Source of the DNA: Iodidimonas nitroreducens
Lineage (GTDB): Bacteria > Pseudomonadota > Alphaproteobacteria > Sphingomonadales > Rhodothalassiaceae
Length of the DNA stretch: 44,281 bases
Direction: 5' to 3'
NCBI GenBank assembly: GCA_000710935.1
Contig: BAYV01000022.1
Coordinates: forward strand, 1-44,281
Below the pieces are notes generated by a model, which had not been told where the DNA came from, did no database searches, and saw only the letters and a list, made by a program, of their open reading frames with translations. Positions within the stretch are counted from its first letter, which is position 1. The number at the start of each line of letters is the position of its first letter. Position numbers and translations under genes: made by a program. Positions 1 to 44,281 of the stretch are shown here, piece after piece.

Positions 1-106
1 ATTCCATCCATGAACCAATAACACAGTTGCCGGCTCGGGGGCCGGGATGACGAGGGAGGGGAAGCAGCCTTGATCTCATCCGTCACCCCGGTCCACAACC
101 TTAAAT

Positions 107-194
107 CGTCACCCCGGGCGGAGACCCGGGGTCCACCTCGTCAAGGGCTTGTGCGTGCCAAAGCGTGGATCCCGGGTCTCCGCCCGGGATGACG
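107..194. repeat. Long inverted repeat, REP-like intergenic element
   Basis: Two 30-base arms (107-136 and 165-194) are inverted copies of each other with two mismatches, separated by 28 bases, so a transcript could fold into a very stable GC-rich hairpin. The core is CCCGGGCGGAGACCCGGG. Shorter pieces of the arm end (GGGATGACG or its complement CGTCACCCC) recur at about 43, 81, 210 and 231. This resembles dispersed intergenic repeats of alphaproteobacteria. It lies just downstream of the haloacid dehalogenase gene that ends the hopanoid operon, so it could stabilise or end that mRNA; that role is inferred. Confidence 0.75.
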
Positions 195-259
195 TAAGAA
201 AAGGGGGGGCGGGGATGACGAAAAAAAGGGCCGGGGTGACGCAAGTTATGAGCGCCGCG

Positions 260-295
260 AACCGGCGTTCAAACCGGCGTTCAAATCGACGTTCA
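260..295. repeat. 12-base tandem repeat, three copies
   Basis: Three direct copies at 260-271, 272-283 and 284-295. The first two are identical (AACCGGCGTTCA) and the third differs at two positions. The last copy ends exactly on the stop codon of the minus-strand haloacid dehalogenase gene (TGA, 295-293). Confidence 0.85.
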
Positions 296-985
296 GGCCC
301 CCAGAAGGGCGGGCAGGGCACTGAGATCCCTGATGATATGATCGGGCCGGACCGGTAAGCGTTCGATGGCATCATCCTGACGATTGACCCAGATGGTTTT
401 GAAGCCGAAAGCCGCGGCCCCGGCAATATCCCAACCATTCGAGGACACAAGGCACAGCCGGTGGCGATCAAGATGCAGGCGATCACAGGCCAGTTGATAA
501 ACAAGAGGGTGCGGCTTGAAAACGCCGGCATCGCGGGCCGAGAGCAGGGCTTCAAAATGATCAATGATCGCGCAGGATGTCAAAACCGATGTCAGCATGG
601 CGGGGCTGCCATTGGATAAAACGGCCCGGCGCAGGGCAAGGGATGCGGGCAAATCCGCCAAGGCGCACAAAGCAGGGGCCACATCATCAAAAGCCGAAAG
701 CTTTTGATAGCTGGCCATCATTTTATCGCGCCAATCGCCGGGCAGGCCCAATGCCGCCAGGGCATAATCAAGGGCATCTTTGGTGACATCGGAAAAATCG
801 GCAGGCCGGTTCATCAGGCTGCGCAGCCAGCTATATTCAAGCTGCTTGCGTCGCCACAGATCGGCAAGCTCTTGCGCGCCACCCCCAAGCTCTGCCTGCG
901 TTTCCAACAAAGCGCTATCATGATCAACCATGGTGCCGAAAACATCGAACAGGATTGCATCAACGGATAAAGCTCTGCTGGCCAT
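293..985 (-). CDS. Haloacid dehalogenase, type II
   Basis: A 230-residue HAD-superfamily hydrolase of the L-2-haloacid dehalogenase branch, which hydrolyses (S)-2-haloacids to (R)-2-hydroxyacids in the cytosol. The nucleophile aspartate is D14 in DVFGT. The Arg-containing stretch WRRKQLEYSW (44-53) is typical of true type II dehalogenases. Motif II is SNG at 124-126, motif III lysine is K157 and motif IV is SSNGWD at 181-186. The start at 985 has a good AAGGAAG ribosome site. It is the last gene of the hopanoid operon, 38 bases after the DUF2842 gene. It could act on another small phospho- or halo-acid; nothing in the sequence links its substrate to hopanoids. Confidence 0.85.
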   Translation of the reverse strand: MASRALSVDAILFDVFGTMVDHDSALLETQAELGGGAQELADLWRRKQLEYSWLRSLMNRPADFSDVTKDALDYALAALGLPGDWRDKMMASYQKLSAFDDVAPALCALADLPASLALRRAVLSNGSPAMLTSVLTSCAIIDHFEALLSARDAGVFKPHPLVYQLACDRLHLDRHRLCLVSSNGWDIAGAAAFGFKTIWVNRQDDAIERLPVRPDHIIRDLSALPALLGA

Positions 986-1023
986 GATGTGCTTCCTTTT
1001 GAAAAAGCTTCAGAACCGGCCGT

Positions 1024-1254
1024 TTAGCCCTTTTTTTCGCTGCTGCTGCGGCCCTTGCCAATCCATCTGAGCAGCCAGCGCGCGGGCCACAGCCATAAAA
1101 GCCCGGCAAAGACATAAAAGGGTGTTTGCAGCCAAAGCGATGCCAAAGACAGATGCACCCCGATCTGGATGACCCCAAGAGCATAGATCACCAGCCCGAG
1201 CACCAGCCCCAAAATGCCCACAAGGCTGCGATAGGAGGCGCGTTCTAAAGCCAT
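1024..1254 (-). CDS. DUF2842 family small membrane protein
   Basis: A 76-residue protein with two hydrophobic segments (about residues 9-29 and 37-58) and a basic, serine-rich C-terminus. The second segment reads FYVFAGLLWLWPA, which matches my memory of the alphaproteobacterial DUF2842 family. No function is known to me. I start it at 1254 (MALERASYR); an in-frame upstream ATG at 1308 would overlap the end of shc and add residues without family resemblance. It sits 25 bases after shc in the same operon. Confidence 0.7.
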   Translation of the reverse strand: MALERASYRSLVGILGLVLGLVIYALGVIQIGVHLSLASLWLQTPFYVFAGLLWLWPARWLLRWIGKGRSSSEKKG

Positions 1255-1279
1255 GATGTTTGTGCTGCCTGCTGTTGCA

Positions 1280-3220
1280 TCACATGCCCCATTGCACGCT
1301 TTTATCATTGGATCGGCTCAACACCCGATAGCGCGACAGCGCCCAGATCGGGAAATAATGACTATAGCCATGATAGCGCAGATAAAAAACCCGGGGAAAG
1401 CCAACGGCATTATACCAGGGTTCTTCCCAACGGCCATCCTTGGTGCGGGGATGATCCAAAAGCCAGCCAATGCCGCGGGCAACGCAGGCATCTTCGGTTT
1501 CACCAGCAGCCATCAGACCCAAAAGGGCCCATGATGTTTGGGACGGTGTGCTGGGCGCGGGATCGCGTTTTTTATCATTATAATAGCTATCGCCCGATTC
1601 ACCCCAGCCGCCATCGGGATTTTGCCGGGCTTTCAGCCACTCCACGGCTTTGCGCACATAAGGTGCGGTCATATCCTCGCCCACGGCATTGAGCGCCGCC
1701 AGAACCGACCATGTGCCATAGATATAATTGGTGCCCCAGCGCCCATACCAGCAGCCATCATCTTCTTGCAGCTTTTTGAGATAGGCCACACCGCGCGCCA
1801 CGGCTTCATGGTTTTGATCATGGCCAAGCTGGCCCAAAAAGCTGAGGCAGCGGGCCGAAACATCCTCGGTCGGCGGATCGAGCAGGGCCCCATGATCGGC
1901 AAAGGGAATGTGATTGAGATAATGGTCATCATTATCGATATCGAACGCGCCCCAGCCGCCATTGCTGCTTTGCATGCCGATGATCCATTCTTCGGCGCGA
2001 TCAATGGCCTCCTTATAGTTTGGATCTTGAGTGCGATGCAAAGCCATGGCCACCACGGCGGTATCATCCACATCGGGATAATGATCATTATTATATTGAA
2101 AAGCCCAGCCGCCGGGGCGCAGATCGGGGGCCTTCAGCGCCCAATCGCCCTTCACATCCAGAATCTGTTTGGAGGTCAGCCAATCGCCTGCCGCTTTCAC
2201 GGTTTCACCCGCCGGGGCTTCCCCGGATTCGAGGAGGGCATGAAGGCTCAGGCTGGTATCCCAGATCGGCGACAGGCAAGGCTGTACAAAGCTTTCGCCT
2301 TCGCCATCTGTTACCAGCAGACGGATCGATTTTTTGGCGGTGACCAGGGCTTCATGATCCTTGGGATAGCCCAAAGCCTCCATCGCCATCACCGAATTGG
2401 CCATGGCGGGGAAGATCGCCCCCAAACCATCCTCGGCATTCAGCCGTTCGGTAAAAAAACCAAGCGCCCGCTCGATGGCTTTGCGGCGGGTTTTGGCGGG
2501 GAAATGCGGCTCCAGCTTTTGCAGAATTTTATCAAGCTGCAAAAAGGCCTTGCCGGTCCAGCGCCCGGTGGGGTTCTGCTGCCAATCCCTGATCAATTCC
2601 GGGGGGATGATAAATAATTCCCGGATATGGGTATCGGTGGGATTGATGGCCCGGGGCTTTAAGGCAGCCAAAATCAGCAAGGGCGCGATCACTGTGCGCG
2701 ACCAATAGGAAAAACGCCACATATTGGCGGGAAACCAGCGCGGCATCAGCATCAGTTCCACCGGCATCACCGGCACCGCACGCCATGGCACTTCGCCAAA
2801 CAAGGCAAGGGCATAGCGGGTGAACACATTGGTTTTTTCGGCCCCGCCCAGGTTTTTGATCAGCGCCCGCGCTTTTTTCATATGCGGCGCATCGGGATCA
2901 TCGCCGGTGAGCTTCAGGGCGAAATAAGCCTTGACGCTGGCGGAAATATCCGGCGCCCCCCCATGATAAAGCGGCCAGCCCCCGCCATCTTGCTGAATCG
3001 ATCGGATATAGCGCGCCAGCTTTCGTTCCAGTTCGGGCTCGCGTTCATCCAGAAAATGATTGAGAAAGATATATTCCGCCGGAATCGTGGCGTCGGCCTC
3101 CAGATCGAAAACCAGATGCCCATCTTTTTGCTGACGGGTTTTGAGCGCGGTCAGGGCATCGTCGATCACCTGATCGAGGCGATCATCCACGGCCACTTGT
3201 TTTAATGCTTCACCCCTCAC
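1280..3220 (-). CDS. shc: Squalene-hopene cyclase
   Basis: A 646-residue cyclase that converts squalene to hopene and hopanol at the inner membrane. The catalytic acid motif is DVDD at residues 383-386 followed by T387, as in the family DXDDTA motif. Repeated QW-type motifs are visible, for example GGWGAFDIDN, the conserved WYGRWGTNYIYGTW stretch and NPDGGWGES. The length fits bacterial SHCs (about 630-680). It begins with GTG, and this start overlaps the hpnE stop by four bases (GTGA), so translation is probably coupled. It is the fifth gene of the hopanoid operon. Confidence 0.97.
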   Translation of the reverse strand: MRGEALKQVAVDDRLDQVIDDALTALKTRQQKDGHLVFDLEADATIPAEYIFLNHFLDEREPELERKLARYIRSIQQDGGGWPLYHGGAPDISASVKAYFALKLTGDDPDAPHMKKARALIKNLGGAEKTNVFTRYALALFGEVPWRAVPVMPVELMLMPRWFPANMWRFSYWSRTVIAPLLILAALKPRAINPTDTHIRELFIIPPELIRDWQQNPTGRWTGKAFLQLDKILQKLEPHFPAKTRRKAIERALGFFTERLNAEDGLGAIFPAMANSVMAMEALGYPKDHEALVTAKKSIRLLVTDGEGESFVQPCLSPIWDTSLSLHALLESGEAPAGETVKAAGDWLTSKQILDVKGDWALKAPDLRPGGWAFQYNNDHYPDVDDTAVVAMALHRTQDPNYKEAIDRAEEWIIGMQSSNGGWGAFDIDNDDHYLNHIPFADHGALLDPPTEDVSARCLSFLGQLGHDQNHEAVARGVAYLKKLQEDDGCWYGRWGTNYIYGTWSVLAALNAVGEDMTAPYVRKAVEWLKARQNPDGGWGESGDSYYNDKKRDPAPSTPSQTSWALLGLMAAGETEDACVARGIGWLLDHPRTKDGRWEEPWYNAVGFPRVFYLRYHGYSHYFPIWALSRYRVLSRSNDKSVQWGM

Positions 3221-4611
3221 GTCGATCTTACTCCGCTTTGGATTTCAGTTGATGGCTGATGGCCCGATCCTGCACTATATCTATGTTGGTTATTTAAGGG
3301 CGGTTTGTGCTGTTGAAAAGCCCGACTTTTCTGAAGGCATATATGGGCCGCTTTATGGCCCGAGCGAATGGCCCCTTCGATGGTCGATGGCAGGCCGGTG
3401 GCCGTCCAGTCTCCGGCCAGTATCAGATTGGCCCATTGCGTGGCGGCTTTCGGGCGCAAAGCCTCGGCTTCGGGGCTGGCAGCAAAGGTTGCCCGCTTTT
3501 CCTTGATCACCCGAAAGGGCGGCAGGGGCTGATCGCCGAGCTGCAAGGCCCGGCTCACTTCACCCCAGCAGATCCGGGCGATCTCATCGGCGGGCCTGCG
3601 GGCAACCGCATTGGCCGCTGAAATGGTGACGGAGGCAAGTTCATCGCGCAGGAAAATCCACTGGGAAAGCCCGCCCACAAGGCCGATGATTTCGACCGAT
3701 GCACCATCCTGCTCCGGATGGACCGCCTTTGCGGGGAGCCGGAAATGGATATTAACGATGGCCTCGCCATCGGGCGGGGTGGAAAGATCGGGCAGCAAGG
3801 TGCGGGCAATTGGGGCGGGGGTGGCGCAGATCGCCTGATCCTCGGCCCCGAGCGGGATCAGCTCATCCCCAAGAGAGAGGGCCTGAAGCCGCCCATCAGC
3901 CAGATCAAGGCGATTGATGCGGCTGTGGAAGCGAATGGTGGCACCGGCTTTTTGCAGCTTTTCCAGGGCCGGATCGATCAGGCAATGGGCAAGGCTCAGG
4001 CGCGCCATGCGGGGCTGGCAATAGGCACCGCCACGGGCAAAGCTTTCGCGTAAAACCCGGCGCAAAAGATGAGCCGAGCCGTCTGCCGGGGCGCAATTCA
4101 ACACCGCCACCACCAAAGGTTCCCACAAGCGGCGATACAGGGGATGGTTGACCGACAGGCGATCGGTGATGCATTCAGACTTGCGCGCCATCAAAAGGCT
4201 GAGAGCCGAAAGATAATCGCGCGGCCGGCTGCCCGGAATCCGTCGCTTGCGATCAAAAACCCAGCCCTGCCAAAGCCCTTTATCAAGGGCGAAGGTCCAG
4301 CGTTCACCGCTTTCGAGATCGAAAAAGGGAAAGCGCGCTTCGTTGGGTCCGATCAGTTGATCCATCGCCCCGCTGATCGGATCGCGCCCGCCGATCTCAT
4401 CGAGATAGGCATGCAAGGATCGATTGCCCGAAAGCATCAGATGATTGCCATTATCGATCAAAAGCCCAAGCTGCTCATCATGAAACGAGCGGCAGCGCCC
4501 CCCGGCCCGGGCAGCGGCTTCATAAAGGGTGATCTGATGCCCGTTATCAATCAGACGAACGGCCGCCGCCAGCCCCGCTAAGCCGGCACCGATTATGTGG
4601 ATATGCGCCAT
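3217..4611 (-). CDS. hpnE: Hydroxysqualene dehydroxylase HpnE
   Basis: An FAD-dependent amine-oxidase-like protein of 464 residues that reduces hydroxysqualene to squalene. The dinucleotide-binding motif GAGLAGLAAAVRL is at the N-terminus (residues 8-20), followed by an acidic strand end (YEAAARAGGRC). The C-terminal FAD segment LAGDWTATGLPSTIEGAIRSG is typical of the phytoene-desaturase/HpnE group. I chose the ATG at 4611 (MAHIHIIGAG) because it puts the Rossmann strand at the very N-terminus; the open frame extends to 4647. It overlaps hpnD by 19 bases and shc by four. The C-terminal about 30 residues look unstructured. Confidence 0.93.
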   Translation of the reverse strand: MAHIHIIGAGLAGLAAAVRLIDNGHQITLYEAAARAGGRCRSFHDEQLGLLIDNGNHLMLSGNRSLHAYLDEIGGRDPISGAMDQLIGPNEARFPFFDLESGERWTFALDKGLWQGWVFDRKRRIPGSRPRDYLSALSLLMARKSECITDRLSVNHPLYRRLWEPLVVAVLNCAPADGSAHLLRRVLRESFARGGAYCQPRMARLSLAHCLIDPALEKLQKAGATIRFHSRINRLDLADGRLQALSLGDELIPLGAEDQAICATPAPIARTLLPDLSTPPDGEAIVNIHFRLPAKAVHPEQDGASVEIIGLVGGLSQWIFLRDELASVTISAANAVARRPADEIARICWGEVSRALQLGDQPLPPFRVIKEKRATFAASPEAEALRPKAATQWANLILAGDWTATGLPSTIEGAIRSGHKAAHICLQKSRAFQQHKPPLNNQHRYSAGSGHQPSTEIQSGVRST

Positions 4612-5498
4612 GATCGGCCTCCCAAGGCGATTTTGGCGGCGATCCACAGCTTTTCGCCTTTGCTCATCAGGGGGCCGAAACCGGATCGGTGCGGGGCCTT
4701 GAACCCTTTATCGCGCATCCGCAGGAAGATCTGGTGATACACATGCATCATGATCGCCGCCGGGCGCAGATCGCCTTCATGGCACGCCTTGAGCGCTTGC
4801 CGGGCGGCGTTGAATTCCGCCTCGGCTTGTTTGGCCAAAGCCTGCCGGGCCAAAGGAAGGCCGGGCGCATGGGCAACGGTTTGAGGGTCGGTGTCATGAA
4901 TCCCGGCTTCAATCAGCAGATCGCGGGGCAGATAAAGCCGCCCCATATCCGCATCTTCTTCCACATCGCGAATGATATTGGTCAGTTGCAGGGCCTTGCC
5001 CAGATGATCCGACAAACGCCGCCCTTCGGCTTCGGGGGCCCCGAAAACCCGCACGCATAGCCGCCCCACAGCGGATGCCACGCAATCGCAATAATCGATA
5101 AGCTGATCATAAGATGGCGCCCGGATCGGCCCTTCAGCATCCATTTCCATGCCCCGGATCACGGCGGTGAAATCGTCTTTTAAAAGCCCGAACCCGCCGA
5201 TGGCGGCCAGAAGCTGGCGATCAAGGGGATCATCGCCCGCCTTGCCATCATAAAGCCCATCAATGTGCTGGCGCCAATCCTTCAGCGCGGCGATCTTTTC
5301 GGTACCCAAAAGCGGACCATCGGCAATATCATCCACATCCCGGCAAAAGGCATAGATGGCAAAAAGCGCGGCGCGGCGCTCTGCCGACATCAGGCGCATC
5401 GCCCAATAAAAAGATGATCCGGCGGCCCGCACCTGTTGGGCCAGCCGCCGCCGATCTTCCTCTATGCTTGCCTGTGCTTTCGGTGTCACGGTGCTCAT
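4593..5498 (-). CDS. hpnD: Presqualene diphosphate synthase HpnD
   Basis: A trans-isoprenyl diphosphate synthase of 301 residues that condenses two farnesyl diphosphates to presqualene diphosphate. Both aspartate-rich motifs are present: DVDDIAD in the first third and IIRDVEEDADMGRLYLP in the middle. The ATG at 5498 (MSTVTPK) is preferred over a TTG at 5531. Neighbours hpnB and hpnE in the same direction support the HpnD rather than phytoene-synthase assignment; there are no carotenoid genes in the window. Confidence 0.94.
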   Translation of the reverse strand: MSTVTPKAQASIEEDRRRLAQQVRAAGSSFYWAMRLMSAERRAALFAIYAFCRDVDDIADGPLLGTEKIAALKDWRQHIDGLYDGKAGDDPLDRQLLAAIGGFGLLKDDFTAVIRGMEMDAEGPIRAPSYDQLIDYCDCVASAVGRLCVRVFGAPEAEGRRLSDHLGKALQLTNIIRDVEEDADMGRLYLPRDLLIEAGIHDTDPQTVAHAPGLPLARQALAKQAEAEFNAARQALKACHEGDLRPAAIMMHVYHQIFLRMRDKGFKAPHRSGFGPLMSKGEKLWIAAKIALGGRSWRIST

Positions 5499-5553
5499 GG
5501 CTTCATGTTGATCCTGCCCAGACCAAGGCAATTATCCCGTGCGGCTTTGGCAA

Positions 5554-6750
5554 TCAAGGCCCGCCATCCGATTTATGGCTATCTAAGGTGCCATGGCGAT
5601 CATAATCGCGCCCCTTCCACTGGCTGCCCTTGCCCCGCCAATGATCAAGGGCGGAATGGATCGTCATCATTGCATAAAGCCCGGCAATCAGCCAAAGGCC
5701 GATAGCTTCCAAGGGGTTGCGCCGATAATCGCGCAAGGTGGGGCGATAGGCAATGATCATCAAAAGCCAGCTTACCACCCCGCTCAGCAGCAGATCGGGC
5801 CGCCCGGTCACAATCCCGACAACTGTGGCGATGGGGGCCAGCAGAAACACCATGGCAAGGCCCAAAATCGTGCCAAGCAATAAAAATGACGAGAAATGTA
5901 ATTGGCTGAAGGCGGTGCGTTTTACCATCATCCATAAAGGCTTCAAACCATCCGCACCGCGCAAAGAGCGGCTGTCATCCGCCAGCCCCAGCCATAATCG
6001 CCCGCCCGCATCGCGAATTTTGGCGGCCAGCGTGCAATCATCGATCAGCGCCCCACGCAGGGCAGCCAATCCCCCGATCTGATCGAGCCGATGGCGGCGA
6101 ACGAGAATGCAGCCCCCCGCAGCCCCTGCGGTTTTTTGGCTGGGATTATTGATGGCGGGAAAGGGATAAAGCATCTGGAAGAAAAAAATGAAGGCCGGGA
6201 TCAGCCAGCCTTCCCAGAAGCCTTCGGTGCGCAGCCGGATCATCAGGGAAACGAGATCGCGATCATCGCTTTCGGCCTTCTGTACCAGCCGGGCCAGCAC
6301 ATCGGGGCCATGTTCGGCATCGGCATCGGTGAGCCAGAAATAGCGGGCCTTGTCGCCTGCTTTGGCCACCCCATGGGATAAAGCCCATAATTTCCCGGTC
6401 CAGCCCTTGGCCAGTGGCGGTGCGCTGAGGATCGTGAGGGACCGGCCCGTGGCACATTCATCGGCGGCTTTCTGTGCCAAAGCGGCGGTGCCATCCCGGC
6501 TGCCATCATCCACCAGAATGACCCGAAAATCCCCCTCATAGCGCTGATTGAGCAGGCTTTTGATCGCACGCGCGATGCTTTGGGCCTCATCGCGCGCCGG
6601 GATGATGGCCACAATCGGGGGCAGATTGTTTAAAGGCGCGCCTGTATTTTGGGGCAGGCGCTGATCGGCACGCCAAAAGCCATGATGGCCAAATACCAGA
6701 TAAGCCCAGGCCAACAGGCTGATCAGCGATAAAATGAGGAGGAGTTCCAT
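5554..6750 (-). CDS. hpnB: Hopanoid-associated glycosyltransferase HpnB
   Basis: A 398-residue family 2 glycosyltransferase with an N-terminal membrane helix, a GT-A domain (VAIIPARDEAQSIARAI; VDDGSRDGT; the acidic LTDADAEHGPD) and several C-terminal membrane segments. HpnB proteins are encoded with hopanoid genes; their exact reaction is not settled. The start ATG shares one base with the hpnC stop (TGATG), so the two are translationally coupled. The position between hpnC and hpnD is different from the common hpnC-hpnD-hpnE order. Confidence 0.9.
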   Translation of the reverse strand: MELLLILSLISLLAWAYLVFGHHGFWRADQRLPQNTGAPLNNLPPIVAIIPARDEAQSIARAIKSLLNQRYEGDFRVILVDDGSRDGTAALAQKAADECATGRSLTILSAPPLAKGWTGKLWALSHGVAKAGDKARYFWLTDADAEHGPDVLARLVQKAESDDRDLVSLMIRLRTEGFWEGWLIPAFIFFFQMLYPFPAINNPSQKTAGAAGGCILVRRHRLDQIGGLAALRGALIDDCTLAAKIRDAGGRLWLGLADDSRSLRGADGLKPLWMMVKRTAFSQLHFSSFLLLGTILGLAMVFLLAPIATVVGIVTGRPDLLLSGVVSWLLMIIAYRPTLRDYRRNPLEAIGLWLIAGLYAMMTIHSALDHWRGKGSQWKGRDYDRHGTLDSHKSDGGP

Positions 6751-7739
6751 CAGCTTCTGGGCTTTTTGGGTAAAGGCTTTTCGGGGCGCGAGACAAGGGT
6801 GGAGAGCAGCCCGCCACCGGCTGCCATGGCGATTTGCCAGCGGCTGAGTTTGATCCGCTCGGCCAAAGGATCGCGCCGGGCAAGCTCGGTGGTCAGCGAC
6901 CGGGCGATATTGTGGATCACCGCCGATTCTGCGGCCAGCCTGCGGCTTTGCAGGGCTTTGGGCAGGCGCGCTGCCTGATCATTTAGTTCATGAACGCTTT
7001 CGATCAGGCGGTCGATCACCGCGCGCAAAGCCGGGCTCGTTTTCGCCCTGCCCAGATCCGTATCCACCGCACCCGCTTCGCGCAGATCGCTTTGGGGCAG
7101 ATAGATGCGGTTCATCTGATGATAATCATCGCCGCAATCCTGCAGATGATTGATGATCTGCAAGCTGTTGCACAAAGCATCGCTGATCGGCCAGAAGGCC
7201 TGATCTTCGCCATGCAGATCCAGCAGATAGCGGCCCACGGGTGCGGCGGATCGATTACAATAATCGATCAGATCATCAAAGCTTTCATAGCGATTTTGCA
7301 CGGCATCCTGTTTGAAAGCGGAAATGAGATCGAGACAATGGCGCACCGACACCCCGGTTTCCTCGAGGCTTTCATGAAGGCGCCGGGCGGTGAGGGGGGC
7401 CTCATCCAAGGCCTCGCCCATGACCGTGGCGGCGAAAATATCGAGCCGGGCGCATTTGTCTTCGGGGGCGAGATCGGGATTATCGGCGATATCGTCGATT
7501 GCCCGGGCAAAGGCATAAAAACGCCCCACATGGGGCCGCAAATGCGCCGCAATGAGCCGCGATCCCACGGGAAAATTCTCGGTCTCCGCCGATTTTCCCG
7601 ATGGGGTTTCCAAAGAGGGTGTTTCCGATGACGGCGTTTCCCGAGGGTGGCCATTTGCGGGGGCTGCCGCCTTGTTATTTTCTGTCATCGCGCACCGATC
7701 ATTTTCCGTTATGCTTGACCTTTGATTGTTCGATGCCAT
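6750..7739 (-). CDS. hpnC: Hydroxysqualene synthase HpnC
   Basis: A 329-residue squalene/phytoene-synthase-fold enzyme that converts presqualene diphosphate to hydroxysqualene. Family signatures are ENFPVGSRL, YAFARAIDDIAD (first Asp-rich motif) and INHLQDCGDDYHQMNRIYLP (second). It is longer than usual (about 280-290) because of a roughly 45-residue N-terminal extension containing three ETPS-type repeats and other polar residues. The ATG at 7739 has a GGCGG ribosome site; GTG at 7754 and ATG at 7688 are alternatives. It is the first gene of the hopanoid operon and is divergent from the LOG gene across about 60 bases, where the promoters must lie. Confidence 0.92.
   Translation of the reverse strand: MASNNQRSSITENDRCAMTENNKAAAPANGHPRETPSSETPSLETPSGKSAETENFPVGSRLIAAHLRPHVGRFYAFARAIDDIADNPDLAPEDKCARLDIFAATVMGEALDEAPLTARRLHESLEETGVSVRHCLDLISAFKQDAVQNRYESFDDLIDYCNRSAAPVGRYLLDLHGEDQAFWPISDALCNSLQIINHLQDCGDDYHQMNRIYLPQSDLREAGAVDTDLGRAKTSPALRAVIDRLIESVHELNDQAARLPKALQSRRLAAESAVIHNIARSLTTELARRDPLAERIKLSRWQIAMAAGGGLLSTLVSRPEKPLPKKPRS
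7596..7640. repeat. 15-base in-frame tandem repeat in hpnC
   Basis: Three imperfect copies (7596-7610, 7611-7625, 7626-7640) read on the minus strand as ETPSS, ETPSL and ETPSG. They sit in the non-conserved N-terminal extension of HpnC, ahead of the catalytic domain. Confidence 0.85.
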
Positions 7740-7798
7740 GAAATCCGCCCGCACTCAATGCCCCATGCGCCATAGGGGCGATCATTGAAAGCCAAGCC

Positions 7799-8620
7799 AT
7801 GTTGCCACCCTATCAGCGGCGATCCGCCTTTCCTTCCGCCCGCGAAGATGAGGCCCGCGCCAAAAAGGTGCCCGATACCCCACAAACCCGCTCATCCGCT
7901 TATGGGCTGGCTTATAGCGATCTTGATTTCATGAAGCGCGAAGAATTGCGCCCGGTGCGCTTGCAGCTTGAACTGATGAAAGCGGAGTTGATGCTGCAAG
8001 AGCATGGGGTGGATGCCACGGTGGTGATTTTCGGCAGTGCCCGATCAAGGCCCGATGATCTTGCCCCCGATGATCCCAGATGTGCCGATTATGCGGCGGC
8101 ACGGCGTTTGGGGCAGTTGATTTCATCGGCGCAAAATGGCTGCCCGGAACGCCTGCGGGTGGTGACCGGGGGCGGACCGGGGATCATGGAGGCGGGCAAT
8201 CGCGGGGCCGATGATGCGGGGGCGGAAAGCATCGGGCTGAATATCATCCTGCCCCATGAACAGGCCCCCAATCCCTATATCACCCCCGAATTGTGCTTTC
8301 AGTTTCATTATTTCGCGCTTCGCAAGATGCATTTTCTGATGCGCGCCCGGGCTTTGGTGTGTTTCCCTGGTGGTTTTGGCACGCTGGATGAACTGTTTGA
8401 AACCCTGACCCTGATCCAGACCGGCAAGATCGAGGCGATGCCGGTACTGCTTTATCGCCGCGATTGGTGGGAGCGGATCATCAATCTGCCCGCCCTGGCG
8501 GAAAGCGGGATGATCGCACCCCGGGATCTTGATCTGGTGCGCATGGTGGAAAGCGCGGATGAAGCTTGGGACATCATCAGGGACTTTTGCACCGAGCGGT
8601 GCGGCGAAAGCCAGGCCTGA
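7799..8620 (+). CDS. LOG-family nucleotide phosphoribohydrolase
   Basis: A 273-residue Rossmann-fold protein of the LOG (lysine decarboxylase-like) family. Such proteins release the free base from cytokinin riboside or purine 5'-monophosphates. The substrate-binding motif PGGFGTLDE is at 190-198 and the nucleotide loop TGGGPGIMEAGNRGA lies at about 122-136. The first 45 residues look unstructured. Members were long misannotated as lysine decarboxylases. Whether it makes cytokinin or recycles AMP cannot be told here. It stands alone, divergent from the hopanoid operon. Confidence 0.88.
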   Translation: MLPPYQRRSAFPSAREDEARAKKVPDTPQTRSSAYGLAYSDLDFMKREELRPVRLQLELMKAELMLQEHGVDATVVIFGSARSRPDDLAPDDPRCADYAAARRLGQLISSAQNGCPERLRVVTGGGPGIMEAGNRGADDAGAESIGLNIILPHEQAPNPYITPELCFQFHYFALRKMHFLMRARALVCFPGGFGTLDELFETLTLIQTGKIEAMPVLLYRRDWWERIINLPALAESGMIAPRDLDLVRMVESADEAWDIIRDFCTERCGESQA

Positions 8621-8710
8621 TCCGATTTGGATTGCGGCCCCATGGCAGCTTTTATAAGCTGGGACGGGTGTTCAAAAATAATATTGATGGATCAATAAGG
8701 ATCAAAGCTG

Positions 8711-9154
8711 ATGGGCAAAGGGAAGATTTTTGCATTATTGCTGGTGGTTTTGGGGGCTGTTCTGGCCGTGTCGCCCTTGGGATCGCTGATTTATATGAAT
8801 GTGCGTGGGGCCGATCCCCTGCTGGCGCAATGGCAGGATTATGAACCGGCGGCTTTTGAGAACGCATTGCAATCTGACGATGCGGTGCTGGTGCAGATCT
8901 ATGCCTCATGGTGCCCCACATGCGAGGCGCAGCATCAAAGCTTCACGGCCCTTGAAAATAAAGGGCGGGTCCCCGATGCGCGGCTGTTTCGGGTTGATTT
9001 TGATCGTGATCGGGCCTTTCTCGAAAAGCATGAGGTCAAAGGCACCGGGCTGCTTTTGCTGTATCGCAATGGGGTTGAGATCGCCCGCCAAGGGGGATTG
9101 GTGGATGAGGGCAGAATTTTAAGCTTTCTTGAAAGCCAATCGGTGGATATTTAA
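8711..9154 (+). CDS. Membrane-anchored thioredoxin-like protein
   Basis: A 147-residue protein with an N-terminal hydrophobic segment (residues 6-28), probably a signal anchor, then a thioredoxin fold facing the periplasm. The active site is WCPTC (67-71). The rest follows the thioredoxin pattern (a DFDRDRAFLEKHEVKGTG segment, with a leucine-rich strand in place of the usual cis-proline context). It has a good AAGGA ribosome site nine bases before the ATG. It probably handles disulfides or reductive stress in the envelope; the partner is unknown. Confidence 0.8.
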   Translation: MGKGKIFALLLVVLGAVLAVSPLGSLIYMNVRGADPLLAQWQDYEPAAFENALQSDDAVLVQIYASWCPTCEAQHQSFTALENKGRVPDARLFRVDFDRDRAFLEKHEVKGTGLLLLYRNGVEIARQGGLVDEGRILSFLESQSVDI

Positions 9155-9179
9155 ATCCTGCCCCCGGATATGGCAGCCG

Positions 9180-9389
9180 TCAAAGCGCGGCTGTCAGAAA
9201 CCGTTCCCGGGTTATGTCCCGGGTTTTGGGGGGCGCGATCTGTTGTTTGATCCGCTGGCGGGCAGATTGCATTTCGCTTAGCACATCGCCCGGGGAAAGC
9301 CTGTCATAGCGCATCAAGGTTTTGCAAATGGGATCAGACAGCAGATTATCGAGGCTTGCTTCGAGATAAAAGGCTTGATCATCGCTCAT
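9180..9389 (-). CDS. Small protein of unknown function
   Basis: A 69-residue polar, helix-rich protein (MSDDQAFYLEAS at the start; many Arg, Gln, Asp), with no membrane segment and no motif I recognise. The ATG at 9389 is preceded by AAGGAG at eight bases, which decides this start over an upstream one at 9431. It is convergent with the thioredoxin gene, 25 bases apart. Confidence 0.6.
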   Translation of the reverse strand: MSDDQAFYLEASLDNLLSDPICKTLMRYDRLSPGDVLSEMQSARQRIKQQIAPPKTRDITRERFLTAAL

Positions 9390-9674
9390 GGGTCTTGCTC
9401 CTTGATGGTCGGCGCGATTTTTCAAATCCATCCGGTTCAGAGATTTTTGCCTCTCCCCAAACCGGATTGTAGATGGGGTTTCATCAAGCGCTTTGCCAGA
9501 GTGGGGGGCTTGATGCTGGCGTCAATTTTTGGTTACTGATCGCAGGCCATAGGCCTTCAATCAGCGATATGTTGGGGGGTTTAGCATCGCCTTGTGACAA
9601 GAAAGCGGCAATGCGATGCCAGTTTCACGACAAAAGTTTTTTACTTATTTTTCTTGGCTAAAGGACGCGCGCCA

Positions 9675-10133
9675 ATGGTTCATGCCACAATTTTGAAATT
9701 CGGATATCCGCAAAGCCTTGTGCGAAGCTATGATCATTGGATGGTGCAACTTCGTCCCAAACAGGCAACTCTTGGCGCTTTGGTGGTCATCGCGAAGGAG
9801 GAAGCCACGGCCTTTTCCGCCTTGTCGCAAGCGGCAGCGGCTGAATTTCATCAGGTAGTGTGCGATGTGGAGCAGGTGCTGGGGCAGGTTTTTGACTATC
9901 AAAAGATCAATTGGCTGATGCTGATGATGGTTGATCCCCATGTGCATTTTCATGTCTTGCCGCGCTATGATGGCCCCCGATCATGGGGTGGCCATGGGTT
10001 CACCGATCCCGGTTGGCCGGGCTTGCCCGATCTTTCCCATGATCAGCCCGGCGATGGGGCCATTCATCACAGCCTGATGGCCGCATTGTGTGCGGCTTTT
10101 TCTGGCCATCAGGCATCGGATGCGCCATCCTGA
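9675..10133 (+). CDS. HIT family protein
   Basis: A 152-residue histidine-triad nucleotide-binding protein. The catalytic motif HVHFHVLPR fits H-x-H-x-H-x-x. HIT hydrolases cleave nucleotide phosphoramidates, dinucleoside polyphosphates or nucleotide-linked alcohols. I start it at the ATG at 9675 (AAGGA upstream) and not at 9594, because the extra 27 residues are not HIT-like. It lies upstream of a locus rich in nucleotide-activated alcohol enzymes, separated by about 100 bases of tandem repeat; a functional link is possible but unproven. Confidence 0.88.
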   Translation: MVHATILKFGYPQSLVRSYDHWMVQLRPKQATLGALVVIAKEEATAFSALSQAAAAEFHQVVCDVEQVLGQVFDYQKINWLMLMMVDPHVHFHVLPRYDGPRSWGGHGFTDPGWPGLPDLSHDQPGDGAIHHSLMAALCAAFSGHQASDAPS

Positions 10134-10187
10134 TGCCTCAATCCCCTGATGCTCTCATCCTTTGATGCTTTCATCCTCTGATCCCGC
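10130..10187. repeat. 16-base tandem repeat after the HIT gene
   Basis: Three full copies (10130-10145, 10146-10161, 10162-10177) and a partial fourth of a unit close to CTGATGCTCTCATCCT. The first copy contains the stop codon of the HIT gene (10131-10133). Confidence 0.8.
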
Positions 10188-10235
10188 AAATTTATGGCCT
10201 TCATGGCCTTTGTCCTTCCTTTATTTTTCCTTTGA

Positions 10236-11132
10236 ATGGACGCCTTTATGCCTCCCTTGTCCTATCGCGCGCTGATCCTTTCGGGCCGCCGATCCTCTGG
10301 TGATCCCGTAGCCGATGCGGAAAAGGTGAGCAGCAAGGCCTTTGCCCATGTGGGCGGCAGGCCCATGATCGATCATGTGATCAGGGCGGTTGAAGGATCG
10401 GGCCGCATGGCGGATATCCAGATCAGCCTGCCCCAGGATTGCCCGATCGAAAGGGAAGCTCCCGGCCTTGCGGCGCGGCTCGCCAGGGGGGAGTTGTTGC
10501 GCCATCAATCAAAAGAGGGGCCGAGCGGCAGCGTTCTCTCGGTTTTGCAAGCGATGAAGCCCGGCGAACGGCTGTTTGTCACCACCGCCGATCATCCGCT
10601 TTTGACCAGTGATCTGGTCTGCCGCTTTTTGGATGAGGCCGATAAGCTGGATGCCGATATTGCTGCGGCTTTGGCCCCCCTCGATGTGGTGAAGGCGGCA
10701 CGTGAAGCCGATCCCGCCGATCTTCCCCCGCGCCGGGGCCGCCGCACCCGGCTGGCCTTCAAGGACGGTGTTTTTTCCGGCTGCAATATGTTTGCCCTGA
10801 AAGCCCCTGCCGCCGAGCGGGGCATTGCCCTGTGGCAGCGTATCGAACATGATCGCAAAAAGCCGGTGCGGCTGGTGGCGCGTTTGGGGGTTTGGGGCTT
10901 GCTTAATTGGCTGGCCGGGCGGTTGACCCTGGCCGATGCGCTGGGGCGTCTTGGTCGTCGGGTGGATCTGCTGGCAATGCCGGTGATCATGCGCGATGCC
11001 GATGCCGCCACCGATATCGATAGCCTTGATGATCTGGCCATGGTGCGGGCGGTTTTCGCCCGCCAAAAAGCGCGGGCCGCAAGCCCTTCAATCGATTCCT
11101 CTTCAATCGATGCCCACCCAATCAATTCCTGA
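10236..11132 (+). CDS. MobA-like nucleotidyltransferase, possible alcohol-phosphate cytidylyltransferase
   Basis: A 298-residue GT-A-fold NTP transferase. The N-terminal nucleotide loop reads ALILSGRRSSGDP and is degenerate compared with the usual LAGGxSxRMG. A KAFAHVGGRPMIDHVI segment supplies the lysine and the metal-site acid is in TTADHP at about residue 115. The C-terminal third (with IMRDADAATDIDSLDDL) resembles MobA/IspD-type ends. Given a CDP-alcohol phosphatidyltransferase nearby it may make a CDP- or NDP-activated alcohol; that is inference. The start is uncertain: ATG at 10248 has better GGA spacing. The last 45 bases are a 15-base tandem repeat. It converges on the next gene with only eight bases between stop codons. 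Confidence 0.65.
   Translation: MDAFMPPLSYRALILSGRRSSGDPVADAEKVSSKAFAHVGGRPMIDHVIRAVEGSGRMADIQISLPQDCPIEREAPGLAARLARGELLRHQSKEGPSGSVLSVLQAMKPGERLFVTTADHPLLTSDLVCRFLDEADKLDADIAAALAPLDVVKAAREADPADLPPRRGRRTRLAFKDGVFSGCNMFALKAPAAERGIALWQRIEHDRKKPVRLVARLGVWGLLNWLAGRLTLADALGRLGRRVDLLAMPVIMRDADAATDIDSLDDLAMVRAVFARQKARAASPSIDSSSIDAHPINS
11088..11132. repeat. 15-base in-frame tandem repeat at gene end
   Basis: Three imperfect copies (11088-11102, 11103-11117, 11118-11132) encode SIDSS, SIDAH and PINS plus the stop codon. The repeat array ends exactly with the TGA of the nucleotidyltransferase. Confidence 0.8.
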
Positions 11133-11140
11133 CCCTAAAC

Positions 11141-11944
11141 TCAGGATGCTTTGGCCTGCAGGGCTTTGATCCGGCTGCGGTCAAAGTCAGCATGGCTCCA
11201 AAGCGAGATGGCTGTGCGGGCTTTTTGCAGGTCTACCGGAAAATCCACCTCGCACCAATCTTGTGAGGGCACATCGGCAATATGTATGGCCTGCGTATGG
11301 GCGAGGCGATCAATCACCGAAAGATACCATAGCCGATCGCCTTCACCGCTCTCGATGATGCGTTCCACCGCCTCGCGAAACAGCGAAACCCCTGATTTCA
11401 TGAAGCGGATCATGCCGATGGATTCGGCATCCACCGCCTTCACATCCAATGTTTTCCCGATCCGGCGCAAAAGATTTTTGTGCAAAATGACCTTCATGTC
11501 ATCGGTATCATAGCGATCCTTGCGCGATGTGGTGAGGGTGATCGGCTGATCGGGCCGGGCCATCAGGCTGCGGGCCACCGGCGCACGAAACAGGGTATCG
11601 CCATTGAGCAGGATGAAATCCTCGGTCATTTCATCACGGGCACACCACACACTGCGCAAATTATCGGAACTGGCATAATCGGGATTATGGATTGCGCGAA
11701 TGGAAAAGGCGGGATCGCCGGATTGATGGCGCGCTGCGATGAAATCGGCGATTTCACGCTCCACCTTCTCTGCCTTGAAGCCGGTCACCACCACGATGTC
11801 ATTGATCCCGGTTTCCAGCAATTGCGCTAATTGCCAGCCAAGAAGAGAAATGCCGCCGCCCAGATTGAGCAGGCATTTCGGCGTATGTTCGGTAAAGGGC
11901 GACAGGCGTTTGCCCTGACCCGCACTGAGAATGATAGCTTTCAC
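11141..11944 (-). CDS. LicC-like sugar/choline-phosphate nucleotidyltransferase
   Basis: A 267-residue nucleotidyltransferase. The N-terminal signature AIILSAGQGKRLSPFTEHTPKCLL is the intact nucleotide-binding loop with the activating lysine, and LLNGDTLF is the metal-site motif (FILLNGDTLFRAP). It resembles the phosphocholine cytidylyltransferase (LicC) group more than glucose-1-phosphate thymidylyltransferases, because of its short length and the absence of a C-terminal left-handed helix domain. It would make CDP-choline, CDP-ethanolamine or a related CDP-alcohol. It is read on the minus strand, tail-to-tail with the other nucleotidyltransferase. Substrate not determinable here. Confidence 0.75.
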   Translation of the reverse strand: MKAIILSAGQGKRLSPFTEHTPKCLLNLGGGISLLGWQLAQLLETGINDIVVVTGFKAEKVEREIADFIAARHQSGDPAFSIRAIHNPDYASSDNLRSVWCARDEMTEDFILLNGDTLFRAPVARSLMARPDQPITLTTSRKDRYDTDDMKVILHKNLLRRIGKTLDVKAVDAESIGMIRFMKSGVSLFREAVERIIESGEGDRLWYLSVIDRLAHTQAIHIADVPSQDWCEVDFPVDLQKARTAISLWSHADFDRSRIKALQAKAS

Positions 11945-12092
11945 GGCAATCCTGTTCTTTTATAAGAGCGGCGATCCATAGGAAACTTTATGACCATTTC
12001 ATGACATTTACGACAAGTCGGCCCGGTTCGACAACTCATAGAACCGTGAAACTTGTGATATCAATCCGTGATCTCAAGCCGCAAATAAACTT

Positions 12093-12968
12093 CTAACGCG
12101 GAGCATTGGAGGGAAAAAAGGCTTTTTTTATGGCGTCATAATGGCGATTTTCCACGTTGATCCCATCAGATTTGGCGGTGGGATCGATGGTCAGGCGGTA
12201 ATAATGCCCCGGGCCCTTATGCGAGCCGATGGATGACGATGACCCGCAGCCCAAAATCGGCACCGGACCATCGGGGCCTTTGATGCTGGCCTTTAAAGCC
12301 CGATGGGTATGGCCATGAAGGATCAGCCCCGCCCCCGTGCGGGCAATCAGTGCGCGAAAGGCTTTGGCATCGCTCAGCGCCTTGCGCGGGCTTTCCGCTC
12401 CGGGCTGGGGCGGATGATGGATCATGATCAGGGTGAACTGGCCTGCCTGATGCTCGGCATTCAGCAGGGCTTCCAAAGCCATCATCTGTTTTTCCCCTAA
12501 TCGCCCACTGGCCATGGCAGGCAGAGTGGCCACCGCCGACGAAGTGCCGATGATCGATAGTTTGCCCCGGCGGCGCAGATAGGGAAAGTCCATCCGGCCA
12601 TCATCTCCGGTCATCCATTCGGCCCATTTCGGCAGACCCTTTTCCAAGGCGCCAGCCACATAAGCATCATGATTGCCGGGGATGATGCTGATATGATCGG
12701 CAGGGCCCGCCCGCAAAAGCCAGCGTCGCGCGGTTTCAAATTCACCCCCAAGGGCAATATTGGTGAGATCCCCGGTCACGCAGATATGATCGGGTTGATC
12801 GGCTTTAAGGTCGTTTAATAAGGCCTCCAGAACCTCGGCGCGATGTTCGTGCTTGCGCTTTCTATGCCATGAAAGATATCCAAGAATGCGCTTGCTGATC
12901 AGCTTTTGTGCCGCCACTTTGGGCAAGGGTGCAAAATGCAGATCGGATAGATGGGCGATGGTGATCAT
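12093..12968 (-). CDS. Calcineurin-like metallophosphoesterase
   Basis: A 291-residue dinuclear-metal phosphoesterase with all family motifs in order: DLH near the N-terminus (HLSDLHF), GDLTN, GNHD, HHPPQPG and HGHTH. The ATG at 12968 starts the first strand directly (MITIAHLSDLHF); a longer reading from 13061 would run into the divergent CDP-alcohol phosphatidyltransferase gene. It is probably cytosolic, with no signal peptide. In this neighbourhood it could remove a phosphate from a phospholipid head-group intermediate or hydrolyse a CDP-alcohol; the sequence alone does not say. Confidence 0.85.
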   Translation of the reverse strand: MITIAHLSDLHFAPLPKVAAQKLISKRILGYLSWHRKRKHEHRAEVLEALLNDLKADQPDHICVTGDLTNIALGGEFETARRWLLRAGPADHISIIPGNHDAYVAGALEKGLPKWAEWMTGDDGRMDFPYLRRRGKLSIIGTSSAVATLPAMASGRLGEKQMMALEALLNAEHQAGQFTLIMIHHPPQPGAESPRKALSDAKAFRALIARTGAGLILHGHTHRALKASIKGPDGPVPILGCGSSSSIGSHKGPGHYYRLTIDPTAKSDGINVENRHYDAIKKAFFPSNAPR

Positions 12969-13001
12969 GGCTGAGGGTTCATTCCGGGCTAATCGAATAA
13001 G

Positions 13002-14264
13002 ATGGGCGCATTGAACAAGATGACGGCGAAGATCGGGCCGCCAGGAACAGACGAAGGACATAAGAGTTTGACGACCGAAGACAAAACCCCGATCACCCTT
13101 GATTTTGTGCCTGCCCGATCCCCTGTCAAGCTGTTTGGTTTGAGCGGACGCGAGCGGATCATGAAGATGATCAAAGATCGCCGGGCCGATGGCGTGGTGA
13201 TAGGGGCGGATGATCCGCAGGCCGCATCCTCAGGCGATTGGCTGATCATGGATGAAGATTGCCTTTATGATGGCCCGGTGATCGATTGGCTTTTGGCCGG
13301 GCCTGATCGGGCGGTTGATGCCGATGGCGCGCGCGCCGGGCGCGTCAGTTCAAAAGGCGAGCAACAAGATGCCGTGCGGGCCTGGATAAAGGGCGCGGGC
13401 AGCCTGCCCGAAGGTATTGATCTTGCCAGCCCGGACAGCATCGGAGCGGCCTATCGCACGGCCCTGCGCAAGCGTGAAACCCCTTATTGCCTGCGAATAT
13501 CGGCCATTGGTCGGGAAAAGGCGGAGCAGCGCCTGTTTGCCGGTTCCTATAAAGGGGTGACTGATTTTGTCACCAAATATGTCTGGCCATGGCCGGCTTT
13601 TCATCTCACCCGGCTTTGTGCCGCCCTTAAAATCAGCCCCAATATGGTCACAAGCCTTAGCCTTGTTTTGGTGCTGGCGGCCTTCTGGTTTTTTTGGCAG
13701 GGCGATTTTGCGTCCGGCCTGTTGGCAGCCTGGGGGATGACCTTTCTTGATACCGTTGATGGCAAGCTGGCCCGCACCACCCTCACCTCATCGAAATGGG
13801 GGAATATTTTTGATCATGGGATTGATCTGGTGCATCCGCCCTTCTGGTATTGGTCCTGGGCGCATGGTTTGAGCAGTGGATTGGAGGCAGGCGTGGGCCC
13901 GGGGTCGTCCGCCTCATGGCTGGGCTTGTCATCGCTGGATTGGGCGCTTTGGGTGATCCTTGTGGGCTATGTTGCCGGGCGCTTGATGGAAGGGTATTTC
14001 ATCGCCCGCTTCAAGCTGGAACTGCATATCTGGCGGCGGTTTGATAGCTTTTTCCGGCTCATCGTTTCGCGTCGCAATCCCAATCTCATCCTCCTTAGCC
14101 TTGGGCTTTTGCTTGGTGATCCGGCGGCCGGTTTTTTATGGGTGGCGCTGTGGACCATCGCAAGCCTTGCGGTGCATGGGGTGCAGATTGTCCAGGCCGA
14201 ACGGGCGGCGCGGAATCACCCCTTATCCTCCTGGCTCGATGGGGCCTTGAGGCAGGATTCTTGA
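13002..14264 (+). CDS. CDP-alcohol phosphatidyltransferase with unassigned N-terminal domain
   Basis: A 420-residue protein. The C-terminal half is a CDP-alcohol phosphatidyltransferase: its motif fits D-x2-DG-x2-AR-x8-G-x3-D-x3-D exactly, with D250, D253, G254, A257, R258, G267, D271 and D275, and membrane helices lie on both sides. Such enzymes transfer a phosphoalcohol from a CDP-linked donor. The first about 180 residues are soluble and I cannot name the domain (it has WLIMDEDCLYD at 80-90, like the strand of a degenerate nucleotidyltransferase). A two-part arrangement is known in archaeal bifunctional inositol-phosphate cytidylyltransferase/DIPP synthase. The start has a weak ribosome site; a TTG at 13067 is an alternative. 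The gene abuts the following one. Confidence 0.85.
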   Translation: MGALNKMTAKIGPPGTDEGHKSLTTEDKTPITLDFVPARSPVKLFGLSGRERIMKMIKDRRADGVVIGADDPQAASSGDWLIMDEDCLYDGPVIDWLLAGPDRAVDADGARAGRVSSKGEQQDAVRAWIKGAGSLPEGIDLASPDSIGAAYRTALRKRETPYCLRISAIGREKAEQRLFAGSYKGVTDFVTKYVWPWPAFHLTRLCAALKISPNMVTSLSLVLVLAAFWFFWQGDFASGLLAAWGMTFLDTVDGKLARTTLTSSKWGNIFDHGIDLVHPPFWYWSWAHGLSSGLEAGVGPGSSASWLGLSSLDWALWVILVGYVAGRLMEGYFIARFKLELHIWRRFDSFFRLIVSRRNPNLILLSLGLLLGDPAAGFLWVALWTIASLAVHGVQIVQAERAARNHPLSSWLDGALRQDS

Positions 14265-15407
14265 GTGATGCGCATCGGTTTTTTATTCAATCATTATGCG
14301 GGCCATCAGCTTTTGCACGCCGCCCCCACCGCCTTTGCGCTATCGCGTTTTTATCCCCGGCACCGGGTTTTCATGTTCGTGCGCGGCAAGGCTTTGGCCG
14401 ATCTGGCAGACAAGATCGCCCAGCGCTATCCCGGCCATCGCGTCGAGATCACGATCATTGATGCGCCCCTGATTGCGCGCCTCGCCGATCCCCTGATCCG
14501 GCCATTTGCCTTTGCCGGAAAGCAGGCGGCGCTGGAGGCCAATCTCGATCTGTTTCAGCCTCTCGATGTGCTGGTGGTGCCTGAAAAAACCAGCCTCAGC
14601 CTGAAGCGCCATCAAAAACTTGCCCATCTCAAATTCGTTTATACCCATCATGGGGCAGGGGATCGGGCGGATGCCTATTACCCCCAATTGGCGGATTTCG
14701 ATCTGGTTCTCGCCCCGGGTCGAAAGATCGCGGACCGCCTGATCAGTTCGGGTTTGGTGAAGGCGGAAAACTGCGCCATCGTCGGCTATCCAAAATTTTC
14801 CGTGCGGCAGTCTTTGGGGGTCACGCCGCCCGCCTTTGCGCAAAAGCGGATCACCGTGCTTTATAATCCGCATTATAGCCGCCGCGAATCCTCATGGGCG
14901 CCATGGGGGCGGGATATCCTTGATTTTTTCCGTCAATCAGATCGCTATAATCTGATTTTCGCACCGCATATCCTGCTGTATCAGCGCTGGCTGCGGCATC
15001 GGGCCCGGCCTTTGGGGCGCTGGCGGGGGCAATCGCACATGCATCTTGATACCGGCAGCGATGCGATGATCGATATGACCTATCTGGATGCGGCGGATCT
15101 TTATCTGGGGGATGTGAGCAGCCAGATCTATGAATTTCTTCTTCGCCCCCGACCGGCGGTTTTTCTTGATCCCCGTGCGATTGCGGCATGGCATAGGGAT
15201 GAAAGCTTTGTTATGTGGCAGGCGGGGGACGTGGTGACCCATCTTGCCGATCTGCCCAATGCCCTTGCTCAGGCCCATGATCGCCATGCACGCTATGAAG
15301 CCGCGCAGCGCCGGTTATTTGAGGAAACTTTTGATCATGGTGATCAACCCGATGAAGAACGCGCGGCACAGGCCATTGTGGCGCATTTTACAAAGAAAAG
15401 CCCCTGA
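14265..15407 (+). CDS. CDP-glycerol glycerophosphotransferase-like protein
   Basis: A 380-residue GT-B-like protein similar to TagB/TagF. Supporting segments are FVYTHHGAGDR near residue 125, TVLYNPHYSRRES near 200, and DLYLGDVSSQIYEFLLRP near 282-300, the last matching the family's nucleotide-binding D-x-SS-x-x-E-F-L segment. TagF-type enzymes transfer glycerol phosphate from CDP-glycerol to a lipid-linked acceptor in Gram-positive teichoic acid synthesis. In a Gram-negative it would decorate another polyol-phosphate lipid or polymer. The GTG start directly follows the previous stop (ATG at 14268 is equally possible), so the two are one unit. Confidence 0.75.
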   Translation: MMRIGFLFNHYAGHQLLHAAPTAFALSRFYPRHRVFMFVRGKALADLADKIAQRYPGHRVEITIIDAPLIARLADPLIRPFAFAGKQAALEANLDLFQPLDVLVVPEKTSLSLKRHQKLAHLKFVYTHHGAGDRADAYYPQLADFDLVLAPGRKIADRLISSGLVKAENCAIVGYPKFSVRQSLGVTPPAFAQKRITVLYNPHYSRRESSWAPWGRDILDFFRQSDRYNLIFAPHILLYQRWLRHRARPLGRWRGQSHMHLDTGSDAMIDMTYLDAADLYLGDVSSQIYEFLLRPRPAVFLDPRAIAAWHRDESFVMWQAGDVVTHLADLPNALAQAHDRHARYEAAQRRLFEETFDHGDQPDEERAAQAIVAHFTKKSP

Positions 15408-15434
15408 TCGGGGGTGGCGGGAAAAAGGATAAAG

Positions 15435-16262
15435 ATGATGCTTCCAGATCATAACCCCCGGAAAAAGCCCTTGCGCCTGATGGATATTGGCCCGGCTGTT
15501 TTTGCGCAGATTCGCGGCCATGCCGAAGCTTTTGTGCTGTTTGTGGTATTATGGGCGGTGCTCAGCACCATCGTGGCTTCGCCCATGATGGCCGATCTCG
15601 CTTTATGGCAAAAAACCATGGAAACCGATCAGGAAGCGGGGATGGCGATGCTGTCTGATCTTGCCCCGAAACTGATCGTGCAATCGGGGGTGAGCCTGTT
15701 TCTGGCGGTAATCATTCCGGTTTTATGGAGCCGCCTGCTGCTGATGGGGCGGGGCATGGTTTTATCGAAAGGCCTGCTGGCGGCTTATGGCAAGGCCCTG
15801 ATCCGCACGGCGGCGCTTTTGGGCTATCAGTTTCTGGTGGTCATCGGCCTGCTCATCGCCTCGATTCTGGTGATGGCGGTGGCGGGGCTTTTAGGCCTTG
15901 GCGAAGGGGCGGCTTCCACCTTGATGGTGATGCTGGTGGTGGCCGGGATGCTGCCGGTTTATCTGGCTTATTGCCTGTCGGTGGTGGCAGTCTCGGTAGG
16001 GGCTGCGGATGGCGGGATCGCGGGCTCTTTCAAACGGATGAAAGCGTACTGGAAACCCTATGTGGCGCTGTCGGTGATCGTGCCTTTGGGCTTGTCCCTG
16101 CTGGGTGGGGTGATCAGCATTCCGCTGATCGGCGAAGATGGCACGCCGGGGCGGTTGGCCCTTTTGGTGGGGGCGGTGTTCAATGGCATCAGCCTGCTGT
16201 TCATCTTTACGGCGGCGGTGGTGCTTCATCGCCATGATCATGCCGATCCCCTTGCCGACTGA
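15435..16262 (+). CDS. Multi-pass membrane protein of unknown function
   Basis: A 275-residue protein with about six hydrophobic segments (around residues 30-50, 80-100, 125-150, 155-180, 205-230 and 235-255) and a His/Asp-rich C-terminal tail (HRHDHADPLAD). I do not recognise a family motif. The ATG at 15435 is preceded by AAGGAT, better than a GTG at 15414. It follows the glycerophosphotransferase-like gene closely and its stop overlaps the Nudix start by one base, so it is probably co-transcribed and might act in export or anchoring of the product. Confidence 0.7.
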   Translation: MMLPDHNPRKKPLRLMDIGPAVFAQIRGHAEAFVLFVVLWAVLSTIVASPMMADLALWQKTMETDQEAGMAMLSDLAPKLIVQSGVSLFLAVIIPVLWSRLLLMGRGMVLSKGLLAAYGKALIRTAALLGYQFLVVIGLLIASILVMAVAGLLGLGEGAASTLMVMLVVAGMLPVYLAYCLSVVAVSVGAADGGIAGSFKRMKAYWKPYVALSVIVPLGLSLLGGVISIPLIGEDGTPGRLALLVGAVFNGISLLFIFTAAVVLHRHDHADPLAD

Positions 16263-16678
16263 TGGCGACCTTAAAGCGCCCGCTGATCGGCATTGGCGTC
16301 GTGGTTTTGAAAGAGGATTGCGTGCTTTTGATCCGCCGGGGCAAGCCCCCCAAGGCCGGGGAATGGAGCCTGCCCGGTGGCGCGCAGGAATGGGGCGAAA
16401 CCACCCATGAAGCCGCCCGGCGCGAGGTTTATGAAGAAACCGGCATCGAGATCGAGATTATCGGGCTTTTGGATGTCGTCGATGGCCTGATGCCCGATGG
16501 TAAAGGGGATTACGCCTTTCATTATACGCTGATCGATTATCATGGGCGCTGGATGGCCGGCACCCCGAAGGCCGCCAGCGATGCTGCGGATGCCGCTTGG
16601 GTCAGGCTCGATCATCTGGATGATTATGGCTTATGGGATGAAACGCGGCGGGTGATTGCGCTGGCGCAAAAAGCCTGA
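16262..16678 (+). CDS. Nudix hydrolase
   Basis: A 138-residue Nudix protein. The Nudix box is complete: GAQEWGETTHEAAR followed by REVYEETGI, fitting G-x5-E-x7-REU-x-EE-x-G-U. Related small Nudix enzymes hydrolyse ADP-ribose, NDP-sugars or other nucleoside diphosphates linked to another moiety. Its ATG uses the last base of the membrane protein's stop (TGATG). In this locus a CDP-alcohol is a conceivable substrate, but this is inference. Confidence 0.9.
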   Translation: MATLKRPLIGIGVVVLKEDCVLLIRRGKPPKAGEWSLPGGAQEWGETTHEAARREVYEETGIEIEIIGLLDVVDGLMPDGKGDYAFHYTLIDYHGRWMAGTPKAASDAADAAWVRLDHLDDYGLWDETRRVIALAQKA

Positions 16679-16710
16679 AAAAGCCTGAGCTGGCAGATGG
16701 GGTTATAGCC

Positions 16711-17334
16711 TCAACCGGTGCTTTTGATGGCGGCGGCGATCAGGGCTCTTGCCTCTTTGCTGTTCCAATCGGCCGGGCCGTTGAGCCGTCCCAATTCGCG
16801 CCCTTCGCGATCGATCAGCAAGGTGGTGGGCAGGCTGATCACCCCCAGATCGCCCATCAGTTTCATGCTCGGCTCGGCCCATGTTTCAAGGCTGCCCGCT
16901 TTGAACTTCACCAAAACATCCTGGGCCTGGCGCACCGGGCTGCGATCGATCGAGATCGGTAATACCCGGAAATCGGGGCCGCCAAAATGCGCATCCAAAG
17001 CCGCCAAGGTGGGCATTTCCTCGATGCAGGGGGCGCACCATTCCGCCCAGAGATTGATCAGCAGAACCCGCCCGCGCTCATCGCTCAGGCTTTGGGGGCC
17101 ATCGGGGCCTTCCATCATCAGATCGGCGGGCAGGGGCACAGGCTCGGTTTGGCCCTCGAATGTTGCCATCTCGCCTGTGGTCAAACGGGCAAGCTGCGAT
17201 GAAAAAGACACAGAATCTGCATTTTCATTGATCGCGGCGCTTTCGCCCCGCGTGATCATCTCATATGCTGCCCATCCGCCAAGGGCCAAAGCCCCGGCGA
17301 TCAGAATAAGCCACAAGCCCAGTTTGCTCATCAT
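16711..17334 (-). CDS. tlpA: TlpA-like thiol:disulfide oxidoreductase
   Basis: A 207-residue thioredoxin-family protein with an N-terminal signal anchor (residues 5-22) and an active site WCAPC (C100, C103). The order of segments ([17 protein letters not shown], then [20 protein letters not shown] with the cis-proline) is that of periplasmic TlpA reductases, which keep cysteines reduced for cytochrome oxidase and cytochrome c assembly. It is divergent from argH with only about 21 bases between the two ATGs, an arrangement I know from alphaproteobacteria. Confidence 0.88.
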
Positions 17335-17355
17335 AACCGATCACAGTTGAAATCC

Positions 17356-18813
17356 ATGGCCTCAGACATTAGCAAAAAAACCGGCACCAATCAAAGCCCT
17401 CTCGCAGCATCGACCGCCAGCCAATCCAATGCCTTATGGGGCGGGCGCTTTGCGGGCGGGCCATCGGATATCATGCAAAGGATCAATGCCTCTATCGAGA
17501 TTGATCAGGCCCTTTTCCGGCAGGATATCGCCGGATCGCGCGCCCATTGCACGATGCTGGTGGCCTGCGGCATTTTGCACGAGGCCGATGGCGCAGCGAT
17601 CCTTGCCGGGCTCGATCAGGTGGAAAATGAGATTGCGCGCGGCGAGATGCGCTTTGATCCGGCGCTTGAAGATATTCACATGCATGTGGAACACCGCCTG
17701 AAAGAAATCATCGGTGAGGCCGCCGGGCGCCTGCATACCGCGCGATCCCGCAATGATCAGGTGGCCACCGATTTCAAATTATGGACCCGCGAAACGCTGG
17801 ATCGGCTCGATCAGGATCTGGCCGCCTTTCAAACCGTGCTTTTGGATCGCGCCGAAGAACACAGCGCCACCCTGATGCCCGGCTTTACTCATCTGCAATC
17901 CGCCCAACCGGTGACCTTTGGCCATCATCTGATGGCTTATTATGAAATGATCCGCCGGGATCGCGGGCGTCTCGGGGATTGCCGGGCGCGGCTGAATGAA
18001 TGTCCTTTGGGCTCGGCGGCTTTGGCGGGCACGTCCTTTCCCATCGACCGCAGCATGACGGCCGAGGCTTTGGGCTTTGATCGGCCCACGGCCAATTCCC
18101 TTGATGCCGTATCGGATCGCGATTTTGCCCTTGAAATGATGGCAGCGCTCAATCTGGCGGCCATGCATTTAAGCCGTTTGGCGGAAGAACTGGTGATCTG
18201 GACAAGCGCCGGTTTTGGCTTTGTCAGGCTGTCCGACAGTTTTTCCACCGGCTCTTCGATCATGCCGCAAAAGCGCAATCCCGATGCCGCGGAACTGGTG
18301 CGGGCCAAGCTTGGGCGGGTGAATGGGGCTTATCAAAGCCTGTTGATGGTGATGAAGGGCCTGCCTTTGGCCTATTCAAAAGATATGCAGGAAGATAAAG
18401 CCCCGGTTTTTGATGCGGTCGAGGCTTTTACCCTGTCCTTGGCCGCGATGACCGGGATGGTCGGTGATCTGAACGTGGTTGAAGATCGGATGAAGGCGGC
18501 CGCCGGGGCCGCTTATGCCACCGCCACCGATCTGGCCGATTGGCTGGTGCGGGCCGCCGGATTGCCCTTTCGCGATGCCCATCACATCACCGGCCGGGTG
18601 GTTTTTTATGCCGAAAAAAAGGGCGTGGCTTTGGAAGATTTAAGCCTTGATGAACTGCGCGCGGTGGATGCGCGGATCACCGCCGATGTGCTGGATGTTT
18701 TGGGGGTTGAGGCTTCAGTGGCTTCGCGCACCAGCTTTGGCGGCACCGCACCGGTGCGGGTGCGCGCGGCTATCGATCTGGCGCGGCGGGCATTGGCCGC
18801 AGACAAGGAATGA
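17356..18813 (+). CDS. argH: Argininosuccinate lyase
   Basis: A 485-residue fumarase-superfamily lyase that splits argininosuccinate into arginine and fumarate, the last step of arginine synthesis. The superfamily signature [11 protein letters not shown] is at 299-309, with the catalytic serine in this loop. [12 protein letters not shown] and [16 protein letters not shown] are the other conserved blocks. I use the ATG at 17356; the frame also opens with a TTG at 17347. The first 27 residues are variable. It is followed with a four-base overlap by the LptM-like lipoprotein gene. Confidence 0.97.
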
Positions 18814-19154
18814 GGGCGATGGGCCAAGGGATGAACAGGGTGCGCTCCGGGGTGATCGGCCGGGGCGGATTATGGGGGCTGCTGGTGCTGAGCCTGATTT
18901 TATCAGGCTGCGGTCGGCGGGGTGAAATTCTGCCCCCCGATGGGGCCCCCGAAGACCCCCGGATCGAGCGGTTTCGCAACGATATGGACCGCGAAGAGCC
19001 GCGCCGCGCGCCCCGTCGTTCGCCCCGACCGTCTGTGCCGGAAACGCAAAAGCCCTTGTCGCCCGATAGCGCTGATCCCGATAGATCTGATCCCAATCCC
19101 GCCGATCCTGATGCGGCGCTCGAAGATCAGCCCAATTTTGAAAGGGCGCACTGA
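18810..19154 (+). CDS. lptM: LptM-like small lipoprotein
   Basis: A 114-residue lipoprotein. After a short basic N-terminus and a hydrophobic stretch, the lipobox LILSGC places the lipidated cysteine at residue 35; the mature start [12 protein letters not shown] resembles the LptM/YifL signature (CG-x-x-G-x-x-x-x-P). LptM assists LptD assembly at the outer membrane in enterobacteria. The rest is Pro/Arg/Asp-rich and probably disordered. It starts by ATGA overlap with argH and shares one base with lysA. The argH-lptM-lysA order is conserved in many proteobacteria. Confidence 0.8.
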
Positions 19155-20422
19155 TGGATCATTTTCAGTATAAAAAGGGCGGTCTTCATGCCGAAGATGT
19201 GCCCTTGGCGCGCATCGCGGCCGAGGTGGGCACCCCGGTTTATGTGTATTCCACAGCCACTCTTTGCCGCCATTATCAGATTTTCGACGAGGCCCTTTCA
19301 GGGACCGATCATCTCACCTGTTTTGCGGTGAAGGCGAATTCCAATCTTTCGGTTCTGGCCAGTCTGGCGCGCCTTGGCTGTGGTGCCGATGTGGTGAGCG
19401 GTGGCGAATTGGCGCGGGCTTTGGCGGCGGGGATTCCGGCCCGGCGGATCGTTTTTTCCGGGGTGGGGAAATTGCCGCAGGAAATGGATGCGGCCCTTGA
19501 TGCGGGCATCCACCAATTCAATGTGGAATCGGAACCCGAGCTTGAAGCCCTGTCGGCGCTGGCCAGTGCCAAGGGGATGAAGGCCCCGGTTTCTTTGCGG
19601 ATCAATCCCGATATCGATGCGAAAACCCATGCCAAAATTTCCACAGGGCGGGCGGAAAACAAATTCGGCATTGCCTGGAGCCGGGCCCATGAAGCCTATG
19701 CCCATGCCCAAAGCCTGCCCGGCATCGCCATTGTGGGCATTGATGTGCATATCGGATCGCAGCTCACTGAGTTGGGGCCTTTTCGTGCCGCCTTTGATCG
19801 GGTGGCCGAATTGGTGGCCAGCCTGCGTGCGGCGGGCCATGGGATCGAGCGGATCGATCTGGGCGGCGGCCTTGGCATTCCCTATCAGCCCGATCAACCC
19901 GCCCCGCCCTTGCCCAGTGCCTATGGCGCGATGGTGAAAGAGGTGGCATCGGATCTGGGCTGCCAGATTATCACCGAGCCGGGGCGGCTGATCGCGGGTA
20001 ATGCCGGTGTTTTGCTGACACAGGTCATTTATGTGAAAGACGGCGAGGATCGGCGTTTCGTGATTTTGGATGCGGCGATGAATGATCTGCTGCGCCCGGC
20101 TATGTATGATGCCTATCATGGGATTGCGCCGTTGATCGAACCCGGGCCTGATGCCGGGCGGATGACCGCTGATTTTGTTGGCCCGGTCTGTGAAACCGGG
20201 GATCGCTTTGCAAAGGATCGCCAAACGACGACGCTGGCGGCTGGCGATCTTGTGGTTTTGCGCTCTGCCGGGGCCTATGGCGCGGTGATGGCATCAAGCT
20301 ATAATACCCGGCCCCTTGTGCCCGAAGTTCTGGTGCATGGGGCGGATTATGCGATCATCCGGCCCCGGATTGATGTGGCGGCTTTGCTGGCGCAGGATCA
20401 ACTGGCACCATGGCTTGCCTGA
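19154..20422 (+). CDS. lysA: Diaminopimelate decarboxylase
   Basis: A 422-residue PLP enzyme of fold type III that decarboxylates meso-diaminopimelate to lysine. The PLP lysine is K60 in CFAVKANSN. HIGSQ, the glycine-rich IDLGGGLGIPY, EPGRLIAGNAG and the substrate-contacting CETGDRF are all present. The length is typical. Its ATG overlaps the preceding lipoprotein stop by one base, so it is translationally coupled in the argH-lptM-lysA unit. Confidence 0.97.
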   Translation: MDHFQYKKGGLHAEDVPLARIAAEVGTPVYVYSTATLCRHYQIFDEALSGTDHLTCFAVKANSNLSVLASLARLGCGADVVSGGELARALAAGIPARRIVFSGVGKLPQEMDAALDAGIHQFNVESEPELEALSALASAKGMKAPVSLRINPDIDAKTHAKISTGRAENKFGIAWSRAHEAYAHAQSLPGIAIVGIDVHIGSQLTELGPFRAAFDRVAELVASLRAAGHGIERIDLGGGLGIPYQPDQPAPPLPSAYGAMVKEVASDLGCQIITEPGRLIAGNAGVLLTQVIYVKDGEDRRFVILDAAMNDLLRPAMYDAYHGIAPLIEPGPDAGRMTADFVGPVCETGDRFAKDRQTTTLAAGDLVVLRSAGAYGAVMASSYNTRPLVPEVLVHGADYAIIRPRIDVAALLAQDQLAPWLA

Positions 20423-20485
20423 CGATTGCTTTCGAGAACCGCTTGAATATCGATTGTTCATGACCGACATTCTATCTGAAATGAT

Positions 20486-20540
20486 AGAAGGCCAACCATA
20501 AAGAAGGCCAACCCTATAGAAGGCCAAGCCTAAAGAAGGA
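20486..20540. repeat. 16-base tandem repeat carrying ribosome-site-like AGAAGG
   Basis: Three full copies (20486-20501, 20502-20517, 20518-20533) and a partial fourth (20534-20540) of a unit close to AGAAGGCCAACCATAA. Each copy begins with AGAAGG, and the last one supplies the ribosome site of the DUF4175 gene. Confidence 0.85.
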
Positions 20541-20552
20541 ATGCCTCGCCGC

Positions 20553-22961
20553 ATGGCACCATCGGCCCACATGAAACGGACCCGCGAGATCCGGGCGCAT
20601 TTGCGGCGGCGGATCGCCCTGACCCGTGGCTGGCTCTTGCTGGAGGGTTTGTGGCGTGGCCTGTGGCCGGCTGTGGCACTTTTGGGGCTTTATGCGGCCC
20701 TTGGCCTGTTTGGCTTATGGCAGCATCTGGGGGGCTGGCTGCATCTGGGGGCTTTTGCCCTGCTTGTGCTGGCCATGCTGGCCCTTGCATGGGGGCCGAT
20801 CCGCCAGCTTGCCCTGCCCGGTGAACAGGCGGCGCGCCGTCGGCTGGAAGATGATGGAAAAGTGCGCCATCGCCCGATCGATGCGGTGTTTGATAGCCCG
20901 GCGCTGGTCACGGGTGGGGCACTTTTATGGCAGCGCCATCGCGAAGCCATGGCAAGGGTTGCGATGGGGCTGAAGGTGCGGGGCCCGCGCCTGTCTTTGG
21001 TGGCGGCCGATCCGTGGGCCTTGCGCTCGCTTGTGCTTTTGGCCCTGTTCATCGGCTTTCTTTATGCCGGGTCTGATAGCGGGCGGCGGCTGACGGCGGC
21101 TTTTCAGCCGCCCTTATCGGGCGCAGTGGCGCAGGTGGCGATTGATGCCTGGCTCACCCCGCCCGCCTATACCGGCCAAAGCCCGGTGATGCTGGCTCAG
21201 GGTGAACTCTTTCCTGTTGGCGGTCCTCGAACCGCACCATCTCAGCCGATCAGCATAGCTGAGGAGGCGGTGCTCACCGTGCGGCTCAATGGCGGGCGGC
21301 AAAGCCCGGTCTTGCGGCTGGGGGATGCGGAAAGCCGCTTTGAGCGCATGGGCGAAACCGATCATCAGATCGAAAAAACGCTGGATGGGGCGGATTTAGA
21401 GGCCATCGAGATTATGCAGGCCGGGCGACTGCGGGCGCGCTGGCCTTTGGCGATCATCGCCGATCAGCCACCCGGCATTGCTTTTGTCAAACCCCCGTCC
21501 CAAAGTCGGCGGCAGGCTTTGCGCATCGATTATCAGATCACCGATGATTATGGGGTGGCGCAGGCCTTTTTGCGGCTCACCCCGATGGGGGGCGATGAAG
21601 CCAGCAGCCTCAAGATCGATCTGCGTGGCGGGCAAACCGTCGATGGCCCGCAAAAGCTGGTGGCTTATGAGGATCTCACCGCCCATGCCTTTGCCGGGCA
21701 ATTGGTGACCGGGATTTTGCAGGCCGAAGATGCCGCAGGCCAGATCGGGGAGAGCGATCCCCTGATTTTCCGCCTGCCCGAGCGCCAGTTCAGCCATCCC
21801 GTGGCCAAAGAATTGGTGGCCATTCGTAAAGATATGCTGGCCGCGCCGCCCTTGGCTTTCAAGGAAGCGGATCGGCTTGATCGGCTTTCGCGGGCGGTGG
21901 ATGCTTTTGAGGGGGATTTCACCGTTTTTTCGGCTATGCGCAGCGCCTTCTGGCGGCTGGCATCGGATCGCAGCGCGCAGGCCGTGGATGAGATCGCCGC
22001 CATCTTGTGGGAAACCGCCTTGCGCCTTGAAGATGGCCGGATGTCTTTGGCCACCCGCTCCTTGCGCGATGCTTTGGATCAATTTGAACAGGCTTTGGAT
22101 GGCGATTTATCCAGCCTTGATGAATCAGCCGATGCCCTGGAAGCGATGATGCAGCAGTTTCTATCGCAAATGGCCCGGCAGCAGGCTGAAACCGCCCCCA
22201 TGCGCACGGATGGCCGCCAGCAATCGCAGGTGATCGGCAGCGATATGCTGCAACAGATGATCCAGCAGATGCGTGATCTGGCCGCTGCCGGAGATCAGGA
22301 AGGGGCGCGTAAGATGCTGGAGCAATTGCGCGATATCATGGAAAATGCGTCGGTCAATCAGATGTCGGCCGAAGATTATGAGCGGATGATGGCCGCCAGC
22401 AAAGCCGCCGATACCCTGAAGGGCTTGAGCGAGGATCAGCGCAATCTGCTTGATGAAACAAGCCGCCAGACCATTCGCAATCGCCTGCGCAGCACCTTGG
22501 GCCAGCCGGAACAGGATTTCGGTGATCTGGAACAGGCGCAACAGGCGCTTTCAGACCAATTATCCGAAATGCTGAGCATGATGGGGGAACAAGGGCTGGA
22601 AGCTCCCAAGGGGCTTGGCCCCGCTGGCCAATCCATGGGTGAGGCGCAAGAGGCTTTGGCTCGGCAATCGGGTGCCGAGGCGATCAAGGGGCAGGCGGAA
22701 GCCCTGCAAAAGCTGGAAGATGCCGCCGATGCCATGCAAAAGATGCTGGATCAGGCTTTGGCCCAAATGCCATCGGGCAATGGCCTTGATCCTTTGGGGC
22801 GGCCCCAGCCGGGCTTTAATACGCGCGGCTTTGATCTGCCCGATGCCCTTGATGCCCGGCGCGTGGAAGAAATTCTTGAGGAATTGCGCAGGCGAATCAG
22901 CGATCCCGATCTGGGGGAAACCGAACGCCAATATCTGCGTCGGCTGTTGCGCCGCTTTTAA
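20553..22961 (+). CDS. TIGR02302/DUF4175 family protein
   Basis: An about 800-residue protein with three hydrophobic segments near the N-terminus (about residues 30-55, 60-85 and 160-180), a central beta-rich region and a long C-terminal part rich in Gln, Met, Asp and Ala (about 500-800) that should form helices or coiled coils. It matches the alphaproteobacterial TIGR02302 family that typically follows lysA; its function is unknown to me. AGAAGGA directly touches an ATG at 20541, so the ATG at 20553 or 20571 is more likely used; I give 20553. The upstream 16-base repeats change the number of possible ribosome sites. Confidence 0.85.
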   Translation: MAPSAHMKRTREIRAHLRRRIALTRGWLLLEGLWRGLWPAVALLGLYAALGLFGLWQHLGGWLHLGAFALLVLAMLALAWGPIRQLALPGEQAARRRLEDDGKVRHRPIDAVFDSPALVTGGALLWQRHREAMARVAMGLKVRGPRLSLVAADPWALRSLVLLALFIGFLYAGSDSGRRLTAAFQPPLSGAVAQVAIDAWLTPPAYTGQSPVMLAQGELFPVGGPRTAPSQPISIAEEAVLTVRLNGGRQSPVLRLGDAESRFERMGETDHQIEKTLDGADLEAIEIMQAGRLRARWPLAIIADQPPGIAFVKPPSQSRRQALRIDYQITDDYGVAQAFLRLTPMGGDEASSLKIDLRGGQTVDGPQKLVAYEDLTAHAFAGQLVTGILQAEDAAGQIGESDPLIFRLPERQFSHPVAKELVAIRKDMLAAPPLAFKEADRLDRLSRAVDAFEGDFTVFSAMRSAFWRLASDRSAQAVDEIAAILWETALRLEDGRMSLATRSLRDALDQFEQALDGDLSSLDESADALEAMMQQFLSQMARQQAETAPMRTDGRQQSQVIGSDMLQQMIQQMRDLAAAGDQEGARKMLEQLRDIMENASVNQMSAEDYERMMAASKAADTLKGLSEDQRNLLDETSRQTIRNRLRSTLGQPEQDFGDLEQAQQALSDQLSEMLSMMGEQGLEAPKGLGPAGQSMGEAQEALARQSGAEAIKGQAEALQKLEDAADAMQKMLDQALAQMPSGNGLDPLGRPQPGFNTRGFDLPDALDARRVEEILEELRRRISDPDLGETERQYLRRLLRRF

Positions 22962-22998
22962 CCGCGTTTTTCCGGCCTAAGACTTAAAAATTGCGGGC

Positions 22999-23868
22999 TC
23001 AGCGTGTGGGGGTTGGCTCTTCGGTGCTATAATCATAAAAGCCACGTCCAACCTTGCGGCCGATCCAACCGGCTTCCACATATTTCACCAGAAGCGGGCA
23101 GGGGCGATATTTGGTATCGGCCAGCCCTTCATACAGCACCTGCATGATCGACAGGCAGGTATCAAGCCCGATGAAATCGGCCAGTTGCAATGGCCCCATG
23201 GGGTGATTGGCCCCCAGCCGCATGGCTTTATCGATGGCTTCCACCGATCCCACCCCTTCATAAAGGGTATAGATGGCTTCATTGATCATCGGCAGCAGAA
23301 TGCGATTGACGATGAAGGCGGGGAAATCTTCGGCGATGGCAACATCCTTGCCCAGATCAGAGACGAATTCCCGCGCGATCTTGTAGGTTTCTTCGGATGT
23401 GGCAATGCCCCTGATCACTTCCACCAGCTTCATGATCGGCACCGGATTCATGAAATGCATGCCGATGAATTTTTCCGGTCGGTCGGTGGAAGATGCCAGA
23501 CGGGTGATGGAAATGGATGAGGTATTGGTGGCCAGCAGGGCTTCGGGTTTCAGCGTTTCGCACAGTTCCTTGAAGATGGCGACTTTGATATTTTCTTTTT
23601 CCGATGCCGCTTCAATCACCAGATCGGCATCTTTCATATGGGCAAGATTATCGGTGATGCTGATGCGGGCAATGGCTTTGTCCATCTCATCCTGGGTGAT
23701 CAATTCACGATTGACCTGTCGTTCCAGATTATGACGAATGATGCCCAGCGCCTGTTCGGCGCGTTCTTTGGCAATATCGGACAGCACCACTTCATGACCG
23801 CCAAGCGCAACCACATGGGCAATACCATTTCCCATCTGACCCGCGCCAACGACACCCACTATACGCAT
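22999..23868 (-). CDS. hbd: 3-hydroxybutyryl-CoA dehydrogenase
   Basis: A 289-residue NAD(P)-dependent dehydrogenase interconverting acetoacetyl-CoA and 3-hydroxybutyryl-CoA. It has the Rossmann motif GVVGAGQMGNGIA at the N-terminus and the catalytic-histidine segment MHFMNPVPIMKLVEV, followed by the C-terminal dimerisation domain (GANHPMGPLQLADFIGLD). I start it at 23868 because the AAAGGA site abuts the upstream ATG at 23880 without spacing. It fits C4 acyl-CoA metabolism together with Ccr, or polyhydroxybutyrate turnover. Confidence 0.93.
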   Translation of the reverse strand: MRIVGVVGAGQMGNGIAHVVALGGHEVVLSDIAKERAEQALGIIRHNLERQVNRELITQDEMDKAIARISITDNLAHMKDADLVIEAASEKENIKVAIFKELCETLKPEALLATNTSSISITRLASSTDRPEKFIGMHFMNPVPIMKLVEVIRGIATSEETYKIAREFVSDLGKDVAIAEDFPAFIVNRILLPMINEAIYTLYEGVGSVEAIDKAMRLGANHPMGPLQLADFIGLDTCLSIMQVLYEGLADTKYRPCPLLVKYVEAGWIGRKVGRGFYDYSTEEPTPTR

Positions 23869-23967
23869 TCTGACATCCATTCCTTTGAAACGATGGGCTT
23901 CATAAGTCCTGCCCGATCCTGAACCGTTCGGGCTATGAAAACACCTGTTTCCGGTTCTTTCAAGACA

Positions 23968-23998
23968 AACGCCCCGATAACAAGGTCACCGGGGCGTT
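23968..23998 (-). terminator. Possible terminator after etfA
   Basis: A nine-base perfect stem (AACGCCCCG / CGGGGCGTT) with a 13-base loop lies 19 bases after the etfA stop on the minus strand. The following bases are only moderately T-rich, so termination may be partial. Confidence 0.5.
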
Positions 23999-24016
23999 AT
24001 GACTGATTTTTCAGAT

Positions 24017-24946
24017 TCAAGACAGTTCTTTTTCAAGTTCGGGAAGGGCCGTGAACAGATCGGCGACCAGCCCATAATCGGCCACCTGAAAGATCGGCGC
24101 TTCCTCGTCTTTGTTGATGGCGACGATGATCTTGCTGTCTTTCATCCCTGCCAGATGCTGGATGGCTCCGGAAATGCCCACCGCGATATAAAGCTCAGGC
24201 GCGACGATCTTGCCGGTTTGGCCCACCTGATAATCATTGGGCACATAGCCCGCATCCACGGCGGCGCGGCTGGCCCCGATGGCGGCCCCCAGCTTGTCGG
24301 CCACCTTTTCAACAAGGGTGAAATTCTCACCCGAGCCCATGCCCCGGCCCCCGGAAATGATGATATCGGCGCTGGTCAGTTCCGGCCGATCGGATTTCGA
24401 GAGTTCCTGGCTCACAAAAGAAGACAGGCCCGGATCGGCGGCGGCATCAAGGGTGACGATTTCTGCCGAACCGCCGCTGGCCTCGGCCTTTTCAAAGGCC
24501 GTGCTGCGCACCGTGATCACCAGACGCTGATCCGTTGTTTCCACCGTGGCGATGGCATTGCCCGCATAGATCGGACGCTTGAAGCTGTTTTTGCTTAAAA
24601 CTTCGACGATTTCGGAAATCTGCGCCACATCAAGGGCAGCGGCCACCCGGGGCATGACATTCTTGCCCGCCGTGGTGGCAGGCGCGATCAGCACATCATA
24701 ATCATCGGCCACTGCCAAAATCACCGCCGACAGGGATTCCGCCGTGGGATGCTCCAGATGTGCGGCATCGATGTGCAAAACCTTGCTCACGCCATCCACA
24801 GCGGCGGCGGCTTTCGCCACATCGCCCGCGCCGTGGCCTGCCACCAGCACATGCACATCCGAAAGGGCCTTGGCGGCGGTGATGGCCGAACGGGTGGCAT
24901 CATTGAGCGCCGCATTATCATGTTCGGCAAGAACCAGAGCTGTCAT
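24017..24946 (-). CDS. etfA: Electron transfer flavoprotein subunit alpha
   Basis: A 309-residue ETF alpha subunit, which carries the FAD and passes electrons from acyl-CoA dehydrogenases to ETF-ubiquinone oxidoreductase. The C-terminal FAD domain is complete: [54 protein letters not shown] and a final [16 protein letters not shown]. Its start overlaps the etfB stop by four bases. Confidence 0.97.
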
Positions 24947-25692
24947 TTGATCACTCCTTTTTCCCGCAATTTGCCCACCAGTTCGGCAACGCTTTCAACC
25001 TTCACACCGGCTTGGCGTTTGGGCGGTTCTTCAACCTTGGTGATGCTGATGCGCGGGGTCATATCGCAGCTGAAATCATCGGGGGTTTTGGCATCGATGG
25101 GCTTGCGCTTTGCCTTCATGATATTGGGCAGAGAGGCATAGCGTGGCTCATTGAGGCGCAGATCGGTGGTGATGATCGCGGGCAAATTGAGCCTGATGGT
25201 TTCAAGCCCCCCATCCACTTCGCGGGTCACATCCACATGTTCGCCATCGATCACGACTTTCGAGGCAAAGGTGCCCTGCGCCCAGCACAGAAGCTGCGCC
25301 AGCATCTGCCCGGTTTGATTGGCATCATCATCAATCGCCTGCTTGCCCAGAATGACCAGCCCGGGCGCTTCGGCATCGATGATGGCTTTGAGGCATTTGG
25401 CCACCGCCAGCGGCTCGGTGGGGCCATCATGCTCGATATGAATGCCGCGATCAGCACCCATGGCCAAGCCCGTGCGGATCGTTTCCTGCGCCTGTTTGGG
25501 GCCGATGGAGACAATGACGATCTCTTCGGCTTTGCCCGCCTCTTTGAGGCGAATGGCTTCTTCCACGGCGATTTCATCGAATGGGTTCATCGACATTTTG
25601 ACATTGGCGAGTTCGACACCCGACTGATCGGATTTCACCCGCACCTTGACATTATAATCAACCACCCGCTTGACAGGGACCAGCACCTTCAT
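24943..25692 (-). CDS. etfB: Electron transfer flavoprotein subunit beta
   Basis: A 249-residue ETF beta subunit with the conserved N-terminus [20 protein letters not shown], the [16 protein letters not shown] block and the AMP-binding [15 protein letters not shown]. It forms the ETF dimer with EtfA. The ribosome site AAGGAG is 12 bases before the ATG. Possible electron donors in the window are Mcd and other acyl-CoA dehydrogenases. A near match to the PhaR-like motif lies about 115 bases upstream. Confidence 0.97.
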
Positions 25693-25804
25693 GATCGATC
25701 AAAGCTCCTTTATTTGGCCGCATCCAAAGGAAGAAAGCGGCCCGGTATCATTCACGCGATCGCGCTTCATATCAACTTTAAAAGCGGCGCACCCAAAATT
25801 GTGA

Positions 25805-25816
25805 TGCAATGCAAAA
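25805..25816 (-). promoter_or_regulatory. Weak PhaR-like motif upstream of etfBA
   Basis: TGCAATGCAAAA fits the remembered PhaR consensus TGCRNYGCASMA in 11 of 12 positions (A instead of S). The minus-strand reading TGCATTGCATCA also has one mismatch. It is weaker than the two sites at ccr and ecm and may be chance. Confidence 0.3.
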
Positions 25817-25887
25817 AGATGATCCGGCTTTCCCCGAGACATAGGTGAAGGCCTGGTTCAAGTCAACGCGCCCACGGATGCGTGCGC

Positions 25888-26463
25888 CTAGCCCTTTTGC
25901 CGCGTGGCGCCGGGTTTCCACAAAACATCCTGAGCGCCATTTTCGTTGGCAATCCGCGATAAAACAAACAAATGATCGCTCAGCCGATTGGCATATTTGC
26001 GCGCTGCGGCATTGATTTCGGTATCCTGCCCCGCCAAAACCATGAGGCGTTCGGCGCGGCGCACAATGGTGCGGGCCAGATGCAGATGGGCCGCTACCGG
26101 GCTGCCACCGGGCAGGATAAAGCTTGAGAGGGGCGAAAGCCGCTCGTTCATGGCGTCGATTTCCCGCTCCAGACGGGTCACCTGATCATCGGTGATGCGC
26201 AAAGCCCCGGCTTCATGGGCGTCTTCAAGGGGTGGGGTGGCCAGATCGGCCCCCAGATCAAACAACTCGTTCTGGATCCGGGCGAGCATCTCATCGATGA
26301 TCCCCGAACTGTGCAGCCGCACGATCCCGAGCACGGCATTGGCCTCGTCGATACTGCCAAAAGCCTCGATCCGGGGGGCATATTTGGGCACCCGTGAGCC
26401 ATCCACCAGCGAAGTTTCCCCCTGATCGCCGCCGCGTGTGTAGATTTTCGTCAGCTTGACCAT
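25888..26463 (-). CDS. PduO-type cob(I)alamin adenosyltransferase
   Basis: A 191-residue ATP:cob(I)alamin adenosyltransferase that makes adenosylcobalamin. The N-terminal ATP-binding block KIYTRGGDQGETSLVDGSRVPK and the later GSPVAAHLHLARTIVRRAERL block, with its conserved arginines, define the family. Adenosylcobalamin is the cofactor of Ecm encoded 6 kb away. It starts directly after the twin-transmembrane gene (26471), seven bases apart, so the two are probably co-transcribed. Confidence 0.94.
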   Translation of the reverse strand: MVKLTKIYTRGGDQGETSLVDGSRVPKYAPRIEAFGSIDEANAVLGIVRLHSSGIIDEMLARIQNELFDLGADLATPPLEDAHEAGALRITDDQVTRLEREIDAMNERLSPLSSFILPGGSPVAAHLHLARTIVRRAERLMVLAGQDTEINAAARKYANRLSDHLFVLSRIANENGAQDVLWKPGATRQKG

Positions 26464-26470
26464 AAAGCCT

Positions 26471-26668
26471 TCACCCTGCTGCCATGAAAAACAAAAGACC
26501 CATCAAGATCACCGCAATGAACTGGAACAAGACCCGATATTGCATCAGCTTGTTGGAGCGCTGCTGGCTGGCCTTGCCCTGCCGCGCCATATTCAAAACC
26601 CCCAAAAGAACCGCCCCAAGGGCAGCGATCATGAAGATCGGAATCAAAATGAGAAAAATGGAAGACAT
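26471..26668 (-). CDS. Twin-transmembrane (HIG1-like) protein
   Basis: A 65-residue protein with two membrane helices (residues about 5-27 and 44-63) joined by a basic loop. The loop and second helix contain QRSNKLMQYRVLFQ, which resembles the HIG1-type motif around R-x3-Q. Small HIG1-like proteins associate with respiratory oxidases. The ATG at 26668 (MSSIFLILIPIF) starts the first helix directly; the longer frame from 26782 adds 38 non-membrane residues without support. Confidence 0.7.
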   Translation of the reverse strand: MSSIFLILIPIFMIAALGAVLLGVLNMARQGKASQQRSNKLMQYRVLFQFIAVILMGLLFFMAAG

Positions 26669-26843
26669 CGTGCTCCTGACTGGTGATCTGACGCTAAAGG
26701 GCCCCATCTGGCCATGCCACCGGGCCGCTTTTTCTATCCGTTTATACAGCATCCTTATCGCATTGGATTTTGCTGCCGTCATCCTCTCTCATATGATAAG
26801 CCTTGGCGATGAGCACAATGACGCAGGCAAAAGGAGCAGGAGC

Positions 26844-27644
26844 ATGAACAAAATGGCGCGCCGGATGATAGCGCTTTTAGGGGTATCGTGGCTTGGCCTG
26901 TCGCTTATCGCGGCTCCGGCTTTTGCCTGGGGTAAAACCGGCCATCGGGTGACCGGGGCGATTGCCGAACGCTATTTATCGCAAGAAGCACGTGCCGCTA
27001 TCAGCGCCCTCATTGGCACGGAAAGCCTCGCTCAGGCCTCAACCTGGCCTGATGAAATGCGCTCTGATCCCGATCCCTTCTGGCAGGATGTCGCGGGCCC
27101 CTTTCATTATGTTACGGTTCCGAAAGGAACATCATATCACCTAAAAAATGCCCCAGAATCAGGAGATTCGTTCACCGCCCTTGCGCAATTTTCTAAGGAC
27201 CTCACCGATCCTCAATCCCCCCTTGCGATCAAGCAGCGTGCCTTGCGTTTCATCGTCCATATCATTGGCGATCTGCATCAGCCTTTGCATGTGGGGAATG
27301 GAACCGATCGAGGCGGCAATGATGTGAAGCTCAGCTGGTTTCGGGACGAGAGCAATCTCCATCGGGTGTGGGATAGCGAGATGATCGATGGCGAGTTATT
27401 ATCCTATAGCGAATGGACGGCGTGGCTGACGGCACCCCTGAGCGATGCGGATGTGGCGGCGCTGATGATCAGCGATCCCAAAATCTGGATTGCGGAAAGT
27501 GCGGCAATCCGGCCGGGCCTTTATCCGGATAAGTCAGAACTTTCCTATGATTATCTCTATCAGAACATGCCCATTGTAAAAGATCAGCTGACCAAAGGCG
27601 GGCTAAGGATCGCTGCCTATCTCAATCAGCTTCTGGCGCAATAA
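26844..27644 (+). CDS. Secreted S1/P1-type nuclease
   Basis: A 266-residue zinc-dependent nuclease of the S1/P1 family, cleaving single-stranded DNA and RNA in the periplasm or outside. A Sec signal (residues 1-28, ending APAFA) leaves tryptophan 29 as the mature N-terminus, the residue whose amino group binds zinc in this family. Further ligand segments are KTGHRV, ASTWPDEMRSD, and IVHIIGDLHQPLHVGNG with RGGND. The ATG at 26844 has AAAGGAG upstream; the frame is open much further upstream (26484) but that part reads across the opposite gene. It may scavenge phosphate or nucleosides. Confidence 0.92.
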   Translation: MNKMARRMIALLGVSWLGLSLIAAPAFAWGKTGHRVTGAIAERYLSQEARAAISALIGTESLAQASTWPDEMRSDPDPFWQDVAGPFHYVTVPKGTSYHLKNAPESGDSFTALAQFSKDLTDPQSPLAIKQRALRFIVHIIGDLHQPLHVGNGTDRGGNDVKLSWFRDESNLHRVWDSEMIDGELLSYSEWTAWLTAPLSDADVAALMISDPKIWIAESAAIRPGLYPDKSELSYDYLYQNMPIVKDQLTKGGLRIAAYLNQLLAQ

Positions 27645-27685
27645 AAGCTCTCAGAACGGTTTGATGAGGCTGCGCTTGGGTGCGA

Positions 27686-28771
27686 TCATGGCGCGCGGGC
27701 AAATACATGAGAGACGGTGCGAAAACCTGACGCCTTAAAAAAGCCGTGGGCTGCGCTGTTGTGCAGGCCGCTTTCAAGAAAAAGCCAATGCCCGTGGCTT
27801 TTGGCCATGATCTCATCCAGCAAGGCCCGGCCGATGCCCGCGCCGCGCGCATCCGCGCGCACCACCATATCTTCCAGAACGGTGTAAATCGGGCCGCCCT
27901 CGTCATGCCAGGTTAAAACGGCCGCCGCCATCAGATCCTTCTTTTGATCATAGGCCGCGCATAAAAAAGGCCGTTCGGGCTGATTGGGGGATGCTTCATA
28001 AAGCTTATGGAGCCAGGCCCGGGTTTTTTCCGGGGTATCGCTGGCCCATTGGCAGCCATCGGGGCTCAGCCCGGCCATGATTTCGCCATGCGAGATATAG
28101 GCTTTGTCGGCCATCATGGTTTTGGCCAGAAAATCGGCGATGCTGTCGATATCCTGGGGTTGATGCTGCCATGATAATTCATAGTCGATCTGTTTTTTCC
28201 GGGTCTTTTTCGCTACAACGCCTGCGGCTTTGAAGCTTTTGGCCAGTGCGGCGATGGTCAGGCAATCCAGCGTTTTGGCCACATGCAGATAAAAATCCGT
28301 CTTTTGCTGCGCAAAAGGCACGTCATCATCATGATCGGCCACCGGCTGATCAAAGATATGCCGAAGATCGGATGTATAATTATCGCAGATCGTGGGCCAA
28401 ACCGCCCGGAAATACCAGTTTTGCAACAGATCGAATTGCCAGGCCACCCAGCTTGCATAAACATCGGGCTCGAAAAATCGTTTGCGGCGAAACCGGGTGG
28501 CGATTTCAAACAGATTAAGGATTTGAAACAGCCGATTGTCTGCGATCAGCCGGTCGCTGGCGGGCAGGGTTTCGCTGGGCGGCGTCTCCTGAAGAAAAGG
28601 CGCAAGGCGATCGGCATGTTCGGCTTCAAAGCGAAAAACCTCGTTCGAGGCGACTTCGAGTTCCTGATAGATTTCACCCAGCCGGGTGCGATTGGCAAGC
28701 CGGGTCTGGATGATGAAGGTGATCAGGGTGAGAAACAATCCCGCCAGTATCAACCAGCCCTGAACATTCAT
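27686..28771 (-). CDS. Membrane-anchored GNAT acetyltransferase
   Basis: A 361-residue protein in two parts. An N-terminal membrane helix (residues 3-22) is followed by about 200 residues of helical sequence I do not recognise. The C-terminal 140 residues are a GNAT domain with the acetyl-CoA loop ADARGAGIGRALLDEIM and a preceding VLEDMVVR strand. The substrate is unknown. It converges on the nuclease gene with about 40 bases between them. Confidence 0.75.
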   Translation of the reverse strand: MNVQGWLILAGLFLTLITFIIQTRLANRTRLGEIYQELEVASNEVFRFEAEHADRLAPFLQETPPSETLPASDRLIADNRLFQILNLFEIATRFRRKRFFEPDVYASWVAWQFDLLQNWYFRAVWPTICDNYTSDLRHIFDQPVADHDDDVPFAQQKTDFYLHVAKTLDCLTIAALAKSFKAAGVVAKKTRKKQIDYELSWQHQPQDIDSIADFLAKTMMADKAYISHGEIMAGLSPDGCQWASDTPEKTRAWLHKLYEASPNQPERPFLCAAYDQKKDLMAAAVLTWHDEGGPIYTVLEDMVVRADARGAGIGRALLDEIMAKSHGHWLFLESGLHNSAAHGFFKASGFRTVSHVFARAP

Positions 28772-28847
28772 AGCTCTGCCCCCTTTTTCCGATCATGAGA
28801 AAAGAAGAAGGCCAAAGGGATCGGCATGCGTCAAGCCCAAAGCCTTT

Positions 28848-30554
28848 TCAGCCCTGCTCTAAAAGCCGGGTGGCAATGACATTGGCCTGAATTTCGGCAG
28901 CACCTTCAAAAACATTGAGGATACGGGCATCCACCAGCACCCGGCTGATGGGATATTCCATGGCATAGCCATTGCCGCCATGGATTTGCACCGCATTATC
29001 CGCCGCCGACCAGGCGATGCGGGCAGCCAGCAATTTCGCCATCCCCGCTTCCAGATCACAGCGCTTGCCGCTGTCTTTTTGATGGGCGGCGGCATAGCAT
29101 AATTGCCGGGCCATCATGATTTCCGCCGCCATCATCGCCACTTTGCCATAAATGCGCGGAAAAGCCAGGATGGGTTGGCCGAACTGCTGGCGATCCAGCG
29201 CATAGCCAAGCCCCAGATCCAAAGCCGATTGAGCCACCCCCACGGCGCGTGCCGCCGTTTGGATGCGGGCACTTTCAAAGGTGGCCATCAGATGCTTGAA
29301 GCCCATCCCCTCGATCCCGCCCAGCAGATTATTGGCATCAACCGCAAAACCATCAAAGCCCAGTTCATATTCCTTCATGCCGCGATAGCCCAGAACCGCG
29401 ATTTCACCGCCCGTCATGCCCGTCGCCGGAAAGGGATCGCCTTCGGTGCCCCGGGGTTTTTCCGCCAGCAGCATCGACAGGCCCTTATAGCCGGGCTGAT
29501 CGGGATTGGTGCGCACCAGAAGCGTCATCAGATCGGCGCGGGCAGCGTGGGTGATCCATGTTTTATTGCCGGTGACCAGATACTGATCGCCCCGGCGCAC
29601 CGCGCGGGTGGAAAGCGACCCCAGATCAGAGCCGGTATTGGGCTCGGTGAAAACAGCGGTGGGCAGAATTTCGCCAGTGGCAATCCTGGGCAGCCAATGG
29701 GCTTTTTGCGCTTCGGTGCCACCATTGAGGATCAGTTCGGCGGCGATTTCGCTGCGTGTGCCCAATGAGCCAAGGCCGATATAGCCCCGGCTCAATTCTT
29801 CGGAAACCACACACATCGCCGCCTTGCCCATGCCCGCGCCGCCATGGCTTTCGGGGATGGTGAGGCCGAACACGCCCAGATCGGCCAGATTTTGAATGAC
29901 ATCGAGGGGGATAAGATCGTCGGCCAGATGCCAGCCATGGGCGGCTTCGCGATGCTCGCCGGCAAAGCGGCGGAAGGTATCGCGCACCATTTGCAGAGTT
30001 TCATCAAGGCCATCCGCGCCCCCGTGGCCCTGCGCCAGATGCTGGGCCAAAGCCCGGCGATGGGGGTCGCGCGTGCCCGCCGCGATCACCGCCTCCACAT
30101 CCTCATTTAAAAATGTGGCCAGCACGCTTCTGGGCAGGCCAAGGCTTTGGGGGCGGATGATCTCGCTTTGGCTCATGGCGATGCCGCCAGCCATCTGGGC
30201 GAGATATTCGCCGCAGCCAATGGCAAGGATCAGGGCTTCCGTTTCTCCAAAAAGCCCTTCCGCCTCAAGCCTGTGCGCCCAATCGAGGGTGGCCTTCAAG
30301 GTGGCCGCATAGCTGGCATACCAGGCCAGCCCATGGGCCGCTGTTTGATGGCGGGTGATCCGATTTTTATCGGGGCGCCCATCCACACACAGCCTTTCAG
30401 CCAGATGCTGGCGGATATGATCCACCAATTCCCCGGCACTGGCGATGGCGCGGGCATAGGTTTGAAGGCCGGGCAGGCGGATCGGGGCTTCGGCCGGATC
30501 GGCAGACAGGGCAGCAGCGCTAGACAGGGCAGCAGCGGCGAATTGATCAGCCAT
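28848..30554 (-). CDS. mcd: (2S)-methylsuccinyl-CoA dehydrogenase
   Basis: A 568-residue acyl-CoA dehydrogenase that oxidises methylsuccinyl-CoA to mesaconyl-CoA in the ethylmalonyl-CoA pathway. It is longer than usual acyl-CoA dehydrogenases because of an about 150-residue N-terminal domain with the Mcd-like stretch RITRHQTAAHGLAWYASYA. The flavin dehydrogenase core follows (FTEPNTGSDLGSL, GNKTWITHAA, QIHGGNGYAMEYPISRVLVD). The ATG at 30554 is preceded by GGAGG at six bases and overlaps ccr by eight bases; the open frame to 30659 is rejected. Electrons should go to EtfAB. The first residues carry an in-frame 18-base duplication. Confidence 0.93.
   Translation of the reverse strand: MADQFAAAALSSAAALSADPAEAPIRLPGLQTYARAIASAGELVDHIRQHLAERLCVDGRPDKNRITRHQTAAHGLAWYASYAATLKATLDWAHRLEAEGLFGETEALILAIGCGEYLAQMAGGIAMSQSEIIRPQSLGLPRSVLATFLNEDVEAVIAAGTRDPHRRALAQHLAQGHGGADGLDETLQMVRDTFRRFAGEHREAAHGWHLADDLIPLDVIQNLADLGVFGLTIPESHGGAGMGKAAMCVVSEELSRGYIGLGSLGTRSEIAAELILNGGTEAQKAHWLPRIATGEILPTAVFTEPNTGSDLGSLSTRAVRRGDQYLVTGNKTWITHAARADLMTLLVRTNPDQPGYKGLSMLLAEKPRGTEGDPFPATGMTGGEIAVLGYRGMKEYELGFDGFAVDANNLLGGIEGMGFKHLMATFESARIQTAARAVGVAQSALDLGLGYALDRQQFGQPILAFPRIYGKVAMMAAEIMMARQLCYAAAHQKDSGKRCDLEAGMAKLLAARIAWSAADNAVQIHGGNGYAMEYPISRVLVDARILNVFEGAAEIQANVIATRLLEQG
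30504..30539. repeat. 18-base direct repeat in the start of mcd
   Basis: Two adjacent copies (30504-30521 and 30522-30539) share 16 of 18 bases and encode an Ala/Leu/Ser-rich duplication (AAALSS, then AAALSA) within the first 20 residues of Mcd. Confidence 0.75.
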
Positions 30555-31866
30555 TGCCTGCCTCCACCGCATCTTCAAAGGTGCGCAATCCCGGATGGCG
30601 GGCAGAGACCAGCACCGCCATATTGCCCGGCTTATGCTGATTGGCGCGCATTTTTTCATGGGCGCGGGGAATATCGGACCAGCTGAAAACTTCCGACATG
30701 CACGGATCGATCCGCCGTTCGATCACCAGCCGATTGGCCTGGCTCGCCTGTTTGAGATTGGCGAAATGACTGCCCTGAATCCGCTTTTGCCGCATCCACA
30801 CAAAGCGCGCATCAAAGGTGAGGTTAAAGCCCGTGGTGCCCGCACAAAACACCACCATGCCGCCGCGTTTGACCACAAAGCACGAAACGGGAAAGGTTTG
30901 TTCGCCGGGATGCTCGAACACCACATCCACATCATTGCCCTTGCCGGTAATTTCCCAGATGGCCTTGCCAAAGGCCCGGGATTTTTTCATATAATCGGCA
31001 TAGCCAGCGGAGTCGGTTACCGGTGGCAATTGCCCCCAGCAATCGAAATCATTGCGATTGATCACGCCCTTCGCCCCCAATGACAAGACGAAATCGCGTT
31101 TGGTGTCATCGGAAATCACCCCGATGGCATTGGCCCCGGCGGTGGCGATCAACTGAATGGCCATCGAGCCAAGCCCGCCCGATGCCCCCCAAACCAGAAC
31201 ATGATCGCCGGGGCGCAGAATATGCGGCCGATGCCCAAACAACATCCGATAGGCGGTGGCAAGGGTAAGAGTATAGCACGCACTTTCTTCCCAAGTCAGA
31301 TGCCGGGGGCGGGGCATCAACTGGCGCGCCTGCACCCGGGCAAACTGGGCGAATGAGCCATCCGGGGTTTCATAGCCCCAGATGCGCTGGCTCGATGAAA
31401 ACATGGGATCGCCGCCATTGCATTCTTCATCATCGCCATTATCCTGATTGCAGTGCACAACCACCTCATCACCCACTTTAAAGCGGGTAACCCGGCGCCC
31501 CACCTTATACACAATGCCCGCCGCATCAGAGCCGGCAATGTGATAATCGGCCTTATGCACATCGAAAGGCGAGATCGGCAGGCCAAGGGCGGCCCAAACG
31601 CCATTATAATTGACCCCGGCAGCCATCACCAGAATCAGCACTTCATCCGAATCGATCTCCGGGGTTTCCACCACTTCTTCAACCATCGCCGAGGCGGGTG
31701 GGCCATGGCGTTCGCGGCGGATCGCCCATGCGTGCATTCTGGCTGGAACATGCCCCAAAGGCGGAATTTTCCCTACGTCATAAAGGTCCTTCAATGGTGC
31801 GGCGGCAGCGGCGACAGGCTGGTCGGTTTGATCCGTTTGGCGTGTTGCTGCAGGGGCTGCTGACAT
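30547..31866 (-). CDS. ccr: Crotonyl-CoA carboxylase/reductase
   Basis: A 439-residue medium-chain dehydrogenase/reductase that reductively carboxylates crotonyl-CoA to ethylmalonyl-CoA with NADPH and CO2, the key step of the ethylmalonyl-CoA pathway. The NADPH loop is VLVWGASGGLGSMAIQL. The Ccr-specific blocks QNRHHGPP-like (here RRERHGPPASAM), AGVNYNGVWAALG, HCNQDNGDDEECNGGDPMFSSS and FEHPGEQTFPVSCFV are present. I choose the ATG at 31866 (MSAAPAATR) because GGAG lies eight bases before it; the frame opens at 31932. It leads the ccr-mcd operon and is divergent from ecm. Confidence 0.97.
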   Translation of the reverse strand: MSAAPAATRQTDQTDQPVAAAAAPLKDLYDVGKIPPLGHVPARMHAWAIRRERHGPPASAMVEEVVETPEIDSDEVLILVMAAGVNYNGVWAALGLPISPFDVHKADYHIAGSDAAGIVYKVGRRVTRFKVGDEVVVHCNQDNGDDEECNGGDPMFSSSQRIWGYETPDGSFAQFARVQARQLMPRPRHLTWEESACYTLTLATAYRMLFGHRPHILRPGDHVLVWGASGGLGSMAIQLIATAGANAIGVISDDTKRDFVLSLGAKGVINRNDFDCWGQLPPVTDSAGYADYMKKSRAFGKAIWEITGKGNDVDVVFEHPGEQTFPVSCFVVKRGGMVVFCAGTTGFNLTFDARFVWMRQKRIQGSHFANLKQASQANRLVIERRIDPCMSEVFSWSDIPRAHEKMRANQHKPGNMAVLVSARHPGLRTFEDAVEAGNG

Positions 31867-31922
31867 GGTTGTCTCCTCGTTCAGAAGGGGTCTGTGATGG
31901 CTGTTGGCCTCGATCAGGCTAT

Positions 31923-31934
31923 TGCATCGCACAA
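31923..31934 (+). promoter_or_regulatory. PhaR-like operator at ccr
   Basis: TGCATCGCACAA matches the remembered PhaR consensus TGCRNYGCASMA at all 12 positions. It lies 57 bases upstream of the chosen ccr start. PhaR is the repressor of phasin and polyhydroxybutyrate genes that responds to the polymer or acyl-CoA state. Confidence 0.55.
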
Positions 31935-32162
31935 TGAAAAGATATGCCAGCGAAAAAACGCCAAAAAGAAATAATATTTTAAATTATACAATAAAATATC
32001 TAGATTATGTGTTTTTATAGCCACAGTTTTGGAATTTATGCGGCTTTTGTTCGGATATACGCGACATTTTCAATCACTCCACCTGCCATAAATGGCGCAG
32101 CGCATCATTCACTTTATTTTGGCTCAGCTTTGTTTTGGGGTGGCTCCTCGCTTTGGTTCATG

Positions 32163-32215
32163 AAAAAAGGCCGGTGAAAGCGAGGGGGAGGGGTGTCGAT
32201 GGCTTCCACCGGCCT
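32163..32215 (-). terminator. Orphan intrinsic terminator
   Basis: A nine-base perfect stem (AGGCCGGTG / CACCGGCCT), one mismatch and four more pairs (AAGC / GCTT) around a 20-base loop. On the minus strand it is followed directly by six T (complement of the A run 163-168 after 32000). No protein gene ends just upstream on the minus strand, so it probably ends a non-coding transcript or attenuates ccr transcription. Confidence 0.7.
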
Positions 32216-32398
32216 GATGCGGTTTGGCCCGACGGGAAGAGATCAGGCAACCGATAAGATAAGATTATCATAAAATACAACCGAATTTCCAGATAATCCG
32301 GCCTTGGTGAGGCAGGAAAGGACAGAGAGGCGGCTTTTATGGGGAAAACCCGCCGAAATGCAGGGGGTTTCTCGGGTTTATGCTGGGTTCGGCGCGAC

Positions 32399-32413
32399 TT
32401 GTGCATTGCACAA
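32399..32413 (+). promoter_or_regulatory. PhaR-like palindrome at ecm
   Basis: A perfect 15-base palindrome, TTGTGCA-T-TGCACAA. Its TGCATTGCACAA part fits TGCRNYGCASMA at all 12 positions. It overlaps the -35 region of the predicted ecm promoter, the position expected of a repressor site. Confidence 0.6.
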
Positions 32414-32427
32414 AAAATAAATATCAT
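32399..32427 (+). promoter_or_regulatory. Predicted ecm promoter
   Basis: TTGTGC (32399-32404) and TATCAT (32422-32427) form a sigma-70-like pair with 17 bases between. The -10 matches five of six positions, the -35 only three. The leader to the ecm ATG would be about 78 bases. Confidence 0.4.
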
Positions 32428-32446
32428 GCCAAACTAGAAGGCTATG

Positions 32447-32463
32447 ACGCAATTTTATTGCGT
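32447..32463. promoter_or_regulatory. Second palindrome in the ecm leader
   Basis: ACGCAAT-TTT-ATTGCGT is a perfect 7-3-7 inverted repeat between the predicted transcription start and the ecm ATG. It could be an operator for a second regulator or a small RNA hairpin. Confidence 0.45.
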
Positions 32464-32511
32464 TCTCGGCTTCGATTTTAGGTCTTGGGCAGATGAGGCG
32501 AGGAGACAGGC

Positions 32512-34542
32512 ATGGCGGACCGGAAAAATCCCGAGAGCAAACAGGAAAGCGATCAAGGCCGGAAAGCCATGACCGCCGGTCGGGATGACCCCTGGTTGAT
32601 GCGGACCTATTCGGGGCATAGCTCGGCCGAGGCGTCGAATGCCCTTTATCGAACCAATCTGGCGCGGGGGCAAACCGGCTTGTCGGTGGCGTTCGATCTG
32701 CCCACCCAAACCGGCTATGATGCCGATCATCCGTTGGCGCGCGGTGAAGTGGGCAAGGTGGGGGTGCCGATTGCCCATCTTGGCGATATGCGCAGCCTGT
32801 TTCTTGATCTGCCCCTTGATCAAATGAATACATCGATGACCATCAATGCCACGGCCCCCTGGCTTTTGGCGCTTTATTGCGCTTTGGCCGATGAGCGGGG
32901 GATTGATCGGGCGCAGCTTTCCGGCACCGTGCAAAATGATATCATCAAGGAATATCTTTCGCGCGGGACCTATATCTTTCCCCCCGATCCCAGCCTGCGG
33001 CTGATCAATGATGTGGTGGTGTTCTGTGCCGATCATCTGCCGAAATGGAACCCCACCAATGTGTGTTCTTATCATTTGCAGGAAGCCGGGGCGACACCGG
33101 AGGAAGAGCTGGCCTTTGCCCTTGCCACCGCCATCGAGGTGCTGGACCGGGTGCGGGCCAATCCGGCCCTTGATGCGGCGGATTTTCCCCGTGTGGTGGG
33201 ACGGATCAGCTTTTTCGTCAATGCCGGAATCCGGTTCGTTACGGAAATGTGCAAGATGCGGGCCTTTACCGAATTATGGGATGAGATCTGCCGCACACGC
33301 TATGGCATCACAGAGGCCCGTTATCGCCGGTTTCGCTATGGCGTGCAGGTGAATAGTTTGGGGCTGACCGAACAGCAGCCGGAAAATAATGTCTATCGCA
33401 TCCTGCTCGAAGCCATGGCCGTGGTTTTATCGAAATCGGCGCGCGCCCGGGCGGTGCAGCTTCCGGCCTGGAATGAAGCCATGGGCCTGCCGCGCGAATG
33501 GGATCAGCAATGGTCCTTGCGCCTGCAACAGATTTTGGCCTTTGAAACCGATCTGCTGGATTATGGCGATCTGTTTGATGGCTCGCCGGTGGTGGCGGAA
33601 AAAGTTTCGGCCCTGAAAGCCGCAGCATATGCGGAACTGGCCCGGATCGAGGCGATGGGCGGGGCCGTGGCCGCCATCGAAAGCGGCTATATGAAGCGGC
33701 GATTGGTCGAGTCCAATACCCGGCGTTTGCGGGCCATTGAAAGCGGCGAACAGATGGTGGTGGGGGTGAATGCCTATATCGATAGCGCGCCCTCGCCCCT
33801 CACGGGCGAAGCGGATGAAGCGATCATGACCGTTGATCCCGGGGTTGAGCAGGCCCAGATCGATGCGCTTCATCTGTGGCGGGCGAACCGGGACGAGGCC
33901 GCCGTGGTCGAGGCTTTATCGGCGCTGAAGGCGGCGGCTTTGAGCGGCGACAATATCATGCCGCCGTCGATTGCCGCCGCCAAAATCGGGGTCACGACCG
34001 GCGAATGGGCGGCGGCCCTGCGTTCTGTTTTTGGCGAATATCGGGCGCCCACGGGGGTTGGTGCCGGGGCATTGGCCAAAGATCGGGGGCTGGCCATCAT
34101 TCAGGCCGAAATCAGTGATCTTGCCCAACATCTGGGGCGGCGGCCGAAATTTCTGGTGGGAAAACCGGGATTGGATGGCCATTCCAATGGGGCCGAGCAG
34201 ATCGCCACGGCGGCGCGGGATTGCGGCTTTGAAGTGGTTTATGAAGGGATCAGGCTGACCCCGGCGCGGATTGTCAATGCCGCTTTGGAAGAAGGGGTGC
34301 ATGTGATCGGCCTGTCGATCCTTTCAGGCTCGCATACTGTGCTGGTCGAAGAGGTTCTGGCGCAGATGAACAAAGCCGGGATCGGTGATGTGCCTTTGGT
34401 GGTGGGGGGGATCATCCCGCCCAAAGATGCCGAACGCCTGATCGCTGCCGGGGTGGCAAGGGTTTTTACCCCAAAGGATTTCAAGATCACCGCCATCATG
34501 CGTGAAATCGCCGCTCTGCTGGCGCAAAAGGCGGCGGCCTGA
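32512..34542 (+). CDS. ecm: Ethylmalonyl-CoA mutase
   Basis: A 676-residue adenosylcobalamin-dependent mutase converting ethylmalonyl-CoA to methylsuccinyl-CoA. The large catalytic domain has FDLPTQTGYDADHP and MNTSMTINATAPWLLALY. The C-terminal cobalamin domain has the DxHxxG motif as DGHSNG with the cobalt-ligand H557, then GLSILSGSHTVLVEEVL. Single-chain proteins of this length are of the MeaA/Ecm type and not two-subunit methylmalonyl-CoA mutase. The divergent ccr-mcd operon supports Ecm. Cofactor can come from the adenosyltransferase at 25888. Confidence 0.95.
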   Translation: MADRKNPESKQESDQGRKAMTAGRDDPWLMRTYSGHSSAEASNALYRTNLARGQTGLSVAFDLPTQTGYDADHPLARGEVGKVGVPIAHLGDMRSLFLDLPLDQMNTSMTINATAPWLLALYCALADERGIDRAQLSGTVQNDIIKEYLSRGTYIFPPDPSLRLINDVVVFCADHLPKWNPTNVCSYHLQEAGATPEEELAFALATAIEVLDRVRANPALDAADFPRVVGRISFFVNAGIRFVTEMCKMRAFTELWDEICRTRYGITEARYRRFRYGVQVNSLGLTEQQPENNVYRILLEAMAVVLSKSARARAVQLPAWNEAMGLPREWDQQWSLRLQQILAFETDLLDYGDLFDGSPVVAEKVSALKAAAYAELARIEAMGGAVAAIESGYMKRRLVESNTRRLRAIESGEQMVVGVNAYIDSAPSPLTGEADEAIMTVDPGVEQAQIDALHLWRANRDEAAVVEALSALKAAALSGDNIMPPSIAAAKIGVTTGEWAAALRSVFGEYRAPTGVGAGALAKDRGLAIIQAEISDLAQHLGRRPKFLVGKPGLDGHSNGAEQIATAARDCGFEVVYEGIRLTPARIVNAALEEGVHVIGLSILSGSHTVLVEEVLAQMNKAGIGDVPLVVGGIIPPKDAERLIAAGVARVFTPKDFKITAIMREIAALLAQKAAA

Positions 34543-34565
34543 AATGTGGCCTGAAGCTTTGTGGA

Positions 34566-35459
34566 TCAGCCACGGGCAAAGCCGCCTGACAGGCGCTTGA
34601 TGGCGGCGCGCACATCATCGGGGGTCCAGCCTTCCTGCCGCAGGGATTGCAGGGTTTGGGCCTTGTCGCGTTTTGCCAGCCGCCTGCCCCTTTCATCTGT
34701 CAGCAGGGCATGGGTCTGGTAGATGGGCGTGGGCAGATCCAGCAGGGCCTGCAACAGCCGGTGGATATGGGTGGCGTGGCGTAAATCCTCACCCCTGATG
34801 ACATGGCTGATATTCTGGATGGCATCATCCACCGTCACCGCCAGATGATAGCTGGTGGGCACATCCTTTCGCGCCAGCACCACATCCCCCAACTCTTCGG
34901 GATGGGCGATATGGCGGCATCCCTCCTCATCATGAAAGGCCAGAGCACCCGGCCCGCCGCTGGCCCTGATGGCAGCTTCGCTATCAAGGCGCAGGGCATA
35001 GGCTTCCCCCGATGCGATCCGGCTTTCGGCCTCGGCGTGCGAAAGGGCTTTGCACAGGCCGGGATAAAGTGCGCCTTCCGGGCCATGGGGGGCTGTGGGG
35101 GCGCGGGCGATTTCAGCGGCAATATCCTTGCGGGTGCAAAAACAGGGATAAAGCAGGCCCTTTTCCGCCAATTGATCAAGGGCTGATTGATAATCACCAA
35201 AATGCTGGGATTGCCGGCGCACCGGCCCATCCCATTCCAGCCCCAGCCAGCGCAGATCATCGATGATGGCATCGCTATAAGGGGCGAGGCAGCGGCTTTG
35301 ATCGATATCTTCAAGGCGCAGGATGAACCGCCCCCCGGCGACGCGGGCGGTCTCATGGGCCAGAATTGCTGAATAAGCATGGCCCAGATGCAGATGGCCG
35401 GTGGGGCTGGGGGCAAAGCGGGTGATCAATAAAGGCGGCATCGGTTCTTGCCTTTTCAT
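34566..35459 (-). CDS. gluQ: Glutamyl-Q tRNA(Asp) synthetase
   Basis: A 297-residue truncated GluRS paralogue that attaches glutamate to queuosine at the wobble position of tRNA-Asp. The class I HIGH-type motif is HLHLGH (22-27) after FAPSPTG. The zinc site is C106, C108, Y132 and C136. A KRDKAQ sequence near the C-terminus replaces KMSKS, and the anticodon-binding domain is absent, as in the family. It is convergent with ecm. Confidence 0.94.
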   Translation of the reverse strand: MKRQEPMPPLLITRFAPSPTGHLHLGHAYSAILAHETARVAGGRFILRLEDIDQSRCLAPYSDAIIDDLRWLGLEWDGPVRRQSQHFGDYQSALDQLAEKGLLYPCFCTRKDIAAEIARAPTAPHGPEGALYPGLCKALSHAEAESRIASGEAYALRLDSEAAIRASGGPGALAFHDEEGCRHIAHPEELGDVVLARKDVPTSYHLAVTVDDAIQNISHVIRGEDLRHATHIHRLLQALLDLPTPIYQTHALLTDERGRRLAKRDKAQTLQSLRQEGWTPDDVRAAIKRLSGGFARG

Positions 35460-35569
35460 GCGGGGGCGGGCAGATGGGGGGCATGATCATGGGAAGGTGG
35501 CTCAAAAACCAGCCACCATGCCCCAGCATAGCCGCCTCACGCGTTGTTTTCAAAGGAGCCTTTTTTGTC

Positions 35570-36229
35570 ATGTCCAGCCTCCCCATGCTGTCCGGCCCTG
35601 AGCTAGCCCCCGCCCATGGGGCATCCCCCGATTGTCTGGTGATTTTCGCCCATGGCTATGGCTCGAACGGGGCCGATCTGATCAGCCTTGCGCCGCATTT
35701 TCAGAATAGTTTGCCGGGCGCACATTTTCTCTCGCCCAATGCGCCCCAGCCCTGCCCCGGGGCGCCACAGGGTTATCAGTGGTTTCCCCTCACATCCATC
35801 AGCCGGGCCGAGCGTGATGAGGGAACGGCTGCGGCGGCGGCGATCCTGGATCATTATATTGATCAACAGCTTGATCGGTTTGATCTGCCCGCAAACAGGC
35901 TGGCGCTCATCGGCTTTTCTCAGGGCACGATGATGAGCCTGCATGTGGGGCTGCGTCGGAAACAGGCTCTGGCCGGGATCGTCGGGTTTTCAGGCTCGCT
36001 GGCAAGCCCGGGGCAGTTGATCGATGAAATGGGGCCGCCACCCCCGGTTTTGCTGGTGCATGGCGCGGCGGATGATGTGGTGCCGGTATGGCTGATGTTT
36101 GAAGCCTTTGGGGCCATGGAAGCCGCGAAAATTCCGGTGGAACGGCATATCAGTCAGAATATCGCCCATAGCATTGCCCCCGATGGCCTGCGCAAGGCGG
36201 TTGAATTTTTAAAACAGCATCTGGCCTGA
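35570..36229 (+). CDS. Alpha/beta hydrolase, phospholipase/carboxylesterase type
   Basis: A 219-residue serine hydrolase of the acyl-protein thioesterase/carboxylesterase group. The catalytic triad is visible as S117 in GFSQG, D169 in HGAADDVVP and H200 in NIAHSI; the oxyanion segment is FAHGYGSNGADL. No signal peptide, so cytosolic. I start it at 35570 (MSSLPML); an AAAGGAG site lies rather far upstream (14 bases), and the frame is open to 35474. Natural substrate unknown. Confidence 0.85.
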   Translation: MSSLPMLSGPELAPAHGASPDCLVIFAHGYGSNGADLISLAPHFQNSLPGAHFLSPNAPQPCPGAPQGYQWFPLTSISRAERDEGTAAAAAILDHYIDQQLDRFDLPANRLALIGFSQGTMMSLHVGLRRKQALAGIVGFSGSLASPGQLIDEMGPPPPVLLVHGAADDVVPVWLMFEAFGAMEAAKIPVERHISQNIAHSIAPDGLRKAVEFLKQHLA

Positions 36230-36394
36230 AGATTGGGCCTGCAGCCAAAATCCCGCTTGATCTGCGGCAATATGGAGTGTTGTCATAAATAGAGAACACT
36301 GTATCTTGTAAAACACTCTCGAAAGACTGGGCGGCCCGGTTTTCATTGGGAAGGGCGGGTGTCATCCGGTTCTCTTCGCAGGATAGATCACGCG

Positions 36395-36961
36395 ATGCTG
36401 GATGGATTCTCTCTCCCCTCGCCTGAAAGCTGCCCGGCTCTGGTTTTGAATGCCGATTTTCGGCCCTTGAGCTATTTCCCTTTGTCTTTATGGGGATGGC
36501 AAACGGCCCTGAAAGCGGTTTTTCTGGATCGGGTGAATATTGTTTCGGAATATGATCGGGTGGTGCGCTCGCCCACCACTGAAATCCGCCTGCCTTCGGT
36601 CATTTCCTTACGAACCTATATAAAGCCCGCCACCTGGCCCGCCTTTACCCGCTTCAATCTGTTTTTACGGGATCGCTTTAGCTGCCAATATTGCGCTGTC
36701 GGGTCTGATCTCACCTTCGATCATGTGGTGCCCCGGGCCTATGGTGGCCGCACCACATGGGAAAATGTGACCACGGCCTGTGCGCCCTGCAATCTGGCCA
36801 AAGGCGGGCGCACGCCGCAGGAAGCGGGAATGCATCCGATGATCAAACCCTTCCGCCCCAATAGCCATCAACTCATTGAAAATGGCCGCCGGTTTCCGCC
36901 CAATTATCTGCATGATAGCTGGCGTGATTATCTTTATTGGGATAGCGAACTGGAGCCCTGA
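36395..36961 (+). CDS. HNH endonuclease family protein
   Basis: A 188-residue protein conserved in alphaproteobacteria. The HNH domain has a zinc knuckle C97-x2-C100 and C129-x2-C132, with the catalytic TFDHVVPRAYGG between them and a following TTWENV. Flanking conserved parts are LVLNADFRPLSYFPLSLWGW and the C-terminal NYLHDSWRDYLYWD. Its role is not known; it is present as a single chromosomal copy with no methylase beside it, so it is not an obvious restriction system. The ATG at 36395 gives the family's usual length; a GTG at 36359 with GGAAGG upstream is an alternative. Confidence 0.9.
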   Translation: MLDGFSLPSPESCPALVLNADFRPLSYFPLSLWGWQTALKAVFLDRVNIVSEYDRVVRSPTTEIRLPSVISLRTYIKPATWPAFTRFNLFLRDRFSCQYCAVGSDLTFDHVVPRAYGGRTTWENVTTACAPCNLAKGGRTPQEAGMHPMIKPFRPNSHQLIENGRRFPPNYLHDSWRDYLYWDSELEP

Positions 36962-37023
36962 TCACGCCCCCGACAATGGGGCGAGCCCGGCACACCGCAG
37001 GACACACAGCAGGGCTTGGGGCA

Positions 37024-37644
37024 TCAAAGCTTTCTGGCCATGGCAATCGCCAAACGGCAGCCGCTTTTGATGGCCCCTGCTAAAAGCCCATAGCCGGGTG
37101 TATCCTCGGCCCCATGGGCAAGGGCGGTTTCACGATGTTCGGCTTCCTCGCTCTGAAAATCGGCGATGGTCTCGGCCAGTTCCGGTTCTTTGTCGCCCAA
37201 GGCGCGGCGCTGGCTTTCATAATGATCGTCGATCACCTCTTCAACGGCGGCGGTGCAGGCCATCAGGGCGCGTTCACCCATCAGGGCGGTTCCGGCCCCT
37301 AAAGCATAGCCCGCCACATGCCAAAAGGGCGATAAAAGCGACGGGCGCACCCGGCGTTCAATCAGCAATTCATCAAAGCGCTGCAGATGCCGCGCTTCCT
37401 GCTTGGCCATATGCCGGATCAGGGGGCTGAGCCGATGCCCATGGCCCAGAACCGCAAGCTGGCCGGCATAGATGCGGGCGGCCCCATATTCCCCGGCATG
37501 ATCCACGCGGATCATCTCGTCGATGCTTTCCCCGCGCTGGCGATCCCCAGGCAGGGGCCGTGGCGGCACCATTTTCGCGGGCGCTGCGCTTTTCGTAGAC
37601 GGCACGATGCGGGACGTTTCTATGGATTTCGTGGGATCAGCCAT
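37024..37644 (-). CDS. coq7: COQ7-type demethoxyubiquinone hydroxylase
   Basis: A 206-residue di-iron carboxylate hydroxylase of ubiquinone synthesis. The two four-helix EXXH half-sites are visible: VDHAGEYGAARIYAGQL and KQEARHLQRFDELL in the first half, AVEEVIDDHYESQ and SEEAEHRETAL in the second. Its ATG at 37644 overlaps the dsbB stop by eight bases, so the two genes are coupled. The first 35 residues are a variable polar leader. Confidence 0.93.
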   Translation of the reverse strand: MADPTKSIETSRIVPSTKSAAPAKMVPPRPLPGDRQRGESIDEMIRVDHAGEYGAARIYAGQLAVLGHGHRLSPLIRHMAKQEARHLQRFDELLIERRVRPSLLSPFWHVAGYALGAGTALMGERALMACTAAVEEVIDDHYESQRRALGDKEPELAETIADFQSEEAEHRETALAHGAEDTPGYGLLAGAIKSGCRLAIAMARKL

Positions 37645-38167
37645 GGCTTTGCCCTTTCTGGATGATGTGCCGCCGATAAAGAGCATAGCCTGAAAATCCA
37701 GCCAGCCCCAGGGCGATCAGCATGTTCCATACTGCCATGGAAAGCCCCAGAAAGGACCATGAAATATCGTCGCAGCGCACCAGCTTGGCTTTCATGATCT
37801 GCTCCAAAGCCGCCGCCGGATCGGTGGGCAGGCTTGCCCCCGAACAGGTGGATGGCCCCGCCCAGAAACCCTGCTCCACCCCGCCATGAAAGCCGCCGAC
37901 GAAAGCCGTGGCAAGGAATAAAAGCAGCCCGCAAAACAGCGCCAGATCAAGCCCCCTGCGCCCCGGCACAAAGATCAGCAAGGGCAGCAGCAAAGCGAGA
38001 TAATAAGGAATGCGCTGCCAGTGGCACAAAGTGCAGGGGGCATAGCCCAGATATTCAAAAAAATGCGCAGCCCCCAAAATGATCGCACTGGCAAAGGCAA
38101 GAAGGCCGGGCAGCAGGATCTGCGGGCCGCTGTTGATCAACTGATCCAGCTTTTGGGTGCGTGTCAT
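37637..38167 (-). CDS. dsbB: Disulfide bond formation protein DsbB
   Basis: A 176-residue four-helix membrane protein that reoxidises DsbA with ubiquinone. The first periplasmic pair is C45-TL-C48 (APCTLCHWQRIPYY) and the second is C108 and C132. Hydrophobic helices lie at about 17-36, 53-68, 75-94 and 140-160. The overlap with coq7 puts a quinone-reducing enzyme beside a quinone-synthesis enzyme. Confidence 0.9.
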   Translation of the reverse strand: MTRTQKLDQLINSGPQILLPGLLAFASAIILGAAHFFEYLGYAPCTLCHWQRIPYYLALLLPLLIFVPGRRGLDLALFCGLLLFLATAFVGGFHGGVEQGFWAGPSTCSGASLPTDPAAALEQIMKAKLVRCDDISWSFLGLSMAVWNMLIALGLAGFSGYALYRRHIIQKGQSHG

Positions 38168-38202
38168 TCAGGCTTCCGTTTCAATCTGCCAAAAGGATGG
38201 GA

Positions 38203-38781
38203 TCACAGATAGCGCATCGCGATGAACCCGCCCGCCAGCAAAAGCGCAAAAAGGCTGGCCAGAAGGCTCAGGCGCTTTTCGATGAAGGCTTCGATGGGGG
38301 CTCCGTATTTCCACAAAAGCGCCGCTTCGATATAAAAGCGCGGGGCGCGGGAAAGCAAGGCCGCCAGCAAAAAGGCCACAGGGTTCATCGCCACCACGCC
38401 GCTGGCAAGGGTGATGACCTTGAAGGGGAAAAAGCTCAGTCCAAACAGGAAAACCAGCCAGAAACCATGATCCTTGAAGCGCTCCTGAAAGATCTGGAAC
38501 TGGGCCTCATAGCCATAAAAGGCGATCAGCGGCGCGCCGATCAGATCCCATAGATAATAACCGATGCCATAGCCCGCCAGCCCTCCCAAAACCGAGGCAA
38601 AGGTGCAAATAAGCGCAAAACGAAAGGCTTTCTGCCGATTGGCCAAGGTCATCGGCAGCAGCATCACATCGGGGGGAATGGGAAAGATCGAGCTTTCGAG
38701 GAAAGACACAAGCCCCAGCCAGCGCTCGGCATGGCGGTGGCGGGCTTTTTCCAATGTCCAGCGATAAAGCCGCGAAAGCAT
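38203..38781 (-). CDS. YqaA/DedA-like VTT-domain membrane protein
   Basis: A 192-residue membrane protein with four to five hydrophobic segments. The conserved ESSIFPIPPDVMLLPM and GLAGYGIGYYLWDLIG blocks, and a re-entrant FFPFKVITLASGVVAM, are typical of the YqaA branch of the DedA/VTT family, whose members move lipids or ions. I start it at the ATG at 38781 (MLSRLYRW); the frame extends to 38862. It reads in the same direction as dsbB, 36 bases before it. Confidence 0.85.
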   Translation of the reverse strand: MLSRLYRWTLEKARHRHAERWLGLVSFLESSIFPIPPDVMLLPMTLANRQKAFRFALICTFASVLGGLAGYGIGYYLWDLIGAPLIAFYGYEAQFQIFQERFKDHGFWLVFLFGLSFFPFKVITLASGVVAMNPVAFLLAALLSRAPRFYIEAALLWKYGAPIEAFIEKRLSLLASLFALLLAGGFIAMRYL

Positions 38782-38933
38782 GATCAGATCATCCAGAGTA
38801 CAATGGCCATGAGGGTGGCATGAATATCCATTTGATCTGGCAGATTGCCACCTGAAAAGCAATGCGGTGGCTTGTCAGATGGTAAGGCGCGCAGAAAATA
38901 ATCGACAAAGCGCCCCTGTTGCACAGGTCGGGC

Positions 38934-38961
38934 TTGACGTGAGATCATTTCCCCCTAATAT
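38934..38961 (+). promoter_or_regulatory. Promoter of tRNA-Leu
   Basis: TTGACG (38934-38939) and TAATAT (38956-38961) form a sigma-70 promoter with a 16-base spacer, about 29 bases ahead of the tRNA. Confidence 0.65.
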
Positions 38962-38989
38962 GCGCCGACCTGAAGGCAGACCACACAGA

Positions 38990-39076
38990 GCCCCTGTGGC
39001 GGAACTGGTAGACGCGCCAGACTCAAAATCTGGTTCTCGCAAGGGAGTGTCGGTTCGAGTCCGACCGGGGGCACCA
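38990..39076 (+). tRNA. tRNA-Leu (anticodon CAA)
   Basis: An 87-base class II tRNA. The acceptor stem GCCCCTG pairs with CGGGGGC and is followed by an encoded ACCA. The anticodon stem CCAGA/TCTGG closes the loop CTCAAAA, giving anticodon CAA that reads TTG. A long variable arm and GGTTCGAGTCC T-arm are present. Confidence 0.97.
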
Positions 39077-39086
39077 ATCTCATGAT

Positions 39087-39106
39087 CCGGCTCATGAGCC
39101 GGCTTT
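39087..39106 (+). terminator. Terminator of tRNA-Leu
   Basis: CCGGCTC-AT-GAGCCGG is a perfect 16-base hairpin followed by CTTTTC, 11 bases after the tRNA. Confidence 0.75.
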
Positions 39107-39116
39107 TCAGGCTTTC

Positions 39117-40163
39117 TCAATCCAATGTGCCGCCCACCGGGGGGAAGGGATCGATGAAGCCTTCCACGCGCGCCAGTTGATCCATCACGCCTGTGGCATT
39201 CATCCGCACCCAGGCATCAAACTGATTGAGCGCGCGAAAAGAGTCCACCTTGCCCAGATCCGCTGCGATCAGATCGGCGGCCTTTTCAGGCGGCGTGCCC
39301 GCCACCACATGCTCCATGCATAAATCGCGCAATTGGGTGATATAGGCGAGGTAATTGCGCACCTCTGCCTTTCCGCCCATGCCCGCATGGCCCGGGGCCA
39401 TCAATTCCCAGTCCATATCCAGCACCTGTTCGGTGCTATGAACCATGCCATCGATCTGATAGCGGGCCAGATCCATGAAGGGCATGCGATCCACCAGCAC
39501 CCAATCTACGACGCTGAGCAGGGCCTGATCGGGCACCCTAAGGCTGATCGATCCACGGCCATCATTGGGGCCATGATAGCGCAGTTCCACCCGCCGGTCG
39601 CCCAGATCGATATCCAGTCCTTCATGAAAGGTCGTATCGGCATAGCGGGTTTTGAGCCGCGAGCGCATCTGACTATCGCGCGCCAGTTCGTGGGAGATAT
39701 AGCGCACGCCATCGGCTTCCAGCATCTCTCCGCCCGAGACATGATCAGCATGATTATGGCTATAGACGACATGGCTGATCGGCTTGTCGCTCATCTGGCC
39801 GAGCTGTGATTTCAGCCAGCCCGCAAATCCCTGATCGATGCTATCAAACACCAGGAGGCCCTTTTGGCCTTCGATCACGAGGCCATGATGCCTGTTTTGG
39901 CGGGTTCGCCAGAGGCCCCGGGCGATCTCGACGATCTCGCGCTCGGGATTGGCGGCTTCCTGCGCTGATGCCGCCCCGCAGCAGCCAAAGGAAGCAAAGC
40001 CCGTGCTGCCGGAACTGCCCGCGCCGATCCCCATGCCAAGACCTGCGCCTATTCCGGCTCCAACTCCGGCCCCAATGGCTGTCAGACCGCCCCCCAAAGC
40101 AAGGCTGCCTCCCAGAATCTCCCTGCGGGAAAAATCAGACGATTTTTTAAATATCTGTGGCAT
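39117..40163 (-). CDS. Tat-exported metallo-beta-lactamase-fold hydrolase
   Basis: A 348-residue MBL-fold protein. The N-terminus has a twin-arginine motif SRREIL (12-17) and an unusual long glycine-alternating hydrophobic part (residues 30-53), then CCGAASAQEA, so it is probably exported folded. The metal motif is H136-x-H138-x-D140-H141 (SHNHADHVSGG), with the later HYHGPNDGRGS-like block and APGHAGMGG. The substrate is unknown; similar exported MBL proteins occur in quinoprotein and sulfur pathways. The Vgb-like remnant lies 34 bases upstream in the same direction. Confidence 0.82.
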   Translation of the reverse strand: MPQIFKKSSDFSRREILGGSLALGGGLTAIGAGVGAGIGAGLGMGIGAGSSGSTGFASFGCCGAASAQEAANPEREIVEIARGLWRTRQNRHHGLVIEGQKGLLVFDSIDQGFAGWLKSQLGQMSDKPISHVVYSHNHADHVSGGEMLEADGVRYISHELARDSQMRSRLKTRYADTTFHEGLDIDLGDRRVELRYHGPNDGRGSISLRVPDQALLSVVDWVLVDRMPFMDLARYQIDGMVHSTEQVLDMDWELMAPGHAGMGGKAEVRNYLAYITQLRDLCMEHVVAGTPPEKAADLIAADLGKVDSFRALNQFDAWVRMNATGVMDQLARVEGFIDPFPPVGGTLD

Positions 40164-40196
40164 GCGGTCTCTCCTTTTCTCGGAATCATGGGCTGA

Positions 40197-40658
40197 TCAT
40201 AGGAAGGTTTGAAGTTTGCAGATAGGGGATGATATCGGAAATACCCGAAGATAAGGCGCCGCCTCGATATCGCCCTTGGGGAAGGCCCATTCCTTCACAA
40301 AACCTTCGCCCGAACGGACAAGGCCCGGGGTGCTGCGGGCAAAATCGCCATAATAAACATCGCCATTGCGCAAAACCGTAATGCGCCGGGGCAGGGCATC
40401 TTCAGCCGGCACTTTATATTCGGTGACCGCCATCGTTTCGGGGTCGACCTCTGAGATCATATTGGTCCCGAAATGGGCAATCCACACTGTGCCATCAGGC
40501 GCTTCCTCGATGCCATAGGGGCGGGATGCTTCGACCGAATAGGGCTTTGTATAGCGCAGTTTGCGGGTTGCAATATCCATCGAGCCCACCATGTTGGAAT
40601 GCCGGATGGTGAACCAGATCCGGCTTTCGTCCTCATTAAAAATTATGGTGTGGGGAAC
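40197..40658 (-). pseudogene. Remnant of a Vgb-like (virginiamycin B lyase/beta-propeller) gene
   Basis: The minus-strand frame reads as the middle of a Vgb-type beta-propeller: PHTIIFNEDESRIWFTIRHS, then SNMVGSMDIATRKL, RPYGIEEAPDGTVWIAHFGTN and RNGDVYYGDFARS. Family proteins are about 300 residues; only about 135 are left. The family match continues upstream of the first ATG (40592) to about 40656 and then hits a stop at 40667. At the other end it stops at about 40250, after EAAPY, and the last 15 residues (LRVFPISSP and onward) look unrelated. Both ends therefore look broken and no start codon is in the right place. Confidence 0.75.
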
Positions 40659-40892
40659 GGCCGATTATTTTATGATAATGCCAGCCTTGAAGAGATGGTG
40701 AAAGATTTTAACAGATATTATGATGGCAAAATCGAGCTTGCAGATGACACAATGAAAGATCTCAAAATATCCGGGTCATTTAAAATCGATACGATTGAGA
40801 AAAAAATATTTTCTTTAGAAAATATACTTCCGGTCAGTGTCGTGAAAAAAGATGATAAATTGATTATAATTTATCAAAAGAAAGAGAATTAA
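40653..40892 (+). pseudogene. C-terminal remnant of a FecR-type anti-sigma factor
   Basis: About 80 residues resemble the C-terminal domain of FecR regulators: GRLFYDNASLEEMVKDFNRY, then KISGSFKIDTIEKKIFSL and LPVSVVKKDDKLIIIY. The N-terminal cytosolic domain, membrane helix and FecR core are missing; upstream the frame runs through antisense of the Vgb-like remnant. No ECF sigma gene or TonB receptor is nearby. The codons are AT-rich (AAA, ATA, TTA), unlike the surrounding genes. Confidence 0.65.
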
Positions 40893-40893
40893 G

Positions 40894-41481
40894 ATGATAG
40901 AAACAATGGCAGTCCTATTTGCATTTCTTATTGTCGCGAATACGCAATATGCTTTCTCACAAGAAGAAATGGATGCTGTTGATACAATCATTTATTGCGG
41001 TAGTCTTGAAGATAACGAAAAAAAACTGGCTTGTTTTGATGCAGCTTATCATCACTATAGCCAGGAAAGAACAGCGAAAAAAGCTGATGCGGGCGTGATG
41101 TCGTCTTCAGCTAAAAACACAAAGCCAGCGCAAAGCATTGAGCAAGAGGGGGTGCGGTCGCAGCATGCTGCGAAAGCGGCGCCGTCTCAGGCCATAGCCA
41201 AAGACAATCGGCGCAAGATGATCGTGCGTGAAATAACGGTCGATGATCTGGAACTGCCCCTGGAAACCACGATCACCGCCTACAACAGGAATAAAAGGGG
41301 AGATTTCAAGCTGCAAATTGCCGAAGGGTGGATTTTTGCGCGCTCGGATGGGCCAACACCCCCCAACACTGATCTCACAGGAGCTTCAGTCGTTCTGGAA
41401 AAGAACTTTCTTGGGAATTGGCGGATGACCATTCCCGATATGAAAAAGCCTTTATGGATCAAGCCCGACGAGCGTGAGTAG
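40894..41481 (+). CDS. Exported protein of unknown function
   Basis: A 195-residue protein with an N-terminal signal peptide (residues 1-22, ending YAFS). It starts one base after the FecR-remnant stop with AAGAG upstream, so it was probably in the same transcript. The mature part begins with a Cys-x-(many)-Cys segment, IIYCGSLEDNEKKLACFDAAY, a pattern seen in several uncharacterised exported proteins and near T6SS VasI-like ones. A Lys/Ala/Ser-rich linker (about 60-110) leads to a beta-rich C-terminal domain. The 5' half is AT-rich and the 3' half is like the rest of the chromosome. Confidence 0.65.
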   Translation: MIETMAVLFAFLIVANTQYAFSQEEMDAVDTIIYCGSLEDNEKKLACFDAAYHHYSQERTAKKADAGVMSSSAKNTKPAQSIEQEGVRSQHAAKAAPSQAIAKDNRRKMIVREITVDDLELPLETTITAYNRNKRGDFKLQIAEGWIFARSDGPTPPNTDLTGASVVLEKNFLGNWRMTIPDMKKPLWIKPDERE

Positions 41482-41663
41482 GGCGATTTCGCAGGATGGC
41501 GTATAATATCACATCTGAGATTAAAGGCGGCTCGTCATCTCACGAAAATTTTAGACATATTTAATATATCCGGGTAATGATATGTTTTTATAAGCCTGTC
41601 ATAAACACTTACTGATATAGCATAAGCCCTAAGGTCATAATATGATGCAACCCAGAGCTGGCG

Positions 41664-43568
41664 ATGTTTTCTTATAATCTGGGGGAATATACGCATCCCG
41701 ATCTGCAATCATCGTCCGATCAGATGTTTTGCCAGAAGATCTGTGCGGCGGCTCAATTGCTGTGCCCTTCGGTGATCATCATCAATCTTGCAAAAGATGG
41801 CCGCATTTTATGGATGAATGAGCAGGCCACGGCCAATTTTTATGGCACGCTCAATGCGAATGAGACGATGCAGTTTTGCGATCTCATCTCACCGGAAGAT
41901 CAGCCATCCTGGTGGGCCAATTTCCACACCCTGATCAGAACCCGGGTCAATAAAGTTCAGATTGCCTTTCATGGGCAAAGCCCGGTTGGCAAGGCGCCCC
42001 GGTTTCGAGGCCATATCATTGCCCTTGATGATGATCAGGGGGCAACTCATTATTTCGTTTCCGTGCAGGTTGTAAGCCCCTTCATCAGTGAGGAGGATCA
42101 TTTCCGCCATATCACTCAGCAGGCTTTGCAGGGGATCATCGTTCATCGCCATGATCGGGTGCTCTATATCAATCAGAAAATGGCGGAAATATTGGGGCTC
42201 GATGATTATCGCAAGATCGGGAGCATCAAGGATATTGCCAATTTCGTGCATCCCGATGATCAGGACATCGTGCGGGATCGCTATGCCCAAGCGGTGCAGA
42301 AAGGCACATTTGGCGATCTGTTTGATTTTCGGTTGATCGCGGCGGATGGAAAATCCGTGTGGGTGAGCTGCCGTTTTGGCACCATTCGCTGGCATGGGCG
42401 GGCGGCGATTGTTTCGTCTTTTTTCGATATCACCGAAACAAAACGCCAAGCGTATCAAAGCAGCGAAACGGAAAAGCTGTTTACCAGAATTCTGGAAATT
42501 TCGCCCGATGTGGTGGCCATATCGCGCTTGTCGGATGGCACCTATTATTGGGTGAACAAGGCTTTTACCGAATTTTTCAAATGGGAAAGAAGCGATGTGA
42601 TCGGCCGTTCGGGCATCGCACTGGGCATCTGGAAGGAACCGGATCAAAAATTGCGCTTATTGAGCGAGCTTGAACGCCATGGTGTGGTGCAATCCTTTGA
42701 AACGATCGCCTGCGATAGTGCGGGGCGCAGCTATACAACATCGCTGCATGCCACCAAAATCCGCTATCTGAACGAAGATTTCATCGTCACTGTGGGGCGG
42801 GATATCACGCCTGAGAAAGAACAGCGCAAAGCCCTCGAACACAGCATGCTGGCAGCCGAGCTTGCCAATCGCGCGAAAACCGATTTTCTGGCTAATATGA
42901 GCCATGAACTCAGAACACCGCTCAATGCGGTGATCGGATTTTCAGGATTGATCATCGATCAGAAGGATCGTTCTTTCCAGCCCGCAAAGATCATCGATTA
43001 TGCCGAAAATATCCAGGCCGCCGGGCATCATCTTTTGCAGATTGTGAATGATCTTCTGGATATGTCGCGGATCGAGATCGGGGCGGTTGATCTGAAGCCC
43101 GAAGATTTTGATCTATGGTCGGCTTTTGATCAGGTGATCCGGCTTTTGCAGCCTAAAATCGATGAGCAAAAATTGCGGATGCAGATCGCCCCGATCCCTG
43201 ACGGCTCTGAAGTGCATGCCGATTTTTTGCGGACCCGACAGATCATAATCAATCTTTTGACCAATGCCATAAAATTTACGCCCGAAGGTGGCAGCCTTGT
43301 TTTTAGCATCCACGCAGAAAGCCCCGATTTTTGCAGCTTTTCGATCAAGGATAGCGGCATCGGGATGGCGGAAGATGAAATCGCGCGGGCCATGCAGCCC
43401 TTTGGACGGGCCGATAATTCCTATACCCGCCAGCATGATGGGGTGGGGCTTGGTTTGCCGATCGTGCAAAATCTCGCCTCATTGATGCAGGGCCGTGTCG
43501 TGATATCCTCGGCGCCCGGCGAAGGCACTGAGGTGACGATCTCACTGCCCCGTGCTCAGCCGCACTGA
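41664..43568 (+). CDS. PAS-domain sensor histidine kinase
   Basis: A 634-residue kinase without membrane segments, so it senses something in the cytosol. Three PAS-like modules precede the kinase core: about 30-135, 145-265 (ending in a PAC-like FFDITETKRQ) and 275-390 (ending VGRDITPEKEQ). The phospho-acceptor is H414 in MSHELRTPLNAVIGFS. The ATPase part has NLLTNAIKFTPEGG, KDSGIGM and GVGLGLPIVQNL. No receiver domain is attached and no response regulator lies in the window. The ATG at 41664 is the first usable start; the ribosome site is weak. Confidence 0.92.
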   Translation: MFSYNLGEYTHPDLQSSSDQMFCQKICAAAQLLCPSVIIINLAKDGRILWMNEQATANFYGTLNANETMQFCDLISPEDQPSWWANFHTLIRTRVNKVQIAFHGQSPVGKAPRFRGHIIALDDDQGATHYFVSVQVVSPFISEEDHFRHITQQALQGIIVHRHDRVLYINQKMAEILGLDDYRKIGSIKDIANFVHPDDQDIVRDRYAQAVQKGTFGDLFDFRLIAADGKSVWVSCRFGTIRWHGRAAIVSSFFDITETKRQAYQSSETEKLFTRILEISPDVVAISRLSDGTYYWVNKAFTEFFKWERSDVIGRSGIALGIWKEPDQKLRLLSELERHGVVQSFETIACDSAGRSYTTSLHATKIRYLNEDFIVTVGRDITPEKEQRKALEHSMLAAELANRAKTDFLANMSHELRTPLNAVIGFSGLIIDQKDRSFQPAKIIDYAENIQAAGHHLLQIVNDLLDMSRIEIGAVDLKPEDFDLWSAFDQVIRLLQPKIDEQKLRMQIAPIPDGSEVHADFLRTRQIIINLLTNAIKFTPEGGSLVFSIHAESPDFCSFSIKDSGIGMAEDEIARAMQPFGRADNSYTRQHDGVGLGLPIVQNLASLMQGRVVISSAPGEGTEVTISLPRAQPH

Positions 43569-43597
43569 TCTTGATTATCCTCCATCGCCACCTCCCA

Positions 43598-43816
43598 TCA
43601 CCATGGCGATGGGTTGCCGCATTCTGGTGAATCAGTGAGACTATCGACGTAATACTCGAAAAATTTAGCGACTTCTGGTTTTTGGAGTGCAATCAAGATG
43701 GACAGTGGGGCTGGCTGGACATTATCGTTGGCGGTGACATTGCCCAAAGCTTTGCCAATGAGTTCTGCAATAAACTCGCACAGATTGAGCGACAGATCAG
43801 TGTAGGAAAATTTCAT
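43598..43816 (-). CDS. Small protein of unknown function
   Basis: A 72-residue acidic protein, no signal peptide or membrane helix, no recognised motif. Ribosome site poor. It lies between the kinase and another unknown gene in an AT-richer part of the window. It may be a real accessory gene or a chance frame. Confidence 0.35.
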   Translation of the reverse strand: MKFSYTDLSLNLCEFIAELIGKALGNVTANDNVQPAPLSILIALQKPEVAKFFEYYVDSLTDSPECGNPSPW

Positions 43817-43856
43817 AAATTTAATTGCAGCCCATAATATTTTTTAAGACTGTTCC

Positions 43857-44225
43857 ATGGATAAATACCATTCCTATATATTCGCACGCTACTTCCTGTT
43901 TGGTAGTTTATTAGTAATTTTTTCATTTTTAATTAGAAGCGAAGAGATTGAGGCTAAAGCACTCACGTGTATTGAGGCGATTGGTGATTACGTTTTTGAT
44001 AGAACGGTTGACCAATCTGTGATCATTAGCCGCTGTGCACTTGCTCATCCTGGATACCAAGAGCACAGAGTTCAGGAACTGGGTAGTTTGCTTCAATACA
44101 GAAACCGTCTTGCTGATTTACCTGAATCTAAGCTAATATCTTGCCATATTCAGTGGATGAACGATTGGCAACAGGCGCACAAAGAAGCGCTTGAGGTAAC
44201 GAGCGACATTTTATCTAGGCCGTAG
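43857..44225 (+). CDS. Possible membrane-anchored protein of unknown function
   Basis: A 122-residue protein with one hydrophobic N-terminal segment (residues 8-26) and three cysteines in the rest (C38, C60, C106). The codon choice (TTA, AGA, AAA, ATA) differs from the rest of the window, suggesting recent acquisition. The C-terminal part is helical and polar. No family recognised. Ribosome site weak. Confidence 0.45.
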   Translation: MDKYHSYIFARYFLFGSLLVIFSFLIRSEEIEAKALTCIEAIGDYVFDRTVDQSVIISRCALAHPGYQEHRVQELGSLLQYRNRLADLPESKLISCHIQWMNDWQQAHKEALEVTSDILSRP

Positions 44226-44281
44226 ACTCATAAAATCTAAGCCAAATACGGATTGAAGCGAGTTTGATTGCGGCCAGGAAG

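Follow-up and report, generated by a model that had tools for sequence, protein, structure and literature searches.

What product is served by a compact cluster of two nucleotidyltransferases, a metallophosphoesterase, a CDP-alcohol phosphotransferase and a teichoic-acid-type transferase in the Gram-negative bacterium Iodidimonas nitroreducens? The cluster lies within a stretch of 44,281 nucleotides (contig BAYV01000022.1), here termed the window. An initial annotation took it for an undescribed pathway leading to a phospho-alcohol lipid or a polyol-phosphate surface polymer. Our analysis indicates that the window very probably carries one half, the head-group genes, of a pathway already described in Caulobacter, that of ceramide phosphoglycerate (CPG/CPG2), with the ceramide genes, CpgB and CpgC located on a second contig (C99).

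Gene content of the window

All seven genes described initially (A to G) are present as reading frames at the coordinates below, and a Pfam profile search was run on each. The HIT gene directly upstream is to be counted with the set.

9594 to 10133, forward strand: HIT-domain protein whose homologue occupies the CC_1157 position (PF01230, 7.3e-6)
10236 to 11132, forward strand: A, MobA/CofC-like nucleotidyltransferase, CC_1153 homologue (Pfam NTP_transf_3, 1.1e-14)
11141 to 11944, reverse strand: B, probable CTP:phosphoglycerate cytidylyltransferase, CpgD (CC_1152) homologue (Pfam NTP_transferase, 1.9e-11)
12093 to 13061, reverse strand: C, calcineurin-like metallophosphoesterase, CC_1158 homologue (PF00149, 1.2e-15)
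13002 to 14264, forward strand: D, CpgA (CC_1159) orthologue, with a cytidylyltransferase-like domain (about residues 31–165) and a CDP-alcohol phosphotransferase membrane core (CDP-OH_P_transf, 7.1e-9)
14265 to 15407, forward strand: E, putative TagF-like (GT-B) CDP-polyol phosphotransferase of the CC_1167 family, directly after D (sub-threshold PF04464)
15414 to 16262, forward strand: F, six hydrophobic segments by hydropathy, no Pfam family above cut-off
16262 to 16678, forward strand: G, Nudix hydrolase (Pfam NUDIX, 3.3e-21)

D and E are directly coupled, as first remarked: D stops at 14264 and E starts at 14265 (GTG) or 14268 (ATG). As listed, C and D overlap at their 5′ ends (13002–13061), and both have probably been called too long; residues 1–26 of D have pLDDT below 50 in the predicted model, and the true start of C probably lies near 12968 (MITIAHLSDLHF). 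A scan for promoters and terminators returned signals near chance level.

The gene set had been read as one pathway. For A, B, C and D, all homologues of CPG2 genes, that reading stands; for the last two genes it is weaker. In L055 and L056, the closest relatives that have a name, E is followed immediately by a homologue of F (35–40% identity), and F was found in 2 of 80 named loci, a sample chosen by similarity to D and tallied without L052; its membership is doubtful. G, also found in 2 of the 80, lies ∼0.8 and 1.5 kb from F in L055 and L056 and, not being adjacent there, was rejected as a member: it probably stands outside the pathway.

Relationship to the Caulobacter CPG2 locus

The CPG2 locus of Caulobacter spans CC_1152–CC_1168 (PMC11324152, PMC12275187, PMC13228409). 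According to these papers, CC_1152 (CpgD), CC_1153, CC_1158 and CC_1159 (CpgA) act in synthesis of ceramide diphosphoglycerate (CPG2), an anionic sphingolipid on which the viability of Caulobacter without LPS partly depends. Mutants of all four Caulobacter genes have already been studied, and the counterpart of B also by enzymology and crystal structures, so the pathway is not undescribed. In the text covered, the CC_1158 mutant shows a slight effect only; CC_1157 (HIT), with no high cofitness, is judged probably unrelated (PMC11324152); a biochemical function is given, among the CPG2 head-group genes, only for CpgB and CpgD; and one paper allows that a further, as yet unnamed transferase may be needed.

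Our reference locus (L103) is that of C. vibrioides DSM 9893, identified by an exact match to the published cpgD primer. The window shares with the Caulobacter locus homologues of CpgD, CC_1153, CC_1157, CC_1158, CpgA and the CC_1167 family, together with the divergent C/D pair and, elsewhere in the genome, Spt, CpgB and CpgC. It differs in that the pathway genes of the source genome are divided between two contigs, in that E directly follows cpgA rather than lying beside the CC_1166 flippase, and in that F comes after E. A search of the window, L052, L156 and L167 gave no homologue of this flippase. Identity to the L103 counterparts is 54% for the HIT protein (present in 68 of the 80 loci), 36% for A (65 of 80) and 44% for C (67 of 80). 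B is 45.5% identical over 246 aa to the L103 reading frame that starts with the exact cpgD primer, and of the 13 residues that the CpgD papers single out, 11 are identical (CpgD numbering: G12, R16, K26, N90, N110, G111, D112, M147, K161, S170 and W201); the other two, T88 and T93, are replaced by Ser.

Ceramide genes and their distribution

BLAST with the reference set found no ceramide gene on the window contig. On C99, Spt matches NF047599 with 618 bits against a cut-off of 500 (C99:15191-16369); since the E. coli control scores above this cut-off as well, Spt alone is no proof of ceramide. CpgB (C99:13189-14142, profile match 3.2e-72) and CpgC (C99:14221-15174, 9.0e-93) are 26% and 34% identical by BLAST to their L036 counterparts. 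Homologues of CerR, acyl-AMP ligase and CerS adjoin Spt in L052, and an ACP-like reading frame was called by eye from its DSL motif only. LptF/G-like genes (24–28% identity) lie beside cpgB on C99 and may be either the LptF2/LptG2 export pair or the housekeeping pair. Ceramide is most likely the lipid that carries the head group. Against this, the lipid reports on Iodidimonas, in their accessible parts, list PE, PG, DPG and aminolipids without names, and no named sphingolipid.

The grouping of these genes exceeds chance: the same families occur together in most of the 80 named loci. The genes also occur together elsewhere, in these loci and in the genomes below, which is the check that the initial annotation had set for itself. 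Strong CpgA was found in 20 of 289 alphaproteobacterial genomes, all 20 of which contain Spt and CpgC. Strong CpgD (E<1e-80) is likewise present in 20/20 D-positive genomes, as against 0 of the 21 D-negative genomes tested, two of which gave weak CpgD-profile matches (G246, 3.7e-21; G123, 8.9e-16). The co-occurrence of CpgA and CpgD agrees with CpgA being a user of CDP-glycerate. A follows a different gene: among 41 genomes tested it is present at E<1e-40 in 32 of the 34 that are CpgC-positive, and the seven CpgC-negative genomes have no match at 1e-15. Dropped before counting were weak D matches (G007, G016, G184 and G210 in the class sample; G366, G399, G407 and G430 in the phylum sample), a weak E match in the class sample (G265) and a partial A match (G205, 4.9e-20). 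G246, which falls slightly short of the Spt cut-off, is counted among the 40 genomes with Spt. Fisher values for co-occurrence and linkage ignore relatedness, and the chance rate of linkage (1–5%) is an assumed one.

CpgA and the division of labor

D is 47% identical over 375 aa to L103 CpgA, and in the tree the 13 CpgA-position rows (D included) separate from 15 paralogue rows at a split of 100/100. CDP-alcohol phosphotransferases carry the signature D-x2-D-G-x2-A-R-x8-G-x3-D-x3-D, and D has D250, D253, G254, A257, R258, G267, D271 and D275 spaced as in this motif and invariant in 17 sequences. Nucleotidyltransferases usually start with G-x-G-x-R...K. The N-terminal portion of D, initially noted as an extra domain, occupies the same position as the cytidylyltransferase-like domain of Archaeoglobus AF2299, with which D aligns at Z 22.5 (rmsd 3.5, 317 aligned), and the two-domain arrangement is common to D and the AF2299 and IPCT-DIPPS CDP-alcohol phosphotransferases (4o6m, 4q7c, 4mnd). 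Unlike these enzymes, D lacks the usual nucleotidyltransferase start (the sequence being read by eye), its likely substrate is glycerate-based, and the active cytidylyltransferase is encoded separately, as B.

The labor might be divided differently. CpgC could make CDP-ceramide, which D would condense with glycerate or phosphoglycerate, much as phosphatidylinositol-phosphate synthase acts on CDP-diacylglycerol; E, like TagF on CDP-glycerol, would then use CDP-glycerate to add the second unit. This fits the weak resemblance of CpgC to Tam41 (the profile matches 1 of 10 family members, at 5.5e-5), the phosphatidylinositol-phosphate synthases among the near folds of D, and the adjacency of E and D in both gene orders; moreover, CpgD plus a TagF-like enzyme would mirror TagD/TagF, a parallel to which the CpgD authors themselves point. 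In the published genetics, CpgA and CpgD nevertheless act in the conversion of CPG to CPG2 and not in CPG formation, and strong CpgA and CpgD occur together in 20/20 genomes whereas E is missing from 13 of those 20. We consider this arrangement unlikely. The CpgC profile gave a single weak match against the PDB (0.046).

E, a TagF-like member of the CC_1167 family

The remark that a teichoic-acid-type transferase sits beside a phospholipid synthase proved useful: PMC11324152 sets this family aside, calling it ‘probably unrelated’ to CPG2, and expects three species without CC_1167 to make CPG2; it also gives Zymomonas mobilis as a species that lacks CC_1159. Among the matches listed in open-licence literature, that paper alone, in its accessible part, treats CC_1167 on topic; CCNA_01225 (an assumed number) had no match there, and no treatment of CC_1167 was found in the open-licence literature on CDP-glycerate. 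What is new here is that E may be a candidate enzyme of the CPG pathway.

On its own E scores 0.018 against PF04464 (about 14.4–14.5 bits) and, missing the curated score of 22.1, is named TagF-like rather than a TagF. The predicted model (mean pLDDT 86) is of the GT-B type and finds TagF as its best PDB match (Foldseek 2.6e-13; Z 23.8, rmsd 4.0, 324 aligned), a single Z unit ahead of the UDP-GlcNAc 2-epimerases. TagF (3l7i–3l7m) matches over the whole of E; however, identity is 14% and only TagF residues 353–723 are covered. The stretch DLYLGDVSSQ.YEF in E lines up with DLLITDYSSIIYDF in the TagF-like capsule polymerase Cps3D (8qoy). Neither TagF nor Cps3D shares the setting of E, next to a ceramide pathway of a Gram-negative bacterium. 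A phmmer search of the PDB with E alone gave one match at chance level (0.077).

E adjoins cpgA in the window and two relatives; the two genes are also neighbors, with their order swapped, in two genomes from the same taxonomic order. Of the 15 genomes that carry E, 10 have it no farther than 10 kb from pathway genes. The neighborhoods in G091 and G230 end at contig ends (L151, 12.1 kb; L155, 14.4 kb), which weakens ‘not linked’ for these two; a distant Spt-family match in L153 (32%) was left out of the linkage count because the Spt of that genome (G058) is on another contig. With 38% identity to the L103 protein and a place on a separate branch of the E tree, E is a homologue of CC_1167 and not a shown orthologue; strict orthology was rejected on account of the different branches and of two copies in G610 and Panacagrimonas. 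Against a role for E in the pathway count its absence from 13 of the 20 strong-D genomes and two genomes, G091 and G256, that carry E with neither CpgA nor a CpgD match; for the latter reason, the idea that E always uses the CDP-glycerate of CpgD was rejected.

E could instead be a sugar transferase or other surface-glycan GT-B enzyme that merely travels near the locus. UDP-GlcNAc 2-epimerases (Z 22.8) and glycosyltransferases score close behind TagF, E lies between glycosyltransferases in G256 and among housekeeping genes in G091, and a Wzx-like flippase is found in 17 of 22 named loci with E. Yet PF04464 is matched at E<=1 by 18 of 23 family members (best 6.8e-8) as against 2, weakly, for a glycosyltransferase model; the best PDB sequence match of the family profile is Cps3D (0.0057); E is linked to cpg genes in distant lineages; and the CC_1167 mutant shows cofitness with spt (0.57) and CC_1159 (0.54) in the available portion of PMC11324152. 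We give the glycan role a low probability, below that of a role in the CPG pathway.

A proposed route

We regard it as very improbable that the cluster makes something unconnected with ceramide, whether a polyol-phosphate polymer or a glycerophospholipid. The domain composition alone would allow such a product, as would the lack of ceramide genes on the window contig, but B keeps the CpgD substrate residues, and a novel polymer locus was rejected because Spt, CpgB and CpgC are present in the genome and track D. The chemistry first suggested survives in part. Nucleotide-activated head groups, lipid attachment and phosphodiester extension come close to the published CPG2 model; the polymer is without support here.

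For the CPG reading, the route would run as follows. Dihydroceramide would be made by Spt, CerR, CerS and acyl-AMP ligase with an ACP, and phosphorylated by CpgB, an activity shown for the Caulobacter enzyme. Ceramide-1-phosphate would become CPG via CpgC, perhaps with A; a CDP-ceramide intermediate is plausible at this step because CpgC weakly resembles Tam41-type CTP:phosphatidate cytidylyltransferases. An InterPro CDP-DAG-synthase domain is noted for CpgC in PMC11324152. B, judged by its residues, would convert CTP and 2-phosphoglycerate to CDP-glycerate, as shown for Caulobacter CpgD, and from this D would add the second phosphoglycerate, a hypothesis already in the accessible published text. 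C may act on a pathway intermediate. E, with roughly even chances, would be an accessory TagF-like transferase that moves phosphoglycerate or a phospho-polyol from a CDP-linked donor to the ceramide head group before export.

Our fuller proposal is tentative: that E is a new phosphosphingolipid enzyme, TagF-like, using CDP-glycerate or a CDP-polyol to extend or cap the head group, and that A (CC_1153) serves the first head-group step and not only the conversion of CPG to CPG2. A is placed there because its distribution follows CpgC and not CpgA/CpgD. The comparison puts forward the set-aside CC_1167 family as a candidate, and the distribution of CC_1153 argues for giving that gene a new place. 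A further prediction is that Iodidimonas-like bacteria make CPG-type sphingolipids. If the proposal for E is true, the sphingolipids of Gram-negative bacteria and the teichoic acids of Gram-positive bacteria would share chain-building chemistry.

A probable sphingolipid locus of a known kind in a new host

All seven reading frames proposed in the initial annotation lie where it placed them, in a window that is one entire contig (C87) of the 3.08 Mb source genome (98.7% complete, 108 contigs). The domain types and membrane character assigned to them hold for six frames; the TagF-like protein (E) taken alone gives a sub-threshold match to PF04464, and its likeness to TagF comes through its family and a predicted model. 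The chemistry that had been put forward for an undescribed pathway is close, but the pathway is known from Caulobacter, where the region CC_1152–CC_1168 is responsible for the synthesis of ceramide phosphoglycerate (CPG) and of ceramide diphosphoglycerate (CPG2). In the accessible text of the papers on it, the kinase activity of CpgB, the cytidylyltransferase activity of CpgD and the lipid profiles of mutants are shown experimentally (PMC11324152, PMC12275187, PMC13228409, PMC10331486). The present analysis is based on homology, residues, predicted folds, co-occurrence and neighbourhood.

A scan of named genomes with an alignment of the family of D, the window's CpgA orthologue, returned at least 596 stretches and at least 559 relatives, of which the best 80 were retained. 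In the locus of C. vibrioides DSM 9893 (L103), one open reading frame begins with the exact sequence of the forward primer published for cpgD; none of the other five published primers matches the locus exactly. Because the reference strain is a different one, CC numbers in L103 were given by gene order.

Window proteins and their counterparts in L103 (CC numbers by gene order)
B, CpgD homologue: CpgD/CC_1152, 45.5% identity
A, MobA/CofC-like nucleotidyltransferase: CC_1153, 36% identity
HIT-domain protein, encoded upstream of A: CC_1157, 54% identity
C, metallophosphoesterase: CC_1158, 44% identity
D, CpgA orthologue: CpgA/CC_1159, 47% identity
E, TagF-like protein: gene at CC_1167 position, 38% over 373 aa

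Judged by D, Iodidimonas muriae (65%) is the closest named relative among the matches listed, and the flanking gene order is kept there. Contrary to the initial annotation, the Nudix gene (G) probably does not belong to the block: it is separated from it in the two closest named relatives (L055 and L056). The gene for the six-hydrophobic-segment protein (F) directly follows E in these two only, among the best 80 of at least 559 relatives' loci. A hopanoid cluster (shc, hpnE, hpnD, hpnB, hpnC; 1280–7754) lies just upstream of the lipid block, and the hpnC homologue keeps the same place in L055 and L056.

Neighbours were tallied within about 10 kb in the 80 named loci, the best of at least 559 by likeness to D, many of them from related Caulobacter and some ending at contig ends; L052, a stretch of the source genome, was removed from the tallies. 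The counts were HIT 68, C 67, CpgC 67, A 65, CpgB 61, B 56, Spt 51, E 22 (nine of these loci being Caulobacter-like in look), F 2 and G 2. The frequency of the HIT gene (window 9594–10133) contrasts with the literature view of CC_1157, which the accessible text of PMC11324152 calls probably unrelated, with no high cofitness reported there. C and the HIT protein may each have a role in the pathway.

Active sites of B and D

Compared with 13 CpgD residues named in the accessible text of two papers, B is identical at G12, R16, K26, N90, N110, G111, D112, M147, K161, S170 and W201, and has Ser in place of T88 and T93. The CDP-alcohol phosphotransferase signature is present in D and does not vary across 17 sequences. 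Its predicted model (mean pLDDT 84) superposes on AF2299 (Z 22.5, rmsd 3.5, 317 aligned), with an N-terminal domain at the position of the AF2299 cytidylyltransferase-like domain. In a tree, 13 CpgA-position proteins, D included, split from 15 paralogues at 100/100. CpgA presumably uses CDP-glycerate.

A second CDP-alcohol phosphotransferase group, 34–41% identical to D in the loci compared (e.g., L033 13615–14826, L043 6975–8189, L038 5028–6410), forms its own clade. It lies between lptF/G-like genes and a fatty-acid hydroxylase gene or cerS in 10 of the 80 named loci (best 80 of at least 559), and may make a further head-group variant.

Ceramide genes and the placing of A

No ceramide genes were found within the window. 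Elsewhere in the source genome, contig C99 encodes Spt (15191–16369; 618 bits with the serine palmitoyltransferase model NF047599, whose cut-off is 500). The E. coli control genome exceeds this cut-off too, as does Caulobacter vibrioides, and thus the Spt score alone is no proof of ceramide. Beside Spt lie CpgC-like (9.0e-93) and CpgB-like (3.2e-72) genes, and the same stretch (L052) holds CerS, CerR, an acyl-AMP ligase, LptF/G-like genes and an ACP-like frame recognized by its DSL motif. Between them, the window and C99 thus hold the known gene set, split over two contigs. CpgC would make CDP-ceramide.

A fatty-acid hydroxylase family gene (L036 4993–5841 and homologues) adjoins cerS in 16 of the 80 named loci (best 80 of at least 559), and its product may hydroxylate ceramide; no such gene turned up in C. 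vibrioides L103.

In a class sample of 289 alphaproteobacterial genomes, strong D matches occur in 20 (24 counting weak matches), strong E in nine (10 counting one weak match) and CpgC in 34; Spt reaches E≤1e-140 in 40, of which 39 exceed the model cut-off. Every strong-D genome has both Spt and CpgC (20/20 each); E is accompanied by D in 7/9, by Spt in 8/9 and by CpgC in 8/9. Fisher values for these overlaps treat genomes as unrelated; 15 families are represented among the 20 D genomes and six among the nine E genomes.

Of the 41 genomes with Spt or E, 20 are D-positive and 21 D-negative; strong CpgD (E<1e-80) is present in all of the former and in none of the latter, although two D-negative genomes have weak matches (G246, 3.7e-21; G123, 8.9e-16). 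A (E<1e-40) is present in 32 of the 34 CpgC-positive genomes, the two misses being a partial match (G205) and a genome 82% complete (G071), and gives no match at 1e-15 in any of the seven CpgC-negative genomes. The distribution of A thus tracks that of CpgC, and those of D and B track each other, a pattern that does not fit comfortably with assigning CC_1153 solely to the conversion of CPG to CPG2. In the accessible text of PMC11324152 the CC_1153 mutant has no CPG2, raised CPG and much raised ceramide: the first two favour the published placing, but the last is a counterpoint. We infer that A has a role in the pathway. A second, distant copy of A lies at C92:32538–33335 (L167), with no other reference-set gene within its 14 kb stretch.

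E as a candidate pathway member

The accessible text of PMC11324152 (2024) calls CC_1167 'probably unrelated', lists cofitness values of 0.57 (spt) and 0.54 (CC_1159) for it, and names three species without it as expected CPG2 makers. The position of E varies: it directly follows cpgA in the window, L055 and L056, is beside a flippase gene in Caulobacter and L058, lies between cpgC and spt in L062, L063 and L065, and is near cpgD in L099 and L100. In two genomes of the same taxonomic order the gene order of the window is reversed: in G481 E comes first and, as the frames were called, shares 4 bases with D, and in G548 a gap of about 50 bases separates the end of E from the D match that follows. 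E is near A in G516, G565 and G605, three genomes that give no D match; G516 and G605 also have a flippase homologue near E, and G605 has LptF/G-like genes there as well.

A phylum-wide sample (n=369) has E in eight genomes, strong D in 10 and both in four; G000 (the source genome), G256 and G037 are common to both samples. Over the two samples, E lies within 10 kb of pathway genes in 10 of 15 E-bearing genomes (G000, G175, G202, G271, G481, G516, G548, G565, by A alone, G605, and G610, by one of two copies) and has none within that distance in five (G058, G091, G230, G256, G275). Linked and unlinked copies are mixed in the E tree, clustering no more than shuffled labels (G548 is on a very long branch, its placement unsure), which implies repeated gain or loss of linkage. 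Two E-family copies occur in G610 (L165/L166) and in Panacagrimonas (L093), at least one within a cpg locus, which suggests two subfamilies.

PF04464 is matched by 18 of 23 family members (best 6.8e-8). The best PDB sequence match of the family profile is the TagF-like Cps3D (0.0057), aligning YNPH, FAPH and DLYLGDVSSQ.YEF of E with YAPTW, FRGHH and DLLITDYSSIIYDF. The best fold match of the predicted model is TagF (Foldseek 2.6e-13; Z 23.8, rmsd 4.0, 324 aligned), UDP-GlcNAc 2-epimerases being one Z unit behind. H128, H202 and H234 are invariant and may be catalytic, by analogy with TagF. The donor would most naturally be CDP-linked, and CpgD would supply CDP-glycerate in the genomes that have it; since E also occurs without CpgD, in G091 and G256, the donor may differ from CDP-glycerate. 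E may have a part in the pathway.

Taken together, these analyses give good support to the view that the locus is a new occurrence of a known pathway, through which this organism would make CPG2; that the E family has been overlooked, and that the placing of A should be revised, are testable ideas.
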